From Spirochaetaceae bacterium (GTDB lineage: Bacteria > Spirochaetota > Spirochaetia > DSM-27196 > PWMO01): a stretch of DNA of 53,427 nt. The notes beneath the pieces are model-generated. The model saw nothing but the letters and a program-made list of their open reading frames with translations. It was not told the origin of the DNA and did not search any database. The translations under genes were made by a program, and so were the position numbers. Positions 1 through 53,427 of this stretch are shown here, one piece after another; positions within the stretch are counted from its first letter, which is position 1; every line of letters begins with the position of its first letter. Location: the NCBI GenBank assembly GCA_007693485.1, contig REDM01000174.1, positions 1-53,427 of the forward strand. The letters are read 5' to 3'.

Positions 1-365
1 TCGCGAACCAGCGACATCCAGGTGTTTCCCGCAATGGCGTTGGTCATCTGGGTGACGGCGAACACTACCAGAAACAGGGCCGGCGTATGGGTGCCGCGGA
101 TGGCCGCTACGATCAGAATGATCCAGAGAAAGCGCCCACTGTTGGCCGCGAAGAGGAGCCGCTTTCGGCTTCGCACCCGGGCGAGCAGCCACGGATTGAA
201 GACCTGCACCAGTTGGAACGCCAGCGGAAACGAGGCGGTGATTCCGATGAGCACGGCATCGAGACCAAAGAATATCGCCATGGCCGTAAACAGCGGCCCC
301 TGGGTGAGGATGATATAAAACGTGGATGCCACGCCCTCGCCGATGAGGGCTCGCTCAGTGTTCAC
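1..365 (-). CDS. MFS transporter, N-terminal part (cut by window edge)
   Basis: The minus-strand frame is open from a GTG at 365 to the window edge, giving about 121 residues. It starts VNTERALIGEGVASTFY and has hydrophobic helices with FTAMAIFFGLDAVLIGITAS, a basic loop RVRSRKR typical of the MFS cytoplasmic loop, a second helix (WIILIVAAI) and a third ending NAIAGNTWMSLVR. This matches the N-terminal half of a family of MFS permeases of unknown substrate. A GGAG lies 8 bases before the GTG, and an in-frame TGA lies upstream, so no earlier start is available. The gene diverges from the tRNA downstream of it on the other strand. The substrate cannot be told from this fragment. Confidence 0.72.
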   Translation of the reverse strand, partial: MNTERALIGEGVASTFYIILTQGPLFTAMAIFFGLDAVLIGITASFPLAFQLVQVFNPWLLARVRSRKRLLFAANSGRFLWIILIVAAIRGTHTPALFLVVFAVTQMTNAIAGNTWMSLVR

Positions 366-398
366 CGGTCGAACTCCATCGGGGCCGAACCATCAGGG

Positions 399-428
399 TT
401 GACAGGAAGTCGAGCGATCTGCTACAAA
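399..428 (+). promoter_or_regulatory. Promoter for tRNA-Gly
   Basis: TTGACA (399-404), an 18-base spacer and TACAAA (423-428) lie 21 bases before the mature tRNA 5' end. The -35 is a perfect consensus; the -10 matches 4 of 6. Confidence 0.55.
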
Positions 429-449
429 CGCGAGTACACGCTACTCTGT

Positions 450-521
<72 letters not shown>

Positions 522-679
522 TTCCTTCCTTCACCGCACCGATTCTCCCTGACGAAGCGCCTGCGCAATTGACGCCGGCGGGTGTTCAAGAATGGTGGCC
601 TGGCCGAAGGTTTCAGGGTTCGGGTTCACGGGATCCTCCGGCGGCAGCATAGCATATGCTGGGCCGACTGTTCCAAAGA

Positions 680-708
680 TTGTGCATTTTTTCCGGCTAC
701 AGTATGAT
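680..708 (+). promoter_or_regulatory. Promoter of the MBL-fold hydrolase gene
   Basis: TTGTGC (680-685), 17 bases and TATGAT (703-708). The -10 matches 5 of 6; the -35 is weak. It places the transcript start just before the GGAGG that serves the ATG at 725. A short inverted repeat AGCATA-GCA-TATGCT (646-660) lies just upstream and could be an operator. Confidence 0.45.
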
Positions 709-724
709 TGCACCGGAGGCTCCG

Positions 725-1606
725 ATGCCCCTCGATCTGACGGTCCTGGCCGACAACAACACCCTCATCGATCAATATTTCCTGGGCGAGCCGGGGGTAT
801 CGTACCACCTTCAGACCGATCGCTCTTCGGTGCTGTTTGACACCGGCTACTCCGGCGTCTTTCTCACCAACGCCCACCGCGCCGGTGTCGATCTTGCCTC
901 GCTGGATGCCGTGGTGCTGTCGCACGGTCATATCGATCACACCGGAGGGCTCGACGAACTCATCAAGCTCCTTGCCCACCAACGCAGTCGAGGGCGGCAC
1001 GTTCGCCCGGCGCTGATCGCTCATCCAGTCACTCTGATGCACAAACAGCTCTCCGACGGAAGTCCGAGCGGAATCGCGGTTTCCTCCGACGTTCTGTCCG
1101 CCACGTTTCAGCTTCGCCCCTCGCGGGAACCGGTATGGATTGACGACCGTCTGGTGTTCCTGGGCGAAATCGAACGCACAACCGCCTTCGAAGCGCAGGC
1201 AACGATCGGCCTGCGCAGGGAGGCGAATGGTGGATTGATCGAAGATGACATCCCCGACGACAGCGCTCTGGCGTGGGTCGGCGAGGACGGGATCGTGGTC
1301 ATTACCGCCTGCTCGCACTCGGGAATCTGCAATATCGTCGAGACGGCGCGGAGGGTCACCGGGGTCAAGCGAGTCATCGACATCATCGGAGGATTCCACC
1401 TGCTCGATCCCCCCGAGGATCAGCTTCGCGAGACGGTCGCGTTTCTTTCCAGCCTCTCGCTGCAGTCGCTTCACGCCTGCCACTGCACCGATCTGCGCAG
1501 CAAGATTGCGTTGTCTGAGGCGGCGCCCCTGAAGGAGGTCGGCAGCGGAATGCGGCTCCAATACGCAGACTGCGGTGCCGAAACCGGTGCCTCCCCGGCC
1601 CGGTGA
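725..1606 (+). CDS. MBL-fold metallo-hydrolase, DHPS-like (MJ0301 type)
   Basis: The product has 293 residues. The metallo-beta-lactamase signature HGHIDH (68-73), followed by TGGL, binds two metals, and further ligands fit AHPVTL, CSHSGI and GFHLLD later in the chain. The spacing resembles the archaeal 7,8-dihydropterin-6-methyl-4-(beta-D-ribofuranosyl)-aminobenzene-5'-phosphate synthase-like group, which bacteria carry widely with mostly unknown substrates. An ATG at 704 and one at 656 are in frame, but GGAGG (715-719) lies 5 bases before the ATG at 725, so that start is preferred. No signal peptide is seen. It appears to be a single-gene unit; its true substrate is not known. Confidence 0.85.
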   Translation: MPLDLTVLADNNTLIDQYFLGEPGVSYHLQTDRSSVLFDTGYSGVFLTNAHRAGVDLASLDAVVLSHGHIDHTGGLDELIKLLAHQRSRGRHVRPALIAHPVTLMHKQLSDGSPSGIAVSSDVLSATFQLRPSREPVWIDDRLVFLGEIERTTAFEAQATIGLRREANGGLIEDDIPDDSALAWVGEDGIVVITACSHSGICNIVETARRVTGVKRVIDIIGGFHLLDPPEDQLRETVAFLSSLSLQSLHACHCTDLRSKIALSEAAPLKEVGSGMRLQYADCGAETGASPAR

Positions 1607-1749
1607 GGCCACAGAGGGCCCGAACTCGATCGATACGTTCCGCATAATCGACAACTTGTGAGTGTGAATGAAATTTCAGACTTTCTGGAAGATGGGGCGG
1701 TTTCTCTCGGTGGTATTCGTGTTTTTTTATCTAAATCGCCGTGTATACC

Positions 1750-1778
1750 TTGACGTCAATGGTGATTCGCGGTAGGCT
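1750..1778 (+). promoter_or_regulatory. Promoter of the 1796-6762 operon
   Basis: TTGACG (1750-1755), an exact 17-base spacer and TAGGCT (1773-1778). The expected start site falls about 10 bases before the AAGGGG ribosome-binding site of the gene at 1796. Confidence 0.55.
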
Positions 1779-1795
1779 GCACAAAAGGGGCAAAG

Positions 1796-2167
1796 ATGGC
1801 CAATACAGTTGATTCCTATCGGACCCGGTACGCCGAGACGGTGAAAAACGATGACGGGGCGCTGCTCTCGCAGGCGGTCATTGGTGACATGCCCGCTGGG
1901 GTTGACGGTGCGGCAATGGTTCATGACATCCTGGAAGAGTTTGCACTCGAAGAAGCCGCCGAGGTGTGCGCGGAACTGGTTGCGACCCTTACCGCTTCCT
2001 GCACGGAAGATGACTTCCACAACTGGGACTACGACCACATCGAGTTCATCATCGACCTGTCCAACCGGTATCGTTTCACCATTCCGCGGAACCTGCTGAA
2101 CGGTCTGCCGGAACAGCTCATTCTCCTCGTTGATGCCAAAAAGCTGAGCGAACCAGGCTGCGACTGA
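1796..2167 (+). CDS. Small acidic protein of unknown function
   Basis: The product has 123 residues, is soluble and acidic, and has no membrane segment or signal peptide. I do not recognise a family. It has a mostly helical look, with a run rich in Ala and Glu (residues 45-65, ILEEFALEEAAEVCAELVA) and an aromatic patch FHNWDYDHIEFIIDLSNRYRF near residues 78-98. AAGGGG lies at a good distance before the ATG and a sigma-70-like promoter precedes it. The next gene follows after 33 bases on the same strand, so this is probably the first gene of the glycosyltransferase/ATP-grasp/ABC operon; a role in that pathway is only inferred. Confidence 0.75.
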   Translation: MANTVDSYRTRYAETVKNDDGALLSQAVIGDMPAGVDGAAMVHDILEEFALEEAAEVCAELVATLTASCTEDDFHNWDYDHIEFIIDLSNRYRFTIPRNLLNGLPEQLILLVDAKKLSEPGCD

Positions 2168-2200
2168 TTCACCGGCCGCACGGATTGCCGAACGATCCCC

Positions 2201-2947
2201 ATGCAGAAAGCGAAGATTGACATCTCAGTGGTGATCCCGACCCATTGTCCCTCATCGCTCTTTCCGGGCATGGTGGACCAGGTCCTGACCGGCCTCCATC
2301 CCCGAAGCGTCGAGATCGTGATCGTGGACGATGGGAACGCAGGAGTCGATTCCCACACCATAGAACTGATTGTGGCTGGTGATCCTCGCGTGCGGGTGCT
2401 GCGCTTGCCCCGTCGTTCCGGCCAGCGCCTTGCGACCATTGCCGGAGTAAAGGCGTCGGTAGGGCGTTGGGTGGTTACGATGGATGACGACGGTGAACAC
2501 CCGGTGCCCGCGATTCCACGGATGATCGAGAAACTCCAATCGGGAGCGGATCTGGTATACTGTCGCGTGCACACCACGCCAACTGACTCCCGAACAGCGC
2601 CTGCGAAACCGCTGCGATCGATCGGTTATGCCGCGATGCGACGAATCGGAACGGCGATGAATAATCTGCTGTTCTTCCTCTGCCTTCGAAAACCGTTTGG
2701 CGTGCCGGTGGGAAGTTTTCGTGCAATGGACGGGACACTGGCTCGACGCGCTGTTGCCTATTCGTGCCGGTACCCCTACCTCTCGGCGATGCTTCTCCGG
2801 TTACGACCGCGCGTCTGCGTTGTCCACGTTCGGGCACGGAGTCTTCCGACCGATGCCCCCCGCCGTTACGCCGTGAGAGATCGAGTTGCGGTCTTTATCC
2901 CCCTCGCGTGGCATTGGGGCCCCGCGCGCTGTTTCACGCAGCGATGA
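2201..2947 (+). CDS. Family 2 glycosyltransferase
   Basis: The product has 248 residues. A GT-A fold start is clear: ISVVIPTHCPSSL (8-20), VEIVIVDDGNAG (37-48) and the nucleotide-sugar metal motif VVTMDDDGEH around residue 92-99. A hydrophobic patch, NNLLFFLCLRKPFGVPVGSFR, follows, as in dolichol/undecaprenyl-phosphate sugar transferases (DPM1/ArnC type), but the C-terminal pair of transmembrane helices found in ArnC is absent. It likely moves a sugar to a lipid or small-molecule acceptor at the inner face of the membrane. Its stop overlaps the start of the ATP-grasp gene (ATGA at 2944-2947), indicating translational coupling. No strong Shine-Dalgarno precedes its ATG. Confidence 0.82.
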   Translation: MQKAKIDISVVIPTHCPSSLFPGMVDQVLTGLHPRSVEIVIVDDGNAGVDSHTIELIVAGDPRVRVLRLPRRSGQRLATIAGVKASVGRWVVTMDDDGEHPVPAIPRMIEKLQSGADLVYCRVHTTPTDSRTAPAKPLRSIGYAAMRRIGTAMNNLLFFLCLRKPFGVPVGSFRAMDGTLARRAVAYSCRYPYLSAMLLRLRPRVCVVHVRARSLPTDAPRRYAVRDRVAVFIPLAWHWGPARCFTQR

Positions 2948-4218
2948 AACCGCGGCACCTTCTCGTACTCGGAGGATCAGCCGGACAGCATAACCTTATC
3001 CGGCGCGCGCGAGCCGACGGGTTCTTTGTAACCGTTGCCGACGTTAACCCGCACGCCGTGGCGGTGGGTGATGCGAACGCCTTTTTCGCTGTGTCCACCT
3101 TTGACGTCCCTGGAGTGACTGAGGCGGCGCGGCGCCTCGGGTGTGATGCCGTTGTTGCGGTTGGGTCGGATCAGCCGGTGTACACCGCCGCCGTTGCTTC
3201 AGCGGAGCTCGGACTGCCGTTCCCCCTCTCTCCGGAGGTCGCGCTTCGAGTCACCAACAAGCGGGAGATGAAGCAAACACTCACCGAGGCGGGAATCCCG
3301 GTTGCTCCGTGGCGCATTCTCCACCGCGACGATACCTCCGCGGCGTTGGGCGGACTCGCCCCAGACTTCGTCATCAAACCGGTGGACAGTCAGGGGCAGC
3401 GCGGCATCGCCCTGCTCCCCGATGCCGCAATGGTTGTCGACCATCTCCCGCGCACCCTCGAGCATTCCCGCTGTGATTACGCCATCGTCGAAACCTACTA
3501 CCCCTCGAACGAGGTAACCGTCTCCGGTTGGGTACGCTCAGGCCGCGCCCACATCTTTGCCGTCACCGACCGCGTCACCATGCCAAGCGCGACCAGCCTC
3601 GGGGTCTGTCCGGCGCACCGGTATCCATCCGCGCACGCCGCAGGACACCACGACGAGGTCCGTGAGATTACCCAAGCCACCGTCGATGCGCTCGGGATCC
3701 CGGAGGGTCCGATCTACTTCCAGCTGTTGATCGGCGATCAAGGAGTCAGAGTGAACGAGGCGGCCTGCCGCCTGGGCGGCGCCTACGAAGACGAATCAAT
3801 TCCACTCGTCGGCGCGGTGGATCTGATCGCGCTGCAGCTGTCGCTCTGTCGGGGCGATCTCCCGGCGCTTCCACACGAACCATCCTCACCCCATCCGGTT
3901 GGCACCGACCGGGCGTTTCTGGTACCCCTGCTCTTCTGCCGTCCCGGGACCCTCACCGGATACCGCGGTCTCCAGCGGATTGCGGGGTTTCCCGGTGTTC
4001 ACACCATTCGCATACTGCTTCCAATCGGTACCGTGGTCGGCACCATGACAAACTCGACGCAGCGCGCGGGCTACGCGGTGATCGCCGGACCCGATATCGA
4101 CGCGGTGAACCGGGCGCTGACCCACCTGTTTTCCGAGCTCATCATGGAGGGCGATGAGGGAGAAAACCTCCTGATGGATACGGAAGCACTCTGCAGGCAT
4201 CCGGGAGCAGAACGATGA
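2944..4218 (+). CDS. ATP-grasp enzyme (carboxylate-amine ligase-like)
   Basis: The product has 424 residues. The N-terminus (HLLVLGGSAGQHNLIRRARADG) is a Rossmann-like pre-ATP-grasp domain similar to those of PurK, carbamoyl-phosphate synthase and biotin carboxylase. ATP-grasp landmarks follow: NKREMKQTLTEAGIPVAPW (about 101-119), DFVIKPVDSQGQRGI with the nucleotide-binding lysine, and VRVNEAACRLGGAYED as the metal-binding Glu/Asn strand. Such proteins form an amide or thioester through an acyl phosphate. Relatives often sit in surface-polysaccharide loci and attach amino acids to sugars, which would fit the GT2 gene that it overlaps by 4 bases. The 3' end likewise overlaps the ABC binding-protein gene. 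The acceptor and acid substrates are unknown. Confidence 0.82.
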   Translation: MKPRHLLVLGGSAGQHNLIRRARADGFFVTVADVNPHAVAVGDANAFFAVSTFDVPGVTEAARRLGCDAVVAVGSDQPVYTAAVASAELGLPFPLSPEVALRVTNKREMKQTLTEAGIPVAPWRILHRDDTSAALGGLAPDFVIKPVDSQGQRGIALLPDAAMVVDHLPRTLEHSRCDYAIVETYYPSNEVTVSGWVRSGRAHIFAVTDRVTMPSATSLGVCPAHRYPSAHAAGHHDEVREITQATVDALGIPEGPIYFQLLIGDQGVRVNEAACRLGGAYEDESIPLVGAVDLIALQLSLCRGDLPALPHEPSSPHPVGTDRAFLVPLLFCRPGTLTGYRGLQRIAGFPGVHTIRILLPIGTVVGTMTNSTQRAGYAVIAGPDIDAVNRALTHLFSELIMEGDEGENLLMDTEALCRHPGAER

Positions 4219-5207
4219 AACACCGACCCGGAAAGGCCGAAGCGAAGCCCATCGCGGGCGTGACGCTGTGTATTTTGCTCATCCTCTCGTGCGGAGGCGA
4301 TTCGCAGGAGCACCGGCGCACGAGGCGAGACGACGCGCCGGTGCTCCGGATCGCCGAGCAGTTCGGGCTCGCCTATGCGCCGCTGGTGCTGGCACGCATG
4401 CGGGGTTACGTGGAGGACGAGCTTCCCGGCTACTCGGTCGAGTGGTCACGGCTGGGAAACGCGACGGCGATTCGCGAAGCGATGATCGCCGGGCGGCTCG
4501 ATATCGGGTTCATGGGGATCCCTCCGTTTCTGATTGGCGTGGACCGGGGAACGCCGTGGAAGGTGTTCTGCGCTCTTGCCCGCATGCCCATGGGATTGGC
4601 AACCACCCGTGCGGACCGCAGTACGTTCGCCGATCTGGACGACAGCGATCGCATCGCGGTGCCGCAACCCGGGAGCATTCAGCACATCCTGCTTGCGATG
4701 GCGGCCGAGCGCAGTTTCGCCGATGCGGCCCGCTTTGATGACCGACTCGTGACCCTCGCCCATCCGGATGCGACCAACGCACTGCTCTCGGGGGCCGCGG
4801 TAACGGCCTATTTTGCGCCTCCCCCGTTTCTGCAGCGACTCACCGCGGAGCCGGGAGTCAGCGTGATTCTAACGGGAGATGAGGCGTTTGGAGGACCGTT
4901 CACCTTCATCGTCGGCGTGAGCGCTTCGGGCGATCACCCGTCGGAACTGGTGCGTTACGCAGTGGTGCGCGCGCTGGACCGCGCCACCGAGGCTCTGCGC
5001 GACGACCCAACCGCGATCGACGACCTCGCGGGTGCGTTCGAGATTCCGACCGAGGAGCTTCGAGAGCAACTTATGACCGAAGGAGTTGAGTTTGGCGGAA
5101 CCGTGCGCGGCGTCGGCCGGTTTGTCTCCTTCATGCATCGTGTGGGGTACCTCGAACGCGAACACGCCGAATCCATGCTGTTGATTCCGCCGGCGGAAAC
5201 GCCGTGA
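4215..5207 (+). CDS. ABC transporter substrate-binding lipoprotein (NMT1/SsuA-like)
   Basis: The product has 330 residues. An N-terminal signal with lipobox ILSC (about residue 23-26) predicts a lipoprotein. The fold is the NMT1/THI5/TauA/SsuA type: LRIAEQFGLAYAPLVLARMRGY, then SRLGNATAIREAMIAGRLDIGFMGIPPFLIG, the ligand-pocket signature of nitrate/sulfonate/pyrimidine-precursor binding proteins. It should capture a small anion or heterocycle outside the membrane and pass it to the permease encoded next. Both ends overlap neighbours by 4 bases (ATGA at 4215-4218, GTGA at 5204-5207). The ligand cannot be assigned from sequence alone; taurine, alkanesulfonate, nitrate, bicarbonate and thiamine precursors are all handled by relatives. 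Confidence 0.85.
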   Translation: MKHRPGKAEAKPIAGVTLCILLILSCGGDSQEHRRTRRDDAPVLRIAEQFGLAYAPLVLARMRGYVEDELPGYSVEWSRLGNATAIREAMIAGRLDIGFMGIPPFLIGVDRGTPWKVFCALARMPMGLATTRADRSTFADLDDSDRIAVPQPGSIQHILLAMAAERSFADAARFDDRLVTLAHPDATNALLSGAAVTAYFAPPPFLQRLTAEPGVSVILTGDEAFGGPFTFIVGVSASGDHPSELVRYAVVRALDRATEALRDDPTAIDDLAGAFEIPTEELREQLMTEGVEFGGTVRGVGRFVSFMHRVGYLEREHAESMLLIPPAETP

Positions 5208-5977
5208 AGAGCTCACCGCGTTTCACCAGACTGCTGTGGGTGGTACTCCTGTTGGCCGTCTGGGAAATCACGCGACGGCTCAGTTCCGCAAGCGTTCTGG
5301 CCTTTCCCTCCGTTGCAATGGTGGCCGGCCGTCTCGTGGAGCTTCTCGCCACCGGGTTGCTCATGCGACAGGTGGCGGTATCTCTGGGCCTGATTTCAGG
5401 CGGGCTCGTCCTCGCCGCCCTGCCCGCCGGAGTTCTGGTTCTTGTGTCGTCGCGCGTTCGGTGGGTCGACTCTCTGCTGGAGACCATGGTGACGCTCTTT
5501 CACCCCCTGCCGGGAATTGCCCTCCTCCCGGTGATCATTCTGTGGTTTGGGATTGGTGTTGAAGCGGTAATGGTGGTGATCGTGCATTCGGTATTCTGGC
5601 CGCTCATCACCAACCTTCGAGCCGGACGGGAAGCGATGCCGGCCGTCTATCGACGGGTTGCCGAAAACCTCGGGATGAGTGCCGCGGACAGCTTTTGCCG
5701 GATCACCCTGCCCGCCGTGACGCCCTATCTGATTTCTGCGCTGCGGATCTGCTGGGCGCGAAGCTGGCGCGCGTTGATCAGCGCCGAAATGGTCTTTGGT
5801 GCGGTGGTTGCCGGCGGTGGACTCGGCTGGTTTCTGCACAGCCGACGGGTCTTCATGGACACGACCGGGCTGTTTGTCGGCCTGGTGGTGATCATGGCGG
5901 TGGGCGTTTTCGTGGAAGACGGCGTTTTCCGGTTTGTGGAGTCGCGAACGGTACGCCGCTGGGGAATGAATCCGTGA
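5204..5977 (+). CDS. ABC transporter permease (SsuC/TauC/NMT1 type)
   Basis: The product has 257 residues with about six transmembrane segments. The start is GTG in a GTGA overlap with the binding-protein gene. The BPD_transp_1 cytoplasmic coupling loop is seen as RRVAENLGMSAADSFCRITLPAVTPYLISAL, close to the EAA consensus, where it docks on the ATPase. FPSVAMVAGRLVELL near the N-terminus is also typical of SsuC/TauC permeases. It forms the channel for the importer made with its two neighbours, probably as a homodimer. Confidence 0.88.
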   Translation: MKSSPRFTRLLWVVLLLAVWEITRRLSSASVLAFPSVAMVAGRLVELLATGLLMRQVAVSLGLISGGLVLAALPAGVLVLVSSRVRWVDSLLETMVTLFHPLPGIALLPVIILWFGIGVEAVMVVIVHSVFWPLITNLRAGREAMPAVYRRVAENLGMSAADSFCRITLPAVTPYLISALRICWARSWRALISAEMVFGAVVAGGGLGWFLHSRRVFMDTTGLFVGLVVIMAVGVFVEDGVFRFVESRTVRRWGMNP

Positions 5978-6762
5978 GTCGCCTCGAGGTTGTACAGGTG
6001 TCCCGGCGATTCATCGTTGAGAATCGCACTCACACCGTTCTGGATCGGGTTGACCTGCGGGTCGATCAGGGCGAACTCGTCTGCCTGCTCGGTCGCTCAG
6101 GGTGCGGGAAAACCACGCTGCTGCGCATCATCGCTACCCTCGATCGCGAGTACGAGGGGGCGGTTCTGGTGGACGGTGTTCGCGCGACGCGACCGGGACC
6201 CGACCGGATGATGCTCTTTCAGGAAACCGAACAGGTCTTCCCGTGGCTGACGGTTCTGCAGAACGTCTCGATGCCTCTGGAGGTCCAAAGCCATCGAGAC
6301 CCTTCCGGCGAGGCACGCCGGTTTGCCGGTCTGGTGGGACTCGGTGACGCGCTCAACTTCTACCCGCACCAGTTGTCCGGCGGTATGAGACAGCGCGTTG
6401 CCCTCGCGCGCGCGCTCGCAGTCCAGCCCGCCGTCCTCCTGATGGACGAACCCTTCGCCGGCGTTGACGCCGCAACCCGATCCGATCTCCAGCAGCTGTT
6501 GCTCGGCATTCACACCGAGCGTGCCCCCACCATCCTGTTCGTGACCCACCAGATCGATGAGGCATTGATCCTGGCGGACCGGATCGTGGTCTTGGGCGAC
6601 AACGGCTCGGTAGCCGCCTCGATACCGCGCGACCGCGTTCCCCAAACCACTGAACGGCGCAGCGCGGATCCCGCCACGGTTGGACGCCAATCGTCGTCCC
6701 CCGATGAGCTGCTCACCGCGACGCTTCATCGGCTTCTGTTACCCTCCGGAAGCAGACGATAG
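5974..6762 (+). CDS. ABC transporter ATPase (SsuB/TauB type)
   Basis: The product has 262 residues. The GTG start is inside a GTGA overlap with the permease gene. The P-loop is GRSGCGKTT (40-48), the Q-loop lies near LFQETEQVFPW, the ABC signature is LSGGMRQR (134-141), Walker B is VLLMDEP (154-160) and the H-loop is FVTHQIDEA. This is the energising subunit of the importer. The C-terminus extends past the usual end by some 40 residues rich in Arg, Ser and Asp. The last 37 bases overlap the convergent membrane-protein gene on the other strand. Confidence 0.9.
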   Translation: MSRLEVVQVSRRFIVENRTHTVLDRVDLRVDQGELVCLLGRSGCGKTTLLRIIATLDREYEGAVLVDGVRATRPGPDRMMLFQETEQVFPWLTVLQNVSMPLEVQSHRDPSGEARRFAGLVGLGDALNFYPHQLSGGMRQRVALARALAVQPAVLLMDEPFAGVDAATRSDLQQLLLGIHTERAPTILFVTHQIDEALILADRIVVLGDNGSVAASIPRDRVPQTTERRSADPATVGRQSSSPDELLTATLHRLLLPSGSRR

Positions 6763-8348
6763 ACGCTGACGCCGTACGGACCGGCGCACCGATACCGGAC
6801 CAGCCGCATGGCGTAGCACGAAGCGGCAAACCGGGTGACCGGCTCGCTCTCTTCGCGCACGATTCGCTGCATGTGCCCGTACCAGGGGTAGAGGTTTCCG
6901 TACACCGCATTCCACACCGGTCGTTCGGCAAAGATGACGTCGAGTTCGTCCGGGTAGAACACCAGTTCGATCCCTTCGCTCCGCAGAAACCCCAGCAAAC
7001 TCGCACCGCGCGGCAGGTGTTGCAGATCGCGCCATACCCGCAGCTGCCCGTACTCGAACGCGAAGCCGGCGTTGAGGTTGGCAAGTACCACCGTCTCTGC
7101 GTCGGGTACACTGGCGCGCACGGCAGCCAGGTAGCCCCGGTAGCCACCGCCGCTGCGCTGCATGACGTGCTCGTCCGCCATAGCCGCTCCGCTCTGAACG
7201 GCGAGCATCAGCGCGAGCGCGCAGCCAACCATCGCGCGCTCGCGCGCGCCGGGAAGGAGACGACCCACAATCGCCCATGCCAGCAGCACGCCTCCCGGCC
7301 ACAGCAGTACCGCGGCGGGAGGTGCGTATTTGCCCACGACGACCATTCCGGCGATCACCGCGAGTTGCGCCGCAGCGAGTCGTCGAATCACCGGTGCCGC
7401 CCGGAAAAACGGTGCCGCAAGCAGCGAAGCCCCGAACACGATGAGTTGCGGTTGGACCGGCGGCAGATAGTAGGTTCCCGCCCGCCGAAAGAACAGGGTC
7501 GCAAGGTGACGCGGCAATCCGAAAATTCGCTGGATAGGGGGTGCGGCCACCCCCACCTCCGCACCAAACGCGGCGTAGTGCACCAGGAAGTCCGGGTCCA
7601 TCCAGAGACTGAGAGCCAACAGGGTTCCGGCAGCCCCACCCATGCAGACCGCTGCCATGGCAGTACGACCCACGCGCCGTCGCCACGGGAGCGGTTCCGT
7701 CGCAATCAGCGCCAGCGTGGCAAGCCCCACCAGAAACGCGTTGGGGTGAATACCGGCCGCCAGCCCAACCACGCAACCGCTGAATGCCGCGCTGCGCAGG
7801 TGGTCCTTGTCCGGCTGTTCAAGCCGGTGGTGCGGATCGCGTAACGACTGCCACAACACCCACGCGAGCAACGCCACCAGCAGCGCCTCCTGCCGGGCGA
7901 GGTGCGCCGTGTAGATGAACTGAATCTCCACCGCAAGCAGCAGCGCGGGAATCGCGAACGACCACCCCCGGGATCTCCCGGCGGGTTCCGTCGCGCGTCC
8001 GGCCGCTGCCAGGAACGCAAGAGACGCAAACCCGGCGAGCAGCGACAGCAGACGAACGCGGTAATGGTCAAACGAAATTGCAACAAACGGCATCTGCGCC
8101 AGATGAAAGAGCGTTTTCAGCGCGTGAGGATGCCGCGGGGTGAGGCGGAAGAAATCTTCGGTTGCCGCGATGCTCCGTTCGTGGAGCATCGCGCGGGTCA
8201 GTGAAGCAAGCCACACCTCGTCGGAGTGAACGAAGGGAAACCACTCGAGCGACCAGAGGTGGAATACCAGATACAAAAAAAGGCCCCCGGCACACAGAAG
8301 CCGGGGACCAGAACGGAAAAAGAACGGCGTCCTAGTTTGCAGCAACAA
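6726..8348 (-). CDS. Polytopic membrane protein, GT-C glycosyltransferase-like (ArnT/PMT superfamily)
   Basis: The product has about 540 residues if translation starts at a TTG at 8348. About ten hydrophobic helices are visible. Just after the first helix comes the acidic motif HSDEVW, in the place of the catalytic D/E of lumenal or periplasmic GT-C enzymes that use polyprenyl-phosphate sugars (ArnT, PMT). The C-terminal part (from about residue 420) looks like an extracytoplasmic domain (ANLNAGFAFEYGQLRVWRDLQHLP). The start is uncertain: no strong ribosome-binding site is found, and the region coding the first helix also forms the terminator of the upstream rhodanese gene. TTG at 8276 is the next choice. 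The gene may have its own low-level expression or depend on readthrough. The acceptor is unknown. Confidence 0.72.
   Translation of the reverse strand: MLLQTRTPFFFRSGPRLLCAGGLFLYLVFHLWSLEWFPFVHSDEVWLASLTRAMLHERSIAATEDFFRLTPRHPHALKTLFHLAQMPFVAISFDHYRVRLLSLLAGFASLAFLAAAGRATEPAGRSRGWSFAIPALLLAVEIQFIYTAHLARQEALLVALLAWVLWQSLRDPHHRLEQPDKDHLRSAAFSGCVVGLAAGIHPNAFLVGLATLALIATEPLPWRRRVGRTAMAAVCMGGAAGTLLALSLWMDPDFLVHYAAFGAEVGVAAPPIQRIFGLPRHLATLFFRRAGTYYLPPVQPQLIVFGASLLAAPFFRAAPVIRRLAAAQLAVIAGMVVVGKYAPPAAVLLWPGGVLLAWAIVGRLLPGARERAMVGCALALMLAVQSGAAMADEHVMQRSGGGYRGYLAAVRASVPDAETVVLANLNAGFAFEYGQLRVWRDLQHLPRGASLLGFLRSEGIELVFYPDELDVIFAERPVWNAVYGNLYPWYGHMQRIVREESEPVTRFAASCYAMRLVRYRCAGPYGVSVYRLLPEGNRSR
8275..8309 (-). 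terminator. Intrinsic terminator of the sulfur operon
   Basis: Read on the minus strand, CCCCGGC (8306-8300), an 8-base loop and GCCGGGG (8291-8285) form a GC-rich stem, extended by two pairs past one mismatch, and are followed directly by seven T (8281-8275). It lies 20-60 bases after the stop codon of the second rhodanese gene and within the open frame of the next gene. Confidence 0.85.
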
Positions 8349-9282
8349 CCGGAAAACCCTGGTTTTTCCAGCCGACAGGCATGGTTCCCGGCGTTCCCAT
8401 TCCACTGTTGAGCGTGAAGGCGTCATAGCCCATGAGGCGCAGCATTGCAACGGTCTGACCACAGCCCTGACCGGTGTAGCAGTAGAGAATCAGGCGCTTG
8501 TCCGATGGAATCGATGCGATATTGTCGGGGAAGGTCTCATCGTAGGGCATACTGACCGAGCCGGGGATATGAGCCTCGGCGAAGTCTGCGGGACGACGCT
8601 GACAGATGAAGAGCACATCGGGATCTTCCGCATCAAAGATCGCCTTTGCGGCGTCTACGGCTACGATGTTGTTTGCGAACGGCGTACCGTTTCGCGTTGC
8701 CATCTCCTGGAAGTAGCTCACGATGGCGGTGTTCAATTCCGCGGGAATCTCGTTGACCACACCGGTATCGATGGGGGTTGCGGTGGTCGAGGTGACCTCC
8801 GCGATCCGTTCGTGTCGTGAGAGCGCCCGATTCCAGCCAAGGTTGATGGTGCGCGCATCAATTCCGGCCAGATGCAGCAGCGGAACGTACTGGCCACAGG
8901 TCTGCCCCGTGTAACAGTACGTATACACGGTGCGATCGGTCGGAAGATGCTTGATCATCTCGTAGATTGCGGGTGTTCCCCACGGAATATTGACCGCGCC
9001 GCTCAGATGCCCTTGGTTGTAGTCGTCGGCCCGACGGATATCGACCAGATAGAGTTCCTCGCCGGCGAGGAGCCGATCCATGATGTCGTTGGGCTGAACA
9101 ATGTGCTTATTGCCCGGCACGTTAACCAGGTAGTCCATTGCCATCTGAGCAACGTTCACCTGCGGTGCGACCTGGGCAGCCGGTGCAGCCGCAGCAGGCG
9201 CAGAAGCGGTACCACCGTTTCCGCATCCAAAGAGTGCCAACGCCGCAACCAGCGCTGCAAGCACGATTACTGTACGTTTCAT
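8332..9282 (-). CDS. Tandem-rhodanese lipoprotein, both domains with active-site cysteine
   Basis: The product has 316 residues. A signal peptide with lipobox LFGC makes Cys20 the lipidated residue; an Ala/Pro-rich linker follows. Domain 1 (about 60-160) has LVDIRRADDYNQGHLSGAVNIP and the active loop CYTGQ with Cys123. Domain 2 (about 205-310) has ICQRRPADFAEAHIPGSV and the loop CYTGQ with Cys268. Unlike two-domain thiosulfate sulfurtransferases, in which only the C-terminal domain is active, both loops keep the cysteine. It should carry persulfide sulfur on the outer side of the inner membrane. AAGGAGATATAC precedes the ATG. It is the last gene of the sulfur operon and is followed by a strong terminator. 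Confidence 0.88.
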   Translation of the reverse strand: MKRTVIVLAALVAALALFGCGNGGTASAPAAAAPAAQVAPQVNVAQMAMDYLVNVPGNKHIVQPNDIMDRLLAGEELYLVDIRRADDYNQGHLSGAVNIPWGTPAIYEMIKHLPTDRTVYTYCYTGQTCGQYVPLLHLAGIDARTINLGWNRALSRHERIAEVTSTTATPIDTGVVNEIPAELNTAIVSYFQEMATRNGTPFANNIVAVDAAKAIFDAEDPDVLFICQRRPADFAEAHIPGSVSMPYDETFPDNIASIPSDKRLILYCYTGQGCGQTVAMLRLMGYDAFTLNSGMGTPGTMPVGWKNQGFPVVAAN

Positions 9283-9352
9283 TGTATATCTCCTTCTCTT
9301 TCCGGCCGCACTCCGCGGTCCGGTTCACTCCACACTGAGTGCCGACGCCGTC

Positions 9353-10294
9353 TCAAGAGGCATCGGCTGATCGCACGCGTCCGCCCGGCTGTTCGGGTAC
9401 AAAAATCGGATTCATGGGATTGGCGCTCCATTCGACCCACGCGCCGTCGTAGATGCGCATTCCCCGGTACCCGGCGTTATACATCGCCAGAAAGGCCTGA
9501 GCGGAACGGATCGACGTCGCGCAGTAGAGAATCGCCTGCGTATTGTAGTCCACTCCCGCTCCGGCATGCCGAATGTAGATGTGGCGTGCCGGTCGGAAGG
9601 TTCCGTCGCGGAAGAGGTTCCCGATGAAGTCCAGGTGAATTGCACCGGGAATGGAACCTTCGGAAAACTCGTCCGGGCTTCGATTATCAATCAGTACCAC
9701 TGCGGGATCGGGCTCGTTCACCCAACGCCGCACGTCGGTTGCGCTGATCAGCATGCTCTGGTCGGCGGGTTGCGCGCGAAATGTTGCAGCCGTCACCGAC
9801 GGCGCGGTTGAACTGACGGCAGCGCCCGCAGCGAGCAACGCATTGTAGCCACCGGAGACAACCTTTACGTCGTGGTGACCGTACACCTTCAGAGTCCACC
9901 AGAGCCGAGCCGAGTCCATGCTGTTGTTGTCGTCATAGGCAATCACCAACGACTGGTTGGAAATCCCGCGACGGCCGAGGTTTCGCTCGATCTGCTCGGG
10001 AGGTGCGAGCAAGGCCGGAAATGGGGTATTCACCACGATGTCTGCCCGAGAGACGCTGACGGCGCCTTGGATGTGCTCGCGGTTAAACTCTACCCCGGGT
10101 CGCACATCAACAAGAACCGCGTTTGGGTTGCTCTGAAGAAGCTCAAGCGCCTGCGCCGCAGTGATAATCTCGGTATCGCGTTCGCCGGGCCGGGGGGCAC
10201 CACAGCCCGTTGCCAGAATCAGCGCAAGCGATAGAACCATCAGAAGAGCCGTCCGACCGTATGATCGTCGGGTCGAAAACAGAATGCTACGCAT
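9353..10294 (-). CDS. Thiosulfate/3-mercaptopyruvate sulfurtransferase-like lipoprotein
   Basis: The product has 313 residues with a signal peptide and lipobox ATGC (Cys31). The two-domain rhodanese layout is the classical one. Domain 1 (about 42-160) has VLVDVRPGVEFNREHIQGAV, but its loop YDDNN carries Asp121 where Cys would be, so it is structural. Domain 2 (about 180-300) has VLIDNRSPDEFSEGSIPGAIHLD and the active loop LYCATSIRSAQ with Cys258. It should transfer sulfane sulfur from thiosulfate or a similar donor in the periplasm. The start codon lies 2 bases after the stop of the flavoprotein gene, and GAGGTGGT within that gene's end is the ribosome-binding site. Confidence 0.88.
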   Translation of the reverse strand: MRSILFSTRRSYGRTALLMVLSLALILATGCGAPRPGERDTEIITAAQALELLQSNPNAVLVDVRPGVEFNREHIQGAVSVSRADIVVNTPFPALLAPPEQIERNLGRRGISNQSLVIAYDDNNSMDSARLWWTLKVYGHHDVKVVSGGYNALLAAGAAVSSTAPSVTAATFRAQPADQSMLISATDVRRWVNEPDPAVVLIDNRSPDEFSEGSIPGAIHLDFIGNLFRDGTFRPARHIYIRHAGAGVDYNTQAILYCATSIRSAQAFLAMYNAGYRGMRIYDGAWVEWSANPMNPIFVPEQPGGRVRSADAS

Positions 10295-10296
10295 CG

Positions 10297-11556
10297 CTAT
10301 ATCACCACCTCAATCGGGTTTTGTACCAGAGTATTCAGCATCTCCATGACGCTGCGCTTGTCGCACTTGCTGCTGATTTCAACCACCTCGCCCCCTTTGG
10401 TGTAGAAGGCGGTCATTGGCTCGACGTCGCACGCGAGACGATCGCAGAGCGATTTTCCCTTGTACTGGTCGATGACGTTGAGCTTCACCTGGCCGTGGTA
10501 CGCTTCTTCCACCTCGCGCATCATGGGTAGCAGCTCACGGCTGGGCGCATCGATGGCCGAATAGACGTAGATCAGTCCGATCCTTTCCGTCTGAAGGATC
10601 TGATTGCGGAACACCTCGGTCTCGGCGATGAATTTCTCCGCCTCTACACCGGCGACCGCGCCGTCACCCACGGCGGTTGCGACCTGCTTGAGATCCTTCT
10701 CGCGCACGTCGCCGCAGGCAAAGACGCCGGGTATTCCGGTTTCCATGCGTTCGTTGGTGATCACGTAGTTGCGCTTGGACATGTTGAGTTTGCCGACGAA
10801 GATCTCGGTGTTGGGTTCGTAGCCGATGAACTCAAAGCAGGTGTCAACCGTAATTGGTTTCTTCTCGCCGGTCTTGAGATCCTTGAGCACAACCCGCTCC
10901 AGACGCTCCTCACCCTCAAATGCGTCCACCATCGAGTTCCAGACAAAGGTCATCTTGGGATTGGCAAGCGCCTGATCCCGGGCGATTTCGTTACAGTCCA
11001 TTTTGCCCTCGTCGTGAATGACGGAGACAATGATCTCTTTTGCAAATTTTGAGAGGAACATCCCCTCCTCGATTGCCGCGTCGCCCGAGCCGATGACCAT
11101 CACGGTCTTGTCGGTGTTGGCGGCTGCATCGCAGGTGGCACAGAAGGAGATACCCTTGTCGAAGAGAAACCGTTCTTCATCGGTGGCGCGCGTGATGCGC
11201 GGGCGACCACCCGCTGCGACAATGACCGCTTTTGCCTCGTAGATGGTGCGGAAGGTCTCGACCTTCTTCACATCGCCCTCAAGCTCCACGTTCTTCACGT
11301 CGGTCAGCTTGATCTTGACGCCAAACTTCTTCGCCTGTTTGTGGAAGAGCTCCATCAGCTGCAGGCCGCCGGTGCCGTCCGGAAAGCCCGGATAGTTTTC
11401 AATTTCGTTGGTGTAGGTTGCGAGGCCTCCGATGAGGGACTTCTCGATCAGCAGCGTTTTCAGACGCGCTCGCCCACAATATATTGCAGCAGTCAGCCCC
11501 GAAGGGCCTCCGCCCACAATGACGACATCGTATTGTTCAACCGTTTTCTCGCGCAT
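10297..11556 (-). CDS. Thioredoxin reductase-like flavoprotein with C-terminal thioredoxin-like domain
   Basis: The product has 419 residues. The FAD motif is GGGPSG (15-20). The redox pair is CATC (139-142) inside the NADPH domain, whose motif is GSGDAA (157-162). FACGDV (279-284) is the second FAD contact. This much is a normal low-molecular-weight thioredoxin reductase. Residues 327-410 form an extra domain with thioredoxin-like pattern, but the position of the WCGPC motif reads YSAIDAPSRE, without cysteine. Other cysteines (371, 376, 398) remain in that domain. An upstream in-frame ATG at 11697 lies inside the neighbouring gene; the start at 11556 gives the normal N-terminus. It lies 17 bases after the YedE C-half gene, so a role in reducing persulfide on TusA or rhodanese is likely. 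Confidence 0.88.
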   Translation of the reverse strand: MREKTVEQYDVVIVGGGPSGLTAAIYCGRARLKTLLIEKSLIGGLATYTNEIENYPGFPDGTGGLQLMELFHKQAKKFGVKIKLTDVKNVELEGDVKKVETFRTIYEAKAVIVAAGGRPRITRATDEERFLFDKGISFCATCDAAANTDKTVMVIGSGDAAIEEGMFLSKFAKEIIVSVIHDEGKMDCNEIARDQALANPKMTFVWNSMVDAFEGEERLERVVLKDLKTGEKKPITVDTCFEFIGYEPNTEIFVGKLNMSKRNYVITNERMETGIPGVFACGDVREKDLKQVATAVGDGAVAGVEAEKFIAETEVFRNQILQTERIGLIYVYSAIDAPSRELLPMMREVEEAYHGQVKLNVIDQYKGKSLCDRLACDVEPMTAFYTKGGEVVEISSKCDKRSVMEMLNTLVQNPIEVVI

Positions 11557-11573
11557 GAGTGCAATTCCTTGAG

Positions 11574-12125
11574 CTACATGAAGACTTTCACCAGCAGCTT
11601 GCTGCCGATGATTGCTCCGGCGAAGATGAAGACCGCAAACACCCACCCCGACAGGGAGAATGCCCCAATCGCCGAGTAGAGAGCTCCGATATTGCACCCA
11701 AAACCGATGCGTGCGCCGTATCCCATCAGGAGTCCGCCGAGGATGGCGGCCACGACCTGTTTCTTGGTTTTAATTTTCTTAATCTTGAAGGCAGAGGCGA
11801 TGAGTACCGAAAAAAGCGCTCCCGCGATCAGGCCGAGGTTGCGTACCGTCGCCGGGTCCCGCAGAAACCCGCGCTCCAGCACCGCGATGGCACCGTCGGA
11901 CGAGAAGTAGTACCACTTTTCAACCGAACCGCCAAAGGCCTCGATGATCCACGCACCCCAGTTGGCGAATGCAGCCGAGACCCCCCAGGGGTTTCCCGTA
12001 ACCGCCAGCGTTCCAATCTGGAAGACGGAGAGGAGCACCGCGCCGGTGACGTAGGGCCACGCGTCCTTGAGCCAGATCTTGTAGTAGTCGTTCTTCCCGA
12101 TTGCGTCGGAGAGCTTTTTCAACAT
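11574..12125 (-). CDS. YeeE/YedE family transporter, C-terminal half protein
   Basis: The product has 183 residues with about four or five membrane segments. The signature GARIGFGCNIGALYSAIGAFSLSGW (about 134-158) matches the second conserved repeat of YeeE/YedE (TsuA) thiosulfate channels, whose conserved cysteine takes part in relay of thiosulfate across the membrane. The usual single-chain protein has about 330-400 residues with two such halves; here the other half is encoded separately at 12471-13187 and the tusA-like gene lies between. The ATG at 12125 follows a GAGGT; an upstream ATG at 12170 is possible but would add a stretch with no membrane character. Confidence 0.88.
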   Translation of the reverse strand: MLKKLSDAIGKNDYYKIWLKDAWPYVTGAVLLSVFQIGTLAVTGNPWGVSAAFANWGAWIIEAFGGSVEKWYYFSSDGAIAVLERGFLRDPATVRNLGLIAGALFSVLIASAFKIKKIKTKKQVVAAILGGLLMGYGARIGFGCNIGALYSAIGAFSLSGWVFAVFIFAGAIIGSKLLVKVFM

Positions 12126-12188
12126 GACGGATACCTCAAGTACAAAGAGTATTGGTGTGCCTTCCGGCACACCACGAGAACTGAGTAG

Positions 12189-12416
12189 CTATTTTGCCTT
12201 TTCGATGACGATTTCCCACTCGCCGTCGTCCACTTCTTCAATCTCTACGTTGTGTCCCGCTTCGCGTGCCCATTCGGGGACGTTCTTCATGGCACAGGAG
12301 TGATCGATCTGGACAATGAGCACGTCGCCAACCGCCAGGTCTTCCAACGCCTTTTGCGTCTTTACCAAAGGCACCGGGCACGCTTCACCGAGACAATCGA
12401 GGGTTTGTTCTTGCAT
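12189..12416 (-). CDS. tusA: TusA-family sulfur carrier protein
   Basis: The product has 75 residues. The CPxP motif of the family is seen as LGEACPVPLVKTQKAL with the sulfur-carrying Cys13, near the N-terminus as always. The rest forms the small two-layer alpha/beta fold (GDVLIVQIDHSCAMKNVPEWAREAGHNVEIEEV). Cys42 is an additional cysteine. It accepts persulfide sulfur and passes it on. The neighbours are the two halves of a YedE permease, an arrangement that parallels the YeeE-YeeD (TsuA-TsuB) pair of E. coli, where the TusA-like partner is needed for thiosulfate uptake. GAAGGAGAACAAAG precedes the ATG. Confidence 0.93.
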   Translation of the reverse strand: MQEQTLDCLGEACPVPLVKTQKALEDLAVGDVLIVQIDHSCAMKNVPEWAREAGHNVEIEEVDDGEWEIVIEKAK

Positions 12417-12470
12417 CTTTGTTCTCCTTCTGTTCCGAAATGGTCTGTTTTTTTCAGAGATTCCCGGCTA

Positions 12471-13187
12471 TCAATGCGCCGCGGCACCCTGTTTGGCTTT
12501 TGCAAACTTGTCCGCCGCGATCCACAGCAGGGCGATGGTCCCCAACTGCACAACCAGCGCGCCGAACCAGCCGAAGATCTCTGCCATATGGATCGATCGT
12601 CCATGAACGATGACGTTTTCCATCCACCATCCAAAGTGAGCGGCCCCAATCACGGACCCGACCACAAAAAAGGCGATGGAGAGCATCTGCATCATGAATC
12701 CTTCGCCGACCCGCATCAGGGTTCCTGAGGCGCATCCGCCGGAGATAACCATGCCGATTCCAAAAAGCACCCCACCAACCGCGGTATGCACGTTAATTGG
12801 AGCGACAAACGACTGTCCCGGAATGGGCAGTCCCGCCGAAGCGGCCGCGTACTGGATTGCCCAGAATCCCAACGAAGTCACGGCAAACGCGGTGAGCACC
12901 GCCTTGGTCAAGCTGGTTCCGCCGGTCAGGTAGGGATCGCGCAGCGATGCGGTAAAACAGAACCGCGCCTTCTGGAGGATGTAGCCGAAGACCGTTCCGG
13001 TAAACCAGAAGAAGGCCAGGTTCGCCTGATCGGCGGCAAACAGGATTCCAACCACAACAATGAGCGCGAACACCACGATACCAATTGGAATTGTGCTTGC
13101 TTTCTTTTTTCGGGTCTGCGAAACGCTGCTGCGGCGAATTCGACCGGGTGTTCCGGTATCCACGGCGGGAGTTGGTGAGTCAGCCAC
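12471..13187 (-). CDS. YeeE/YedE family transporter, N-terminal half protein
   Basis: The product has 238 residues with five or more membrane segments after a basic N-terminus (SQTRKKK). KARFCFTASLRDPYLTGG (about 73-90) and ISGGCASGTLMRVGEG (about 148-163) are the conserved cysteine-bearing loops of the first YeeE/YedE repeat. The start is GTG with AAGGAG 7 bases upstream. It is the first gene of the operon. In thiosulfate channels of this family (a Spirochaeta thermophila protein has a known structure), conserved cysteines line the path. The two half proteins must assemble for function; this is inferred. Confidence 0.9.
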   Translation of the reverse strand: MADSPTPAVDTGTPGRIRRSSVSQTRKKKASTIPIGIVVFALIVVVGILFAADQANLAFFWFTGTVFGYILQKARFCFTASLRDPYLTGGTSLTKAVLTAFAVTSLGFWAIQYAAASAGLPIPGQSFVAPINVHTAVGGVLFGIGMVISGGCASGTLMRVGEGFMMQMLSIAFFVVGSVIGAAHFGWWMENVIVHGRSIHMAEIFGWFGALVVQLGTIALLWIAADKFAKAKQGAAAH

Positions 13188-13276
13188 ACGGATCTCCTTG
13201 TCTTTACGTCCAGTAATGAAGTGCCGGTTACGCGCGTTGCACGAGGTGCGTAGTGCTAATCGGTGTTGTCGTTCGG

Positions 13277-13305
13277 AGTTTATCGAATAACATCAAATGT
13301 GTCAA
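13277..13305 (-). promoter_or_regulatory. Promoter of the thiosulfate-uptake operon
   Basis: Read on the minus strand: TTGACA (13305-13300), a 17-base spacer and TAAACT (13282-13277). The -35 is perfect. It leaves a leader of about 85 bases before the GTG at 13187. Confidence 0.7.
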
Positions 13306-13319
13306 GTAAAAAACTTGAC
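13301..13319. promoter_or_regulatory. Palindromic operator candidate over the sulfur-operon -35
   Basis: GTCAAGT-AAAAA-ACTTGAC is a perfect 7-base inverted repeat with an A5 centre. Its left arm overlaps the -35 TTGACA of the minus-strand sulfur operon, and its right arm gives TTGACT on the plus strand, toward the gene at 13435. A dimeric repressor bound here would block the operon. Confidence 0.5.
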
Positions 13320-13434
13320 TATTTCACCGTGTTTATTCGAAATACTCTGCGCTGACGCAATGTTTATCGAGTGCCTGTTGCGTTTTCGACGAATGCACCA
13401 TACTTTCGGGTGGGTACATCAAACTGGAGTCCAC

Positions 13435-13674
13435 GTGATCGAAACCGTCCGAATGATTCACTACCCAGAAGGAGACACCCGCGAGATCTCCCGACCAATC
13501 CGACACGGAATGCTGGTCGATATAAACGGCGCCGAGCTCTCCCTGCCCTTGCCCACCATCAGGATGATTGCCTACCGTGTCTGGAAAATCACCACCGAGC
13601 AGACGCGCAACGAGGAGATTACCCACTATTGGCTCGAGCAGATCTTTCCTGATGAGTTACGGGAGTGGACTTAG
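13435..13674 (+). CDS. Small hypothetical protein
   Basis: The product has 79 residues if it starts at the GTG at 13435, which has GGAG 5 bases upstream; longer in-frame versions from 13360 or 13393 lack a ribosome-binding site. The sequence (IETVRMIHYPEGDTREISRP, then LPLPTIRMIAYRVWKITTE) is soluble and moderately basic, and I do not recognise it. It diverges from the sulfur operon with the palindrome of 13301-13319 between them, and converges on trpB2. Confidence 0.55.
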   Translation: MIETVRMIHYPEGDTREISRPIRHGMLVDINGAELSLPLPTIRMIAYRVWKITTEQTRNEEITHYWLEQIFPDELREWT

Positions 13675-13713
13675 CGCGGTTAGGGGTGCTTTGAACAGGA
13701 TCGGTGGCAGTGC

Positions 13714-13765
13714 AAAAAAGAGGCGGCCCGCGCCGCGGTGACGCATCGCACCGGGTGCGGGCCGC
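13714..13765 (-). terminator. Intrinsic terminator of trpB2
   Basis: On the minus strand, GCGGCCCGC (13765-13757) pairs with GCGGGCCGC (13731-13723), with a further internal stem likely, and is followed by CTCTTTTTT (13722-13714). It begins 9 bases after the trpB2 stop. Confidence 0.85.
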
Positions 13766-13773
13766 GTGTCGAT

Positions 13774-15129
13774 TCAGATGGGGGGCAGCCCGGAGAGCGC
13801 CATGGCGATTTCTTCCTCGGGATACTCGTACGCAACCAGCTTCCCGGCGTTGTAGTCCATGTAGGCCTGCAGATCAAAGTGCCCGTGTCCACACAGGTTA
13901 AAGAGGATCGACTTGCTCGTTCCCTCAGCCTTGCACTTCAGCGCCTCCCTGATGGCTCCGGCCACCGCGTGGTTGGCCTCTGGGGCGGGAAGGATGCCCT
14001 CGGTGCGGGCAAACTGTACCCCGGCGGCAAAGGTTTCGGTCTGATCCACCGAGGTTGCCTCGATAGCCCCGGTATCGAGCAGGTGACTCACCAGCGGAGC
14101 CATGCCGTGGTACCGGAGCCCTCCCGCGTGGAAACCGGGCGGGACGAAGGTGCTCCCAAGCGTGTGCATTTTTACCAGCGGCGTCAGATGGGCGGTATCT
14201 CCGAAGTCGTAGGCAAAGCGACCCTTCGTCAGACTCGGGCAGGCGGCCGGCTCAATCGCAACCACCCGGCAATCCCGCTCACCGCGCAGCTTCTTGCCGA
14301 TGAAGGGAAACGCAATCCCGGCGAAGTTGGATCCGCCGCCGGTGCACCCCACGATGATGTCGGGGTAGTCTTCTGCGAGTTCCATCTGATCGATGGACTC
14401 AATCCCGATCACGGTCTGGTGAAGCAGCACGTGATTGAGCACGCTGCCGAGGGCATAGTTGGTCTTGGGATCCTGGGCGGCCACCTCCACCGCCTCGGAG
14501 ATGGCGATACCCAGCGAGCCGGTTGAATCCGGGTGTTCAGCCAGAATGGCCCGACCGCTTGCGGTCTGGTCGCTCGGACTCGGGGTAACCGTGGCGCCGA
14601 AGCTCTCGATCAGGCCGCGCCGGTAGGGCTTCTGGTCGTAGCTGACGCGGACCATGAATACCTTGCACTGCATGCCGAAGAACGCGCACGCCATGGAGAG
14701 GGCACTTCCCCACTGTCCGGCTCCGGTCTCAGTTGAGAGCTGGGTGATCCCCTCTTCCTTGTTGTAGTACGCTTGGGCAACGGCGGTATTGGGCTTATGA
14801 CTGCCGGCCGGGCTCACCCCTTCGTACTTGTAGTAGATGCGCGCCGGGGTATCGAGGGCCTTCTCCAGACGGCGGGCCCGAAACATCGGCGTGGGGCGCC
14901 ACTGTCGCAGAATGTCGCGTACCTCTTCGGGGATTTCGATCTCCCGGTCGGTACTCACCTCCTGCATGATCAATGCCATCGGGAAGAGTGGCGCGAGATC
15001 GTCGGGAGTGACCGGCTGCATGGTACCCGGATGCAGGACCGGAGCAGCCGGCTGCTTCAGGTCGCTTTGCACGTTGTACCAGTGGGTGGGGATTCGATCT
15101 TCGGATAGGTTGTACTTGATGGGGTCCAT
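13774..15129 (-). CDS. trpB: Tryptophan synthase beta chain, TrpB2 type
   Basis: The product has 451 residues, longer than ordinary TrpB (about 400) as in the TrpB2 group. PLP lysine lies in [17 protein letters not shown] (about 112-128) and the phosphate-binding loop is GCTGGGSNF. The N-terminal [17 protein letters not shown] is a hallmark of TrpB2. These enzymes condense indole and serine to tryptophan and often lack a partner TrpA, as here. GGAGACTGC precedes the ATG at 15129. It has its own promoter and terminator. Whether it makes tryptophan, salvages indole or acts on another substrate cannot be told here, since no other trp gene is present. Confidence 0.93.
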
Positions 15130-15158
15130 GCAGTCTCCTTGCCAGATTAGGTGAGCGC

Positions 15159-15188
15159 ATTCTACCACAATGGATAATTATTCGTCAA
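15159..15188 (-). promoter_or_regulatory. Promoter of trpB2
   Basis: Minus strand: TTGACG (15188-15183), 18-base spacer, TAGAAT (15164-15159). Both boxes match 5 of 6. The -35 overlaps the stop codon of the upstream phosphatase gene. Confidence 0.7.
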
Positions 15189-15802
15189 AGATAGACGCTG
15201 GAAACCGGATCAAGATCGACGATTGTGCGGTTCCACTCAACGATGCGATCTCCGCGTGGTGTGGCTCCGAGTTCAGCGGTCGACAGGGCAACGTTGTTCA
15301 TCAGCTGTTGTCGGACAAAATCGTTGAGAATCGGCTCCCCGTCGATGGGATCGCCGTTGAGATAGTGGCGCACCACGTGGAGAAGTCCGCAGTGGGCGAT
15401 GATGAGCACCGGGCCAACGGTGCCGCGCAGTTCGGAAAGCAGCGATGCTACCCTCACGCCTGCCGCCGCGTTCCACATGTCGACGGTATCGGGTGCTCCG
15501 TACCCCGGGGTTGAGTACGGAAGAATCTCGCGATAGTCATATCCCTTGCCCCGATTGAGGGTAACTTCCACCAGGCGCGAATCGAACCGTATCTCCTCCG
15601 TGCGGAGACGTGCCAGCTCGAAGGTGCGGCGCGCACGCAGGAGTGGACTGAGAATGGTCAACGCGTATCGCGTATCCCCCAATACCGGACCGAGGGCGCG
15701 CGCCTGCCGTTTGCCGAGTTCGCTCAGGTCGGGATCAAGCCACGGTGCCTCGCCGGTCTGAGCGAGACTCTGCGCGTGGCGCACCAGATGGATTTCGGTC
15801 AC
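15185..15802 (-). CDS. Histidine phosphatase superfamily protein
   Basis: The product has 205 residues. It begins MTEIHLVRHAQS, which holds the phosphorylated His8 in the RHG-like motif (RHA here). The other catalytic elements are SPLLRARRTFELA (second Arg), a Glu in the RLVEV region and the late His in IIAHCGLLHVVRHYL. The family covers phosphoglycerate mutases, cobalamin phosphatases and small-molecule phosphatases. CobC-type use would be of interest beside a cobalamin-dependent RNR, but nothing specific supports it. The start is GTG with AAAGGAG ahead. It lies 27 bases after the APH-like kinase gene, probably in one operon. Confidence 0.85.
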   Translation of the reverse strand: MTEIHLVRHAQSLAQTGEAPWLDPDLSELGKRQARALGPVLGDTRYALTILSPLLRARRTFELARLRTEEIRFDSRLVEVTLNRGKGYDYREILPYSTPGYGAPDTVDMWNAAAGVRVASLLSELRGTVGPVLIIAHCGLLHVVRHYLNGDPIDGEPILNDFVRQQLMNNVALSTAELGATPRGDRIVEWNRTIVDLDPVSSVYL

Positions 15803-15829
15803 AATCGCTCCTTTTGACGTGCCATTATT

Positions 15830-16678
15830 TCACGGGTTGGTGCGCACCATCGCTTCGCGCGCCTTCTCCAGGTTGAAGTCCATGAAGTTCCGGTACTGAT
15901 CGCGGCACCAGAAGGCAACGTGGAGACAGTTCATAACCTCGCACCACCGCAGTGCAGCCGGATCGTACTCGCTCTTGGCGGTATACCCGCTCAGGAAATA
16001 CTCACGATTTTTGGGATGATTCATGTAGTTTCGTCGTTCTCGGAGAATCCAGGCAAGCTCATATTCACGCCAGCCGATGCCCGCCGACTCCCAATCCAGA
16101 ATCGCCGATATGTGCGCACCGTTCACGAGGACGTTTGCATCGTTGAGGTCCCCGTGGACAAATACCTCGTGGCGTGATTCGGGCTGGTTGCTGCGCAACC
16201 AGTCGCAGATCTCCCGGAACCGTGGATCGTCGATCTCCTGCTCGCCAAGAAACCCGTACAGCGAGGTACGCTTCTGTTCACCCCAGGTGACGTCGATTGT
16301 GTGCAGCCAACCGACCAGTTCGCCCAGCTCCTGAAGAACGCGATTGGTCATGTGCGGCTTGTGGTCTTCGCTCAGGGGATTGAGCACGTCGCGCAGGATC
16401 ACGCCGTCACGTTCCTCGAGTGCCATGAAGGCGCGGCGATCAGCTCCGTGCCACAACACCCGGGGAACCGGAAAATTGACGCCGGACAACATGATAAGGG
16501 CATCGCGTTCGTTGTCCATGGTCGCGGTCGTACTCTTGCAGACTTTCAGGTAGAACGAAACCGGCGAGCCGGCGCGAACCGCGTTGCACCGATAGACGGA
16601 GTTTACCTCCGCAATACGATTGCGTTCAGCGCTGAGCAGCTCAATGTCTTGGGGGATGGCATATTCGGGAACACGCAT
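15830..16678 (-). CDS. APH-family phosphotransferase
   Basis: The product has 282 residues. The kinase fold is seen as FYLKVCKSTTATMDNERDALIML (ATP-binding Lys and Glu), EVFVHGDLNDANVLV (catalytic Asp of the Brenner motif, about 175-190) and ISAILDWESAG (metal-binding Asp). This is the aminoglycoside phosphotransferase/choline kinase superfamily. Most chromosomal members are small-molecule kinases or unknown; resistance is not implied. Its operon partner, the histidine phosphatase, could act in the same pathway. Confidence 0.85.
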   Translation of the reverse strand: MRVPEYAIPQDIELLSAERNRIAEVNSVYRCNAVRAGSPVSFYLKVCKSTTATMDNERDALIMLSGVNFPVPRVLWHGADRRAFMALEERDGVILRDVLNPLSEDHKPHMTNRVLQELGELVGWLHTIDVTWGEQKRTSLYGFLGEQEIDDPRFREICDWLRSNQPESRHEVFVHGDLNDANVLVNGAHISAILDWESAGIGWREYELAWILRERRNYMNHPKNREYFLSGYTAKSEYDPAALRWCEVMNCLHVAFWCRDQYRNFMDFNLEKAREAMVRTNP

Positions 16679-16719
16679 CGCTCGCGGGTGGCTCCTCGGT
16701 TACTGCGACCGACCCGCGA

Positions 16720-17484
16720 CTACCGGCCGAAATCCGGCACGTCGAGATACTCTATGATCTCGTCGCAGATGTCGAACAACATTTGCAGTCCCTGACGCAC
16801 CGTCATACCCCGCAATTCCGTCTCGCGGTCGATATCCGAGTAGATCAACTCCGCGTCACCGTTCTGGCAGAGAATTGCTTCACCGTCGAGGTCATCGATG
16901 AGCTCACCGGTAAAGCGATGAACTCTCCGGAAGAACGTGTTTGATTCGATGACTACCGCATGACGCATCTCTACAACTCGCTTGAGCATCTCCTGCTCGT
17001 AGGTTCGCGAGTAGTCGCCCTCCTGCACGCGCAACGCTTCGTCGCAGTAGTTACCGGTGCGACGTGAGAGCTGCGTGAACTGGTGATAGAAGCCGTCTCG
17101 CTCAACGGAGTACTCCACGTCGAGCTTCAGTTTTCGTTCACTGAACAACCCGATGAACTCATCTTCGAAGTAGCGAAAATAGAGTAACAGCGCCTGAATC
17201 TCCCGCACCTGGGTGGCGTGTTGTTTCAGCAGCTCAGGAAACCGCTTTTGGAGTCCCACCAGGATGGGAAAGTTCTCGTGGTCCTCCATGGTGGCGCGCT
17301 GCGTCCCGGTTTCGAGGAACACGTTGTCGATCTGAATTCGTTCCTGCTCGAGTTTGGTTAACTCGTTAACGATCGTCTTTTGAGAAAACGCGTCCCGGCT
17401 CGCGCGCAGACGTCCCTGGAGGTCACTGATTTTTTTGCTTACCTTCCGGTAACTGCTTTGTAGGTCTCCGGTATAGTCTTGCAT
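16720..17484 (-). CDS. Hypothetical coiled-coil protein
   Basis: The product has 254 residues, soluble, mostly helical. Residues 1-60 have heptad-like spacing (SYRKVSKKISDLQGRLRASR). The middle is rich in aromatic and charged residues (YFRYFEDEFIGLFSERKLKL). No catalytic motif or signal peptide is seen and I do not recognise a family. A promoter with TATACT at -10 and a perfect inverted repeat in the leader precede it. It is 41 bases from the kinase gene on the same strand and may lead that operon. Confidence 0.7.
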   Translation of the reverse strand: MQDYTGDLQSSYRKVSKKISDLQGRLRASRDAFSQKTIVNELTKLEQERIQIDNVFLETGTQRATMEDHENFPILVGLQKRFPELLKQHATQVREIQALLLYFRYFEDEFIGLFSERKLKLDVEYSVERDGFYHQFTQLSRRTGNYCDEALRVQEGDYSRTYEQEMLKRVVEMRHAVVIESNTFFRRVHRFTGELIDDLDGEAILCQNGDAELIYSDIDRETELRGMTVRQGLQMLFDICDEIIEYLDVPDFGR

Positions 17485-17500
17485 CGTTTCAACCTGATTC

Positions 17501-17517
17501 TTCGGAACCGTTCCGAA
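17501..17517. promoter_or_regulatory. Inverted repeat in leader of the coiled-coil protein gene
   Basis: TTCGGAAC-C-GTTCCGAA is a perfect palindrome with 8-base arms. It lies about 17-33 bases before the ATG at 17484 and downstream of the predicted promoter, a place that suits a repressor site. Confidence 0.45.
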
Positions 17518-17534
17518 TTACCCGTTCTGTCTTC

Positions 17535-17562
17535 AGTATAGATAAATCCGTGGTTCCTGCAA
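17535..17562 (-). promoter_or_regulatory. Candidate promoter of the coiled-coil protein gene
   Basis: Minus strand: TTGCAG (17562-17557), 16-base spacer, TATACT (17540-17535). The -10 is strong (5 of 6); the -35 is weak. Confidence 0.4.
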
Positions 17563-17589
17563 CGGTTTGATCTCCCGACTGATCGACGA

Positions 17590-17934
17590 TTAGTACACCG
17601 ACTGCAGGCCCGCGTTGTACAACAGGCCGATGGCGCGGAACATCGAGAACGCCGAAACGATCACCGTGATTCCACTCTGTTCGGCGAGTCGAACGATATC
17701 TTCGGTAATGCGTTTGTTTCGCACAAACAAAATGACGTGGATATCCGACATCATCGCTGTGCGCACCGCCTGTGCGCTTGCGAGTCCGGTGATCAGAATG
17801 CCGTCGTCCTGTGTCACGGTCAGCACGTCACTCATGAGGTCCGACGCGAACGCGTACCGGAGACTGGTTTGCTGGTTGGCGTCGCCACAGAGCAGCGTCC
17901 CTTCTACGGTATTCATGATTTCCTGTATCGTCAT
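17590..17934 (-). CDS. DRTGG-domain protein
   Basis: The product has 114 residues. The pattern IQEIMNTVEGTLLCGD, then the FASDLMSDVLTV segment, then VILFVRNKRITEDIVRLAEQSGITVIVSAFSMFRAIGLLY matches stand-alone DRTGG-domain proteins, which occur in Thermotogae, clostridia and spirochaetes, often near iron-hydrogenase and two-component genes. The domain also occurs in phosphotransacetylase and CBS-domain proteins, where it is thought to bind a ligand. AGAGGGACT precedes the ATG. The gene stands alone here. Confidence 0.75.
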   Translation of the reverse strand: MTIQEIMNTVEGTLLCGDANQQTSLRYAFASDLMSDVLTVTQDDGILITGLASAQAVRTAMMSDIHVILFVRNKRITEDIVRLAEQSGITVIVSAFSMFRAIGLLYNAGLQSVY

Positions 17935-18080
17935 AGTCCCTCTTGGATGAGCAATGCTGTCGGCATTCTATACCAGCCTCCCCGCCAAGGTACACCCCCG
18001 CTCTTTCTACCCGCTCCCGGGCGACGCATACCGCCGTCGGATGATCCCGCGATTTTCTGAAATTTTCGGTCGACTATCGA

Positions 18081-18109
18081 TTGAAGAACCATAGATATGG
18101 TGGTATGGT
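18081..18109 (+). promoter_or_regulatory. Promoter of the class II RNR gene with operator-like palindrome
   Basis: TTGAAG (18081-18086), 17-base spacer, TATGGT (18104-18109). Inside the spacer is the inverted repeat ACCATA-GA-TATGGT (18088-18101). It resembles but does not match the NrdR box. Confidence 0.45.
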
Positions 18110-18144
18110 TGACGAATCGACATCATATCTGGGGGATCCGAGTA

Positions 18145-21100
18145 ATGAAAATTTCGCGCCGTTTTACCGATAGCAAGTCTGGACCATATAAGGGAATAAC
18201 CTGGGATACCCGCGTTTCTGAAATCCGAAATCCCGACGGCTCGGTGATTTTCCGAAAGGAAGGTGTTGTGGTGCCAGCGGGGTGGTCCCAGATTGCGACC
18301 GATATTCTGGCACAGAAGTATTTTCGAAAATCCGGAGTCCCCTCAAATAATGGTCACGGCGACCAGGAGTACGACGCGCGGCAGGTCTTTCATCGGCTGG
18401 CGCACACGTGGACTCTCTGGGGCGAGCGCGCGGGTTACTTTGACACCAAGGAAGACGCCCGCGCATTCTACGACGAAATGTGTTACATGCTCGCCGCCCA
18501 GATGGGTGCGCCCAACTCACCGCAGTGGTTCAACACGGGTCTGCACGCGGTATACGGCATTGAGGGCCCTCCGCAGGGCCACTACTACGTTGACCCCGAA
18601 ACCGGTGAGGTCAAACCGTCCGCGAGCGCCTATGAGCGTCCCCAGCCGCACGCCTGTTTCATCATGGACGTCACGGACGACCTGGTGAACGAAGGCGGCA
18701 TCATGGATCTGGTGACCCGCGAAGCACGCCTCTTCAAGTACGGCTCGGGTACCGGGTCCAACTTCTCGCGCATCCGCGGCGAAAACGAGTCGCTCTCAGG
18801 CGGTGGGGTCTCTTCCGGCCTGCTCTCGTTTCTGAAGATCGCCGACCGTTCCGCAGCAGCGATCAAGAGCGGAGGTACGACCCGGCGCGCGGCGAAGATG
18901 GTGACGCTCGATGCCGACCACCCCGATATCGAACGCTACATCAATTGGAAGGCCGGCGAGGAGTACAAGGTGGCAACGATGGTCGCCGGCAGTCGGATCA
19001 TCGCACGGCACGTCCGCCGCGTCCTCGAGGCGGTGCGAGAGGTTGCCGGAGAACCGACGGACCTCGACCGCCTGAGCGCCGCTTGTGATCCCGATCGCAA
19101 CGCCGCCTTGCGCGACGCGGTCCTTGCCGCCCTGGAAAACGAGGTGCCGACCGGGTTTTTGCACCAGATTCTCCAGCGTGCGCGAGAGGGTGAACTCGAC
19201 CCGATGCTTACCGAGTTCACCACCGAGTGGGACTCCGAGGCGTATATTACGGTCAGCGGACAATCTTCCAACAACTCGGTACGCATCGCCAACGAGTTCA
19301 TGCAGGCGGTTCTGGACGATGGAGAGTGGAACCTCATCGGCCGGACCGACGGTTCGGTGCGAAAGACCGTGAACGCGCGCGAATTGTGGCGCAGCATGGC
19401 GCGCACCTCATGGCAGTGCGCCGACCCGGGGCTGCAGTTTCATACCACCATCAACGAGTGGCACACCTGCCCGGTGGACGGTGACATTCGCGCTTCGAAT
19501 CCTTGCAGCGAGTACATGTTCCTCGATGACACGGCGTGCAACCTGGCGTCGCTGAACCTGCTCACCTTCTATGACACCGAGAAGGCCGTCTTCGACATCG
19601 AGACCTATCTGCACGCGATTCGCCTCTGGACGCTGGTGTTGGAGATCAGCGTGGTCATGGCGCAGTTCCCCAGTCGCGAGGTTGCGCGAAAGAGTTACGA
19701 TTTCCGCACCCTGGGCCTTGGATACGCCAACCTCGGAACCCTGCTCATGGTCATGGGGTTGCCCTACGACAGTCACGAAGGACGATCGGTTGCCGGAGCT
19801 CTGACCGCTATTCTGACCGGCGAAGCGTACGCCACCAGCGCCCTCATGGCCGCCGACACCGGCCCCTTCCCTCGATACGAGGCCAACCGGGACCACATGC
19901 TTCGGGTCATTCGTAACCATCGTCGAGCGACCTACAACGCCCCCGAGTCCGAGTACGAAGGACTCGCCATCGTTCCGGTCAGTCTGGACGAGGCGGCGTG
20001 TCCGCCGGATATGCTGGCGACGGCGCGTGCGTGCTGGGACCGGGCGCTTGAGCTTGGTGAACAGCACGGATTCCGCAACGCGCAGGCAACGGCCATTGCG
20101 CCCACCGGTACGATCGGGCTCGTCATGGACTGCGACACAACCGGTGTGGAGCCGGATTTTGCCCTGGTAAAGTTCAAGAAACTCGCTGGGGGGGGCTACT
20201 TCAAGATCATCAATCGTTCGATTCCACCGGCGCTCAAGAAACTGGGCTACCGCAAGCAGCAGGTGGAACAGATCATCGCATACTGTCTCGGCCACGCATC
20301 GCTGAAGAATGCGCCGCATATCAACGGGGAATCGCTCTCGGCGAAGGGGCTGTCCGCGAAGACCATCGAGCTGATCGAACACTCGCTCAAGAACTCGTTT
20401 AACCTTGCGGGTATCTTCAATCACTACGTGCTCGGTGCGGAGGCGTTGGAGCAGGAGTTGAAGATTCCGGCGTCAACCTACGAGCTTCCGGGTTTTGACC
20501 TGCTGCGCCATCTGGGCTTCAGCGAAGAGCAGATTACCGAGGCCGAGATTCACGTCTGTGGCGCAATGACCGTCGAGGGCTGCCCGGTGCTCAAACCGGA
20601 ACATCTGCCCATCTTCGACACCGCGAGTCCGTCGGGGCGCCTGGGTACCCGCTCCATCAACTGGAAGGGTCACGTCGAGATGATGGCCGCAGCGCAACCC
20701 TTTGTCTCCGGCGCTATCTCAAAAACCATCAACATGCCGAACTCGGCGACGATCGGTGAGGTTGAAGAAGCGCATATGCTCTCGTGGCGTCTGATGCTGA
20801 AGTCGATCGCGCTCTACCGTGACGGCTCCAAGCTGAGCCAGCCGCTCAGCAGTCTCGGAGCCGGAGCGGACAAGATCGCCGAGACGCTGCTCGCTCTGAA
20901 GACGCAGGCGGCATCACCGGACGCCGGTGCTCCGTCTCCCACCACCGACTCATCCGTGGCCGCCGCCGACGCGGTGACACCCGCCGCTGCGCGGGCCATG
21001 AACCCCAGAGCGCGCCGGAAAGCGCTGCCGGGGCGGCGGATTGGGTATACGCAGAAGGCCAAAATTGGCAACCACAGCCTCTTCATCCGCACAGGACAAT

Positions 21101-21813
21101 ACGCGGATGGCACACTCGGCGAGATATTTCTCGACATGCACAAGGAGGGCGCTGCCTTCCGTTCGCTGGTAAACAGTTTTGCAATCGCGGTCTCCCTCGG
21201 ACTGCAGTACGGGGTCCCGCTGGAAGAGTATGTCGATGCCTTTACCTTTACGCGCTTCGAGCCAAACGGCATCGTTTCCGGACACGAAAACATCAAGATG
21301 GCTACTTCGGTTCTCGATCTGGTATTCCGTGACCTGGCACTCACCTACCTCAATCGAACCGACCTCGTGCAGGTGAAACCCGAGGACCTGATCGCAACCA
21401 GCACCCAGGACGGTCCCGATGAATTTGCGCCACAGCCGACCGAGGCTCCCGTCTCAAACCGGGCAACCTCTGATCACACCGGCGTGGCCGCATCCAACGG
21501 CGAAAACCACACCGCCATGAGAGCCCGTAACGGGGGAACGCCGGCATCGGCAGAACCATCGGGGTCGGAAGCGTCTCCGGGACCAGCGCAGCGCGTCGTG
21601 TCTTCTGTTCGTGCAGAAGCACGGGCGAACGAACCGGCTTCCCGAACTGCGGCGGCAGCTGTGGCGGTTGCGGATTCCACCGTACAGAGCCGGCTCGCCC
21701 GCCTGAAAGGGTACGAGGGTGACCCCTGTCCGACCTGTGGTCACTTCACGCTCGTGCGCAACGGCACGTGCATGAAATGCGAAACCTGCGGATCGACCAC
21801 CGGCTGCTCCTGA
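18145..21813 (+). CDS. nrdJ: Adenosylcobalamin-dependent ribonucleotide reductase (class II)
   Basis: The product has 1222 residues and reduces ribonucleotides to deoxyribonucleotides by a B12-derived radical, so it needs no oxygen and no second subunit. Cys171 (HACFIMDV) is the first redox cysteine, [15 protein letters not shown] is typical of the large B12 enzymes, and NPCSEY (452-457) holds the radical Cys454 and Glu456. A second core cysteine lies at 465 (ACNLASLNL). A TSCPD domain follows at about 960-1080. The C-terminus carries a cysteine cluster (C1195, C1198, C1209, C1212, C1215, C1221) that delivers electrons from thioredoxin. Two low-complexity linkers rich in Ala, Pro and Ser (about 915-955 and 1085-1180) flank the TSCPD domain. 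The ATG at 18145 follows GGGGGAT by 9 bases. Confidence 0.95.
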
Positions 21814-21860
21814 TCGCCAACGGGCGACTCAGTTGCGGGTGGTTCAGCCTGAACGCCGGG

Positions 21861-23066
21861 TTGGATCGCCATGGAAAGACCGGGGCGGTCGCAGCGATCG
21901 CATCCGTGTTGCTCGTCATGCTGTCCGGGTGTGCGGGGCTTCCACGGCCGGTTGCCGTGACGCAGATCAAGCCTGCGGACATCATAGTGACCGCCGAAGA
22001 GTCTGCATCGCTGCTGTTTTCAGAGATCGGTACCGAGCTCACCATCGAGATCGCGCGATGGCACAATGCCGCCGACGCCGCTGTCTCGCTCACGTTTGAT
22101 GACGGCACCCTCGACCAGTATCTGTTCGCCGCCCCAGCGCTCGAAGAGCACGGAATGCGGGCGACGTTTTTTCTGATTCCCGGGTTGATGGATGGGGGAA
22201 TCTGGAACGATTCCGGAACCGAGCGGCTGCTCTTTGGGTGGGATGCCGCACGCAGCCTCCATCGGCGCGGCCACGAGATTGGCGCGCATACCATGACCCA
22301 TGGGGATCTTTCGCGCGCTGACCGGGAGCGGGTATTTTGGGAGTTATCAGAATCACAGCAGCAGCTTCAGGCCCGAATTCCCGGGGCACGCGTGAGCACG
22401 TTTGCCTGGCCCTACTGGCGAAGCAGTCATGAGGCACGGACCGTGGCTGCAGAAATCTTCGCTGCGTCACGCGCGGGCGCGGCGTCCGCCGCCCGCTTCC
22501 GGGAACACGGTCTCCCCGAGGCTCGTCCCATCGACCGCTCGGCCGTCAACGCACTCGCCCTCCTGCCGACGCACGATCCTGCGAGCTGGACGGCAGTTGC
22601 CGATGATCTGACCTCGGTGGGTGGCTGGGGGGTGCTCTCCCTGCACGGCGTAACCGACGGCGTGCTCGCTGATCACGCCGTGGGCTGGCAACCGTTGAGT
22701 CTGCACCAGCTGCGTACAGTGCTCTCTTTTCTGAATGATGAACGGTATTGGGTTGCCCCGTTTGGGGAGGTCATGGACTACATCGTCCGCCGGGATGCAA
22801 CGACGCTCACCATACTGTCTCCACCGTCTGCAGGCGGTGAGAACGCGGGTCGTGCGTCCGCTCGATTTGTCGTCTCACGCTCACCCGAGATCCAGGTTCG
22901 TCCCGGCGGCTCCGTAACCGTTGTCATCAGCAATCATGGCACGGCGTGTGCTGCCGTGGTTCTCGCGGACGAACAGCCGCTCGCAGTGCGCTGTCGGGAA
23001 GGACAAGCACTATTCGACATCCCCGACGGTGTTGCGGTGATCGACCTGTTTCTTCCGTATCGTTAG
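21861..23066 (+). CDS. Polysaccharide deacetylase lipoprotein
   Basis: The product has 401 residues from a TTG at 21861, chosen because it yields a compact signal peptide (DRHGKTGAVAAIASVLLVM) with lipobox LSGC and lipidated Cys24; earlier in-frame ATGs would overlap nrdJ and put the signal 50 residues inside. The NodB fold is seen as AVSLTFDDGTLDQ (catalytic and metal Asp pair) and HEIGAHTMTHGDL (metal-binding His pair). A C-terminal beta-rich domain (about 300-401) may bind carbohydrate. It should remove acetyl or similar groups from a cell-surface glycan. It follows nrdJ by 47 bases but has no clear functional link with it. Confidence 0.83.
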   Translation: MDRHGKTGAVAAIASVLLVMLSGCAGLPRPVAVTQIKPADIIVTAEESASLLFSEIGTELTIEIARWHNAADAAVSLTFDDGTLDQYLFAAPALEEHGMRATFFLIPGLMDGGIWNDSGTERLLFGWDAARSLHRRGHEIGAHTMTHGDLSRADRERVFWELSESQQQLQARIPGARVSTFAWPYWRSSHEARTVAAEIFAASRAGAASAARFREHGLPEARPIDRSAVNALALLPTHDPASWTAVADDLTSVGGWGVLSLHGVTDGVLADHAVGWQPLSLHQLRTVLSFLNDERYWVAPFGEVMDYIVRRDATTLTILSPPSAGGENAGRASARFVVSRSPEIQVRPGGSVTVVISNHGTACAAVVLADEQPLAVRCREGQALFDIPDGVAVIDLFLPYR

Positions 23067-23069
23067 CGC

Positions 23070-23933
23070 TCACGCACCGCGCCTTCGCTCAATGCTTCGA
23101 AGGCGTTGCACCCGCTCCTGAATCGGCGGGTGGGTGCTGAACATGCGCGCCATCCCCTGGCGCGACAGCGGATTGATGATGAACATGTGTGACGCGGCCT
23201 CGTTGATCCGCATGGGGTGGCCCTGGGCGTGCTGCTCCATCTTGAGCAGAGCTCGCGCGAGCCCGTCGGGTGATCCGGCAATTCGTGCTCCGCTTGCGTC
23301 GGCAATGAACTCCCGCGAGCGCGAGATGGCCATCTTGATCAGGAGGGCGGCGATGGGTGCAAAAATGATCGCCACCAACTGAATCAATACCGCCGCACCG
23401 CCCGCATTATTGTTGCGGGAGCCACGAATACCGCCAAAGATCATGCGGTATTGCCCCATACGGGCAATAAACGCGAGCGCTCCGGCCATCACGGTGGCGA
23501 TTGTGCTGATCAGCGTATCGCGGTTCTTGATGTGGGCCAGCTCGTGGGCGATTACCCCCTCGAGTTCCGATTCGTCGAGGATGCGCATGATCCCCTCGGT
23601 CACCGCGACCGCAGCGTGTCGAGGGTTCCGTCCGGTGGCAAAGGCATTCGGCTGTGACGATGGCGTGAGATAGACCTTCGGCATGGGCAATCCGGCGTTC
23701 CGGCTCAGCCGTTCGATCATTGCGTGCAGCTGGGGCTGTTCCGAAGCGGAAACCTCCCGAGAACGGGTCATTCGAAGCGCAATACTGTCGCTGAACCAGA
23801 AGCTGAACAGGTTCAACACCAGCGCAAAGCCGAATGCCATGATCAGCCCCTGCTCGCCGGCGATGGCTCCGCCAAGCACAATCAACAGAACCGTCAACAG
23901 GCTCATCAACAGAAGCGTCTTGATGTGATTCAT
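23070..23933 (-). CDS. htpX: Membrane zinc metalloprotease HtpX
   Basis: The product has 287 residues. Two N-terminal transmembrane helices (IKTLLLMSLLTVLLIVLGG and GLIMAFGFALVLNLFSFWF) precede the zinc motif HELAHIKNRD (about 131-140), and the third ligand is the Glu in SREFIADASGARIAG. Two further helices lie between. It degrades misfolded membrane proteins with the active site in the cytoplasm. The usual N-terminus starts with the MNHIK methionine at 23933; an in-frame ATG at 23969 is possible, since neither has a strong ribosome-binding site. Convergent with the deacetylase gene, 3 bases apart. Confidence 0.93.
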   Translation of the reverse strand: MNHIKTLLLMSLLTVLLIVLGGAIAGEQGLIMAFGFALVLNLFSFWFSDSIALRMTRSREVSASEQPQLHAMIERLSRNAGLPMPKVYLTPSSQPNAFATGRNPRHAAVAVTEGIMRILDESELEGVIAHELAHIKNRDTLISTIATVMAGALAFIARMGQYRMIFGGIRGSRNNNAGGAAVLIQLVAIIFAPIAALLIKMAISRSREFIADASGARIAGSPDGLARALLKMEQHAQGHPMRINEAASHMFIINPLSRQGMARMFSTHPPIQERVQRLRSIERRRGA

Positions 23934-23969
23934 ACGGGGAAAAATAACGCCGCGGGGGGCATCCGGCAA

Positions 23970-23998
23970 CCCGCGGATCCAAAAACGGCATCCGCGGG
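23970..23998. terminator. Hairpin between fhs and htpX
   Basis: CCCGCGGAT (23970-23978) and ATCCGCGGG (23990-23998) form a perfect 9-base stem with an 11-base loop, starting 8 bases after the fhs stop. No T run follows on the minus strand, so it may attenuate or protect RNA ends rather than end transcription fully. Confidence 0.45.
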
Positions 23999-24006
23999 CT
24001 CAGACC

Positions 24007-25749
24007 TCAGAACAGGCCGCGGATCAGACCGCTTTCGGTATCAACGTCCACGCTCATGAATGCAGGCTTTGCCGGGAGCCCCGGCATGATGCGAACGGAA
24101 CCCGACAGCGGATAGAGAAACCCGGCGCCCACCGCGGCGCGCACCTCGGGCACGGGAAAGGTGAATCCTCGTGGTGCATTCCGCAGCGCCGGATCGTGGC
24201 TGAGGGAAAGTGGCGTCTTGGCCATGCAGATGGGAAAGGAACCCCACCCCAGCTCAGTGAAGCGATCGATTGCCTCCTCGGCGACCGCTCCGTACTCGAC
24301 CCGCGCGGCTCCGTAGATCCCCGTGGCAAGCAGCTCGATCTTATCGCGAATTGGCATTTCGGAGGGATAGAGCAATTCCGGTTTACTCGGACTTTCGCAC
24401 GCCGTCGCGACCGCCTCTGCCAGGGCCTCTGCCCCGGCTCCGCCGTCGGTAAAGTGGGTACACACCACGGCGTCCACAGCGCCTGCCTCCACCGCTGCCG
24501 CTCGCACCATCTCCAGCTCGGCGGCGGTGTCGGAAGGAAACGCGTTTACCGCAACCACTACGGGAACGCCAAATCGCCGCGAAATCGCCAGATGAGCGCG
24601 AAGGTTGGCAAGACCCTCCTCCACAAGGTCGAGCCGCTCGGTAGAATAGGCCGCATCGGGTTTCACTCCCGCCCTCAAAGCGGGGCCACCGCCGTGCGAC
24701 TTCACCGCCCGTACCGTCACCACCATCACCACCGCGTGGGGGCGCAGACCGCTGGCTCGGCACTTTATGTCAAAGAACTTCTCGAGCCCCATGTCGGACC
24801 CAAATCCGCTTTCCGTAACCAGGAAACCGCCCAGTCGTGACGCCACGAGGTCGGCCATGATGGAAGAGTTTCCGTGGGCGATGTTGGCAAACGGTCCGGC
24901 GTGGACAAATGCGGGCTGCCCTTCCAGGGTCTGGAGCAGATTGGGCGACAATGCGTCGCGCATCAGAGCGGTTGCGGCACCGGCTACCTCCAGGTCGTCG
25001 CAGCTGATGGGTTTCCCCGTCCGATCAAACGCCACTACGGTTCTCCCGATTCGCGCTCGCATGTCGCCGAGGTCGGTCGAGAGTGCAAGAATAGCCATCA
25101 ACTCACTGGCGACGGCGATGTCAAAGCCGCTCTGTCGCATGGGACCGTCACCGGTGTCACCAAGTCCTGTGACGATGGAGCGAAGCGCCCGGTCGCTGAC
25201 ATCCAGCACCCGCTTCCAGCTGACCTGATAGGGGTCGATGTTGAGTCGTCTCATACCTCTTTTTTCGAAGTATGCGTCCGACCAGCGGCCCTCGTGGTAG
25301 ATCCGGGCATCGACCGCCGCCGCGATCAGGTTGTGTGCAATCGAGACCGCATGGGTATCGCCGGTGAGATGCAAATTGAATCGTTCCATGGGGACGACCT
25401 GACTGTACCCACCACCGGCGGCACCCCCTTTTATACCGAAGGTCGGCCCCAACGAGGGTTGGCGGATTGCGCACGCTGCCCGTTTCCCGATTCTGCCAAG
25501 ACCCTGCGTCAGTCCGACTGTAGTGGTTGTCTTCCCTTCGCCAAAGGGCGTGGGCGTAATGCCCGTGACGGCAACGTAGCGAAAATCCTCTGCAACGCTG
25601 GTGAGGCGCCGAAGGATTCCCAGGTCGATCTTGGCGACATCACGACCGTAGGGAACAAGTTCCTCGTCGCGGACTCCTATTTCCGCGGCAATCTCCTGAA
25701 TCGGGCGCAGTGTTGCCCCTTGCGCGATTTCAATATCCTGCGGAATCAT
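24007..25749 (-). CDS. fhs: Formate-tetrahydrofolate ligase
   Basis: The product has 580 residues, slightly longer than the usual 556. The ATP loop is ITPTPFGEGKTTTTVGL (about 65-81), GIKGGAAGGGYSQVVPMERFNLHLTGDTHA is the highly conserved folate/ATP region, and FANIAHGNSS with the later GGGPALRAG also fit. It makes 10-formyl-THF from formate, THF and ATP, for purine synthesis, fMet-tRNA or serine metabolism. No other Wood-Ljungdahl gene is present in the window. GAGAGGAGG lies just before the ATG. A promoter of its own is seen. Confidence 0.95.
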   Translation of the reverse strand: MIPQDIEIAQGATLRPIQEIAAEIGVRDEELVPYGRDVAKIDLGILRRLTSVAEDFRYVAVTGITPTPFGEGKTTTTVGLTQGLGRIGKRAACAIRQPSLGPTFGIKGGAAGGGYSQVVPMERFNLHLTGDTHAVSIAHNLIAAAVDARIYHEGRWSDAYFEKRGMRRLNIDPYQVSWKRVLDVSDRALRSIVTGLGDTGDGPMRQSGFDIAVASELMAILALSTDLGDMRARIGRTVVAFDRTGKPISCDDLEVAGAATALMRDALSPNLLQTLEGQPAFVHAGPFANIAHGNSSIMADLVASRLGGFLVTESGFGSDMGLEKFFDIKCRASGLRPHAVVMVVTVRAVKSHGGGPALRAGVKPDAAYSTERLDLVEEGLANLRAHLAISRRFGVPVVVAVNAFPSDTAAELEMVRAAAVEAGAVDAVVCTHFTDGGAGAEALAEAVATACESPSKPELLYPSEMPIRDKIELLATGIYGAARVEYGAVAEEAIDRFTELGWGSFPICMAKTPLSLSHDPALRNAPRGFTFPVPEVRAAVGAGFLYPLSGSVRIMPGLPAKPAFMSVDVDTESGLIRGLF

Positions 25750-25781
25750 ATTGCCTCCTCTCGGTGTTACCCTCTCTTCCT

Positions 25782-25810
25782 ACGATAACCCCGAACCCGA
25801 AATCCCTCAA
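25782..25810 (-). promoter_or_regulatory. Promoter of fhs
   Basis: Minus strand: TTGAGG (25810-25805), 17-base spacer, TATCGT (25787-25782). Both boxes match 4 of 6. Confidence 0.45.
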
Positions 25811-25849
25811 CCTAAATCACGTGGTGCGAAAATTGTGCTTTTCCATCGA

Positions 25850-27835
25850 TTATGAGGACCGGACGGACCGCAATTCGGTGAGCATTTCCGCCATCTCATC
25901 CCGGTCGGCGCCGTGGAGGCGGCGGTACACTCCTCCGAAGGTCTCCGCGAGGCTACGCATTTGCTCGCTGCCGCGTCGAGTTCCCGTGGTGTCTACAAAA
26001 AGTGGGTGGATTCCAAGACGGGAGGTGCGGTCGGCAACCGTTTCGATCTGCTCCTGCCGGTTTTGGGGAGAAACGTTTCCTTCACCGTCGGAGAAGACCA
26101 TCACTTCGATGGGCTCGCCGGGGTCACGGCTTCGGGTGGTTTCGACGAGGTTCAGAGCCGCGGAGAGACCTGCGGCGAGCGGCGTTGCCCCACCAAGCTC
26201 CACCGATTCTACGGCACGTCGAGCACGGATAACGGCACTCGTGGGCTCAAGGGCAACGCGCGCGTGCTGATCCGAGAACGTCACCAGGGCGACCCGGTCC
26301 CGGCGGCGTTCCGCCGACGCCAGGAGTGCAAAGATCGCGATCCGCGCCACCTGCAGCTGATTCCCTTCTGTCATTGAGTCCGAAGCGTCCAGCACAAAAA
26401 TGACCGTATGGCGATCGCGCCGCCGGCGGATCTTGCCGCGGAGGTGGTACCGATCGGTGATTCGCGACGATCCGTCGATGGCCGCGGCACGCAAGGTGGC
26501 GTCAACGGCGATGTCGGTGGGATGCGAATCGGGCCGTGCGAATACGTAGCGTCCACGGGGTCCCGTTGCACGACGGGCGCTCCCGCGTCGGCGGCGCAGC
26601 CGAAGAATAATGCCGGAAATCGCCTGTTCTACGGTTCGGCGGATCTGGGGATCGTCATTGTCGGAGAGCTTTTTTTTTTTGAGAATCGGAAACAGGATGC
26701 TCCCCGCGGCCGCTCCGCCGGGGATCTGCATAGCCTCGAGCGCCTCTTCGGAGAAATCGTCATCGGTAGCTCGCCGTTCACCCGGAATGATGGTCTCGTC
26801 GGCTTCGCGCAGATCAACACCGCGCAGGCGATCGATCAGCTGTTCGATCTCGGCGGCGGCTTCTTCGGGCGATCTCAGGAGGCGCCCCTCGAACCGGTGC
26901 GGGAGCACGAAGCGAGCAGCCTCGTACAGGTGATCTGCGGCAACCGAGGGCTGTTCCAGAAGTGCCGCAAAGGCACGAGCACATTTCACCAATGCAAGAT
27001 CAGCCCGATGTCCGATTACCCCCGCGCCCGAGGAGATCTCCACCGCAAGCCGGAGCATCTCCTCTGGTACGATAATGCCGTTGATGCGGCTTCGTGCGTC
27101 GACAATTGTCGATCGAATTCGGGCCTCTTCCTCCCGCCAGTTCAGACGAAAACCCTCCGGGTTCGCCTCGTAGGCAGCCCGACGACGAATCACCTCCATG
27201 CGTTCGGCGGGTTCTCGAAGGCCGGTTACCGTGACGCAGAGGCCAAAGCGGTCGAGAAACTGCGGGCGAAGCTCTCCCTCTTCGGGGTTCATGGTTCCCA
27301 GCAGAATGAACCGGGCGGGATGGCGAAGCGAGATTCCCTCCCGCTCCACGGTGTTCACGCCGGATGCGGCGGAGTCCAACAGCAGATCGACCAGGTGGTC
27401 TTCCAGCAGGTTGACCTCATCGACGTAGAGAATTCCGCGATTTGCCGCCGCAAGCAGACCCGCATCGAATTTCCGCACTCCCGACGAGAGTGCAGCTTCA
27501 ACGTCGAGAGTACCCACGAGGCGATCTTCGGTTGCGCCCAGTGGGAGCTCAACCAGCGGGACCGGGATCTCGGTTGCGGTGGGCTGAGCGGCACCCACGC
27601 ACTCGGGGCAGAGACCGGCGGGAGCGTCCGGCGAACAGTGGTAGGGGCATCCCCGCGCAACGACCAGCGCGGGAAGCAGTTCGCGAAAGGCACGGACGAT
27701 GGTCGATTTTGCGGTACCCTTTTCGCCGCGAATGAGAACACCGCCGATCGATGGATCGACCGACGCAGCCAGGAGCGCGGATTTCATTGCGTGCTGACCA
27801 ACAACGGCCGAAAAGGGAAAGGTTGCGTGGTTCAC
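25850..27835 (-). CDS. Fused ChlI-ChlD type metal chelatase AAA+/VWA protein, candidate dual-product gene
   Basis: The product has 661 residues in the zero frame. AAA+ part: Walker A GEKGTAKST (about 37-45), a cysteine insertion CPYHCSP...LCPEC (about 63-80) and Walker B ILYVDEVNLL. An acidic linker leads to four lysines (386-389) encoded by an 11-A run. The VWA part carries the MIDAS motif VLDASDSM with later Thr and Asp (GGATPLAAGLS, VFSDGEGN). The family drives magnesium insertion by ChlH/BchH or cobalt insertion by CobN. With no bacteriochlorophyll genes seen and a B12-dependent RNR close by, cobalt is the better guess. The GTG start has no clear Shine-Dalgarno and lies 10 bases after the small secreted-protein gene. 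Confidence 0.87.
   Translation of the reverse strand: MNHATFPFSAVVGQHAMKSALLAASVDPSIGGVLIRGEKGTAKSTIVRAFRELLPALVVARGCPYHCSPDAPAGLCPECVGAAQPTATEIPVPLVELPLGATEDRLVGTLDVEAALSSGVRKFDAGLLAAANRGILYVDEVNLLEDHLVDLLLDSAASGVNTVEREGISLRHPARFILLGTMNPEEGELRPQFLDRFGLCVTVTGLREPAERMEVIRRRAAYEANPEGFRLNWREEEARIRSTIVDARSRINGIIVPEEMLRLAVEISSGAGVIGHRADLALVKCARAFAALLEQPSVAADHLYEAARFVLPHRFEGRLLRSPEEAAAEIEQLIDRLRGVDLREADETIIPGERRATDDDFSEEALEAMQIPGGAAAGSILFPILKKKKLSDNDDPQIRRTVEQAISGIILRLRRRRGSARRATGPRGRYVFARPDSHPTDIAVDATLRAAAIDGSSRITDRYHLRGKIRRRRDRHTVIFVLDASDSMTEGNQLQVARIAIFALLASAERRRDRVALVTFSDQHARVALEPTSAVIRARRAVESVELGGATPLAAGLSAALNLVETTRSRDPGEPIEVMVFSDGEGNVSPQNRQEQIETVADRTSRLGIHPLFVDTTGTRRGSEQMRSLAETFGGVYRRLHGADRDEMAEMLTELRSVRSS
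26655..26680 (-). other. A11 slippery tract with early -1 stop in the chelatase gene
   Basis: The coding strand reads CTC, eleven A, then GCTC (A run at 26680-26670). In the zero frame this is KKKKLS. A -1 shift gives KKKKALRQ and then TGA at 26657-26655, ending a 393-residue ChlI-like protein just after the AAA+ domain. The same outcome follows from insertion of one A by transcriptional slippage. Confidence 0.6.
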
Positions 27836-27845
27836 GGTGACGGTC

Positions 27846-28262
27846 TTACTGGCGCACGACCAGGAGGTTGCTACCCCGATTCATCCGGATGTGGGTGACC
27901 TCGCGGTTACGTTCGGTCACCGTGAGGCTGGTGAGAAAGAGCACATCGGGGCTGATTGGGCGGACCGCGAAGAAGTTGTTCCCGGCCGGATTCTCCAGCA
28001 CAAAAAAACCCGCCTCCATCCGCCACGCAGAGAAGTTTACGCCCCGCGCCGTGACCACACCGTCTGCCTCAATCACCAGGACACCTTCGGAGGGAACCTC
28101 CACGTTTCCCTCGGTATGGTCTCTCATGGTGTAGTTTGACAGCTCGTCGACGCGGTAAACGGTCCACGTGCCAACCATGTTTGCTTCCTGACCGACCGCG
28201 GGACCGGCAACGGCCGCCATCATGCCTACGATCATCACTGTATACAACAACGCCTTGCGCAT
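27846..28262 (-). CDS. Small secreted protein of unknown function
   Basis: The product has 138 residues. A signal peptide (MRKALLYTVMIVGMMAAVAGPAVGQE) with cleavage near GQ-EA is clear, with no lipobox cysteine. The mature part is about 112 residues of beta-strand character, with MVGTWTVYRVDELSNY at its start like the GTW motif of lipocalin-like domains, and VFSAWRMEAGFFVLEN-type strands. I do not assign a family. GGAGGGCGC precedes the ATG. The chelatase gene starts 10 bases after its stop, so the two are co-transcribed, but no functional link is known. Confidence 0.75.
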   Translation of the reverse strand: MRKALLYTVMIVGMMAAVAGPAVGQEANMVGTWTVYRVDELSNYTMRDHTEGNVEVPSEGVLVIEADGVVTARGVNFSAWRMEAGFFVLENPAGNNFFAVRPISPDVLFLTSLTVTERNREVTHIRMNRGSNLLVVRQ

Positions 28263-28416
28263 GCGCCCTCCGATATCCGTACCGTACTCCTCTATACCCT
28301 ACTACAAAACGGAACGGATTGCACACCAAGGGTCCCATCGGTATGCTGAGAAACAAAAACCGGTTTGGCCGTCGTTCCCCTTCATCAGCCGACGGCCTGC
28401 ATCAAGAGAGCGCTTC

Positions 28417-29316
28417 GTGATTCGAAACAGACAGTTTGTCCGAACGGTGTTCATTGCCGCCTGTGCGGCCACCGTCGCCATTGCGGGTATCGGACTAATC
28501 CAGCATTCGATACACTCCGCCCAGATCACGTTGGACGCCCGCGCGCGGTTCCGTGAGAGCAGCCTGCTCTACGTAGGAACCGTGGCGCGACTCGCCGAGC
28601 AGTACCTGGTTCAGCCTGCGCGACATCCTCTTGAACTGATTGCCCTTGCGCGCAGCGCCACCGTGGTAGAAGGGTCGCGCGGTGCAACGATCAGCGGGTT
28701 CGGCAGCGCGCCGGGTCGCGAGATCGATACCGTCTGGGCCTCGAGCGAAGCCGGATTTCTGACAAACACCGGCGCTCTGCGCTATCAGCCGGGTCGAACC
28801 CGGGTGCAGGATGAGCTCTCGTCGCGTATTCCCGAACTGGTTCTGGAAATGAATCGCGCCGCCGACGAGGCAATGGTCGACCTGACTCCGCAGATCGAGA
28901 CGGTCACTCAGTCGATCCTCGACCTGCTCATTCGCACGCCTGCGGCAGAACAGGCGGAGCTTGCCGAAGCGGACGAAGTCTTTCGGGTGCTCTACCAGCG
29001 CGGCAGCGACCGGCTTGCCGTGGTTGCGCGCGCGTGGGCAGGGACCGAACCGGCTGAGATTGATCCCGTGCGACCACCCGGCGAGATCCTGGTGTTTCAT
29101 CCGGTGGCTACCATGGATCGAAACGGCGCGTCGTGGTATACCGGCATGGTGCGGTTTCGTCGGTCCACCGAGCCACTGATCGCGGACATTCAACAGAGAG
29201 AAGGCCAAATGACCCGGGGAATCGTTCGTTCGATGCTGTGGACAGCGGCCATAATCTGGGCGACCGCCGTTGCGGTCGTGGTGATTGCTCAGTTGCTGAA
29301 GAAGGAGATCGTGTGA
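28417..29316 (+). CDS. Two-TM protein with extracytoplasmic domain, unknown
   Basis: The product has 299 residues from a GTG at 28417 with AGAG upstream. One membrane helix lies near the N-terminus (FIAACAATVAIAGIGLIQ) and a second near the end (MLWTAAIIWATAVAVVVIAQLL), followed by a short basic tail (KKEIV). The 240 residues between should lie in the periplasm. This is the layout of a CACHE-type or four-helix sensor module, but no HAMP, kinase or GGDEF domain follows. Its stop overlaps the GTG start of the CysRS-like gene, so the two are translated together. I do not recognise a family. Confidence 0.72.
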   Translation: MIRNRQFVRTVFIAACAATVAIAGIGLIQHSIHSAQITLDARARFRESSLLYVGTVARLAEQYLVQPARHPLELIALARSATVVEGSRGATISGFGSAPGREIDTVWASSEAGFLTNTGALRYQPGRTRVQDELSSRIPELVLEMNRAADEAMVDLTPQIETVTQSILDLLIRTPAAEQAELAEADEVFRVLYQRGSDRLAVVARAWAGTEPAEIDPVRPPGEILVFHPVATMDRNGASWYTGMVRFRRSTEPLIADIQQREGQMTRGIVRSMLWTAAIIWATAVAVVVIAQLLKKEIV

Positions 29317-30581
29317 GTCATATTCAGCCCGACTGTCCCCTCATTCTGACGAACACCCTGACCCGCCGCCGCGAGGTGTTCACCCCGCGCGAGCCAGGTG
29401 TTGTACGCCTCTTCACCTGTGGCCCCTCGGTCTACCGCCGACCCCATCTTGGCAACTATCGCACCTTCCTCTACGAAGACGTGCTGCAACGCTACCTTAC
29501 CTATCGCGGGTACACCGTTCACCGGGTGATCGTGGCAACCGACGTCGAGGACAAGGCGATCGAAGAGGCGGCCGACCTCGGGCTCAGCGTCGGCGAACTT
29601 ACCGATCGAAACCTTGAGCGATTCCGGACGGAGTGCGACGCACTCGGGATCACCCTTCCGCAAACCATTGCCCGTGCGTCCACCAGCGTCGATGTAGCCG
29701 TACGGTTGATCGAGCAGCTTCTGGAAAACGGCATTGCCTACCGACACGACGGTGACGTCTTCTACGATCCCCTCAAATACTCGCGGTTTGGTGAAATTTT
29801 TGGCCTCGATATGAGTGATTGGCCAACGGACCATCGTCGATTTGCTCAGGACACCTACGAGGGGAACCGTTGGAACCGCGGCGACTTCATCCTCTGGCAC
29901 GGCAAGCGCGATGGGGACGCCGTCGCGTGGGAGAGCTCCATCGGTCCCGGCCGCCCGTCGTGGAACGTGCAGGACCCCGCGATGTGCGTGCAGCAGCTTG
30001 GATACGAAATCGATATTCACTGTGGCGGTATCGACAATATCTACCGCCACCACGACTACAACCGCGCCGTTATCGAGGGAATCACCGGCCGCGAGTTCTG
30101 CCACTACTGGCTGCACGGCGAGCACGTCATTGTGGACGGGGTAAAGATGTCCAAGTCCAAGGGAAACGTGCTCCATCTCGAAGAGATGTCGGAACGCGGG
30201 ATTACGCCCCGCGAGGTGCGTTTCCTGCTGATCTACGGTCACTACCGCGAGAAACTCAACGTTACCGACGAGCTGATCGACGATCGCGTGGCGCGCATCC
30301 GCGGGATACGGGGCGATGTGGATGCCCTTCTTGGTGGCGCGGCAGGATCCCGGCCGGACGCAGAGCGGGCGGAACGGCTGCTCGGCGAACTACCGCTGCT
30401 CTTTGAAACCGCCATGAACGACGATCTTCACGTGGGAAACGCCGTGGACTCGGTTTCCGCAGCTCTTTCGGAGCTGCGCACGGTTGCTCCCGCGAAGGGA
30501 CTCTCGGCATCGGATCGCCGCCGCCTCACCAACGCGCTCACGGCAATGGACACGGTGATCGGCGCCATCCTCCAGCGGTGA
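29313..30581 (+). CDS. cysS: Cysteinyl-tRNA synthetase-like protein with altered zinc site
   Basis: The product has 422 residues; ordinary bacterial CysRS has about 460. FTCGPSVYRRPHLGN (34-48) includes the first zinc cysteine (Cys36) and the HIGH-type motif; KMSKSKGN (278-285) is the second ATP motif. TDVEDKAIEEA also fits CysRS. Against this, the WHIEC zinc cysteine is replaced (WNVQDPAM, Asp221) and HHENE reads HHDYN, losing the glutamate ligand (Asn250). So two of the four ligands that let CysRS sense cysteine thiol are gone. It may be a true but divergent CysRS, or a paralogue with another amino acid or acceptor. The GTG start overlaps the stop of the two-TM gene. Confidence 0.8.
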   Translation: MSHIQPDCPLILTNTLTRRREVFTPREPGVVRLFTCGPSVYRRPHLGNYRTFLYEDVLQRYLTYRGYTVHRVIVATDVEDKAIEEAADLGLSVGELTDRNLERFRTECDALGITLPQTIARASTSVDVAVRLIEQLLENGIAYRHDGDVFYDPLKYSRFGEIFGLDMSDWPTDHRRFAQDTYEGNRWNRGDFILWHGKRDGDAVAWESSIGPGRPSWNVQDPAMCVQQLGYEIDIHCGGIDNIYRHHDYNRAVIEGITGREFCHYWLHGEHVIVDGVKMSKSKGNVLHLEEMSERGITPREVRFLLIYGHYREKLNVTDELIDDRVARIRGIRGDVDALLGGAAGSRPDAERAERLLGELPLLFETAMNDDLHVGNAVDSVSAALSELRTVAPAKGLSASDRRRLTNALTAMDTVIGAILQR

Positions 30582-30614
30582 CCAGGGCTGTCACTGGTGC
30601 CTGCGGGCGATGCG

Positions 30615-32516
30615 TCAGTGCTGAAAGTCTTCGCGGGTCGGGATGTCGTGTTTGGTGATCGCGCAGAGGATCTGATCGGTCAGCGGAGATACCGCCGAGA
30701 TGCGGTTTGCCTGCTTCTCCACGGTCTTTTCAAAAATGTTCCGTACGAAGCGGCCGTTGCCGAACGCCTTGTCGCGCTTCTTGTAGAAGGTGGTCAGGAC
30801 ATTCAGCAACTCTCGGCGCGCGGGCGCGGTGAGGTTGAACGACGCGTTCGAGGCGAAGATATCGAAGATCCGGATCAGTTCTTCCGGTGTGTAATGGTCA
30901 AAATAGAAATACCGGCTGAAACGGCTCTGCAACCCGGGATTGGATGCGATGAAATCGTTCATCTCGTCGGGGTATCCCGCCACAATGACCACCAGTCGGT
31001 CTCGGTGGTCCTCCATTCGTTTCAGGAGCGTGTCGATCGCCTCCTGACCAAAGTCCTTGCCCGCGCCGCGGGGTGAGAGGGTGTACGCCTCATCGATAAA
31101 GAGCACCCCGTCGAGCGCCTCGTTGACCACCTCGTCCACCTGAATGGCGGTCTGCCCAACGTACCCGGCAACCAGGCCCGCGCGGTCGGTCTCGACCATG
31201 TGGCCCTTCTCCAGCAGCCCGAGACATTTGTACACCCGACCGAGGTAGCGCGCTATGGTAGTCTTTCCGGTTCCCGGCGGTCCGTAGAAGACCGCGTGCT
31301 TCGAAAACGGCGTCACCGGTAGCCCGCGGCGTTCGCGTTCGTTGTGCACCTTGATCACGTTGATGAAGGTGTTGATTTGCGCTTTCACCTTCGTCATTCC
31401 GATGAGGGTATTGATTTTCTCCATCACCTCGTCGAGCGTCTCTTCCTGCTGCTGCTCGGCGATGCGCACGGTTTTTCGGGCGACCTTCTTCTCTTCCGAT
31501 GCGGACACCTGTTCCTGGTCGCCGTAGATGAGAGTACGGATGGCTGCGAGCTTCTGCGGTGCGTCTCCCTTGGTCGTGCCGTCGGCTTTGATCACGCATT
31601 GGGCGTACGCAAAGAAGGAGGCCGCCATCTTGTCAAAATGCGAACTGTCCTGCCGTCGGTCGTAGAGGTGCAGGTACTGCAGCGACTTCAGCGACGAAAC
31701 GGTCACTCCGCGAACCTTCTGGATCTCATTGTGGAAAATATGCCAGTGAGTCAGGATCTGGCGCCGATGGTGCAACGGAAGCGAGTCGTAGCGAAACACG
31801 TCGAGCACCAGTTCGCGATCAGGGATCAAACGCTGGCGCAGGTACATGAAGACCATCGAAATGAACAGCTTGGTCTCTTCGGGTGGATGCTCCGCCTTTC
31901 CCACACAACAGTAGGTTACGTACATCAGGTCATCGATCATCTGCTGCAGAAACGCCGGCTCGTTGTTGAACTGCTTGTATTGATTCACCGCCCGGATAAT
32001 CTTGCGTGCCTCGTTATGCAGAAAATTCAGGTTGGCGAGCTTCTCTTCGCTCGAAAGCTGCCGATCGGTGGACTCGTTGGCGATACCCTCGTCCTCGACA
32101 ACGATCTCGTCCCCAACGCGAGACTTCAAGTGGTCGAGAAAAGTGCGCGTCAGGGTACTGCGCTTGGTAGAAGTGAGTACCCCGGTACCCGCGGAGTGTT
32201 GGAGGGTGATCTTGACCGAGCTGTCGGATCGGCGGGCGTCTACCTGGAGCAGATCGTCGAAAGAGATTGTCTCTGCGGGTGTGGTGGATTTACCGTTGAG
32301 CAGAAAGAGAATCCGGCGGTTGGTGATGCAGAGAATACCGGGTGCTCCCGACCCCGATGAGACCACCGACCCACCGCGATAGAACCCTTCGAGCACGTCG
32401 TCGACTTCTTCGTCCTCATCGAGCACACGATCAAAGGTGGTGAGGATGTTCTTCTTGAACGACACGTGAAGCCAGTTGGCAATTCGTCCCAACTGAGATT
32501 CGAGCTCACTCCGCAC
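30615..32516 (-). CDS. CbxX/EccA-type AAA+ ATPase with N-terminal PH-like domain
   Basis: The product has 633 residues. Residues 45-130 look like a bacterial PH-like domain (GAPGILCITNRRILFLLNG). Residues 160-335 are helical, with a TerB-like stretch (FFAYAQCVIKADGTTKGDAPQKL). The C-terminal AAA+ domain has Walker A GPPGTGKT (412-419), the CbxX-type pore loop region GLVAGYVGQT, Walker B VLFIDEA (471-477) and the conserved LSPRGAGKDFGQEAIDTLLKRMED. CbxX/CfxQ ATPases remodel rubisco or act in ESX secretion and spore assembly; no rubisco gene is present. The start is GTG with GGAGGGG ahead. It follows the MinD-like gene by 80 bases on the same strand. Confidence 0.83.
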   Translation of the reverse strand: MRSELESQLGRIANWLHVSFKKNILTTFDRVLDEDEEVDDVLEGFYRGGSVVSSGSGAPGILCITNRRILFLLNGKSTTPAETISFDDLLQVDARRSDSSVKITLQHSAGTGVLTSTKRSTLTRTFLDHLKSRVGDEIVVEDEGIANESTDRQLSSEEKLANLNFLHNEARKIIRAVNQYKQFNNEPAFLQQMIDDLMYVTYCCVGKAEHPPEETKLFISMVFMYLRQRLIPDRELVLDVFRYDSLPLHHRRQILTHWHIFHNEIQKVRGVTVSSLKSLQYLHLYDRRQDSSHFDKMAASFFAYAQCVIKADGTTKGDAPQKLAAIRTLIYGDQEQVSASEEKKVARKTVRIAEQQQEETLDEVMEKINTLIGMTKVKAQINTFINVIKVHNERERRGLPVTPFSKHAVFYGPPGTGKTTIARYLGRVYKCLGLLEKGHMVETDRAGLVAGYVGQTAIQVDEVVNEALDGVLFIDEAYTLSPRGAGKDFGQEAIDTLLKRMEDHRDRLVVIVAGYPDEMNDFIASNPGLQSRFSRYFYFDHYTPEELIRIFDIFASNASFNLTAPARRELLNVLTTFYKKRDKAFGNGRFVRNIFEKTVEKQANRISAVSPLTDQILCAITKHDIPTREDFQH

Positions 32517-32557
32517 GGCCGGTTCCCCTCCAACTCGGCAGCATCTGCACGGCCGCC

Positions 32558-32563
32558 ATTATA
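32558..32563 (-). promoter_or_regulatory. Candidate -10 element of the AAA+ gene
   Basis: A perfect TATAAT on the minus strand lies 42 bases before the GTG start. No good -35 is seen at 16-18 bases, so an activator may be needed. Confidence 0.3.
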
Positions 32564-32596
32564 GCCGGTCTCTGCGATTGATGCACCACTATGGCC

Positions 32597-34258
32597 TCAC
32601 GCAGACCTGATCCGCTGCATCAGTTTGCGCGCCGCCTGGTGTGCGCTGTTGTACGCGGGGGTGTTGGGCATTCCAATGACCACTCCGAGTCCGCTGTGCA
32701 CCGCCTCGTGGGCAAAGTTGGTCAGGAGCTTGAGGTAGGCGGAACGATGAACAGAGCCGTCGGCTGCGCGCAAGAGCAGCGATTCAACCCCTGCTGCCCG
32801 CGCGTAGACCCCAATCTGTCGCGTGACCACCGGGTAAACCGTGCGAACGAGATGCAGAAAGCGTCCGTGATACTCCGGGTCGCGCTCAACGAGCCGACGG
32901 ATCTGCGTACGGCGGTCTCGCCGCTGCGTGGTACCGTCGTCGCTGCGCCGCGGCACTACCCCACGAAAGAGCCGGTCTACGCTCTGCGATCGCAGCAGCT
33001 TGAGCATGGATACCGAGAATACCAGTACCCCTGCTCCATGACGAACCTCAATCGGCACCGGTTTCTGCGCGATCCGCTTTCCGAGGGTTTCCAGAACCGT
33101 CGCTATCCGCGCTTCCAGGCGGTGGGAACGGTCGTCCGTCCCGTATCCCCCGCCTCCACCATCGGATCCAGCTGTCACCTCCAGGAACGCAGTCGCTTCA
33201 TCGATTGCACGAAGCATCGCTCTGCGAAGCGGATCGGCGGCAACGGTGGCAACGTACCGATAGATGGCGACGCGAAACCGCTTGAGCCCCTCGGGGTCCT
33301 CTCCGATGAGGTCCCGTTCGATTCGAGCGGCAACCAGCTCTTCGGCGGTGCGGGTTACCGAAGCCGAACTGTGTTTGAGGTCTCTGGTCCGAAGCAGAAT
33401 TCGCCGCATGCGCATCCGACTGACGGCCGATGCGGAAATCTCTTCGGGAATGGGAGGCAGCAGCACATCCTGCATCATCTCCAGCAGTCCGCGCATCCGG
33501 TACGCGAGGGTGGTTACCGGCGAATAGCGATGCTGAAGCAGGTTGAGTGCCGAGTCCTCGGGAAGGTAGGCAAAATCGGTGATCTTTTGCTGCTGTTCAC
33601 CCGTAATCCGAAGGTCATCCGGCACAAAACGGTTGTACTGGGCCACTACCTGGGCCGCGGGAAGGCCGTCGTACGCCTCGGGTGCAAAGCGGTTGTGCCA
33701 GAGCAGAACCGTAATGTCCGGCGCGATTTCGAGTGCCGCCTTCAGATAGCCTCCGGCCGAGACCTGAGACGTGGGTTCCGGCTGCACGACAACCAGCAGC
33801 GTCTGTACGTAGGGAAGGAAACTCAGGTGTTCGGAATGGCCGATGCCCGCCGGCATGTCAAAAATCAGCAGATCGTAGGCTTGATCGAGCGATTCGCCGT
33901 AGCGATCGAAGAGCGCATCGCGGATCCGGTTGCTCTCACCACGCGAGAGCTTTTGCCGGGGAAACAGAAGGTCAACGTTGGGGAACAGCGAAACGGAATA
34001 GGCCGAAAGTGGGGCATCCGAACCATCCACCTCCGTGGGAACATGGGCCATGGCCGATTCGGGCACATCCAGAATAACCGCCGCGTTAGACAGCGGGTCG
34101 AGATCGACCAGGGCAACCCGCACACCGGCACGCGCACAGAGAAGCGCCAGGTTGACCGCGGTAGTGGACTTGCCCACCCCGCCCTTACCGGAACCGATCG
34201 CCACACACTTTCGTGTCAGCGAAGCCACCGCCTGTGGCACCGCAACGTTGGACTGCAT
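32597..34258 (-). CDS. MinD/ParA-family ATPase with long C-terminal domain
   Basis: The product has 553 residues. The N-terminal 260 residues are a MinD/ParA (SIMIBI) ATPase: deviant Walker A GKGGVGKS (24-31), VALVDLDPLSNAAVILD, DLLIFDMPAGIGHSE and VVVQPEPTS. The remaining 290 residues are a helical, Arg-rich domain (SRMRMRRILLRTRDL, DDGTTQRRDRRTQIRRLVE) that I do not recognise and that ordinary MinD, FleN or ParA lack. Such ATPases position flagella, pili or other complexes at the membrane. The ATG at 34258 has no Shine-Dalgarno at the usual distance, but a promoter ends 7 bases before it, so the mRNA may be leaderless. Confidence 0.8.
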   Translation of the reverse strand: MQSNVAVPQAVASLTRKCVAIGSGKGGVGKSTTAVNLALLCARAGVRVALVDLDPLSNAAVILDVPESAMAHVPTEVDGSDAPLSAYSVSLFPNVDLLFPRQKLSRGESNRIRDALFDRYGESLDQAYDLLIFDMPAGIGHSEHLSFLPYVQTLLVVVQPEPTSQVSAGGYLKAALEIAPDITVLLWHNRFAPEAYDGLPAAQVVAQYNRFVPDDLRITGEQQQKITDFAYLPEDSALNLLQHRYSPVTTLAYRMRGLLEMMQDVLLPPIPEEISASAVSRMRMRRILLRTRDLKHSSASVTRTAEELVAARIERDLIGEDPEGLKRFRVAIYRYVATVAADPLRRAMLRAIDEATAFLEVTAGSDGGGGGYGTDDRSHRLEARIATVLETLGKRIAQKPVPIEVRHGAGVLVFSVSMLKLLRSQSVDRLFRGVVPRRSDDGTTQRRDRRTQIRRLVERDPEYHGRFLHLVRTVYPVVTRQIGVYARAAGVESLLLRAADGSVHRSAYLKLLTNFAHEAVHSGLGVVIGMPNTPAYNSAHQAARKLMQRIRSA

Positions 34259-34265
34259 CGGCGCC

Positions 34266-34293
34266 AGTATAGCCGATCCTCCATGATGTTCAA
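34266..34293 (-). promoter_or_regulatory. Promoter of the MinD/ParA-like gene, possibly leaderless
   Basis: Minus strand: TTGAAC (34293-34288), 16-base spacer, TATACT (34271-34266). Only seven bases separate the -10 from the ATG at 34258, so transcription would start at or next to the start codon. Confidence 0.5.
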
Positions 34294-34409
34294 CAGAGAG
34301 AATCAGGGGAAAAAACGGCAGTCGATCAAAAAAAAACGCAGTATATTTTTCATAACCACCGCACAAGAGAACGGGTTTCACCGGGAAGGAGAGATGGAGG
34401 AATTTTTTT

Positions 34410-35963
34410 ATGATATGGAACAAGCGAACACTCACAACGGGAATTATCGCTCTGCTCCTGGTGCTCGTTGGGTTTGCAGCAGGATGGAGATCCGGCGGCT
34501 CCAGCGACCACACCAAATCTCCAGGCGAGCAGGCGCTTCACCATCAGACGGTATCGGGAAGCCAGAGTGTGGACCGGCCGCCCGCGGCACAAGCTGCCCA
34601 GCGACCGCTCCCCGCAGCGCCCGGCGCTGCACCCATGTCGTTTCGCGGCGTCGCCCAGAATGTGCTTCCCGTAGTGGTAGAGATCAACACCGTCGAAGTC
34701 GTGCGTCAGCAGGTTCCACGATTTCAGTCACCGTTTGACTTTTTCTTTGGCCCACGGTCACCACAGCAGCAACAACAGCAGCCTGAAGAGCGGGAGTTTC
34801 GACGCCCCGGCCTTGGATCCGGTGTCATCGTCCAGCGCGAAGGAAATTCAGTCTACGTGATTACCAATAACCATGTCGTGGGCCAGGCCGGCGAGATCAG
34901 CCTGCGGCTCTACGACGGCCGAGAATTCTCCGCCGAAACCGTAGGACGCGATCCCCGCACCGACCTTGCACTCGTCAAGTTTGAGACATCCGACGAGGTG
35001 CCGATCGCGCGGCTTGGCGATTCCGACGATCTCTACGTGGGGGACTGGGTGCTGGCGGTAGGAAACCCCTTTGGGTTCGAATCCACCGTCACCGCGGGCA
35101 TCGTCAGCGCGCTCGGCCGCCGACCGCAGCCCGGTTCGCCCATCGCCGGGTTCACCGACTTTATCCAGACCGACGCGTCGATCAACCCCGGTAACTCCGG
35201 CGGTGCCCTCGCCGATATGGATGGGAATATCGTGGGCATCAACACCTGGATCGCGTCCCGATCGGGCGGAAGCGTGGGCCTGGGTTTTGCCATTCCCATC
35301 AACACTGCGCGTCGCGCGATCACCGACTTCATCGAGATTGGGCAGGTTGTATACGGTTGGCTCGGTGTATCGATTGGAGACGTGAGCCCGCAGGCGATGC
35401 CGGGCCTGGATGAGGATCTCGGCGTTGCCGGACGACAGGGCGCGCTGGTGATGAGCGTGCACCGTGGATCTCCCGCGGCTCGGGGAGGCATTCGTCCCGG
35501 TGACTTCGTGACCCAGATCGACAATACCCGCATCACCGACGCGACGCAGATGACCCGCGTGGTCGGAAACCTTCCGCCCGGTCGCCAGACCGCTTTTCGG
35601 TTGATCCGGAACGGGCAGGAGCGCACCGTGAACGTGACCCTCGATCGCCGCGGTACCGAAGAGCAGGTAGCCGACGGAAGTCAGATCTGGCCCGGCATGA
35701 CCATCGCCCCGCTGACCGACACGTTGCGGCAGGCGAGAAACATCGGTGACGATGTCGAAGGTCTGCTCATCCTGAACGTGGTTCCCGAATCGCCTGCAGC
35801 CATCGCAGGACTGCGACCCGGTGACGTCATATCCCAGGTGGGAGACAGTCACGTACGTACTGCCCGCGAGTTCTACCGGGTGCTTTCGCAGGCGCGAGGA
35901 GAGATTCTCTTCCGCGTGACACGCCAGGGCGTTCGGGTGGTAGCCGGAATGGACGCTCTGTGA
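34410..35963 (+). CDS. HtrA/DegP-family serine protease
   Basis: The product has 517 residues. An N-terminal membrane anchor (TGIIALLLVLVGFAAGW) is followed by a Pro/Ala/Gln-rich stretch that includes a Q6 run (119-124). The protease triad is His155 (TNNHVVG), Asp185 (TDLALVK) and Ser263 (NPGNSGGA). Two PDZ domains follow (about 310-405 and 430-515), as in DegP. It degrades or refolds damaged proteins in the periplasm. AAGGAGAGATGGAGG lies before the ATG. No heat-shock element such as CIRCE is visible. DnaJ follows after 113 bases, which suggests a protein-quality-control group. Confidence 0.95.
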   Translation: MIWNKRTLTTGIIALLLVLVGFAAGWRSGGSSDHTKSPGEQALHHQTVSGSQSVDRPPAAQAAQRPLPAAPGAAPMSFRGVAQNVLPVVVEINTVEVVRQQVPRFQSPFDFFFGPRSPQQQQQQPEEREFRRPGLGSGVIVQREGNSVYVITNNHVVGQAGEISLRLYDGREFSAETVGRDPRTDLALVKFETSDEVPIARLGDSDDLYVGDWVLAVGNPFGFESTVTAGIVSALGRRPQPGSPIAGFTDFIQTDASINPGNSGGALADMDGNIVGINTWIASRSGGSVGLGFAIPINTARRAITDFIEIGQVVYGWLGVSIGDVSPQAMPGLDEDLGVAGRQGALVMSVHRGSPAARGGIRPGDFVTQIDNTRITDATQMTRVVGNLPPGRQTAFRLIRNGQERTVNVTLDRRGTEEQVADGSQIWPGMTIAPLTDTLRQARNIGDDVEGLLILNVVPESPAAIAGLRPGDVISQVGDSHVRTAREFYRVLSQARGEILFRVTRQGVRVVAGMDAL

Positions 35964-35988
35964 TTCAATTGAGCCGGTGATGAAAACT

Positions 35989-36016
35989 GGGTGCGGACCA
36001 TACGGGTGCCGCACCC
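35989..36016 (+). terminator. Hairpin after htrA
   Basis: GGGTGCGG (35989-35996) pairs with CCGCACCC (36009-36016) around a 12-base loop, 26 bases after the htrA stop. No T run follows, so termination is uncertain; it may mark an RNA processing point between htrA and dnaJ. Confidence 0.4.
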
Positions 36017-36076
36017 ACACGGTAGTCGAGAAGCGCCGTATGTGAAGCACACAGCAATGAGGCACGAGAGAAACAG

Positions 36077-37099
36077 ATGGCGGTAAAATTTCACGATTAC
36101 TATAAGACCCTGGGAATCGAGCGCGGTGCCTCTCCCGAACAGGTGCAGGCAGCCTATCGCAAACTCGCCCGAACGTGGCATCCCGATGTCAACAAGAGCC
36201 CCAACGCGGAAAAGAAGTTCAAGGAGATCTCTGAGGCGTACGAGGTTCTGAAAGACCCGGAGAAACGAAAGCGCTATGACACGCTTGGGGCAAACTGGCA
36301 GGCCGGTGATGAGTTTCGGCCGCCTCCGGGATGGGAGGGATTCTCTTCCGGCGGCCGAAGCGGCGGGCCGTCCTTTCACTTCAAAGGGTTTGACGGAAAC
36401 GAATCGTTTGACTTCTTCTCCGGCGGATTCAGCGACTTCTTTGAGACGATGTTCGGTGGTTCTGGTGCAGGTCGGAGCGGCGGCCCCGGCCGCAGCGGAA
36501 CCGGAGATCCATCGCGTGGTCCGTCGCGCGGAGCACGTTCCGGTCCGGAACCCGATCCCGAAGCCGAGGTGGCCATGTCGCTGGAAGAGGCGTACCGAGG
36601 CGGCCGCAGAACCCTCACCCTGACGGTCGATGAACCCGGCCCCGGCGGGGTAATGCAGCGTCACCAGAAAAACTATGAGGTCACGATCCCGCCGGGAATC
36701 GCGGACGGAAAGCGGCTCCGTCTGGCCGGTGAAGGAGGGATGCGCAGGGATGGAACGGCGGCCGACCTCTTCCTGCGGATCCGCATCAATCCACACCCAC
36801 GCTTTCGCATCACCGGTTCCGATCTGGAGGCCGATCTTCCCGTGGCGCCGTGGGAGGCCGCGCTCGGCGCCAAGGTCGCCGCCCGCCTCCCCAACGGAAG
36901 CGCAACGGTTACCGTGCCGGCGGGCAGTCAGGCGGGAAAGCGCCTGCGGCTCAAGGGAAAGGGGCTGCGTACCGACGGCGACACCCGGGGAGACCTTTAC
37001 CTGATGATAACCATCCGCATACCCGAAACCCTCAGCGACCGCGAGCGAAGTTTGTTTGAAGAGCTTGCAAAAGTCTCTGACTACGACCCGAGGAAATGA
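36077..37099 (+). CDS. DnaJ-class co-chaperone, CbpA type
   Basis: The product has 340 residues. The J domain (about 6-72) carries the HPD motif in RTWHPDVNKSP that stimulates DnaK ATPase. A Gly/Phe/Ser-rich linker follows (about 80-155). The C-terminal peptide-binding domains I and II (about 165-335) are present, but the cysteine-rich zinc finger of DnaJ is absent, as in CbpA. GRRTLTLTV and VTIPPGIADGKRLRLAGEG are typical. It should deliver substrates to a DnaK encoded elsewhere. Its stop is 2 bases before the ATG of a 30-residue gene. Confidence 0.9.
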   Translation: MAVKFHDYYKTLGIERGASPEQVQAAYRKLARTWHPDVNKSPNAEKKFKEISEAYEVLKDPEKRKRYDTLGANWQAGDEFRPPPGWEGFSSGGRSGGPSFHFKGFDGNESFDFFSGGFSDFFETMFGGSGAGRSGGPGRSGTGDPSRGPSRGARSGPEPDPEAEVAMSLEEAYRGGRRTLTLTVDEPGPGGVMQRHQKNYEVTIPPGIADGKRLRLAGEGGMRRDGTAADLFLRIRINPHPRFRITGSDLEADLPVAPWEAALGAKVAARLPNGSATVTVPAGSQAGKRLRLKGKGLRTDGDTRGDLYLMITIRIPETLSDRERSLFEELAKVSDYDPRK

Positions 37100-37101
37100 T
37101 C

Positions 37102-37194
37102 ATGTCCGTCAGACACCGCACATACGAACATCGCCCCGTCGACGCCCACCCCCAGAATTGTCACTGTTGCGGCGCACGAGGAGAACAACCGTGA
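37102..37194 (+). CDS. Candidate 30-residue Cys/His-rich peptide
   Basis: A short open frame starts 2 bases after the dnaJ-like stop, has GAGGA at the right distance, and ends in a TGA that overlaps the GTG start of the SDR gene (GTGA at 37191-37194). The peptide contains NCHCCGARGE, a cluster of three Cys and one His that could bind a metal. Its exact fit between two genes, with stop/start coupling, argues that it is translated. I know of no homologue. Confidence 0.5.
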   Translation: MSVRHRTYEHRPVDAHPQNCHCCGARGEQP

Positions 37195-38012
37195 GTTATG
37201 ACCCAAACGGAAAAGTGGTACTGATTACTGGTTCGAGCAGGGGAATCGGACGGGAAACGGCGGTGCTGTTTGCCGAGCGTGGTGCCAAAATTGTGCTCAA
37301 CGGCCGAGACCCTGCTCGGCTTGCCGAAACCGTTGAGCGAATGCACAGCTTTGGTGACAGTGTGTGGTCATACCCTGCCGATGTGACCGACCCCGAGCAG
37401 TGCCGGGCGATGATTGATGCGGTAATCGCCCGATACGGTCGCCTCGACGTGCTTGTCAACAACGCGGGAGTCTCGATGCGGGGAGCCTTTGCCGATCTTG
37501 ATCCATCGGTGATCGATTCGGTTACTCGAGTGAACATCCTCGGCGCCGCCTATCCCACGCGTTTTGCCCTCTCGGCGCTGCGCGCGTCACGCGGGAGCGT
37601 GGTGTTTATCTCGAGTCTGGCGGGAGTGCGCGGGTTTGCCGGGGTATCGATCTATTCCGCGGCCAAGATGGCGCTGACGGGCCTCGCCGAATCGATTCAC
37701 GCCGAGCATCATTCTGACGGCGTTCACGCGGGAGTGCTGTTTCTCGCGTTCACGGAAAACGACCCCGACAAGACCATCATGGGTCCCGACGGCGCTCCGA
37801 TGCGCATTACGCGCAAGGCCTCAACCACTCAACGGCAGGCTGCCGAGGCGGTCTATCGGATGGTGGAGCGTCGCACACGCAAGACCTACCTCACGGCAAG
37901 CGGCAAGTACCTGGTCTTCATGCAGCGCCACTTCCCGTGGCTGACCGATGCCGTGATTCTGCGATCGAAGGGCTCGATCCACCGAGCGCGTCGGCAGAAC
38001 TCGTCTCAATAG
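37191..38012 (+). CDS. Short-chain dehydrogenase/reductase
   Basis: The product has 273 residues from a GTG with GAGGAG upstream. The NAD(P) motif is TGSSRGIG (13-20), NNAG follows in VLVNNAGVSMRG, and the catalytic set is Ser (FISSLAG), Tyr and Lys in YSAAK. The Arg after the glycine loop (SSRGIG and NGRDPAR) suggests NADP(H). Residues after 200 hold a short hydrophobic stretch. The substrate is unknown. It sits at the end of the HtrA-DnaJ group and converges with the amidohydrolase gene. Confidence 0.88.
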   Translation: MSYDPNGKVVLITGSSRGIGRETAVLFAERGAKIVLNGRDPARLAETVERMHSFGDSVWSYPADVTDPEQCRAMIDAVIARYGRLDVLVNNAGVSMRGAFADLDPSVIDSVTRVNILGAAYPTRFALSALRASRGSVVFISSLAGVRGFAGVSIYSAAKMALTGLAESIHAEHHSDGVHAGVLFLAFTENDPDKTIMGPDGAPMRITRKASTTQRQAAEAVYRMVERRTRKTYLTASGKYLVFMQRHFPWLTDAVILRSKGSIHRARRQNSSQ

Positions 38013-38035
38013 CGTTCTCCATACATCGCTACGCT

Positions 38036-39388
38036 CTACTGTTTCGTTGCCACGAGGCGACCGTCGCGGGCGACCACGCGGCCGTCGTGCAACACGACGC
38101 GCGGTGCGGCGTGTTCCGCCAGAGCATGATCAACGCGCGAAACCGGGTGAATCACCAGATCCGCACGCCCTCCGGGGCGAAGGCCGTACTCATCAAGGCC
38201 CACCACCCGAGCCGCGTGCACGCTGATCATGTCATAGAGCGTTTCGATGTCTTGCGGGGAGGTCATCCAGAGCAGGTGGGCGGCGAGAAAGGCGACCTCC
38301 AGCATGTTGTTACGGCCAAAGGGGTAGTAGGCATCGAAGACGTCGTCCTGCCCCAGGGCGACGGGGATTCCCGCCGCCAGAAGGTCTCCAACCCGTGCGT
38401 GCAGAGGGCCGGTGTGCGGATCGCTGACCACTCCAATACCGGCGCGCGACAAAAGTGCACACAATTTCCGAAAATACGGCTCGGCGTAGAGATGCATCGC
38501 TCGCGCGTGCTGGGCGGTAACCCTGCCCTGCCAGCCGATGTCGGCCACTTTCGTGGCGAGCATCTCAAGCGTGCGAAGCCCCGCGTCCCCGGCATCATCC
38601 ACCAGCATGGAGATATCGCGGTCGTACTCCCGGGCCAGATCGCACATGCGCTCCACGTGGGCGAGTGCGTCGGCGTCGGTGAACTCGATCCACGGAATCC
38701 CTCCAACTACATCTGCACCAAGTTCGAGCGCCTCACGTATCAGCTCTTCGGCCCCCGGATCCCGAATCAGGCCATCCTGGGGGAAGGCCACCACGTCGAT
38801 CCGGATTGAGTCACGATACCGATCGCGCACGGCCATTACGCCCTTCACCCCCTCGAGTCGCGCGCTGGTATCGGTATCGGCAAAGGCGCGGATGTATCCG
38901 GTGCCGTACACAATTGCCCGCTCGACGGCGCGTGCCGCATTCTCCGCGACCCGCTCGGATCGGTAGTCTTTCTTGATGGCAGCGGCGGCCTCGATCGCGC
39001 TCATCGCCCCGCCCATACCGGCGGCATGATAGTCCTTCAGCGCAGCGTCGCCGAGCTGATCGAGAGTGTAGACCTTGCAGAGGTGCAGATGGCCGTTCAC
39101 GAATGCCTCGGTGACCAGCCCGCCCTCGGCGTCGATTTCGACAGGTGCGTCCGGTTTCTTCACTGCGTTCGCCGCCGAGTCCTGACGCGCCGGCGAATCC
39201 CGAATTACGCCGTCTTCCGGCACGATCTCGGCGATGCGGCCCGCATGAATCCGGACCTGGTGCCGGCCCTCCGCGTGGCGGAGCGTGGCGTTTCGGATGA
39301 TGAGGGGGGATACGTCGAGTTTCATGGAGTGAACGGAACGTGCCGCTTTGGGGCCGGTGGGCGATATCTGGTTTGCTTCATTGCTCAT
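38036..39388 (-). CDS. Cytosine deaminase-like amidohydrolase lacking two key residues
   Basis: The product has 450 residues and aligns along its length with CodA. The metal pair HLH (His100, His102), VTAQHARAMH (His294) and GQDDVFDAYYPFG (Asp348) are kept. In CodA the sequence HCDEIDD supplies a metal-ligand histidine and the catalytic glutamate; here the same place reads LVDDAGD (262-268), so His becomes Leu262 and Glu becomes Asp265. The rest of the aligned helix is similar. It may use a different metal arrangement and substrate, or be inactive. GGAGG lies 5 bases before the ATG, at the end of the dus gene, so the two are coupled. Confidence 0.8.
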   Translation of the reverse strand: MSNEANQISPTGPKAARSVHSMKLDVSPLIIRNATLRHAEGRHQVRIHAGRIAEIVPEDGVIRDSPARQDSAANAVKKPDAPVEIDAEGGLVTEAFVNGHLHLCKVYTLDQLGDAALKDYHAAGMGGAMSAIEAAAAIKKDYRSERVAENAARAVERAIVYGTGYIRAFADTDTSARLEGVKGVMAVRDRYRDSIRIDVVAFPQDGLIRDPGAEELIREALELGADVVGGIPWIEFTDADALAHVERMCDLAREYDRDISMLVDDAGDAGLRTLEMLATKVADIGWQGRVTAQHARAMHLYAEPYFRKLCALLSRAGIGVVSDPHTGPLHARVGDLLAAGIPVALGQDDVFDAYYPFGRNNMLEVAFLAAHLLWMTSPQDIETLYDMISVHAARVVGLDEYGLRPGGRADLVIHPVSRVDHALAEHAAPRVVLHDGRVVARDGRLVATKQ

Positions 39389-40390
39389 TCATCCCTCCAT
39401 TCCGGATGGTGCAGGTTGAGATGGTGTCCGGCTTCCGCTCGCACCGCCCAATACGCTGCGGACGTGTGTGACGATTTCCGGATATCCGGCCATCGCGTGC
39501 ACCTGGGCGGCTGGACGTGCGCCAAACGGCATATCGGCCAGAAAGTATCCGTGAAATCGCCGGGCGCGGGTATGGTGGAACTCCGGCGGCTGGTATCGCT
39601 CCAGGAGCTGATGGAATCGCTCCGCCACCGCAGCCCGGTCCACCTCCTCGTGAGAGCCGGCGCGAATATCGCGGAAAATCCACGGCCGGGATACGGCACT
39701 GCGGCCGATCATCACCCCGGCTACCCCGGTGCTGACCGCGGCGTGATAATCCGCGATCGTGCGCACATCACCGTTACCCAGCACCGGAATCGGAAGCTCG
39801 CGCGCGAACCGTTCGATCATCGCCCACCGAGCCGGCCTGGCGTACCCTTCCTTCATGCGCCGCGGGTGAATGGTGAGAAAATCCGCCCCGCCGGCAGCCA
39901 GCCGGTGAGCGAGTGAGAGGGTCTCGTCGGGTTCCTCCCCCTCGCCCAGGCGCAGCTTCACCGAAACGGTGCGTTCGGCGGGAACCGCTTCGCGCAGCCG
40001 CGCAACCAGATCGTACGCGCGATCAGGATCGGCCGTCCATGCGATGCCGCCGCCCGCCTTGCGGATATGGGGTGCGCTGCACCCGAAGTTAATATCGATC
40101 CCCGCGCAGTCAAGCCGACCGATCTGCCGCGCCGCCTCAACGATCCGATCGGCCTGCTTGCCGATGAGCTGGAAAACGAGCCGCGCGGGATCGGGCGCGG
40201 TCTCGACGTACCACGACTCAAACGATGTCCCGCCGAGAAACGCCTCTGCGCTGATCATTTCGCTGAACAGCAGGTCGCATCCCCCAAACTCGTGCACCAG
40301 TGTCCGAAATCCCGCGTGACCGAGCGTCGCCATGGGCGCGAGGGCGAGAATGGGCCGAGGTTCAGAGGCAACAATCGACGGCAGCGGCAT
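39389..40390 (-). CDS. tRNA-dihydrouridine synthase family protein
   Basis: The product has 333 residues. The FMN-binding TIM barrel is seen as LALAPMATLGHAGFRTLV (about 15-32), SEMISAEAF, then the catalytic cysteine in GIDINFGCSAPHIRKAGGGIAW. SVKLRLGEGE and PVLGNGDVRT complete the phosphate sites. It reduces uridine in tRNA D-loops with NADPH. The site is that of a Dus protein of bacterial type, though INFGC is usually NMGCP. The C-terminus ends in a low-complexity tail that also carries the ribosome-binding site of the downstream gene. Confidence 0.87.
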   Translation of the reverse strand: MPLPSIVASEPRPILALAPMATLGHAGFRTLVHEFGGCDLLFSEMISAEAFLGGTSFESWYVETAPDPARLVFQLIGKQADRIVEAARQIGRLDCAGIDINFGCSAPHIRKAGGGIAWTADPDRAYDLVARLREAVPAERTVSVKLRLGEGEEPDETLSLAHRLAAGGADFLTIHPRRMKEGYARPARWAMIERFARELPIPVLGNGDVRTIADYHAAVSTGVAGVMIGRSAVSRPWIFRDIRAGSHEEVDRAAVAERFHQLLERYQPPEFHHTRARRFHGYFLADMPFGARPAAQVHAMAGYPEIVTHVRSVLGGASGSRTPSQPAPSGMEG

Positions 40391-40485
40391 GGGGTCTCCA
40401 GTCGATCCAGCATAGCGACGGTTTCACCGGTTGTCGAGGGGTGGGACTTTTCTCACGCCGGGATTTGCGCGATACTACCCGCATC

Positions 40486-41133
40486 ATGACCTCGAACCAG
40501 CGTTCTGTCTCGTTTGCCGGCTCTGTATTTCAGCTCGATCCGTCTGGTGCCCTGTACTGGCCCGACCAGCGTCTTCTGGTTGTGGCAGACCTTCACCTTG
40601 GGCGCCGGGATGCGCCGCAGACCGCGGACGCGGCGGAACGGTCGCCGGATACGGCCATTCTGCGGCGGCTCTCGCGGCTGGTACGCGATTGTGCTGCAGA
40701 GCGATTGCTGGTACTGGGGGATCTGGTGCACGGCGCCTCGGCGGTTACGCCCGACCTGATCCGGCTGGTGGCCGAGTGGCGAAAGACCGTGGCTGCCGAG
40801 GTTTTGCTGGTCCGCGGAAACTACGATCATCTCTCGGCACCGGTACTGAATCGATGGGACGTGGAGCCCGCCGGCGACGTGGTTACCGTGGGCTCGGTGC
40901 GCTTCCGTCACAAACCGGGCACTCGCCGCAGCGAACCGGAGATCTGTGGTCACCTCCACCCCTGCGTCCGGCTTCCCGCAACTCCGGAAGCACCGGCGCT
41001 GCCCTGCTTTGTGATGGAGTCCAACCTGCTGCTCATGCCTTCTTTTGGCAGCCATCAGGACGGATACGAAATCCTCGAGAAGGACGCGCGGACGTTTTTT
41101 GTGCTGTGCGACGGCGAAGTTCGGACGATATAG
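40486..41133 (+). CDS. Metallophosphoesterase, PdeM-like
   Basis: The product has 215 residues. The calcineurin-like core is complete: VVADLHLGR (about 33-41), VLGDLVHG, LVRGNYDH and ICGHLHPC. Length and order match PdeM, the phosphoesterase found near ATP-dependent ligase and helicase genes in DNA-repair islands. No ligase is seen here, but the mutasome cassette begins 100 bases downstream, so a DNA-repair role is plausible. An earlier in-frame ATG at 40300 lies inside the divergent dus gene and is not used. Confidence 0.83.
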   Translation: MTSNQRSVSFAGSVFQLDPSGALYWPDQRLLVVADLHLGRRDAPQTADAAERSPDTAILRRLSRLVRDCAAERLLVLGDLVHGASAVTPDLIRLVAEWRKTVAAEVLLVRGNYDHLSAPVLNRWDVEPAGDVVTVGSVRFRHKPGTRRSEPEICGHLHPCVRLPATPEAPALPCFVMESNLLLMPSFGSHQDGYEILEKDARTFFVLCDGEVRTI

Positions 41134-41187
41134 CAGTAATCAGCTGGTCTGCCGACCGCCAAAAAATGCACACGCTTTGGAACACCC

Positions 41188-41216
41188 TTGACAGCTATAC
41201 ATTTGTATAGTATTCC
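41188..41216 (+). promoter_or_regulatory. Promoter of the mutasome cassette with palindromic (SOS-type) operator
   Basis: TTGACA (41188-41193), 17-base spacer and TATTCC (41211-41216). The spacer is filled by CTATACA-TT-TGTATAG (41195-41210), a perfect inverted repeat. imuA-imuB-dnaE2 cassettes are normally under LexA, so this is the likely LexA box of this organism. Confidence 0.65.
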
Positions 41217-41233
41217 TGTCGAGGAGTTCTTGC

Positions 41234-41884
41234 ATGCCACCCCGCGGAGTTCGAAGCGCCACTACTCTCACCTCTGAACATTCACCGGCTGCTGACCGTC
41301 CCGGCTGGAATTTTGCCGAGCTCTGCGGCCGCATCTGCGAGGTGCACCCAGCCGAGGCCGCATCAGACACAACCGCATCGCACGCTTCGGCCGTACTGAC
41401 CGCCGCTGTTCGTCTCATTGTGGAAGCCCACACGCGGGGGGAACCCGTTGCGTGGATTTCGGCGGGATCGCCGCTTTTTTTCCCGCCGGACGCCGAAGCA
41501 AACGGGGTCGATCTCGACGGGGTGGTGGTGATCCGCCTTTCCGAAGGGCGAAACGCCGCCGTGGCCGCCGATCAACTGGTTCGCTGTGGCGCCTTCGGGC
41601 TTGTTGTCATTGATTTCACCACCGTTACCCCATCCATCCCCGACGGCATTCTGGGACGTCTCGCCGGTCTGGCGCGCGGGAACTCGGTACTGGTACTCTT
41701 TCTCTGCGCCTCCGGTGGCGACCACTCCGCGCTCGGTTCCATGGTGTCGCTGCGAGCCTCGGCGCGCAGCCGCAGTGGTGTCGAGGGTGGGTTTCTTCTG
41801 GAAATCAGGGCGGAAAAGGACAAGAAACGGGGACATTCCTGGGATTGGACGGAGGCTGGACATGGTCCGCCCGGCCTGTCTTGA
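41234..41884 (+). CDS. ImuA-like protein (SulA/RecA-like mutasome component)
   Basis: The product has 216 residues. I assign it by position just before imuB and dnaE2 and by weak features of the RecA-like fold: VAWISAGSPLFFPPDAEANGVDLDGVVVIRL and ADQLVRCGAFGLVVIDF, the ImuA central strands. A Walker A motif is not visible, as is common in ImuA. In other bacteria ImuA, ImuB and DnaE2 (ImuC) together carry out mutagenic bypass of DNA damage. GAGGAG lies ahead of the ATG, and its end overlaps the start of imuB by 23 bases. Confidence 0.78.
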   Translation: MPPRGVRSATTLTSEHSPAADRPGWNFAELCGRICEVHPAEAASDTTASHASAVLTAAVRLIVEAHTRGEPVAWISAGSPLFFPPDAEANGVDLDGVVVIRLSEGRNAAVAADQLVRCGAFGLVVIDFTTVTPSIPDGILGRLAGLARGNSVLVLFLCASGGDHSALGSMVSLRASARSRSGVEGGFLLEIRAEKDKKRGHSWDWTEAGHGPPGLS

Positions 41885-43292
41885 TATCGTTCGCTTGCCG
41901 CTTCAGATCGTGCTGAACCGCAACCCGGAGTGGAAGGAGCGTCCCGTCGCCGTGGTGAGCGAAGACGCGCCGCTGGGAGCGGTGCTCTTCACAAACCGGG
42001 TGGCCGAGCAGGCTGGAGTGCAGCGCGGTCTGCGCTACGCCGCGGCGCTCTCGATCTGCCCCGCCCTTCACGGCAGCGTCGTTGGAGATACTGAGATCCA
42101 GAATGCCATTGACTCCCTCGTCTCGCTGCTGCAGCGCTTTACCCCCCACGTGGAAGAGTGTGCCTTCGATCCAGGGGCACTCTGGCTGGACGCGCACGGC
42201 CTCGAAGCGCTCTACGGCAGCGTCTCCGAGTGGGCCCTGACGGTTCGGGCGGCGGTCCGGGGACAGGGCTATTTTTCGCGGATCTGTGTCGGCTACAGCC
42301 GCTTCGGAAGCTACGCGGGCGCCAAGCGGGCGGTTCGCGGCTTTCAGAGCTCCGCCGAAGAGCGTCGCTGGGTTCGCGGGGCGCCGGTATCGCTTCTACC
42401 GCTGCCGACGGAGGTCGAGCAGCGACTCCAGCAGCTCGGCACCACCACGGTGGGCGAGTTCTGCGCCCTGCCGCGCGAAGGCATCCGCAGCCGATTTGGC
42501 ATGCAAACCGATGCGGTCTATCGCCTGGCAACCGAGCCGGAGGTGCTCCCGGTTCAAGGCGCTGACACGCCTTCGGCACTGCGCGCTCAGATGGTTCTCG
42601 ATTCCCCCCTCTCCTCGACAACCGCGCTTCTCTCCGCAATCGAGGGGCTGCTGCTCGACCTGCTCTCGCAGACGGTAGCCACGACGCAGCATATGCGCAG
42701 GATCGAGCTCGAACTTGACTGCGAAGACGGCTCCTGCCTTCGGGAAGCGCTGCAGCCCGCCACACCGAGCCGTGACGCGGCAGTCTGGCTTCGGCTCCTG
42801 CGACTGCGCTTCGAATCGGTGCAGACCGCGGCGCCTGTGCAGCGGATCACCGTGCACGTAGAGGCGGCAGCGGTGAACCAGCCGCAGAGTGAGCTCTTTT
42901 CGACAGCACCCAGACGGGACCGGGCGGCGGCCGCGCGGGCCTTCGCACTGCTTCGGGCCCGTTTCGGAAACAACGTGGTTTGCCGCATGGTACTGCAGCC
43001 CGAACACCGGCCCGATCGACGTTTTGTCCTTATGCCGCTCGATCAGTTGCAGCTACCGGCCCGCATTCGCCCGGCCGGGCTTCATCTCGTTCGCCGTATT
43101 CTGGATCAACCGGTTGAACTCGCGTCCCGTCGCGGTCTGCGTCCGGCAGCCGGACCCTTCGTGGTCTCGGGGAAATGGTGGGAGCAGGAGGCCGAGCGCC
43201 ACTACTACTACGCGTGGCGGGGGCGGCAGATTCTCTGGATCTATCACGACTGCGATACCAATCGATGGTTCATCCAGGGAGGCGTGGAGTAA
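41862..43292 (+). CDS. imuB: ImuB, Y-family polymerase-like mutasome protein
   Basis: The product has 476 residues. The start PACLDIVRLPLQIVLNRNPEWKERPVAVV and GMRYAAALSICP-like region (GLRYAAALSICPAL) are those of ImuB, which keeps the Y-polymerase fold with a helix-hairpin-helix (LQQLGTTTVGEFCALPREGIRSRFG, about 185-210) but has lost the catalytic acids. ImuB binds the beta clamp and recruits ImuA and DnaE2. GGAGG lies before the ATG at 41862, inside the end of imuA. Confidence 0.9.
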   Translation: MVRPACLDIVRLPLQIVLNRNPEWKERPVAVVSEDAPLGAVLFTNRVAEQAGVQRGLRYAAALSICPALHGSVVGDTEIQNAIDSLVSLLQRFTPHVEECAFDPGALWLDAHGLEALYGSVSEWALTVRAAVRGQGYFSRICVGYSRFGSYAGAKRAVRGFQSSAEERRWVRGAPVSLLPLPTEVEQRLQQLGTTTVGEFCALPREGIRSRFGMQTDAVYRLATEPEVLPVQGADTPSALRAQMVLDSPLSSTTALLSAIEGLLLDLLSQTVATTQHMRRIELELDCEDGSCLREALQPATPSRDAAVWLRLLRLRFESVQTAAPVQRITVHVEAAAVNQPQSELFSTAPRRDRAAAARAFALLRARFGNNVVCRMVLQPEHRPDRRFVLMPLDQLQLPARIRPAGLHLVRRILDQPVELASRRGLRPAAGPFVVSGKWWEQEAERHYYYAWRGRQILWIYHDCDTNRWFIQGGVE

Positions 43293-43295
43293 CCC

Positions 43296-46200
43296 GTGTG
43301 CTACGTCCCGCTCTGGTGCAGAAGTCACTTCTCGTTTCTCCATGCCGCCGGGAGTCCCGAGGAACTCGTCTTGCGAGCCGCCGAATACGGCCTGCCGGCC
43401 ATCGCACTCACCGACCGCGCGAGCCTCTCCGGCGTGGTCCGCGCACATACGGCAACACGCGCACAGCACCGAGCGGCCGCACAGCCCGCGGGGGGACAAC
43501 CCGGACAACCCGCAATCCGGCTCATCGTAGGCGCCGAAATCGAGACCACGGACGGTTCCTCCCTGGCGCTCCTGGCCCGAACCCGAGAAGGCTACGGTCA
43601 GCTCTGCCGGCTCATAACCACCATCCGCTTGCGCGCATCCAAGGGGCAGTGGGAGGCCACCGCAGAGGACATCGCAGGGCACGCCGAAGGCCTTACCGCT
43701 CTCTGGACAACCGGCTTTGCCGATGCGTCCTCGCACACTGTCGGCCTGCTCCGGGAGGCATTCGGCGAACATCTCTTCGCGGCCATCGCCCGCCATCGGC
43801 TTCCCGAAGAGCGCGCCCGCGAGCGACTCATTCGTGCACACGCTTTGGAACACCAGATCACCTGTGCAGCCGCTCCGCAGGTGCTCTATCCTGCAAGGGA
43901 GAACCGTCCGCTCTACGAGATCCTGCGCTGCATCGATCGGGGAACCACCATCCACCAGATCGGCAACCGGGTTCCGCCCAACGCGGAGTACGCCCTGCGC
44001 TGTGGCGAAGAGATCGCACGGCTCTACCGGGATATCCCCGAGACGCTCGAGCAGAGCCTCCAGATTGCCCGGGAGTGCCGTTTCAGCCTTGACGATCTGG
44101 TCTATCGCTATCCCACCGAGCGTGTACCCGAGGGATACACCACCGGGGGCTGGCTGCGCCGCGTAACGCTGCAGGGAGCGCAGGAGCGCTACCGGGGCGA
44201 GGTTCCCACCGAGGTCTCGCAACAGCTGAAGAAAGAACTCGCCCTGATCGAAGAGCTCGATTACTGCGGATACTTTCTCACTATGTATGAAATAGTGAAC
44301 TTTTGTCGTGAACGAGGCATCCTCTGCCAGGGGCGGGGCTCGGCGGCAAACTCCGCGGTCTGTTTCTGTCTGCGGATCACCGCCATCGACCCGGTACGCA
44401 TGGGGCTGCTCTTCGAACGCTTTCTCTCGCGCGAGCGCGCCGAGCCGCCCGATATCGACCTGGACATTGAGCACAACCGGCGAGAGGAGGTGATCCAGCA
44501 CCTCTACCAGAGCTACGGGCGCGACCGGGCGGCGATGGTGGCCAACGTGATTCGCTACCGGCCCAAATCCGCCATTCGCGAAGTGGGGAAAGCGCTTGGT
44601 CTGCCGGCCACCGACCTCGATCGCATTGCCCGTATGGTATCTCATCGCAGCACCGCACTGCCGGAGATCCTTCGCGACGCCGGCCTCGATCCCGAGGCCC
44701 CGCTTCACCGACAGCTTATTGAACTCTCACGGGAAATCCTCGACACGCCACGTCACCTCTCCATTCACCCCGGCGGTTTTCTCCTGGGAAGCGAGCCGGT
44801 GATCGAACTGGTTCCGGTGGAAAACGCCGCAATGGAAGCGCGTACCGTGATCCAGTGGGATAAGTACGATGTCGAAGCGCTGGGCCTCTTCAAGGTAGAC
44901 CTCCTTGGCCTCGGCGCCCTCACCCATCTGACCGGGGCGTTTGCCCTGCTCAAACAGCACTACGGCCTGGACCTCTCCATGGCGCGCATACCCGCCCGCG
45001 ACGACGCCGTCTTCGACATGCTCTGCAGGGGCGATACCATCGGCGTCTTTCAGATAGAGAGCCGCGCCCAGATGTCCATGCTTCCGCGGCTTCGTCCTCG
45101 CGAGTTCTACGACCTCGTCATCGAGATCAGCATCGTCCGCCCCGGTCCGATCACCGGCGGAATGGTTCATCCCTACCTGCGGCGGCGCAACGGCGAAGAG
45201 GACGTACACTACCCCCACCCCGACCTCGTCCCGGTGCTGCGCAAGACCCTCGGGGTACCGCTCTTTCAGGAGCAGGTGATGAAGCTTGCGGTGATCGCCG
45301 CGGACTATACCCCAGGAGAAGCTGATCAGCTGCGGCGCGACATGGCTGCCTGGCGGCGCAGCGGTGCGATCGAGAAGCACGGTGAAACCATCATCTCGCG
45401 GATGACTTCCAAGGGGATCGAGCGGGAGTTTGCCCAGGCGGTGTTTGACCAGATTCGCGGCTTTGGTGAGTACGGGTTTCCCGAGAGCCACGCCGCGAGT
45501 TTTGCACTGATCGCCTGGTGTACGGCGTGGCTCCGGCACCACTACCCGGCGGTCTTCGCCTGCGCCCTGCTGAACGCCTGGCCAATGGGATTTTACGCCC
45601 CCGCGACCATCGTGGAAGATGCAAAGCGTCGCGGGGTCACGGTACTGCCGGTGGACACGGCGCGAAGTGACTGGGAGTGCACGCTCGAAGGCGGCGGGGC
45701 GGCAATCCGGATGGGGCTTCGCTACGTAAAGGGGCTTTCGATCCAGGCTTGGGAACAGATCCGGCGCGCACGCTCTGAAATGCCCGGCAGCCTCGCGGCG
45801 TTTGTCTCCGCGGCCCGGCTCGATGAAAGAAGCCTCAGCGCCCTGGCTGAGAGCGGTGCGCTCTCAGCGTTCGGGATATCGCGGCGGCAGGCGCTCTGGG
45901 AGGTGCTCGGCTCAACCCGCCGGCGGGACATCGGTCGAGGCCGGGAGTCGCGGCGCACACTGCCGACACGGCCCGCGATGGCCGGTGAGTCGAAATCCAC
46001 CCTGCAGCAACCGCTTGATGCAACAGCCAACACGGTGGCGCCCGAGTTTCGCCCCCTGGACGAAACGGAGCTGATCCGCTGGAACTACCGCCGGACCCGC
46101 CACAGCGCCGACGGCCACCCCATGGCGCCGCTTCGCGGCCATCTACGCAATCGTGCGCTGCCCACCGCCTGCGACGTGGCCGCCGGAATCGACGGCAGCA

Positions 46201-46478
46201 CCGTCTCTTTTGTGGGGCTGGTGATCTGCCGACAGCGCCCAAGCACCGCCGGAGGAACACTCTTCCTGACGCTCGAAGACGAGACCGGCTTTGTGAACGT
46301 GATTGTCTGGAAGAGCGATTTCCGCCGCCACCGGGTGACGTTGCTTACTCAGGTGGTACTCGGCATCACCGGAACGCTGCAACGGCAGGATGGCGTGGTG
46401 CATCTTATTCTGCGCTCGTGCTGGGCACCGCAGATTCCAGGCGGTGCCCCGGCAGTAGCGAGCCACGATTTTCACTGA
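43296..46478 (+). CDS. dnaE2: Error-prone DNA polymerase DnaE2 (ImuC)
   Basis: The product has 1060 residues, the size of DnaE2 rather than replicative DnaE. It starts at a GTG 3 bases after imuB. An N-terminal PHP domain (CRSHFSFLHAAGSPEEL, ALTDRASLSGVVRAH) precedes the polymerase core with catalytic Asp386 and Asp388 in PDIDLDIEHNRREEV; the third is expected near the GPITGGMVHPYLRR region. SIHPGGFLLG is conserved. The C-terminal OB domain reads VSFVGLVICRQRPSTAGGTLFLTLEDETG. It carries out translesion synthesis within the mutasome. The last 74 bases overlap the convergent peptidase gene. Confidence 0.95.
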   Translation: MCYVPLWCRSHFSFLHAAGSPEELVLRAAEYGLPAIALTDRASLSGVVRAHTATRAQHRAAAQPAGGQPGQPAIRLIVGAEIETTDGSSLALLARTREGYGQLCRLITTIRLRASKGQWEATAEDIAGHAEGLTALWTTGFADASSHTVGLLREAFGEHLFAAIARHRLPEERARERLIRAHALEHQITCAAAPQVLYPARENRPLYEILRCIDRGTTIHQIGNRVPPNAEYALRCGEEIARLYRDIPETLEQSLQIARECRFSLDDLVYRYPTERVPEGYTTGGWLRRVTLQGAQERYRGEVPTEVSQQLKKELALIEELDYCGYFLTMYEIVNFCRERGILCQGRGSAANSAVCFCLRITAIDPVRMGLLFERFLSRERAEPPDIDLDIEHNRREEVIQHLYQSYGRDRAAMVANVIRYRPKSAIREVGKALGLPATDLDRIARMVSHRSTALPEILRDAGLDPEAPLHRQLIELSREILDTPRHLSIHPGGFLLGSEPVIELVPVENAAMEARTVIQWDKYDVEALGLFKVDLLGLGALTHLTGAFALLKQHYGLDLSMARIPARDDAVFDMLCRGDTIGVFQIESRAQMSMLPRLRPREFYDLVIEISIVRPGPITGGMVHPYLRRRNGEEDVHYPHPDLVPVLRKTLGVPLFQEQVMKLAVIAADYTPGEADQLRRDMAAWRRSGAIEKHGETIISRMTSKGIEREFAQAVFDQIRGFGEYGFPESHAASFALIAWCTAWLRHHYPAVFACALLNAWPMGFYAPATIVEDAKRRGVTVLPVDTARSDWECTLEGGGAAIRMGLRYVKGLSIQAWEQIRRARSEMPGSLAAFVSAARLDERSLSALAESGALSAFGISRRQALWEVLGSTRRRDIGRGRESRRTLPTRPAMAGESKSTLQQPLDATANTVAPEFRPLDETELIRWNYRRTRHSADGHPMAPLRGHLRNRALPTACDVAAGIDGSTVSFVGLVICRQRPSTAGGTLFLTLEDETGFVNVIVWKSDFRRHRVTLLTQVVLGITGTLQRQDGVVHLILRSCWAPQIPGGAPAVASHDFH

Positions 46479-47619
46479 AGCTCCCCTCACCACGAAACAG
46501 AAGCTCGGGGATCAATACATCGCGGATATACCCCCTCGGATCATCAGGCCACGCCCGCACGCGGTGTAGAAGCTGTATTGTTTCGTGAAGATCCTCATCA
46601 GCGGCAGCGAACAGTTCGTACAGCAGACCAATTTCTCCGGTGTAGGTGGTGTAGAGATCAAGAAGGGCGTTGTTGATCGGAAGACGGCCGAAGCCGCGAA
46701 AGGCCTCGGTCGCGAACCGCTCATCGTAGGAAACGATGAACTCGTGGCGGAACTCCTCAATGATACGGTCTTTCTCCGTGAGCATTTCGGCCGCGGTGCG
46801 CTCTGACTCGTAGAGATCGGTGAGACTCTCCCGTAACCCGGCTATCGTCCGGCGAAACAGTGCCCGATCCTCTCGAAGATTCATCGCCAACCGATACTCG
46901 GATGAATCATCTCCGTAGCGAGCCCGCAGGTAGCGCAGTGCTCCTTCGTGTTCCACAAAACTGGCGAGCTCCTCGTTGAATTGTACCTGCCCACGAAGCC
47001 AGATCGTCGAATGCGTCTTCTCATGGAACATCAGCGAAGCGAGCCGATAGGTGGTGTAGTCGGCCATGAACGAATAGAGCGGGTCGCCAATGACGCCCAG
47101 AAGGCTGAACGCATGCACCTGTCGCACCACCACATCCCACCCCTCAGAGCGCAGACGAGCAGCTTCCTGTTCTGCATGCTCGCGCGAAAAAAAACCGCGA
47201 TACGGCGCGCGCCCGAACAGGGGGTAGTTCCAGTAGTATCGGTTGAACGATACTTGACCGGCAGCCGAAACCACCGTCACGAGGTAATCCCGGTCAATCG
47301 GAATGTATCGAGTGAAATTACGGTCCGTGGCAAGTCCAAGTTCATTCTCCGCGAATGCCCGGATACTCACTGCGCGGTCGAAAAGCGAGAAGGTTCGGGG
47401 GTCCAGACTCGCCTGCACACGCATCCGCTCCGTCGATCGCGCCCGGATCAGAAGGCTGACAAGATACGCCCCTTCGCGCATCAGGTAGTACCCATCCATA
47501 GCCACCAGAAACAGCACAGGAACAACCAGAGCGATCAAATAGGGACCGATGACAAAAGAAATGAAGAAGCCACCGCTGACCCGGTGGCCATGTCGGGTGC
47601 GTTTGATGTTCCAACTCAC
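46405..47619 (-). CDS. Membrane-anchored predicted aminopeptidase (COG4324 type)
   Basis: The product has 404 residues. One N-terminal membrane helix (ISFVIGPYLIALVVPVLFLVA) is followed by an extracytoplasmic part. The zinc signature HEKTHSTIW with FNEELASFVEHEGA (about 200-225) matches HExxH and the downstream Glu region of the predicted aminopeptidase family of COG4324, whose substrates are unknown. SRYIPIDR-like and DPLYSFMADYTTYRLASLMFHE are also typical. The start is GTG without a visible Shine-Dalgarno. Its 3' end overlaps dnaE2 convergently by 74 bases. Confidence 0.8.
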   Translation of the reverse strand: MSWNIKRTRHGHRVSGGFFISFVIGPYLIALVVPVLFLVAMDGYYLMREGAYLVSLLIRARSTERMRVQASLDPRTFSLFDRAVSIRAFAENELGLATDRNFTRYIPIDRDYLVTVVSAAGQVSFNRYYWNYPLFGRAPYRGFFSREHAEQEAARLRSEGWDVVVRQVHAFSLLGVIGDPLYSFMADYTTYRLASLMFHEKTHSTIWLRGQVQFNEELASFVEHEGALRYLRARYGDDSSEYRLAMNLREDRALFRRTIAGLRESLTDLYESERTAAEMLTEKDRIIEEFRHEFIVSYDERFATEAFRGFGRLPINNALLDLYTTYTGEIGLLYELFAAADEDLHETIQLLHRVRAWPDDPRGYIRDVLIPELLFRGEGSFSENRGSLLPGHRLESAVPSTSAE

Positions 47620-47652
47620 AGCAACAATACTATCAGCGCATGCGCCAGACGG

Positions 47653-47677
47653 AAAAGGGGCGGCTCGATGCCGCCCC
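47653..47677 (-). terminator. Intrinsic terminator of the small lipoprotein gene
   Basis: On the minus strand, GGGGCGGC (47677-47670), a 5-base loop and GCCGCCCC (47664-47657) are followed by TTTT (47656-47653). It lies about 50 bases after the small gene's stop. Confidence 0.7.
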
Positions 47678-47725
47678 TGGTTGGGAATTCCGTGCGACAG
47701 AAGGAGTCAGTCGCACGATCCTCAC

Positions 47726-47854
47726 TCACTGGACCGGCTGTTCGGCCGGTGGATCCATGGGTGCTTCAAAATCTCCGTTTTCGATCGGTTCACATGCTGC
47801 CAACCCGAATGCAAGCAATCCACCGATTACCATGATCACTACTGCTCGTTTCAT
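47726..47854 (-). CDS. Small lipoprotein (42 residues)
   Basis: The frame runs from an ATG with AAGGAGG 6 bases upstream to a TGA. The peptide begins MKRAVVIMVIGGLLAFG and has the lipobox LAAC with Cys21, leaving a mature lipopeptide of 22 residues, acidic and proline-rich (CEPIENGDFEAPMDPPAEQP). An intrinsic terminator follows. Complete signals at both ends make it a good gene despite its size. It resembles entericidin-like or other tiny lipoproteins only in layout; no function can be given. Confidence 0.72.
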   Translation of the reverse strand: MKRAVVIMVIGGLLAFGLAACEPIENGDFEAPMDPPAEQPVQ

Positions 47855-48015
47855 ATCCACCCTCCTTGCGTGTGGTATACAGCAAGGATACACTCCTATC
47901 GTTTACGAAGTGTCCACGGATTGTGAAGATTTGGTGAAGACCCCCGGTCACGGCGCGCCTCGATCCACCCCACCATCGGTCTGAACGCACGGGCTGCAGA
48001 TGCCAACCGGTTCAC

Positions 48016-49092
48016 CTATTGCCCAAGAACACTCTCAATTGATGCGAGCCGAAACTCCGGATCCGTCAAACGAAATCGATCGATCAAACCGTCGGTCACA
48101 AAGACCCTTCGGTCGTCGGTCACAAAGATCCCTTCGACTTCGGGAACGCGCATGAGCAGCTCGAGTCCCTCGCGCAACCCGAGGATGAACCCGGCAGTCG
48201 ACAGTACGTCCGACAACGTCGCGTTTTCGGCGATTGCCGTCACGCTGATCACTTCGCTCCGTGCCGGAAACCCGGTCGAAATGTCGATCATGTGGTGGTA
48301 GCGCACCCCGTCCTGGACAAAAAACCGCTCGTACGCCCCTGAGGTGACCACTGAGGTATTCGACGACTCGATCACCGCGATTATTCCGCCTCGCCCCGTA
48401 TCGGGGCTCTGCAATCCAATCCGCCACAGATTATCGTCCGGCCGCCGCCCCACCGTGTACACATCTCCACCAAAATCGAGAACAGCTCGGGATATCCCTT
48501 CACTGCGCAACAGCTTCGCGGCCTCTTGCACTGCGAATCCCTTCGCGATCCCCCCGACATCAATCGCCATTCCCTCTTCGGGTAGAAAAACGGTCCGATG
48601 CTCCGGATCAATCTCGATCCGAGAGAAATCGATCAGCGGTTTTGCCGCGACAATCTCCTCCATGGTGGGAACACGTTCGCGCGGCGTTCCGATCCCCCAT
48701 AGAGAGACCAGCGGCCCTACGCTGATGTCAAACACTCCGTCGGTAAGCGCGGAATAGCGGATACCGCGTTCAATCACCTCAAAGGTGTCCGGAGACACCG
48801 CAACCGGGGAACTCCCAGCCGCGCGATTAATCGCGAGCACCTCGCTGTCCGGCCAGTTGCGGGCGTTGGAACTCATCAGCGACTCGATTTCCACCACCCG
48901 ATCGAACACACGGTCCATGATGCCTCGAGGCACCCGATCGTCGTAGATGGTGATCGTTGCCGACGTACCGAGCACCAACCGGGTTTCCCTCAGGGGAGTA
49001 CGCCGGGCACAGCCACCGAGAAGCGCAAGAGCAAGCGCGAGAAGCAAAAAAAATACCCTTGGTCGGGCGAATAATGGTTTTCTGAGCATCAT
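48016..49092 (-). CDS. apbE: FAD:protein FMN transferase lipoprotein
   Basis: The product has 358 residues. Lipobox LGGC at about residue 28 follows a basic n-region and a leucine/alanine-rich core. ApbE landmarks are ESLMSSNARNWPDSEV, FDISVGPLVSLWGIG, IDVGGIAKGFAVQEA, AVLDFGGDVYTVG and the metal site HHMIDISTGFPA with its serine/threonine-rich follow-up (ATLSDVLSTAGFILG). It joins FMN to threonine or serine of target proteins such as NqrB/NqrC or RnfD/RnfG in the periplasm. Two ATG codons in a row (49092, 49089) follow the -10 by only 5 and 8 bases. Confidence 0.93.
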   Translation of the reverse strand: MMLRKPLFARPRVFFLLLALALALLGGCARRTPLRETRLVLGTSATITIYDDRVPRGIMDRVFDRVVEIESLMSSNARNWPDSEVLAINRAAGSSPVAVSPDTFEVIERGIRYSALTDGVFDISVGPLVSLWGIGTPRERVPTMEEIVAAKPLIDFSRIEIDPEHRTVFLPEEGMAIDVGGIAKGFAVQEAAKLLRSEGISRAVLDFGGDVYTVGRRPDDNLWRIGLQSPDTGRGGIIAVIESSNTSVVTSGAYERFFVQDGVRYHHMIDISTGFPARSEVISVTAIAENATLSDVLSTAGFILGLREGLELLMRVPEVEGIFVTDDRRVFVTDGLIDRFRLTDPEFRLASIESVLGQ

Positions 49093-49097
49093 GAGCC

Positions 49098-49126
49098 TGT
49101 ATACCACAGCACCGGACGCGTTGCAA
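49098..49126 (-). promoter_or_regulatory. Promoter of apbE, possibly leaderless
   Basis: Minus strand: TTGCAA (49126-49121), 17-base spacer, TATACA (49103-49098). The first ATG is 5 bases beyond the -10, so transcription would start at about the start codon. The palindromic TTGCAA is also the -35 of the divergent uppP promoter. Confidence 0.55.
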
Positions 49127-49150
49127 TTATCGGCGGTACCGCGCTATGGT
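49121..49150 (+). promoter_or_regulatory. Promoter of uppP
   Basis: TTGCAA (49121-49126), 18-base spacer, TATGGT (49145-49150), 35 bases before the ATG at 49186. The -35 is shared with the divergent apbE promoter. Confidence 0.5.
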
Positions 49151-49185
49151 GGCGTACGCTCACTCTTCCAAATCAAGGAGTATTC

Positions 49186-49980
49186 ATGACCGTTGTACAG
49201 GCACTTGCGCTCGGAGTGTTGCAAGGTGTTGCTGAGTTTATTCCCATCTCAAGTTCCGGCCATCTCGTGGTCATGCGTCATCTCATGGGCCTGGGCGAGA
49301 TTCCGGTTCTTTTTGACGTGATTCTCCACATCGCGACCCTCGTCGTGGTGTTCTTTGTCTTCCGTGAGCGAATTGCGCGGATTCTGGTGGCCCTCTGGCG
49401 ATGGGCCACACGGCGGGCGGACGCGGATGATTTGGTGCAGGTTCGACTTGCGGGGTACGTGGTCATCGCGACGATCTGCACGGTGGTCATCGGGCTGGCG
49501 ATCGCCGAGGCGAGGCTGGACCGGTTTCCCAAACTCGTATCGGCGCTGTTTCTGGTGACCGCGGCTATTTTGATCGCCGCTCATTTCTTCCATGGATCGA
49601 TCGACTACGACGGTTTTGGCATCCGCCACGCGCTCATTACCGGTATTGCACAGGGCATCGCGGTACTTCCGGGAATCTCACGCTCGGGGTTAACGATCAC
49701 CGCGGCACTCGCCGCTGGAATCGACCGGACCCGCGCCGGAGAGTTCTCTTTTCTGATCTCGATCCCCGCCATTCTGGGCGCGCTGGTGCTCACCCTGCGC
49801 GATCTCGGTGCCCTGACCGCCGTGGTGTCCGTTCCCGCCCTTGCGGCGGGATTTCTCGCCTCTCTGGTTGTGGGGTTCTTCTCGCTGGTGCTGTTGCTCA
49901 AGCTGATTCGCGGCGGGAAACTCTATCTCTTCGCGATCTATCTGGTGCCGCTTGGCATCGCGGGACTCATTCTGTTTTGA
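49186..49980 (+). CDS. uppP: Undecaprenyl-diphosphatase
   Basis: The product has 264 residues with about eight membrane segments. The two signature regions are LQGVAEFIPISSSGHLVV (about 13-30) and QGIAVLPGISRSGLTI (about 157-172), which form the active site of BacA/UppP. It recycles undecaprenyl diphosphate to the monophosphate carrier for peptidoglycan and other glycans, and confers bacitracin tolerance when abundant. AAGGAG is well placed. The lipase gene starts within its stop codon (TGATG). Confidence 0.95.
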   Translation: MTVVQALALGVLQGVAEFIPISSSGHLVVMRHLMGLGEIPVLFDVILHIATLVVVFFVFRERIARILVALWRWATRRADADDLVQVRLAGYVVIATICTVVIGLAIAEARLDRFPKLVSALFLVTAAILIAAHFFHGSIDYDGFGIRHALITGIAQGIAVLPGISRSGLTITAALAAGIDRTRAGEFSFLISIPAILGALVLTLRDLGALTAVVSVPALAAGFLASLVVGFFSLVLLLKLIRGGKLYLFAIYLVPLGIAGLILF

Positions 49981-50819
49981 TGGGGCAAGCTGCAATACGC
50001 CGGCATTCTTTCGCGTTCCTCCGCGGCATCAGCGCCCTGTTGCTTGGTTCCTGCATGATTGTGCCACCGGTGAGCGCGCCTTCGGCCGGTCGTGCCGTAT
50101 CGTTGGAACCGCAGGACATCTACCGCATGTTTCACATGTGTCAGGCGGCGTGGCGCCAGCGCGACACCTATCGAGACAGCGGATGGATTCTCGAATACCA
50201 CGAACACCCCGAAACCAACACCCAGGTGCTGTTCATTGAAGAAGAGGAGACACTCTACGTGGTGTTTCGCGGCAGTCAGTTTCGTACCAGCGAGACCGAT
50301 CGCAGACACAACACCATGATCGTGCGTCGTCGCCCCGAAATCGAGATCTTCTCTCGATCGGTTCGAACCCACATGGGCTTCAGCGAGAAGTATCACGCGG
50401 TGCGGGATACGGTGTTGTCACGGGCCCGTGCTTCCAACGCACAGCGGATCATGGCCGTGGGTCACAGCGCGGGGGGAGCGCTCGCAATTCTCGCCTTCGC
50501 CGACTTCCTCAACCACGAACCCGACCGCATTTCCCACGCCGTTACCTTCGGCATGCCGCGGCTCCTGAACCGCGCCGGAGCGCGCGAACTGTCGCCTTAC
50601 CAGAAGCGCATCGTGCGGGTCATTAACGGGGCCGATCCGGTTCCACGCGTACCGGCAGCGCTGTTTGGCTATCGCCACGTGGGAACCGCCATCCAGATCG
50701 GCTCGCGCGAAGGGCTCTCACTCGTTTCCTTTGCGGACCATAACACCGGCTATCCGGGGGCGCTGCGTGAGTGGTTGCGAGACCACGGACTCGCGCCCGA
50801 CCCGAGATTTGCTCCGTAA
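49980..50819 (+). CDS. Lipase class 3 family protein
   Basis: The product has 279 residues. The ATG at 49980 overlaps the TGA of uppP by one base. A hydrophobic N-terminal segment (FLRGISALLLGSCMIVPPVSA) could be a signal peptide, with LGSC as a possible lipobox. The alpha/beta hydrolase of the fungal lipase/class-3 type is seen in LYVVFRGSQF (oxyanion), MAVGHSAGGALAILAF (nucleophile Ser) and VINGADPVPRVP (acid), with a late His in FADHNTGYP. It probably acts on lipid or ester substrates in the periplasm. The pairing with uppP may be simple co-transcription. Confidence 0.85.
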   Translation: MGQAAIRRHSFAFLRGISALLLGSCMIVPPVSAPSAGRAVSLEPQDIYRMFHMCQAAWRQRDTYRDSGWILEYHEHPETNTQVLFIEEEETLYVVFRGSQFRTSETDRRHNTMIVRRRPEIEIFSRSVRTHMGFSEKYHAVRDTVLSRARASNAQRIMAVGHSAGGALAILAFADFLNHEPDRISHAVTFGMPRLLNRAGARELSPYQKRIVRVINGADPVPRVPAALFGYRHVGTAIQIGSREGLSLVSFADHNTGYPGALREWLRDHGLAPDPRFAP

Positions 50820-50828
50820 GCGCCGCGT

Positions 50829-51293
50829 TTACGAACGTCCGTTTTGTGCGATCTCTTCGTCGGTGGCCTGGCGAACATCGGTGATCTCTACAGCGAAATG
50901 CAGCGTCTCTCCGGCAAGCGGATGATTGGCATCGAGGGTGATGTCGTCGTCTGAGACCGCCTTCACGGTGAGCACCTGCGTCTGTCCGTCCGCTGTCTGG
51001 GCCTGCACCTGAGCACCAACCTCGAGGCCACCGGCGTCTTGAATGCGATCGGCGGGCACCGCAAACACCAGCTGATCGTTGTACTCTCCGTACGCTTCGG
51101 CCGGCTCAACAACCACATCCAGGCTGTCTCCAACGCTCTTGCCGGCGAGCGCCTTTTCCAGCCCGGGAATGATTGTACCGGCGCCGAAAAAGAACGAGAG
51201 CGGATCGCGCTGTTCCGAGCTGTCGATCACGGAACCCGAATCGTCGGTGAGGGTGTAGTTGATGCTGACAATGGTGTTGTCTTGAACTGTCAT
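50829..51293 (-). CDS. FKBP-type peptidyl-prolyl isomerase, SlyD-like
   Basis: The product has 154 residues. The order FKBP part, inserted-in-flap part, FKBP part matches SlyD: VSINYTLTDDSGSVIDSS, PLSFFFGAGTIIPGLEKALAGKSVGD, then EPAEAYGEY and the IF domain (about 70-120), then NHPLAGETLHFAVEITDVR. The His-rich C-terminal metal tail of E. coli SlyD is missing. It helps folding by proline isomerisation and chaperone action. AAGGAGTTCTTC precedes the ATG. Confidence 0.94.
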   Translation of the reverse strand: MTVQDNTIVSINYTLTDDSGSVIDSSEQRDPLSFFFGAGTIIPGLEKALAGKSVGDSLDVVVEPAEAYGEYNDQLVFAVPADRIQDAGGLEVGAQVQAQTADGQTQVLTVKAVSDDDITLDANHPLAGETLHFAVEITDVRQATDEEIAQNGRS

Positions 51294-51401
51294 GAAGAAC
51301 TCCTTAGGGGGAGTAATGCGAGACCGAACGGTCGAACGAACGGACGGACGTTTCTACTTGTTCAACCTACCGAATGATTCCCTGCGTGGCAACCCGTACC
51401 C

Positions 51402-51417
51402 GCCGGCCGGGGCCGGC
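51402..51417. repeat. GC-rich inverted repeat after the GNAT-kinase gene
   Basis: GCCGGCC-GG-GGCCGGC, 19 bases beyond the kinase stop on the minus strand. No T run follows, so it is a weak terminator at best. Confidence 0.35.
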
Positions 51418-51435
51418 AGTGATCCCGGGACGCAC

Positions 51436-53412
51436 TCAGTCAAGCGCGGTCAAAAACCCCTGCAACTCATCGACGGCATCGGTGGTGAACCGCCAGAGCT
51501 CCTCGTCCGAAACCTGAGCAAACCGGCCCACCGTTGTTGCCGTGTCGCTGTTGATGTCGCGGGTGTGGTGTACGTGGGTGGTCCGGTAGAACGAGAGGCG
51601 CTTTTCTTCATAGACGCCAATTCGAACCAGGGTGCGGGCTCCCTCCCGAAGAAGCGTGAGCTTGCGCCGGAGGTCTTCATCGGATTCTACGCTCCACACA
51701 CCGAGCACGATCGGCTGCGCAAGCTCGTTGACATCACCGATGAACTCTCCGCGCAGCAGCTCATCGCGCTCCTTCCCGAGGTAAGGAACGAAGTCCAGAT
51801 GTTCGGCAAGCTTCCGGTCGGTTGCAAAAAACTCGCCGCTCCCAGGATCCAGGGTGAAGATGATTACGTTATCCATCGCCTGCCCGTAGCTCTTGAAGAG
51901 CGCTCCCCGGTAGCGATCGTAGTCGACCGTCTCCCGCAGGTGAGCGAACCGTGCCTTCACTTCGCCGGCTGTTACGATCAGCCGCTGTTTAAGCTGCGGA
52001 TAGTCGGTGCGCAGAGCCGCAAACTCATCGTCCATCTCCGCGACGGACCGAGATCCCAGGATGAACGTCAGAACCGTTCGAAACACCGTTCTGACGTTAT
52101 GATACTTGCCAAACTGAAGAATCACGTCGAAGAGGTAGAGCTGCATCTTGCGCAACTGCCAGATATACGCAATCACCGCAGTCCGATCGGAGTCGGAATC
52201 CGGACGGGGGCCGCCCATCATCGACTGGATCTCATGGAAGCGTTGCTCCAGCTTCACAAACCAGCGATCGGCGTGATCTCCCGACTTCCGAAGTCGAATC
52301 GTCCAGGTGGAACCCTCGCCCCGCGAGCTCTCCACGCAAATGTTCTCGGCGCCAAATGTCGAGTAGATCTGCAGGGTACCAAGCCCCTCCCCCGTCCGCC
52401 GCAGCTTCGTCGTTCGGCCCACGAATGCCGGAATCCCCGCAGCGTCGAGAGCCAAGAGGGCATCATCCATTCCGACACCGTTGTCTTCAATGCGCAATTC
52501 GAGATCAGTGCCCTGTTCTCGCAGGGATATTTCGATCACCCCTTTTCGATCTGCTTCTGCGATCGCTTCCAGCGCGTTTGCCACGATGTTCACCAATGCT
52601 CGCCCGTAGTTGATGTAGTACCCAAGCGCTTTGGTGGTATCGGCATCGATGGTCAGCTTGACGATGCAGGCTACCGAGGAGGCCTCAATATAGGGCAGAA
52701 TGCGCTCGAGAATGAGATCTTTTACGTCCACGGCGTGGGTGGTGCTGACGGTATCCCGAAACGCGTTCAGAATATTGACGAGCGTTGTTGTTTCTCGATT
52801 GATATCCTCAATGATTCGCCCACAGTTCTCGATCGAGAGCATCTCCACCATGTTTGCCAGCAGCCTGATGGTCTTTTTGGCGTCATGACGGGTACGCCCG
52901 ATCTCTTCCACGAATGGGAGTCGGCTCGCGGTGGGCGGCTCGCCGTCGGTGAGGATGTCTTCCTTGCGAGCGGAAAGGTGATAGTACACCAGGTTCTGGT
53001 AGACGGTCGTTTTCCCGACACGAAACCCCTTGTTCTGGAAAAACTCCAGCGTATCCACCTGCTTCTCCCAGACGTAGAGATACACGGCCGACTCGGGTGG
53101 GATGACGCGCGCCAGGTGTTCGACAAAGAGCGTCCCGATTCCGCGGCCGCGACCAAATGGGCTGGTCACCAGCTTGTATACGTGGAAGCTCCGCTTTGCA
53201 CGGTCTGAGTAGACCAGAACAAATCCGAGTATCTCGCCCTCCTCAATCCAGACGAAACTGTGCTGATAGTCTTTTTCAATTTCGCTGTCTTGAACGTAGG
53301 GGGAAGGAATTACAAAGGTGTCAATGTGAAGCAGTGGGTTTCGCTCGACACGCCGTTCAAGGTGAGGGGTCAGCGCGGTGATGGCGGTTGGGTGCGGGGC
53401 CTGGTCCAGCAT
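51436..53412 (-). CDS. GNAT-histidine kinase fusion protein
   Basis: The product has 658 residues. Residues 20-145 are a GNAT acetyltransferase: VYKLVTSPFGRGRGIGTLFVEHL gives the acetyl-CoA loop RGRGIG (88-93), and FFQNKGFRVGKT is the usual C-terminal part. Residues 170-375 are a histidine-kinase core: His176 in GRTRHDAKK is a candidate phospho-acceptor, VNIVANALEA (274-283) is the N box, EDNGVGM (309-315) the G1 box and GEGLGTLQIY (341-350) the G2 box. Residues 380-658 are a helical domain that I do not recognise. There is no membrane helix or receiver domain. The ATG lies 15 bases from the window edge, and no Shine-Dalgarno is seen. Confidence 0.8.
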   Translation of the reverse strand: MLDQAPHPTAITALTPHLERRVERNPLLHIDTFVIPSPYVQDSEIEKDYQHSFVWIEEGEILGFVLVYSDRAKRSFHVYKLVTSPFGRGRGIGTLFVEHLARVIPPESAVYLYVWEKQVDTLEFFQNKGFRVGKTTVYQNLVYYHLSARKEDILTDGEPPTASRLPFVEEIGRTRHDAKKTIRLLANMVEMLSIENCGRIIEDINRETTTLVNILNAFRDTVSTTHAVDVKDLILERILPYIEASSVACIVKLTIDADTTKALGYYINYGRALVNIVANALEAIAEADRKGVIEISLREQGTDLELRIEDNGVGMDDALLALDAAGIPAFVGRTTKLRRTGEGLGTLQIYSTFGAENICVESSRGEGSTWTIRLRKSGDHADRWFVKLEQRFHEIQSMMGGPRPDSDSDRTAVIAYIWQLRKMQLYLFDVILQFGKYHNVRTVFRTVLTFILGSRSVAEMDDEFAALRTDYPQLKQRLIVTAGEVKARFAHLRETVDYDRYRGALFKSYGQAMDNVIIFTLDPGSGEFFATDRKLAEHLDFVPYLGKERDELLRGEFIGDVNELAQPIVLGVWSVESDEDLRRKLTLLREGARTLVRIGVYEEKRLSFYRTTHVHHTRDINSDTATTVGRFAQVSDEELWRFTTDAVDELQGFLTALD

Positions 53413-53427
53413 GGTAGTTGGAGGGTA

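Follow-up and report, generated by a model that had tools for sequence, protein, structure and literature searches.

The window, by which we mean the whole 53,427 nt stretch of spirochaetal DNA that was analysed, harbors a chelatase-like gene of the fs-chlD type on the minus strand (Table 1). The gene codes for an N-terminal ChlI-like AAA+ half, a linker, and a C-terminal VWA half. The Pfam domains Mg_chelatase, AAA_lid_2, and VWA were found in the predicted protein, and the nearest solved structures were the magnesium chelatase subunits ChlI/BchI and BchD. The best match among the NCBIfam models was TIGR02442 ("putative cobaltochelatase") with 621.6 bits, which is below the cut-off of 779, while TIGR02030 and TIGR02031 scored 389 and 341 bits, respectively.

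The linker between the two halves contains a run of 11 A, which opens on a codon boundary (ATT CTC AAA AAA AAA AAG CTC) and is the longest homopolymer of the window, the DNA of which has 61% GC. A first-pass annotation of this DNA had already described the run, the fused form in frame 0 as assembled, and the -1 frame that reads KKKKALRQ up to a TGA, and all of this was found as described. Reading in the +1/-2 frame leads to a product of 401 aa that ends in SSPTMTIPRSAEP. The next longest homopolymer, an A9, is located either in a spacer or close to the 5' end of an ORF on the minus strand, and local alignment to the homologous locus of the nearest relative (L046) showed indels around it.

Table 1. 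Features of the chelatase-like gene and of its surroundings in the window.
Feature	Position	Strand	Remarks
fs-chlD-type gene	25850..27835	-	GTG start; 661 aa in frame 0 as assembled, from translation
A11 slippery run	26670..26680	-	A9/A10 at the homologous place in 36/38 loci
TGA closing the -1 frame as assembled	26655..26657	-	393-aa product ...KKKKALRQ
TAG closing the +1/-2 frame	26629..26631	-	401-aa product ...KKKSSPTMTIPRSAEP; an A10 allele, as in L046, would give this as its default short product
GGGGAG, 19 nt 5' of the A run	26700..26705 (about)	-	encodes a conserved Ala-Gly-Ser stretch
Formate-tetrahydrofolate ligase gene	24007-25749	-	
Gene for small protein	27846-28262	-	138 aa
Cysteinyl-tRNA-synthetase-like gene	29133-30581	+	482 aa
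Gene for CbbX/SpoVK-like AAA+ protein	30615-32516	-	N-terminal PH-like domain
Second long homopolymer, A9	34328-34336		

No conserved neighborhood that would point to a client of the gene product was found, and the neighbors differed between families. Within the genus the gene is accompanied by a small protein and HtpX, while H+-pyrophosphatase, tRNA-editing, AzlC, ArsR/ArsP, and other genes were found elsewhere. The gene for the small protein lies directly upstream of the chelatase-like gene and in the same direction. The protein is conserved across the genus (L044, L045, L046, L047, L058) and has no Pfam or NCBIfam match. In the window, the formate-tetrahydrofolate ligase gene sits between the chelatase-like gene and htpX, while an htpX-like gene directly follows the chelatase-like gene in three relatives from the same genus (L044, L045, and L047). 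The position of the ligase in the window represents a lineage-specific insertion or rearrangement. The CbbX/SpoVK-like AAA+ protein is also a conserved neighbor in the genus. The cysteinyl-tRNA-synthetase-like protein scored below the cut-offs for cysS and mshC and is possibly a divergent paralogue.

We compared the run among 38 run-bearing loci, which were collected by searches of the order of the window, then of the phylum, and by one scan of named genome contigs. The homologue searches selected by protein similarity and not by the presence of a run. The loci stem from Spirochaetota, Thermodesulfobacteriota, Myxococcota, and Verrucomicrobiota. The run, its conservation, and the frame layout could be read directly from the sequences: all 38 loci had an unbroken stretch of 9 to 13 A at the same place of the linker (24 with A9, 12 with A10, the A11 of the window, and one A13 in L077 of the Desulfobacterales). 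The phase of the run relative to the codons was 0, 1, or 2, and the encoded residues varied, while the A run stayed unbroken. The persistence of the nucleotide run in spite of its varying phase points to selection on the nucleotides. As judged from this comparison, the A run at this linker is not there by chance, and the conserved run is to be regarded as functional. Single-frame homologues were also found (L055, L066, L067, L068), all of them linked to CobN and accompanied by a separate chlI; chlD is single-frame in genomes where CobN adjoins separate chlI and chlD genes.

The VWA half was in the -1 frame in 35 of the 38 loci, in frame in two (the A11 of the window and the A13 of L077), and in the +1 frame in L048. 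The latter gene (genome G018) is interrupted by in-frame stops and was regarded as damaged or mis-assembled, which accounts for its +1 label. In the 35 loci with -1 layout the frame-0 stop followed 2-21 codons after the run (median 8). In L077 the run is located at positions 5876-5888, and its genome (G443) does have CobN. The first-pass annotation had taken the long form as the zero-frame product and the short form as the product of a shift. The conserved order is the reverse, with the short form in frame 0 and the long form in the -1 frame. Likewise, the expected short product ending in ALRQ is not the one conserved in the lineage, where the short C-terminus is SSPTMTIPRSAEP and the product has 401 aa. 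The ALRQ peptide is therefore not the best target for mass spectrometry.

The frame-0 layout of the window departs from the conserved one, and the allele could therefore be an assembly error; the exact run length of 11 is the weak point of the observation. All four homologues from the same genus have A10 with the VWA half in the -1 frame, among them the nearest relative L046, which shows 94-97% aa identity. In all four, the long product would be reached by a -1 shift, which is not so in the window as assembled. In a tree, the gene of the window nests among A10 genes, so that A11 is either derived or an assembly error. Over about 8.5 kb (about 25.8 to 34.3 kb of the window) the extra A was the only net frame-changing coding difference to L046. 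We consider the chance nearly even that A11 is a sequencing or assembly error for A10 and that the true gene has the common arrangement, in which two ORFs overlap and the long form lies in the -1 frame. On the other hand, no further homopolymer frame error was seen over the same stretch, an A10 readily gains an A by replication slippage, and the distant homologue with A13 is likewise in frame. If A11 is real, both products would still arise by slippage, with the long form now in frame, comparable to dnaX of Thermus. The gene of the window is assigned to the fs-chlD genes by descent, and its deviation from their layout amounts to one A, possibly an assembly error.

The sequence data suggest that one cistron would give rise to two proteins by slippage at the conserved A9-A11 run. 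The short product would be ChlI-like and consist of the AAA+ part alone (about 390-400 aa), and the long product would be ChlD-like and comprise both the AAA+ and the VWA half (about 660 aa). In the lineage, the short protein would be made by default, and the long one would require a -1 shift or an mRNA with one A added. In this assembly, the extra A would put the long form in frame and slippage would produce the short form, unless the A is an error. Thus, the earlier proposal of two subunits from one gene by a -1 shift holds in that a short AAA+ and a long AAA+/VWA protein are very likely made by slippage, but not in its frame order, which is reversed in the relatives.

It is highly improbable that the VWA half is instead initiated separately by translational coupling without any shift: the two ORFs of the relatives overlap and some start codon is available in 11 of 35 loci, either before the run or at most 60 nt after it, but 24 of the 35 lack a start codon between the opening of ORF2 and 60 nt beyond the run and the -1 frame (ORF2) opens only inside the run in 15 of 35, which makes internal initiation unlikely, and the window and L077 have single ORFs.

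With regard to the mechanism of the shift, we looked for the elements of a dnaX-type stimulated -1 site, a 3' structure and a 5' Shine-Dalgarno-like element, and found neither a structure nor a conserved element. No stable RNA structure was detected 3' of the run at 21 loci, where folding was near the level of shuffled sequences (z about -1.6 to +1.6 for three lengths of the folded segment). The GGGGAG that the first-pass annotation had pointed out is present at the indicated distance, but it was rejected as an internal Shine-Dalgarno sequence: what is conserved here is the encoded Ala-Gly-Ser stretch, not a motif of the Shine-Dalgarno type.

None of the 38 loci had a run of fewer than 9 nt, while 7 nt would suffice for a ribosomal A_AAA_AAG/A site. 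Efficient slippage of bacterial RNA polymerase occurs at runs of 9 A/T, and the hybrid of this enzyme has a length of 9-10 bp (PMC5009743; PMC1088944). A minimum run of nine, together with the lack of a 3' structure or a conserved Shine-Dalgarno element, leans toward transcriptional slippage, by which mRNAs with 9, 10, 11, or more A would be formed and normal translation would give both proteins. The longest runs, A11 and A13, belong to the two in-frame alleles, which fits this mechanism and resembles the layout of Thermus dnaX. Nevertheless, the -1 relation is kept in 35 of the 38 loci, which argues that direction and ratio matter, and the slip heptamer A_AAA_AAA/G is likewise present in every gene of the set. 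When magnesium-chelatase fs-genes were expressed in E. coli, the shift followed the length of the A run (63% for A11, 40% for A9), but a member with A7 was still shifted to 10% (PMC3711429). All in all, we see an even chance that slippage is transcriptional.

Ribosomal -1 programmed frameshifting on the tandem A_AAA_AAA/G is the published reading for the magnesium chelatase and other chlD fs-genes (PMC3711429, PMC9227772), and the presence of the heptamer and the conserved -1 direction agree with it. Evidence against it is that the run always has 9 nt or more, longer than the heptamer requires, and that these loci gave no signal of a 3' structure and no conserved Shine-Dalgarno element. We regard ribosomal frameshifting as a real possibility, at a somewhat less than even chance. 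Between the two mechanisms, the comparison of the loci slightly favors RNA polymerase slippage.

We also searched for the partner subunits of a chelatase. CobN/ChlH (PF02514) was absent from the organism's own genome, with positive controls, and from 59 of the 60 relatives searched alongside it. In the one exceptional genome (G031), CobN shares its contig with a separate chlI and a single-frame chlD. The fs-chlD genomes of the order, like the own genome, gave no hit for CobN/ChlH. By a hand tally, the large subunit was lacking in 36 of the 38 genomes with a run-type gene, and the two genomes possessing it were G443 (L077) and G456 (L096). CbiC, CbiG, and cobalamin synthase (CobS) were not found in the own genome either, nor was a separate chlI, in line with the earlier note. 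The own genome is a 92%-complete draft, so that an absent gene could be missed, and relatives that are up to 97-100% complete agree with it. The absence of CobN/ChlH and of the tested corrin genes, like the frame layout, is a direct observation.

A candidate for a second copy or a chlI was seen on contig C229 of the same assembly (G000; L058, 1-3117). This contig is syntenic with positions 27398-30514 of the window, with a DNA identity of 84%, and shares 89.6% identity with the relative G005. It breaks off within the gene and most likely stems from a strain variant or a contaminant.

The first-pass annotation had assigned the gene to cobalt insertion. TIGR02442 is indeed the best NCBIfam model, related frameshifted chlD genes serve a CobN chelatase in other taxa (PMC9227772), and a class II RNR is encoded in the genome. 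Nevertheless, the score for TIGR02442 is under the cut-off, cobN and the tested corrin genes are missing as described above, and a cob(I)alamin adenosyltransferase is present, suggesting salvage. Since the corrin genes are absent and the adenosyltransferase is present, the class II RNR probably uses an imported corrinoid. With neither a partner subunit nor genes for the corrin ring, the gene is probably not a cobalt chelatase, and we give hardly any weight to the view that an aerobic cobaltochelatase obtains both of its small subunits from it. The PF02514 search did not reveal a ChlH/BchH large subunit of a magnesium chelatase either.

We infer that both proteins are made and that they join in one complex. 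This would probably be a mixed AAA+ ring serving to remodel a client other than CobN/ChlH or to supply such a client with metal, in analogy to ChlI/ChlD rings and to AAA+/VWA pairs such as NorQD. Taken as a whole, a slippage-made pair of the ChlI/ChlD type that acts on such a client is the best explanation of the sequence data, and we consider it likely.

Frameshifted chlD genes of bacteria and archaea are reported by Antonov (2013, 2020) and by Kuznetsov et al. (2022; PMC9227772). The gene of the window shares with the fs-chlD genes the single gene with an AAA+ half followed by a VWA half, the A run in the linker, the short and long product, and the lack of a separate chlI. Published frameshifted chlD genes yield two chelatase subunits (PMC3711429, PMC9227772). 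They need a -1 shift for the long form, in contrast to the long form in frame 0 with A11 in the window, and the loci studied here also differ from them in that no 3' structure was detected. Spirochaeta thermophila and Brevefilum fermentans have fs-chlD without CobN/ChlH and without a B12 or chlorophyll pathway (PMC9227772). The gene of the window resembles these orphan "stage 1" genes in lacking CobN/ChlH but comes from a different lineage, and our data extend the A9/A10 rule and the missing large subunit to 36 of 38 genomes, with Desulfuromonadales and Verrucomicrobia among them.

dnaX of Thermus thermophilus shares with the gene of the window a long product in frame 0, an A run, stop codons close by in each of the two other frames, and slippage leading to the short form. 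It has A9 and codes for an unrelated protein, and transcriptional slippage was demonstrated experimentally for dnaX, while for the gene of the window we infer it. AAA+/VWA pairs of the MoxR type, such as NorQD, also act on a protein client in metal insertion without CobN/ChlH (PMC13036017). NorQD belongs to the MoxR family and has two genes and a known client, whereas the window has one gene of the ChlI family.

New findings of this study are that the A9/A10 rule extends across 38 loci, that 36 of 38 genomes lack the large subunit, that no stimulatory structure could be detected, and that two in-frame alleles with longer runs occur naturally. As a more speculative and rather unlikely extension, these genes may represent a widespread chelatase-derived AAA+/VWA machine that works without CobN/ChlH and is made by RNA polymerase slippage, with a run tuned to the 9-10 bp hybrid and the default subunit inverted here by one base. 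With the A9/A10 rule, the lack of a stimulatory structure, and the natural in-frame A11 and A13 alleles, slippage by the ribosome and slippage by RNA polymerase can be tested directly against each other. The results correct the tempting annotation as "putative cobaltochelatase" in genomes that make no corrin. Strong selection acts on the frameshift layout even without the large subunit, and since the layout is selected where this subunit is absent, the ChlI/ChlD-like pair must do a job other than chelating into CobN/ChlH.
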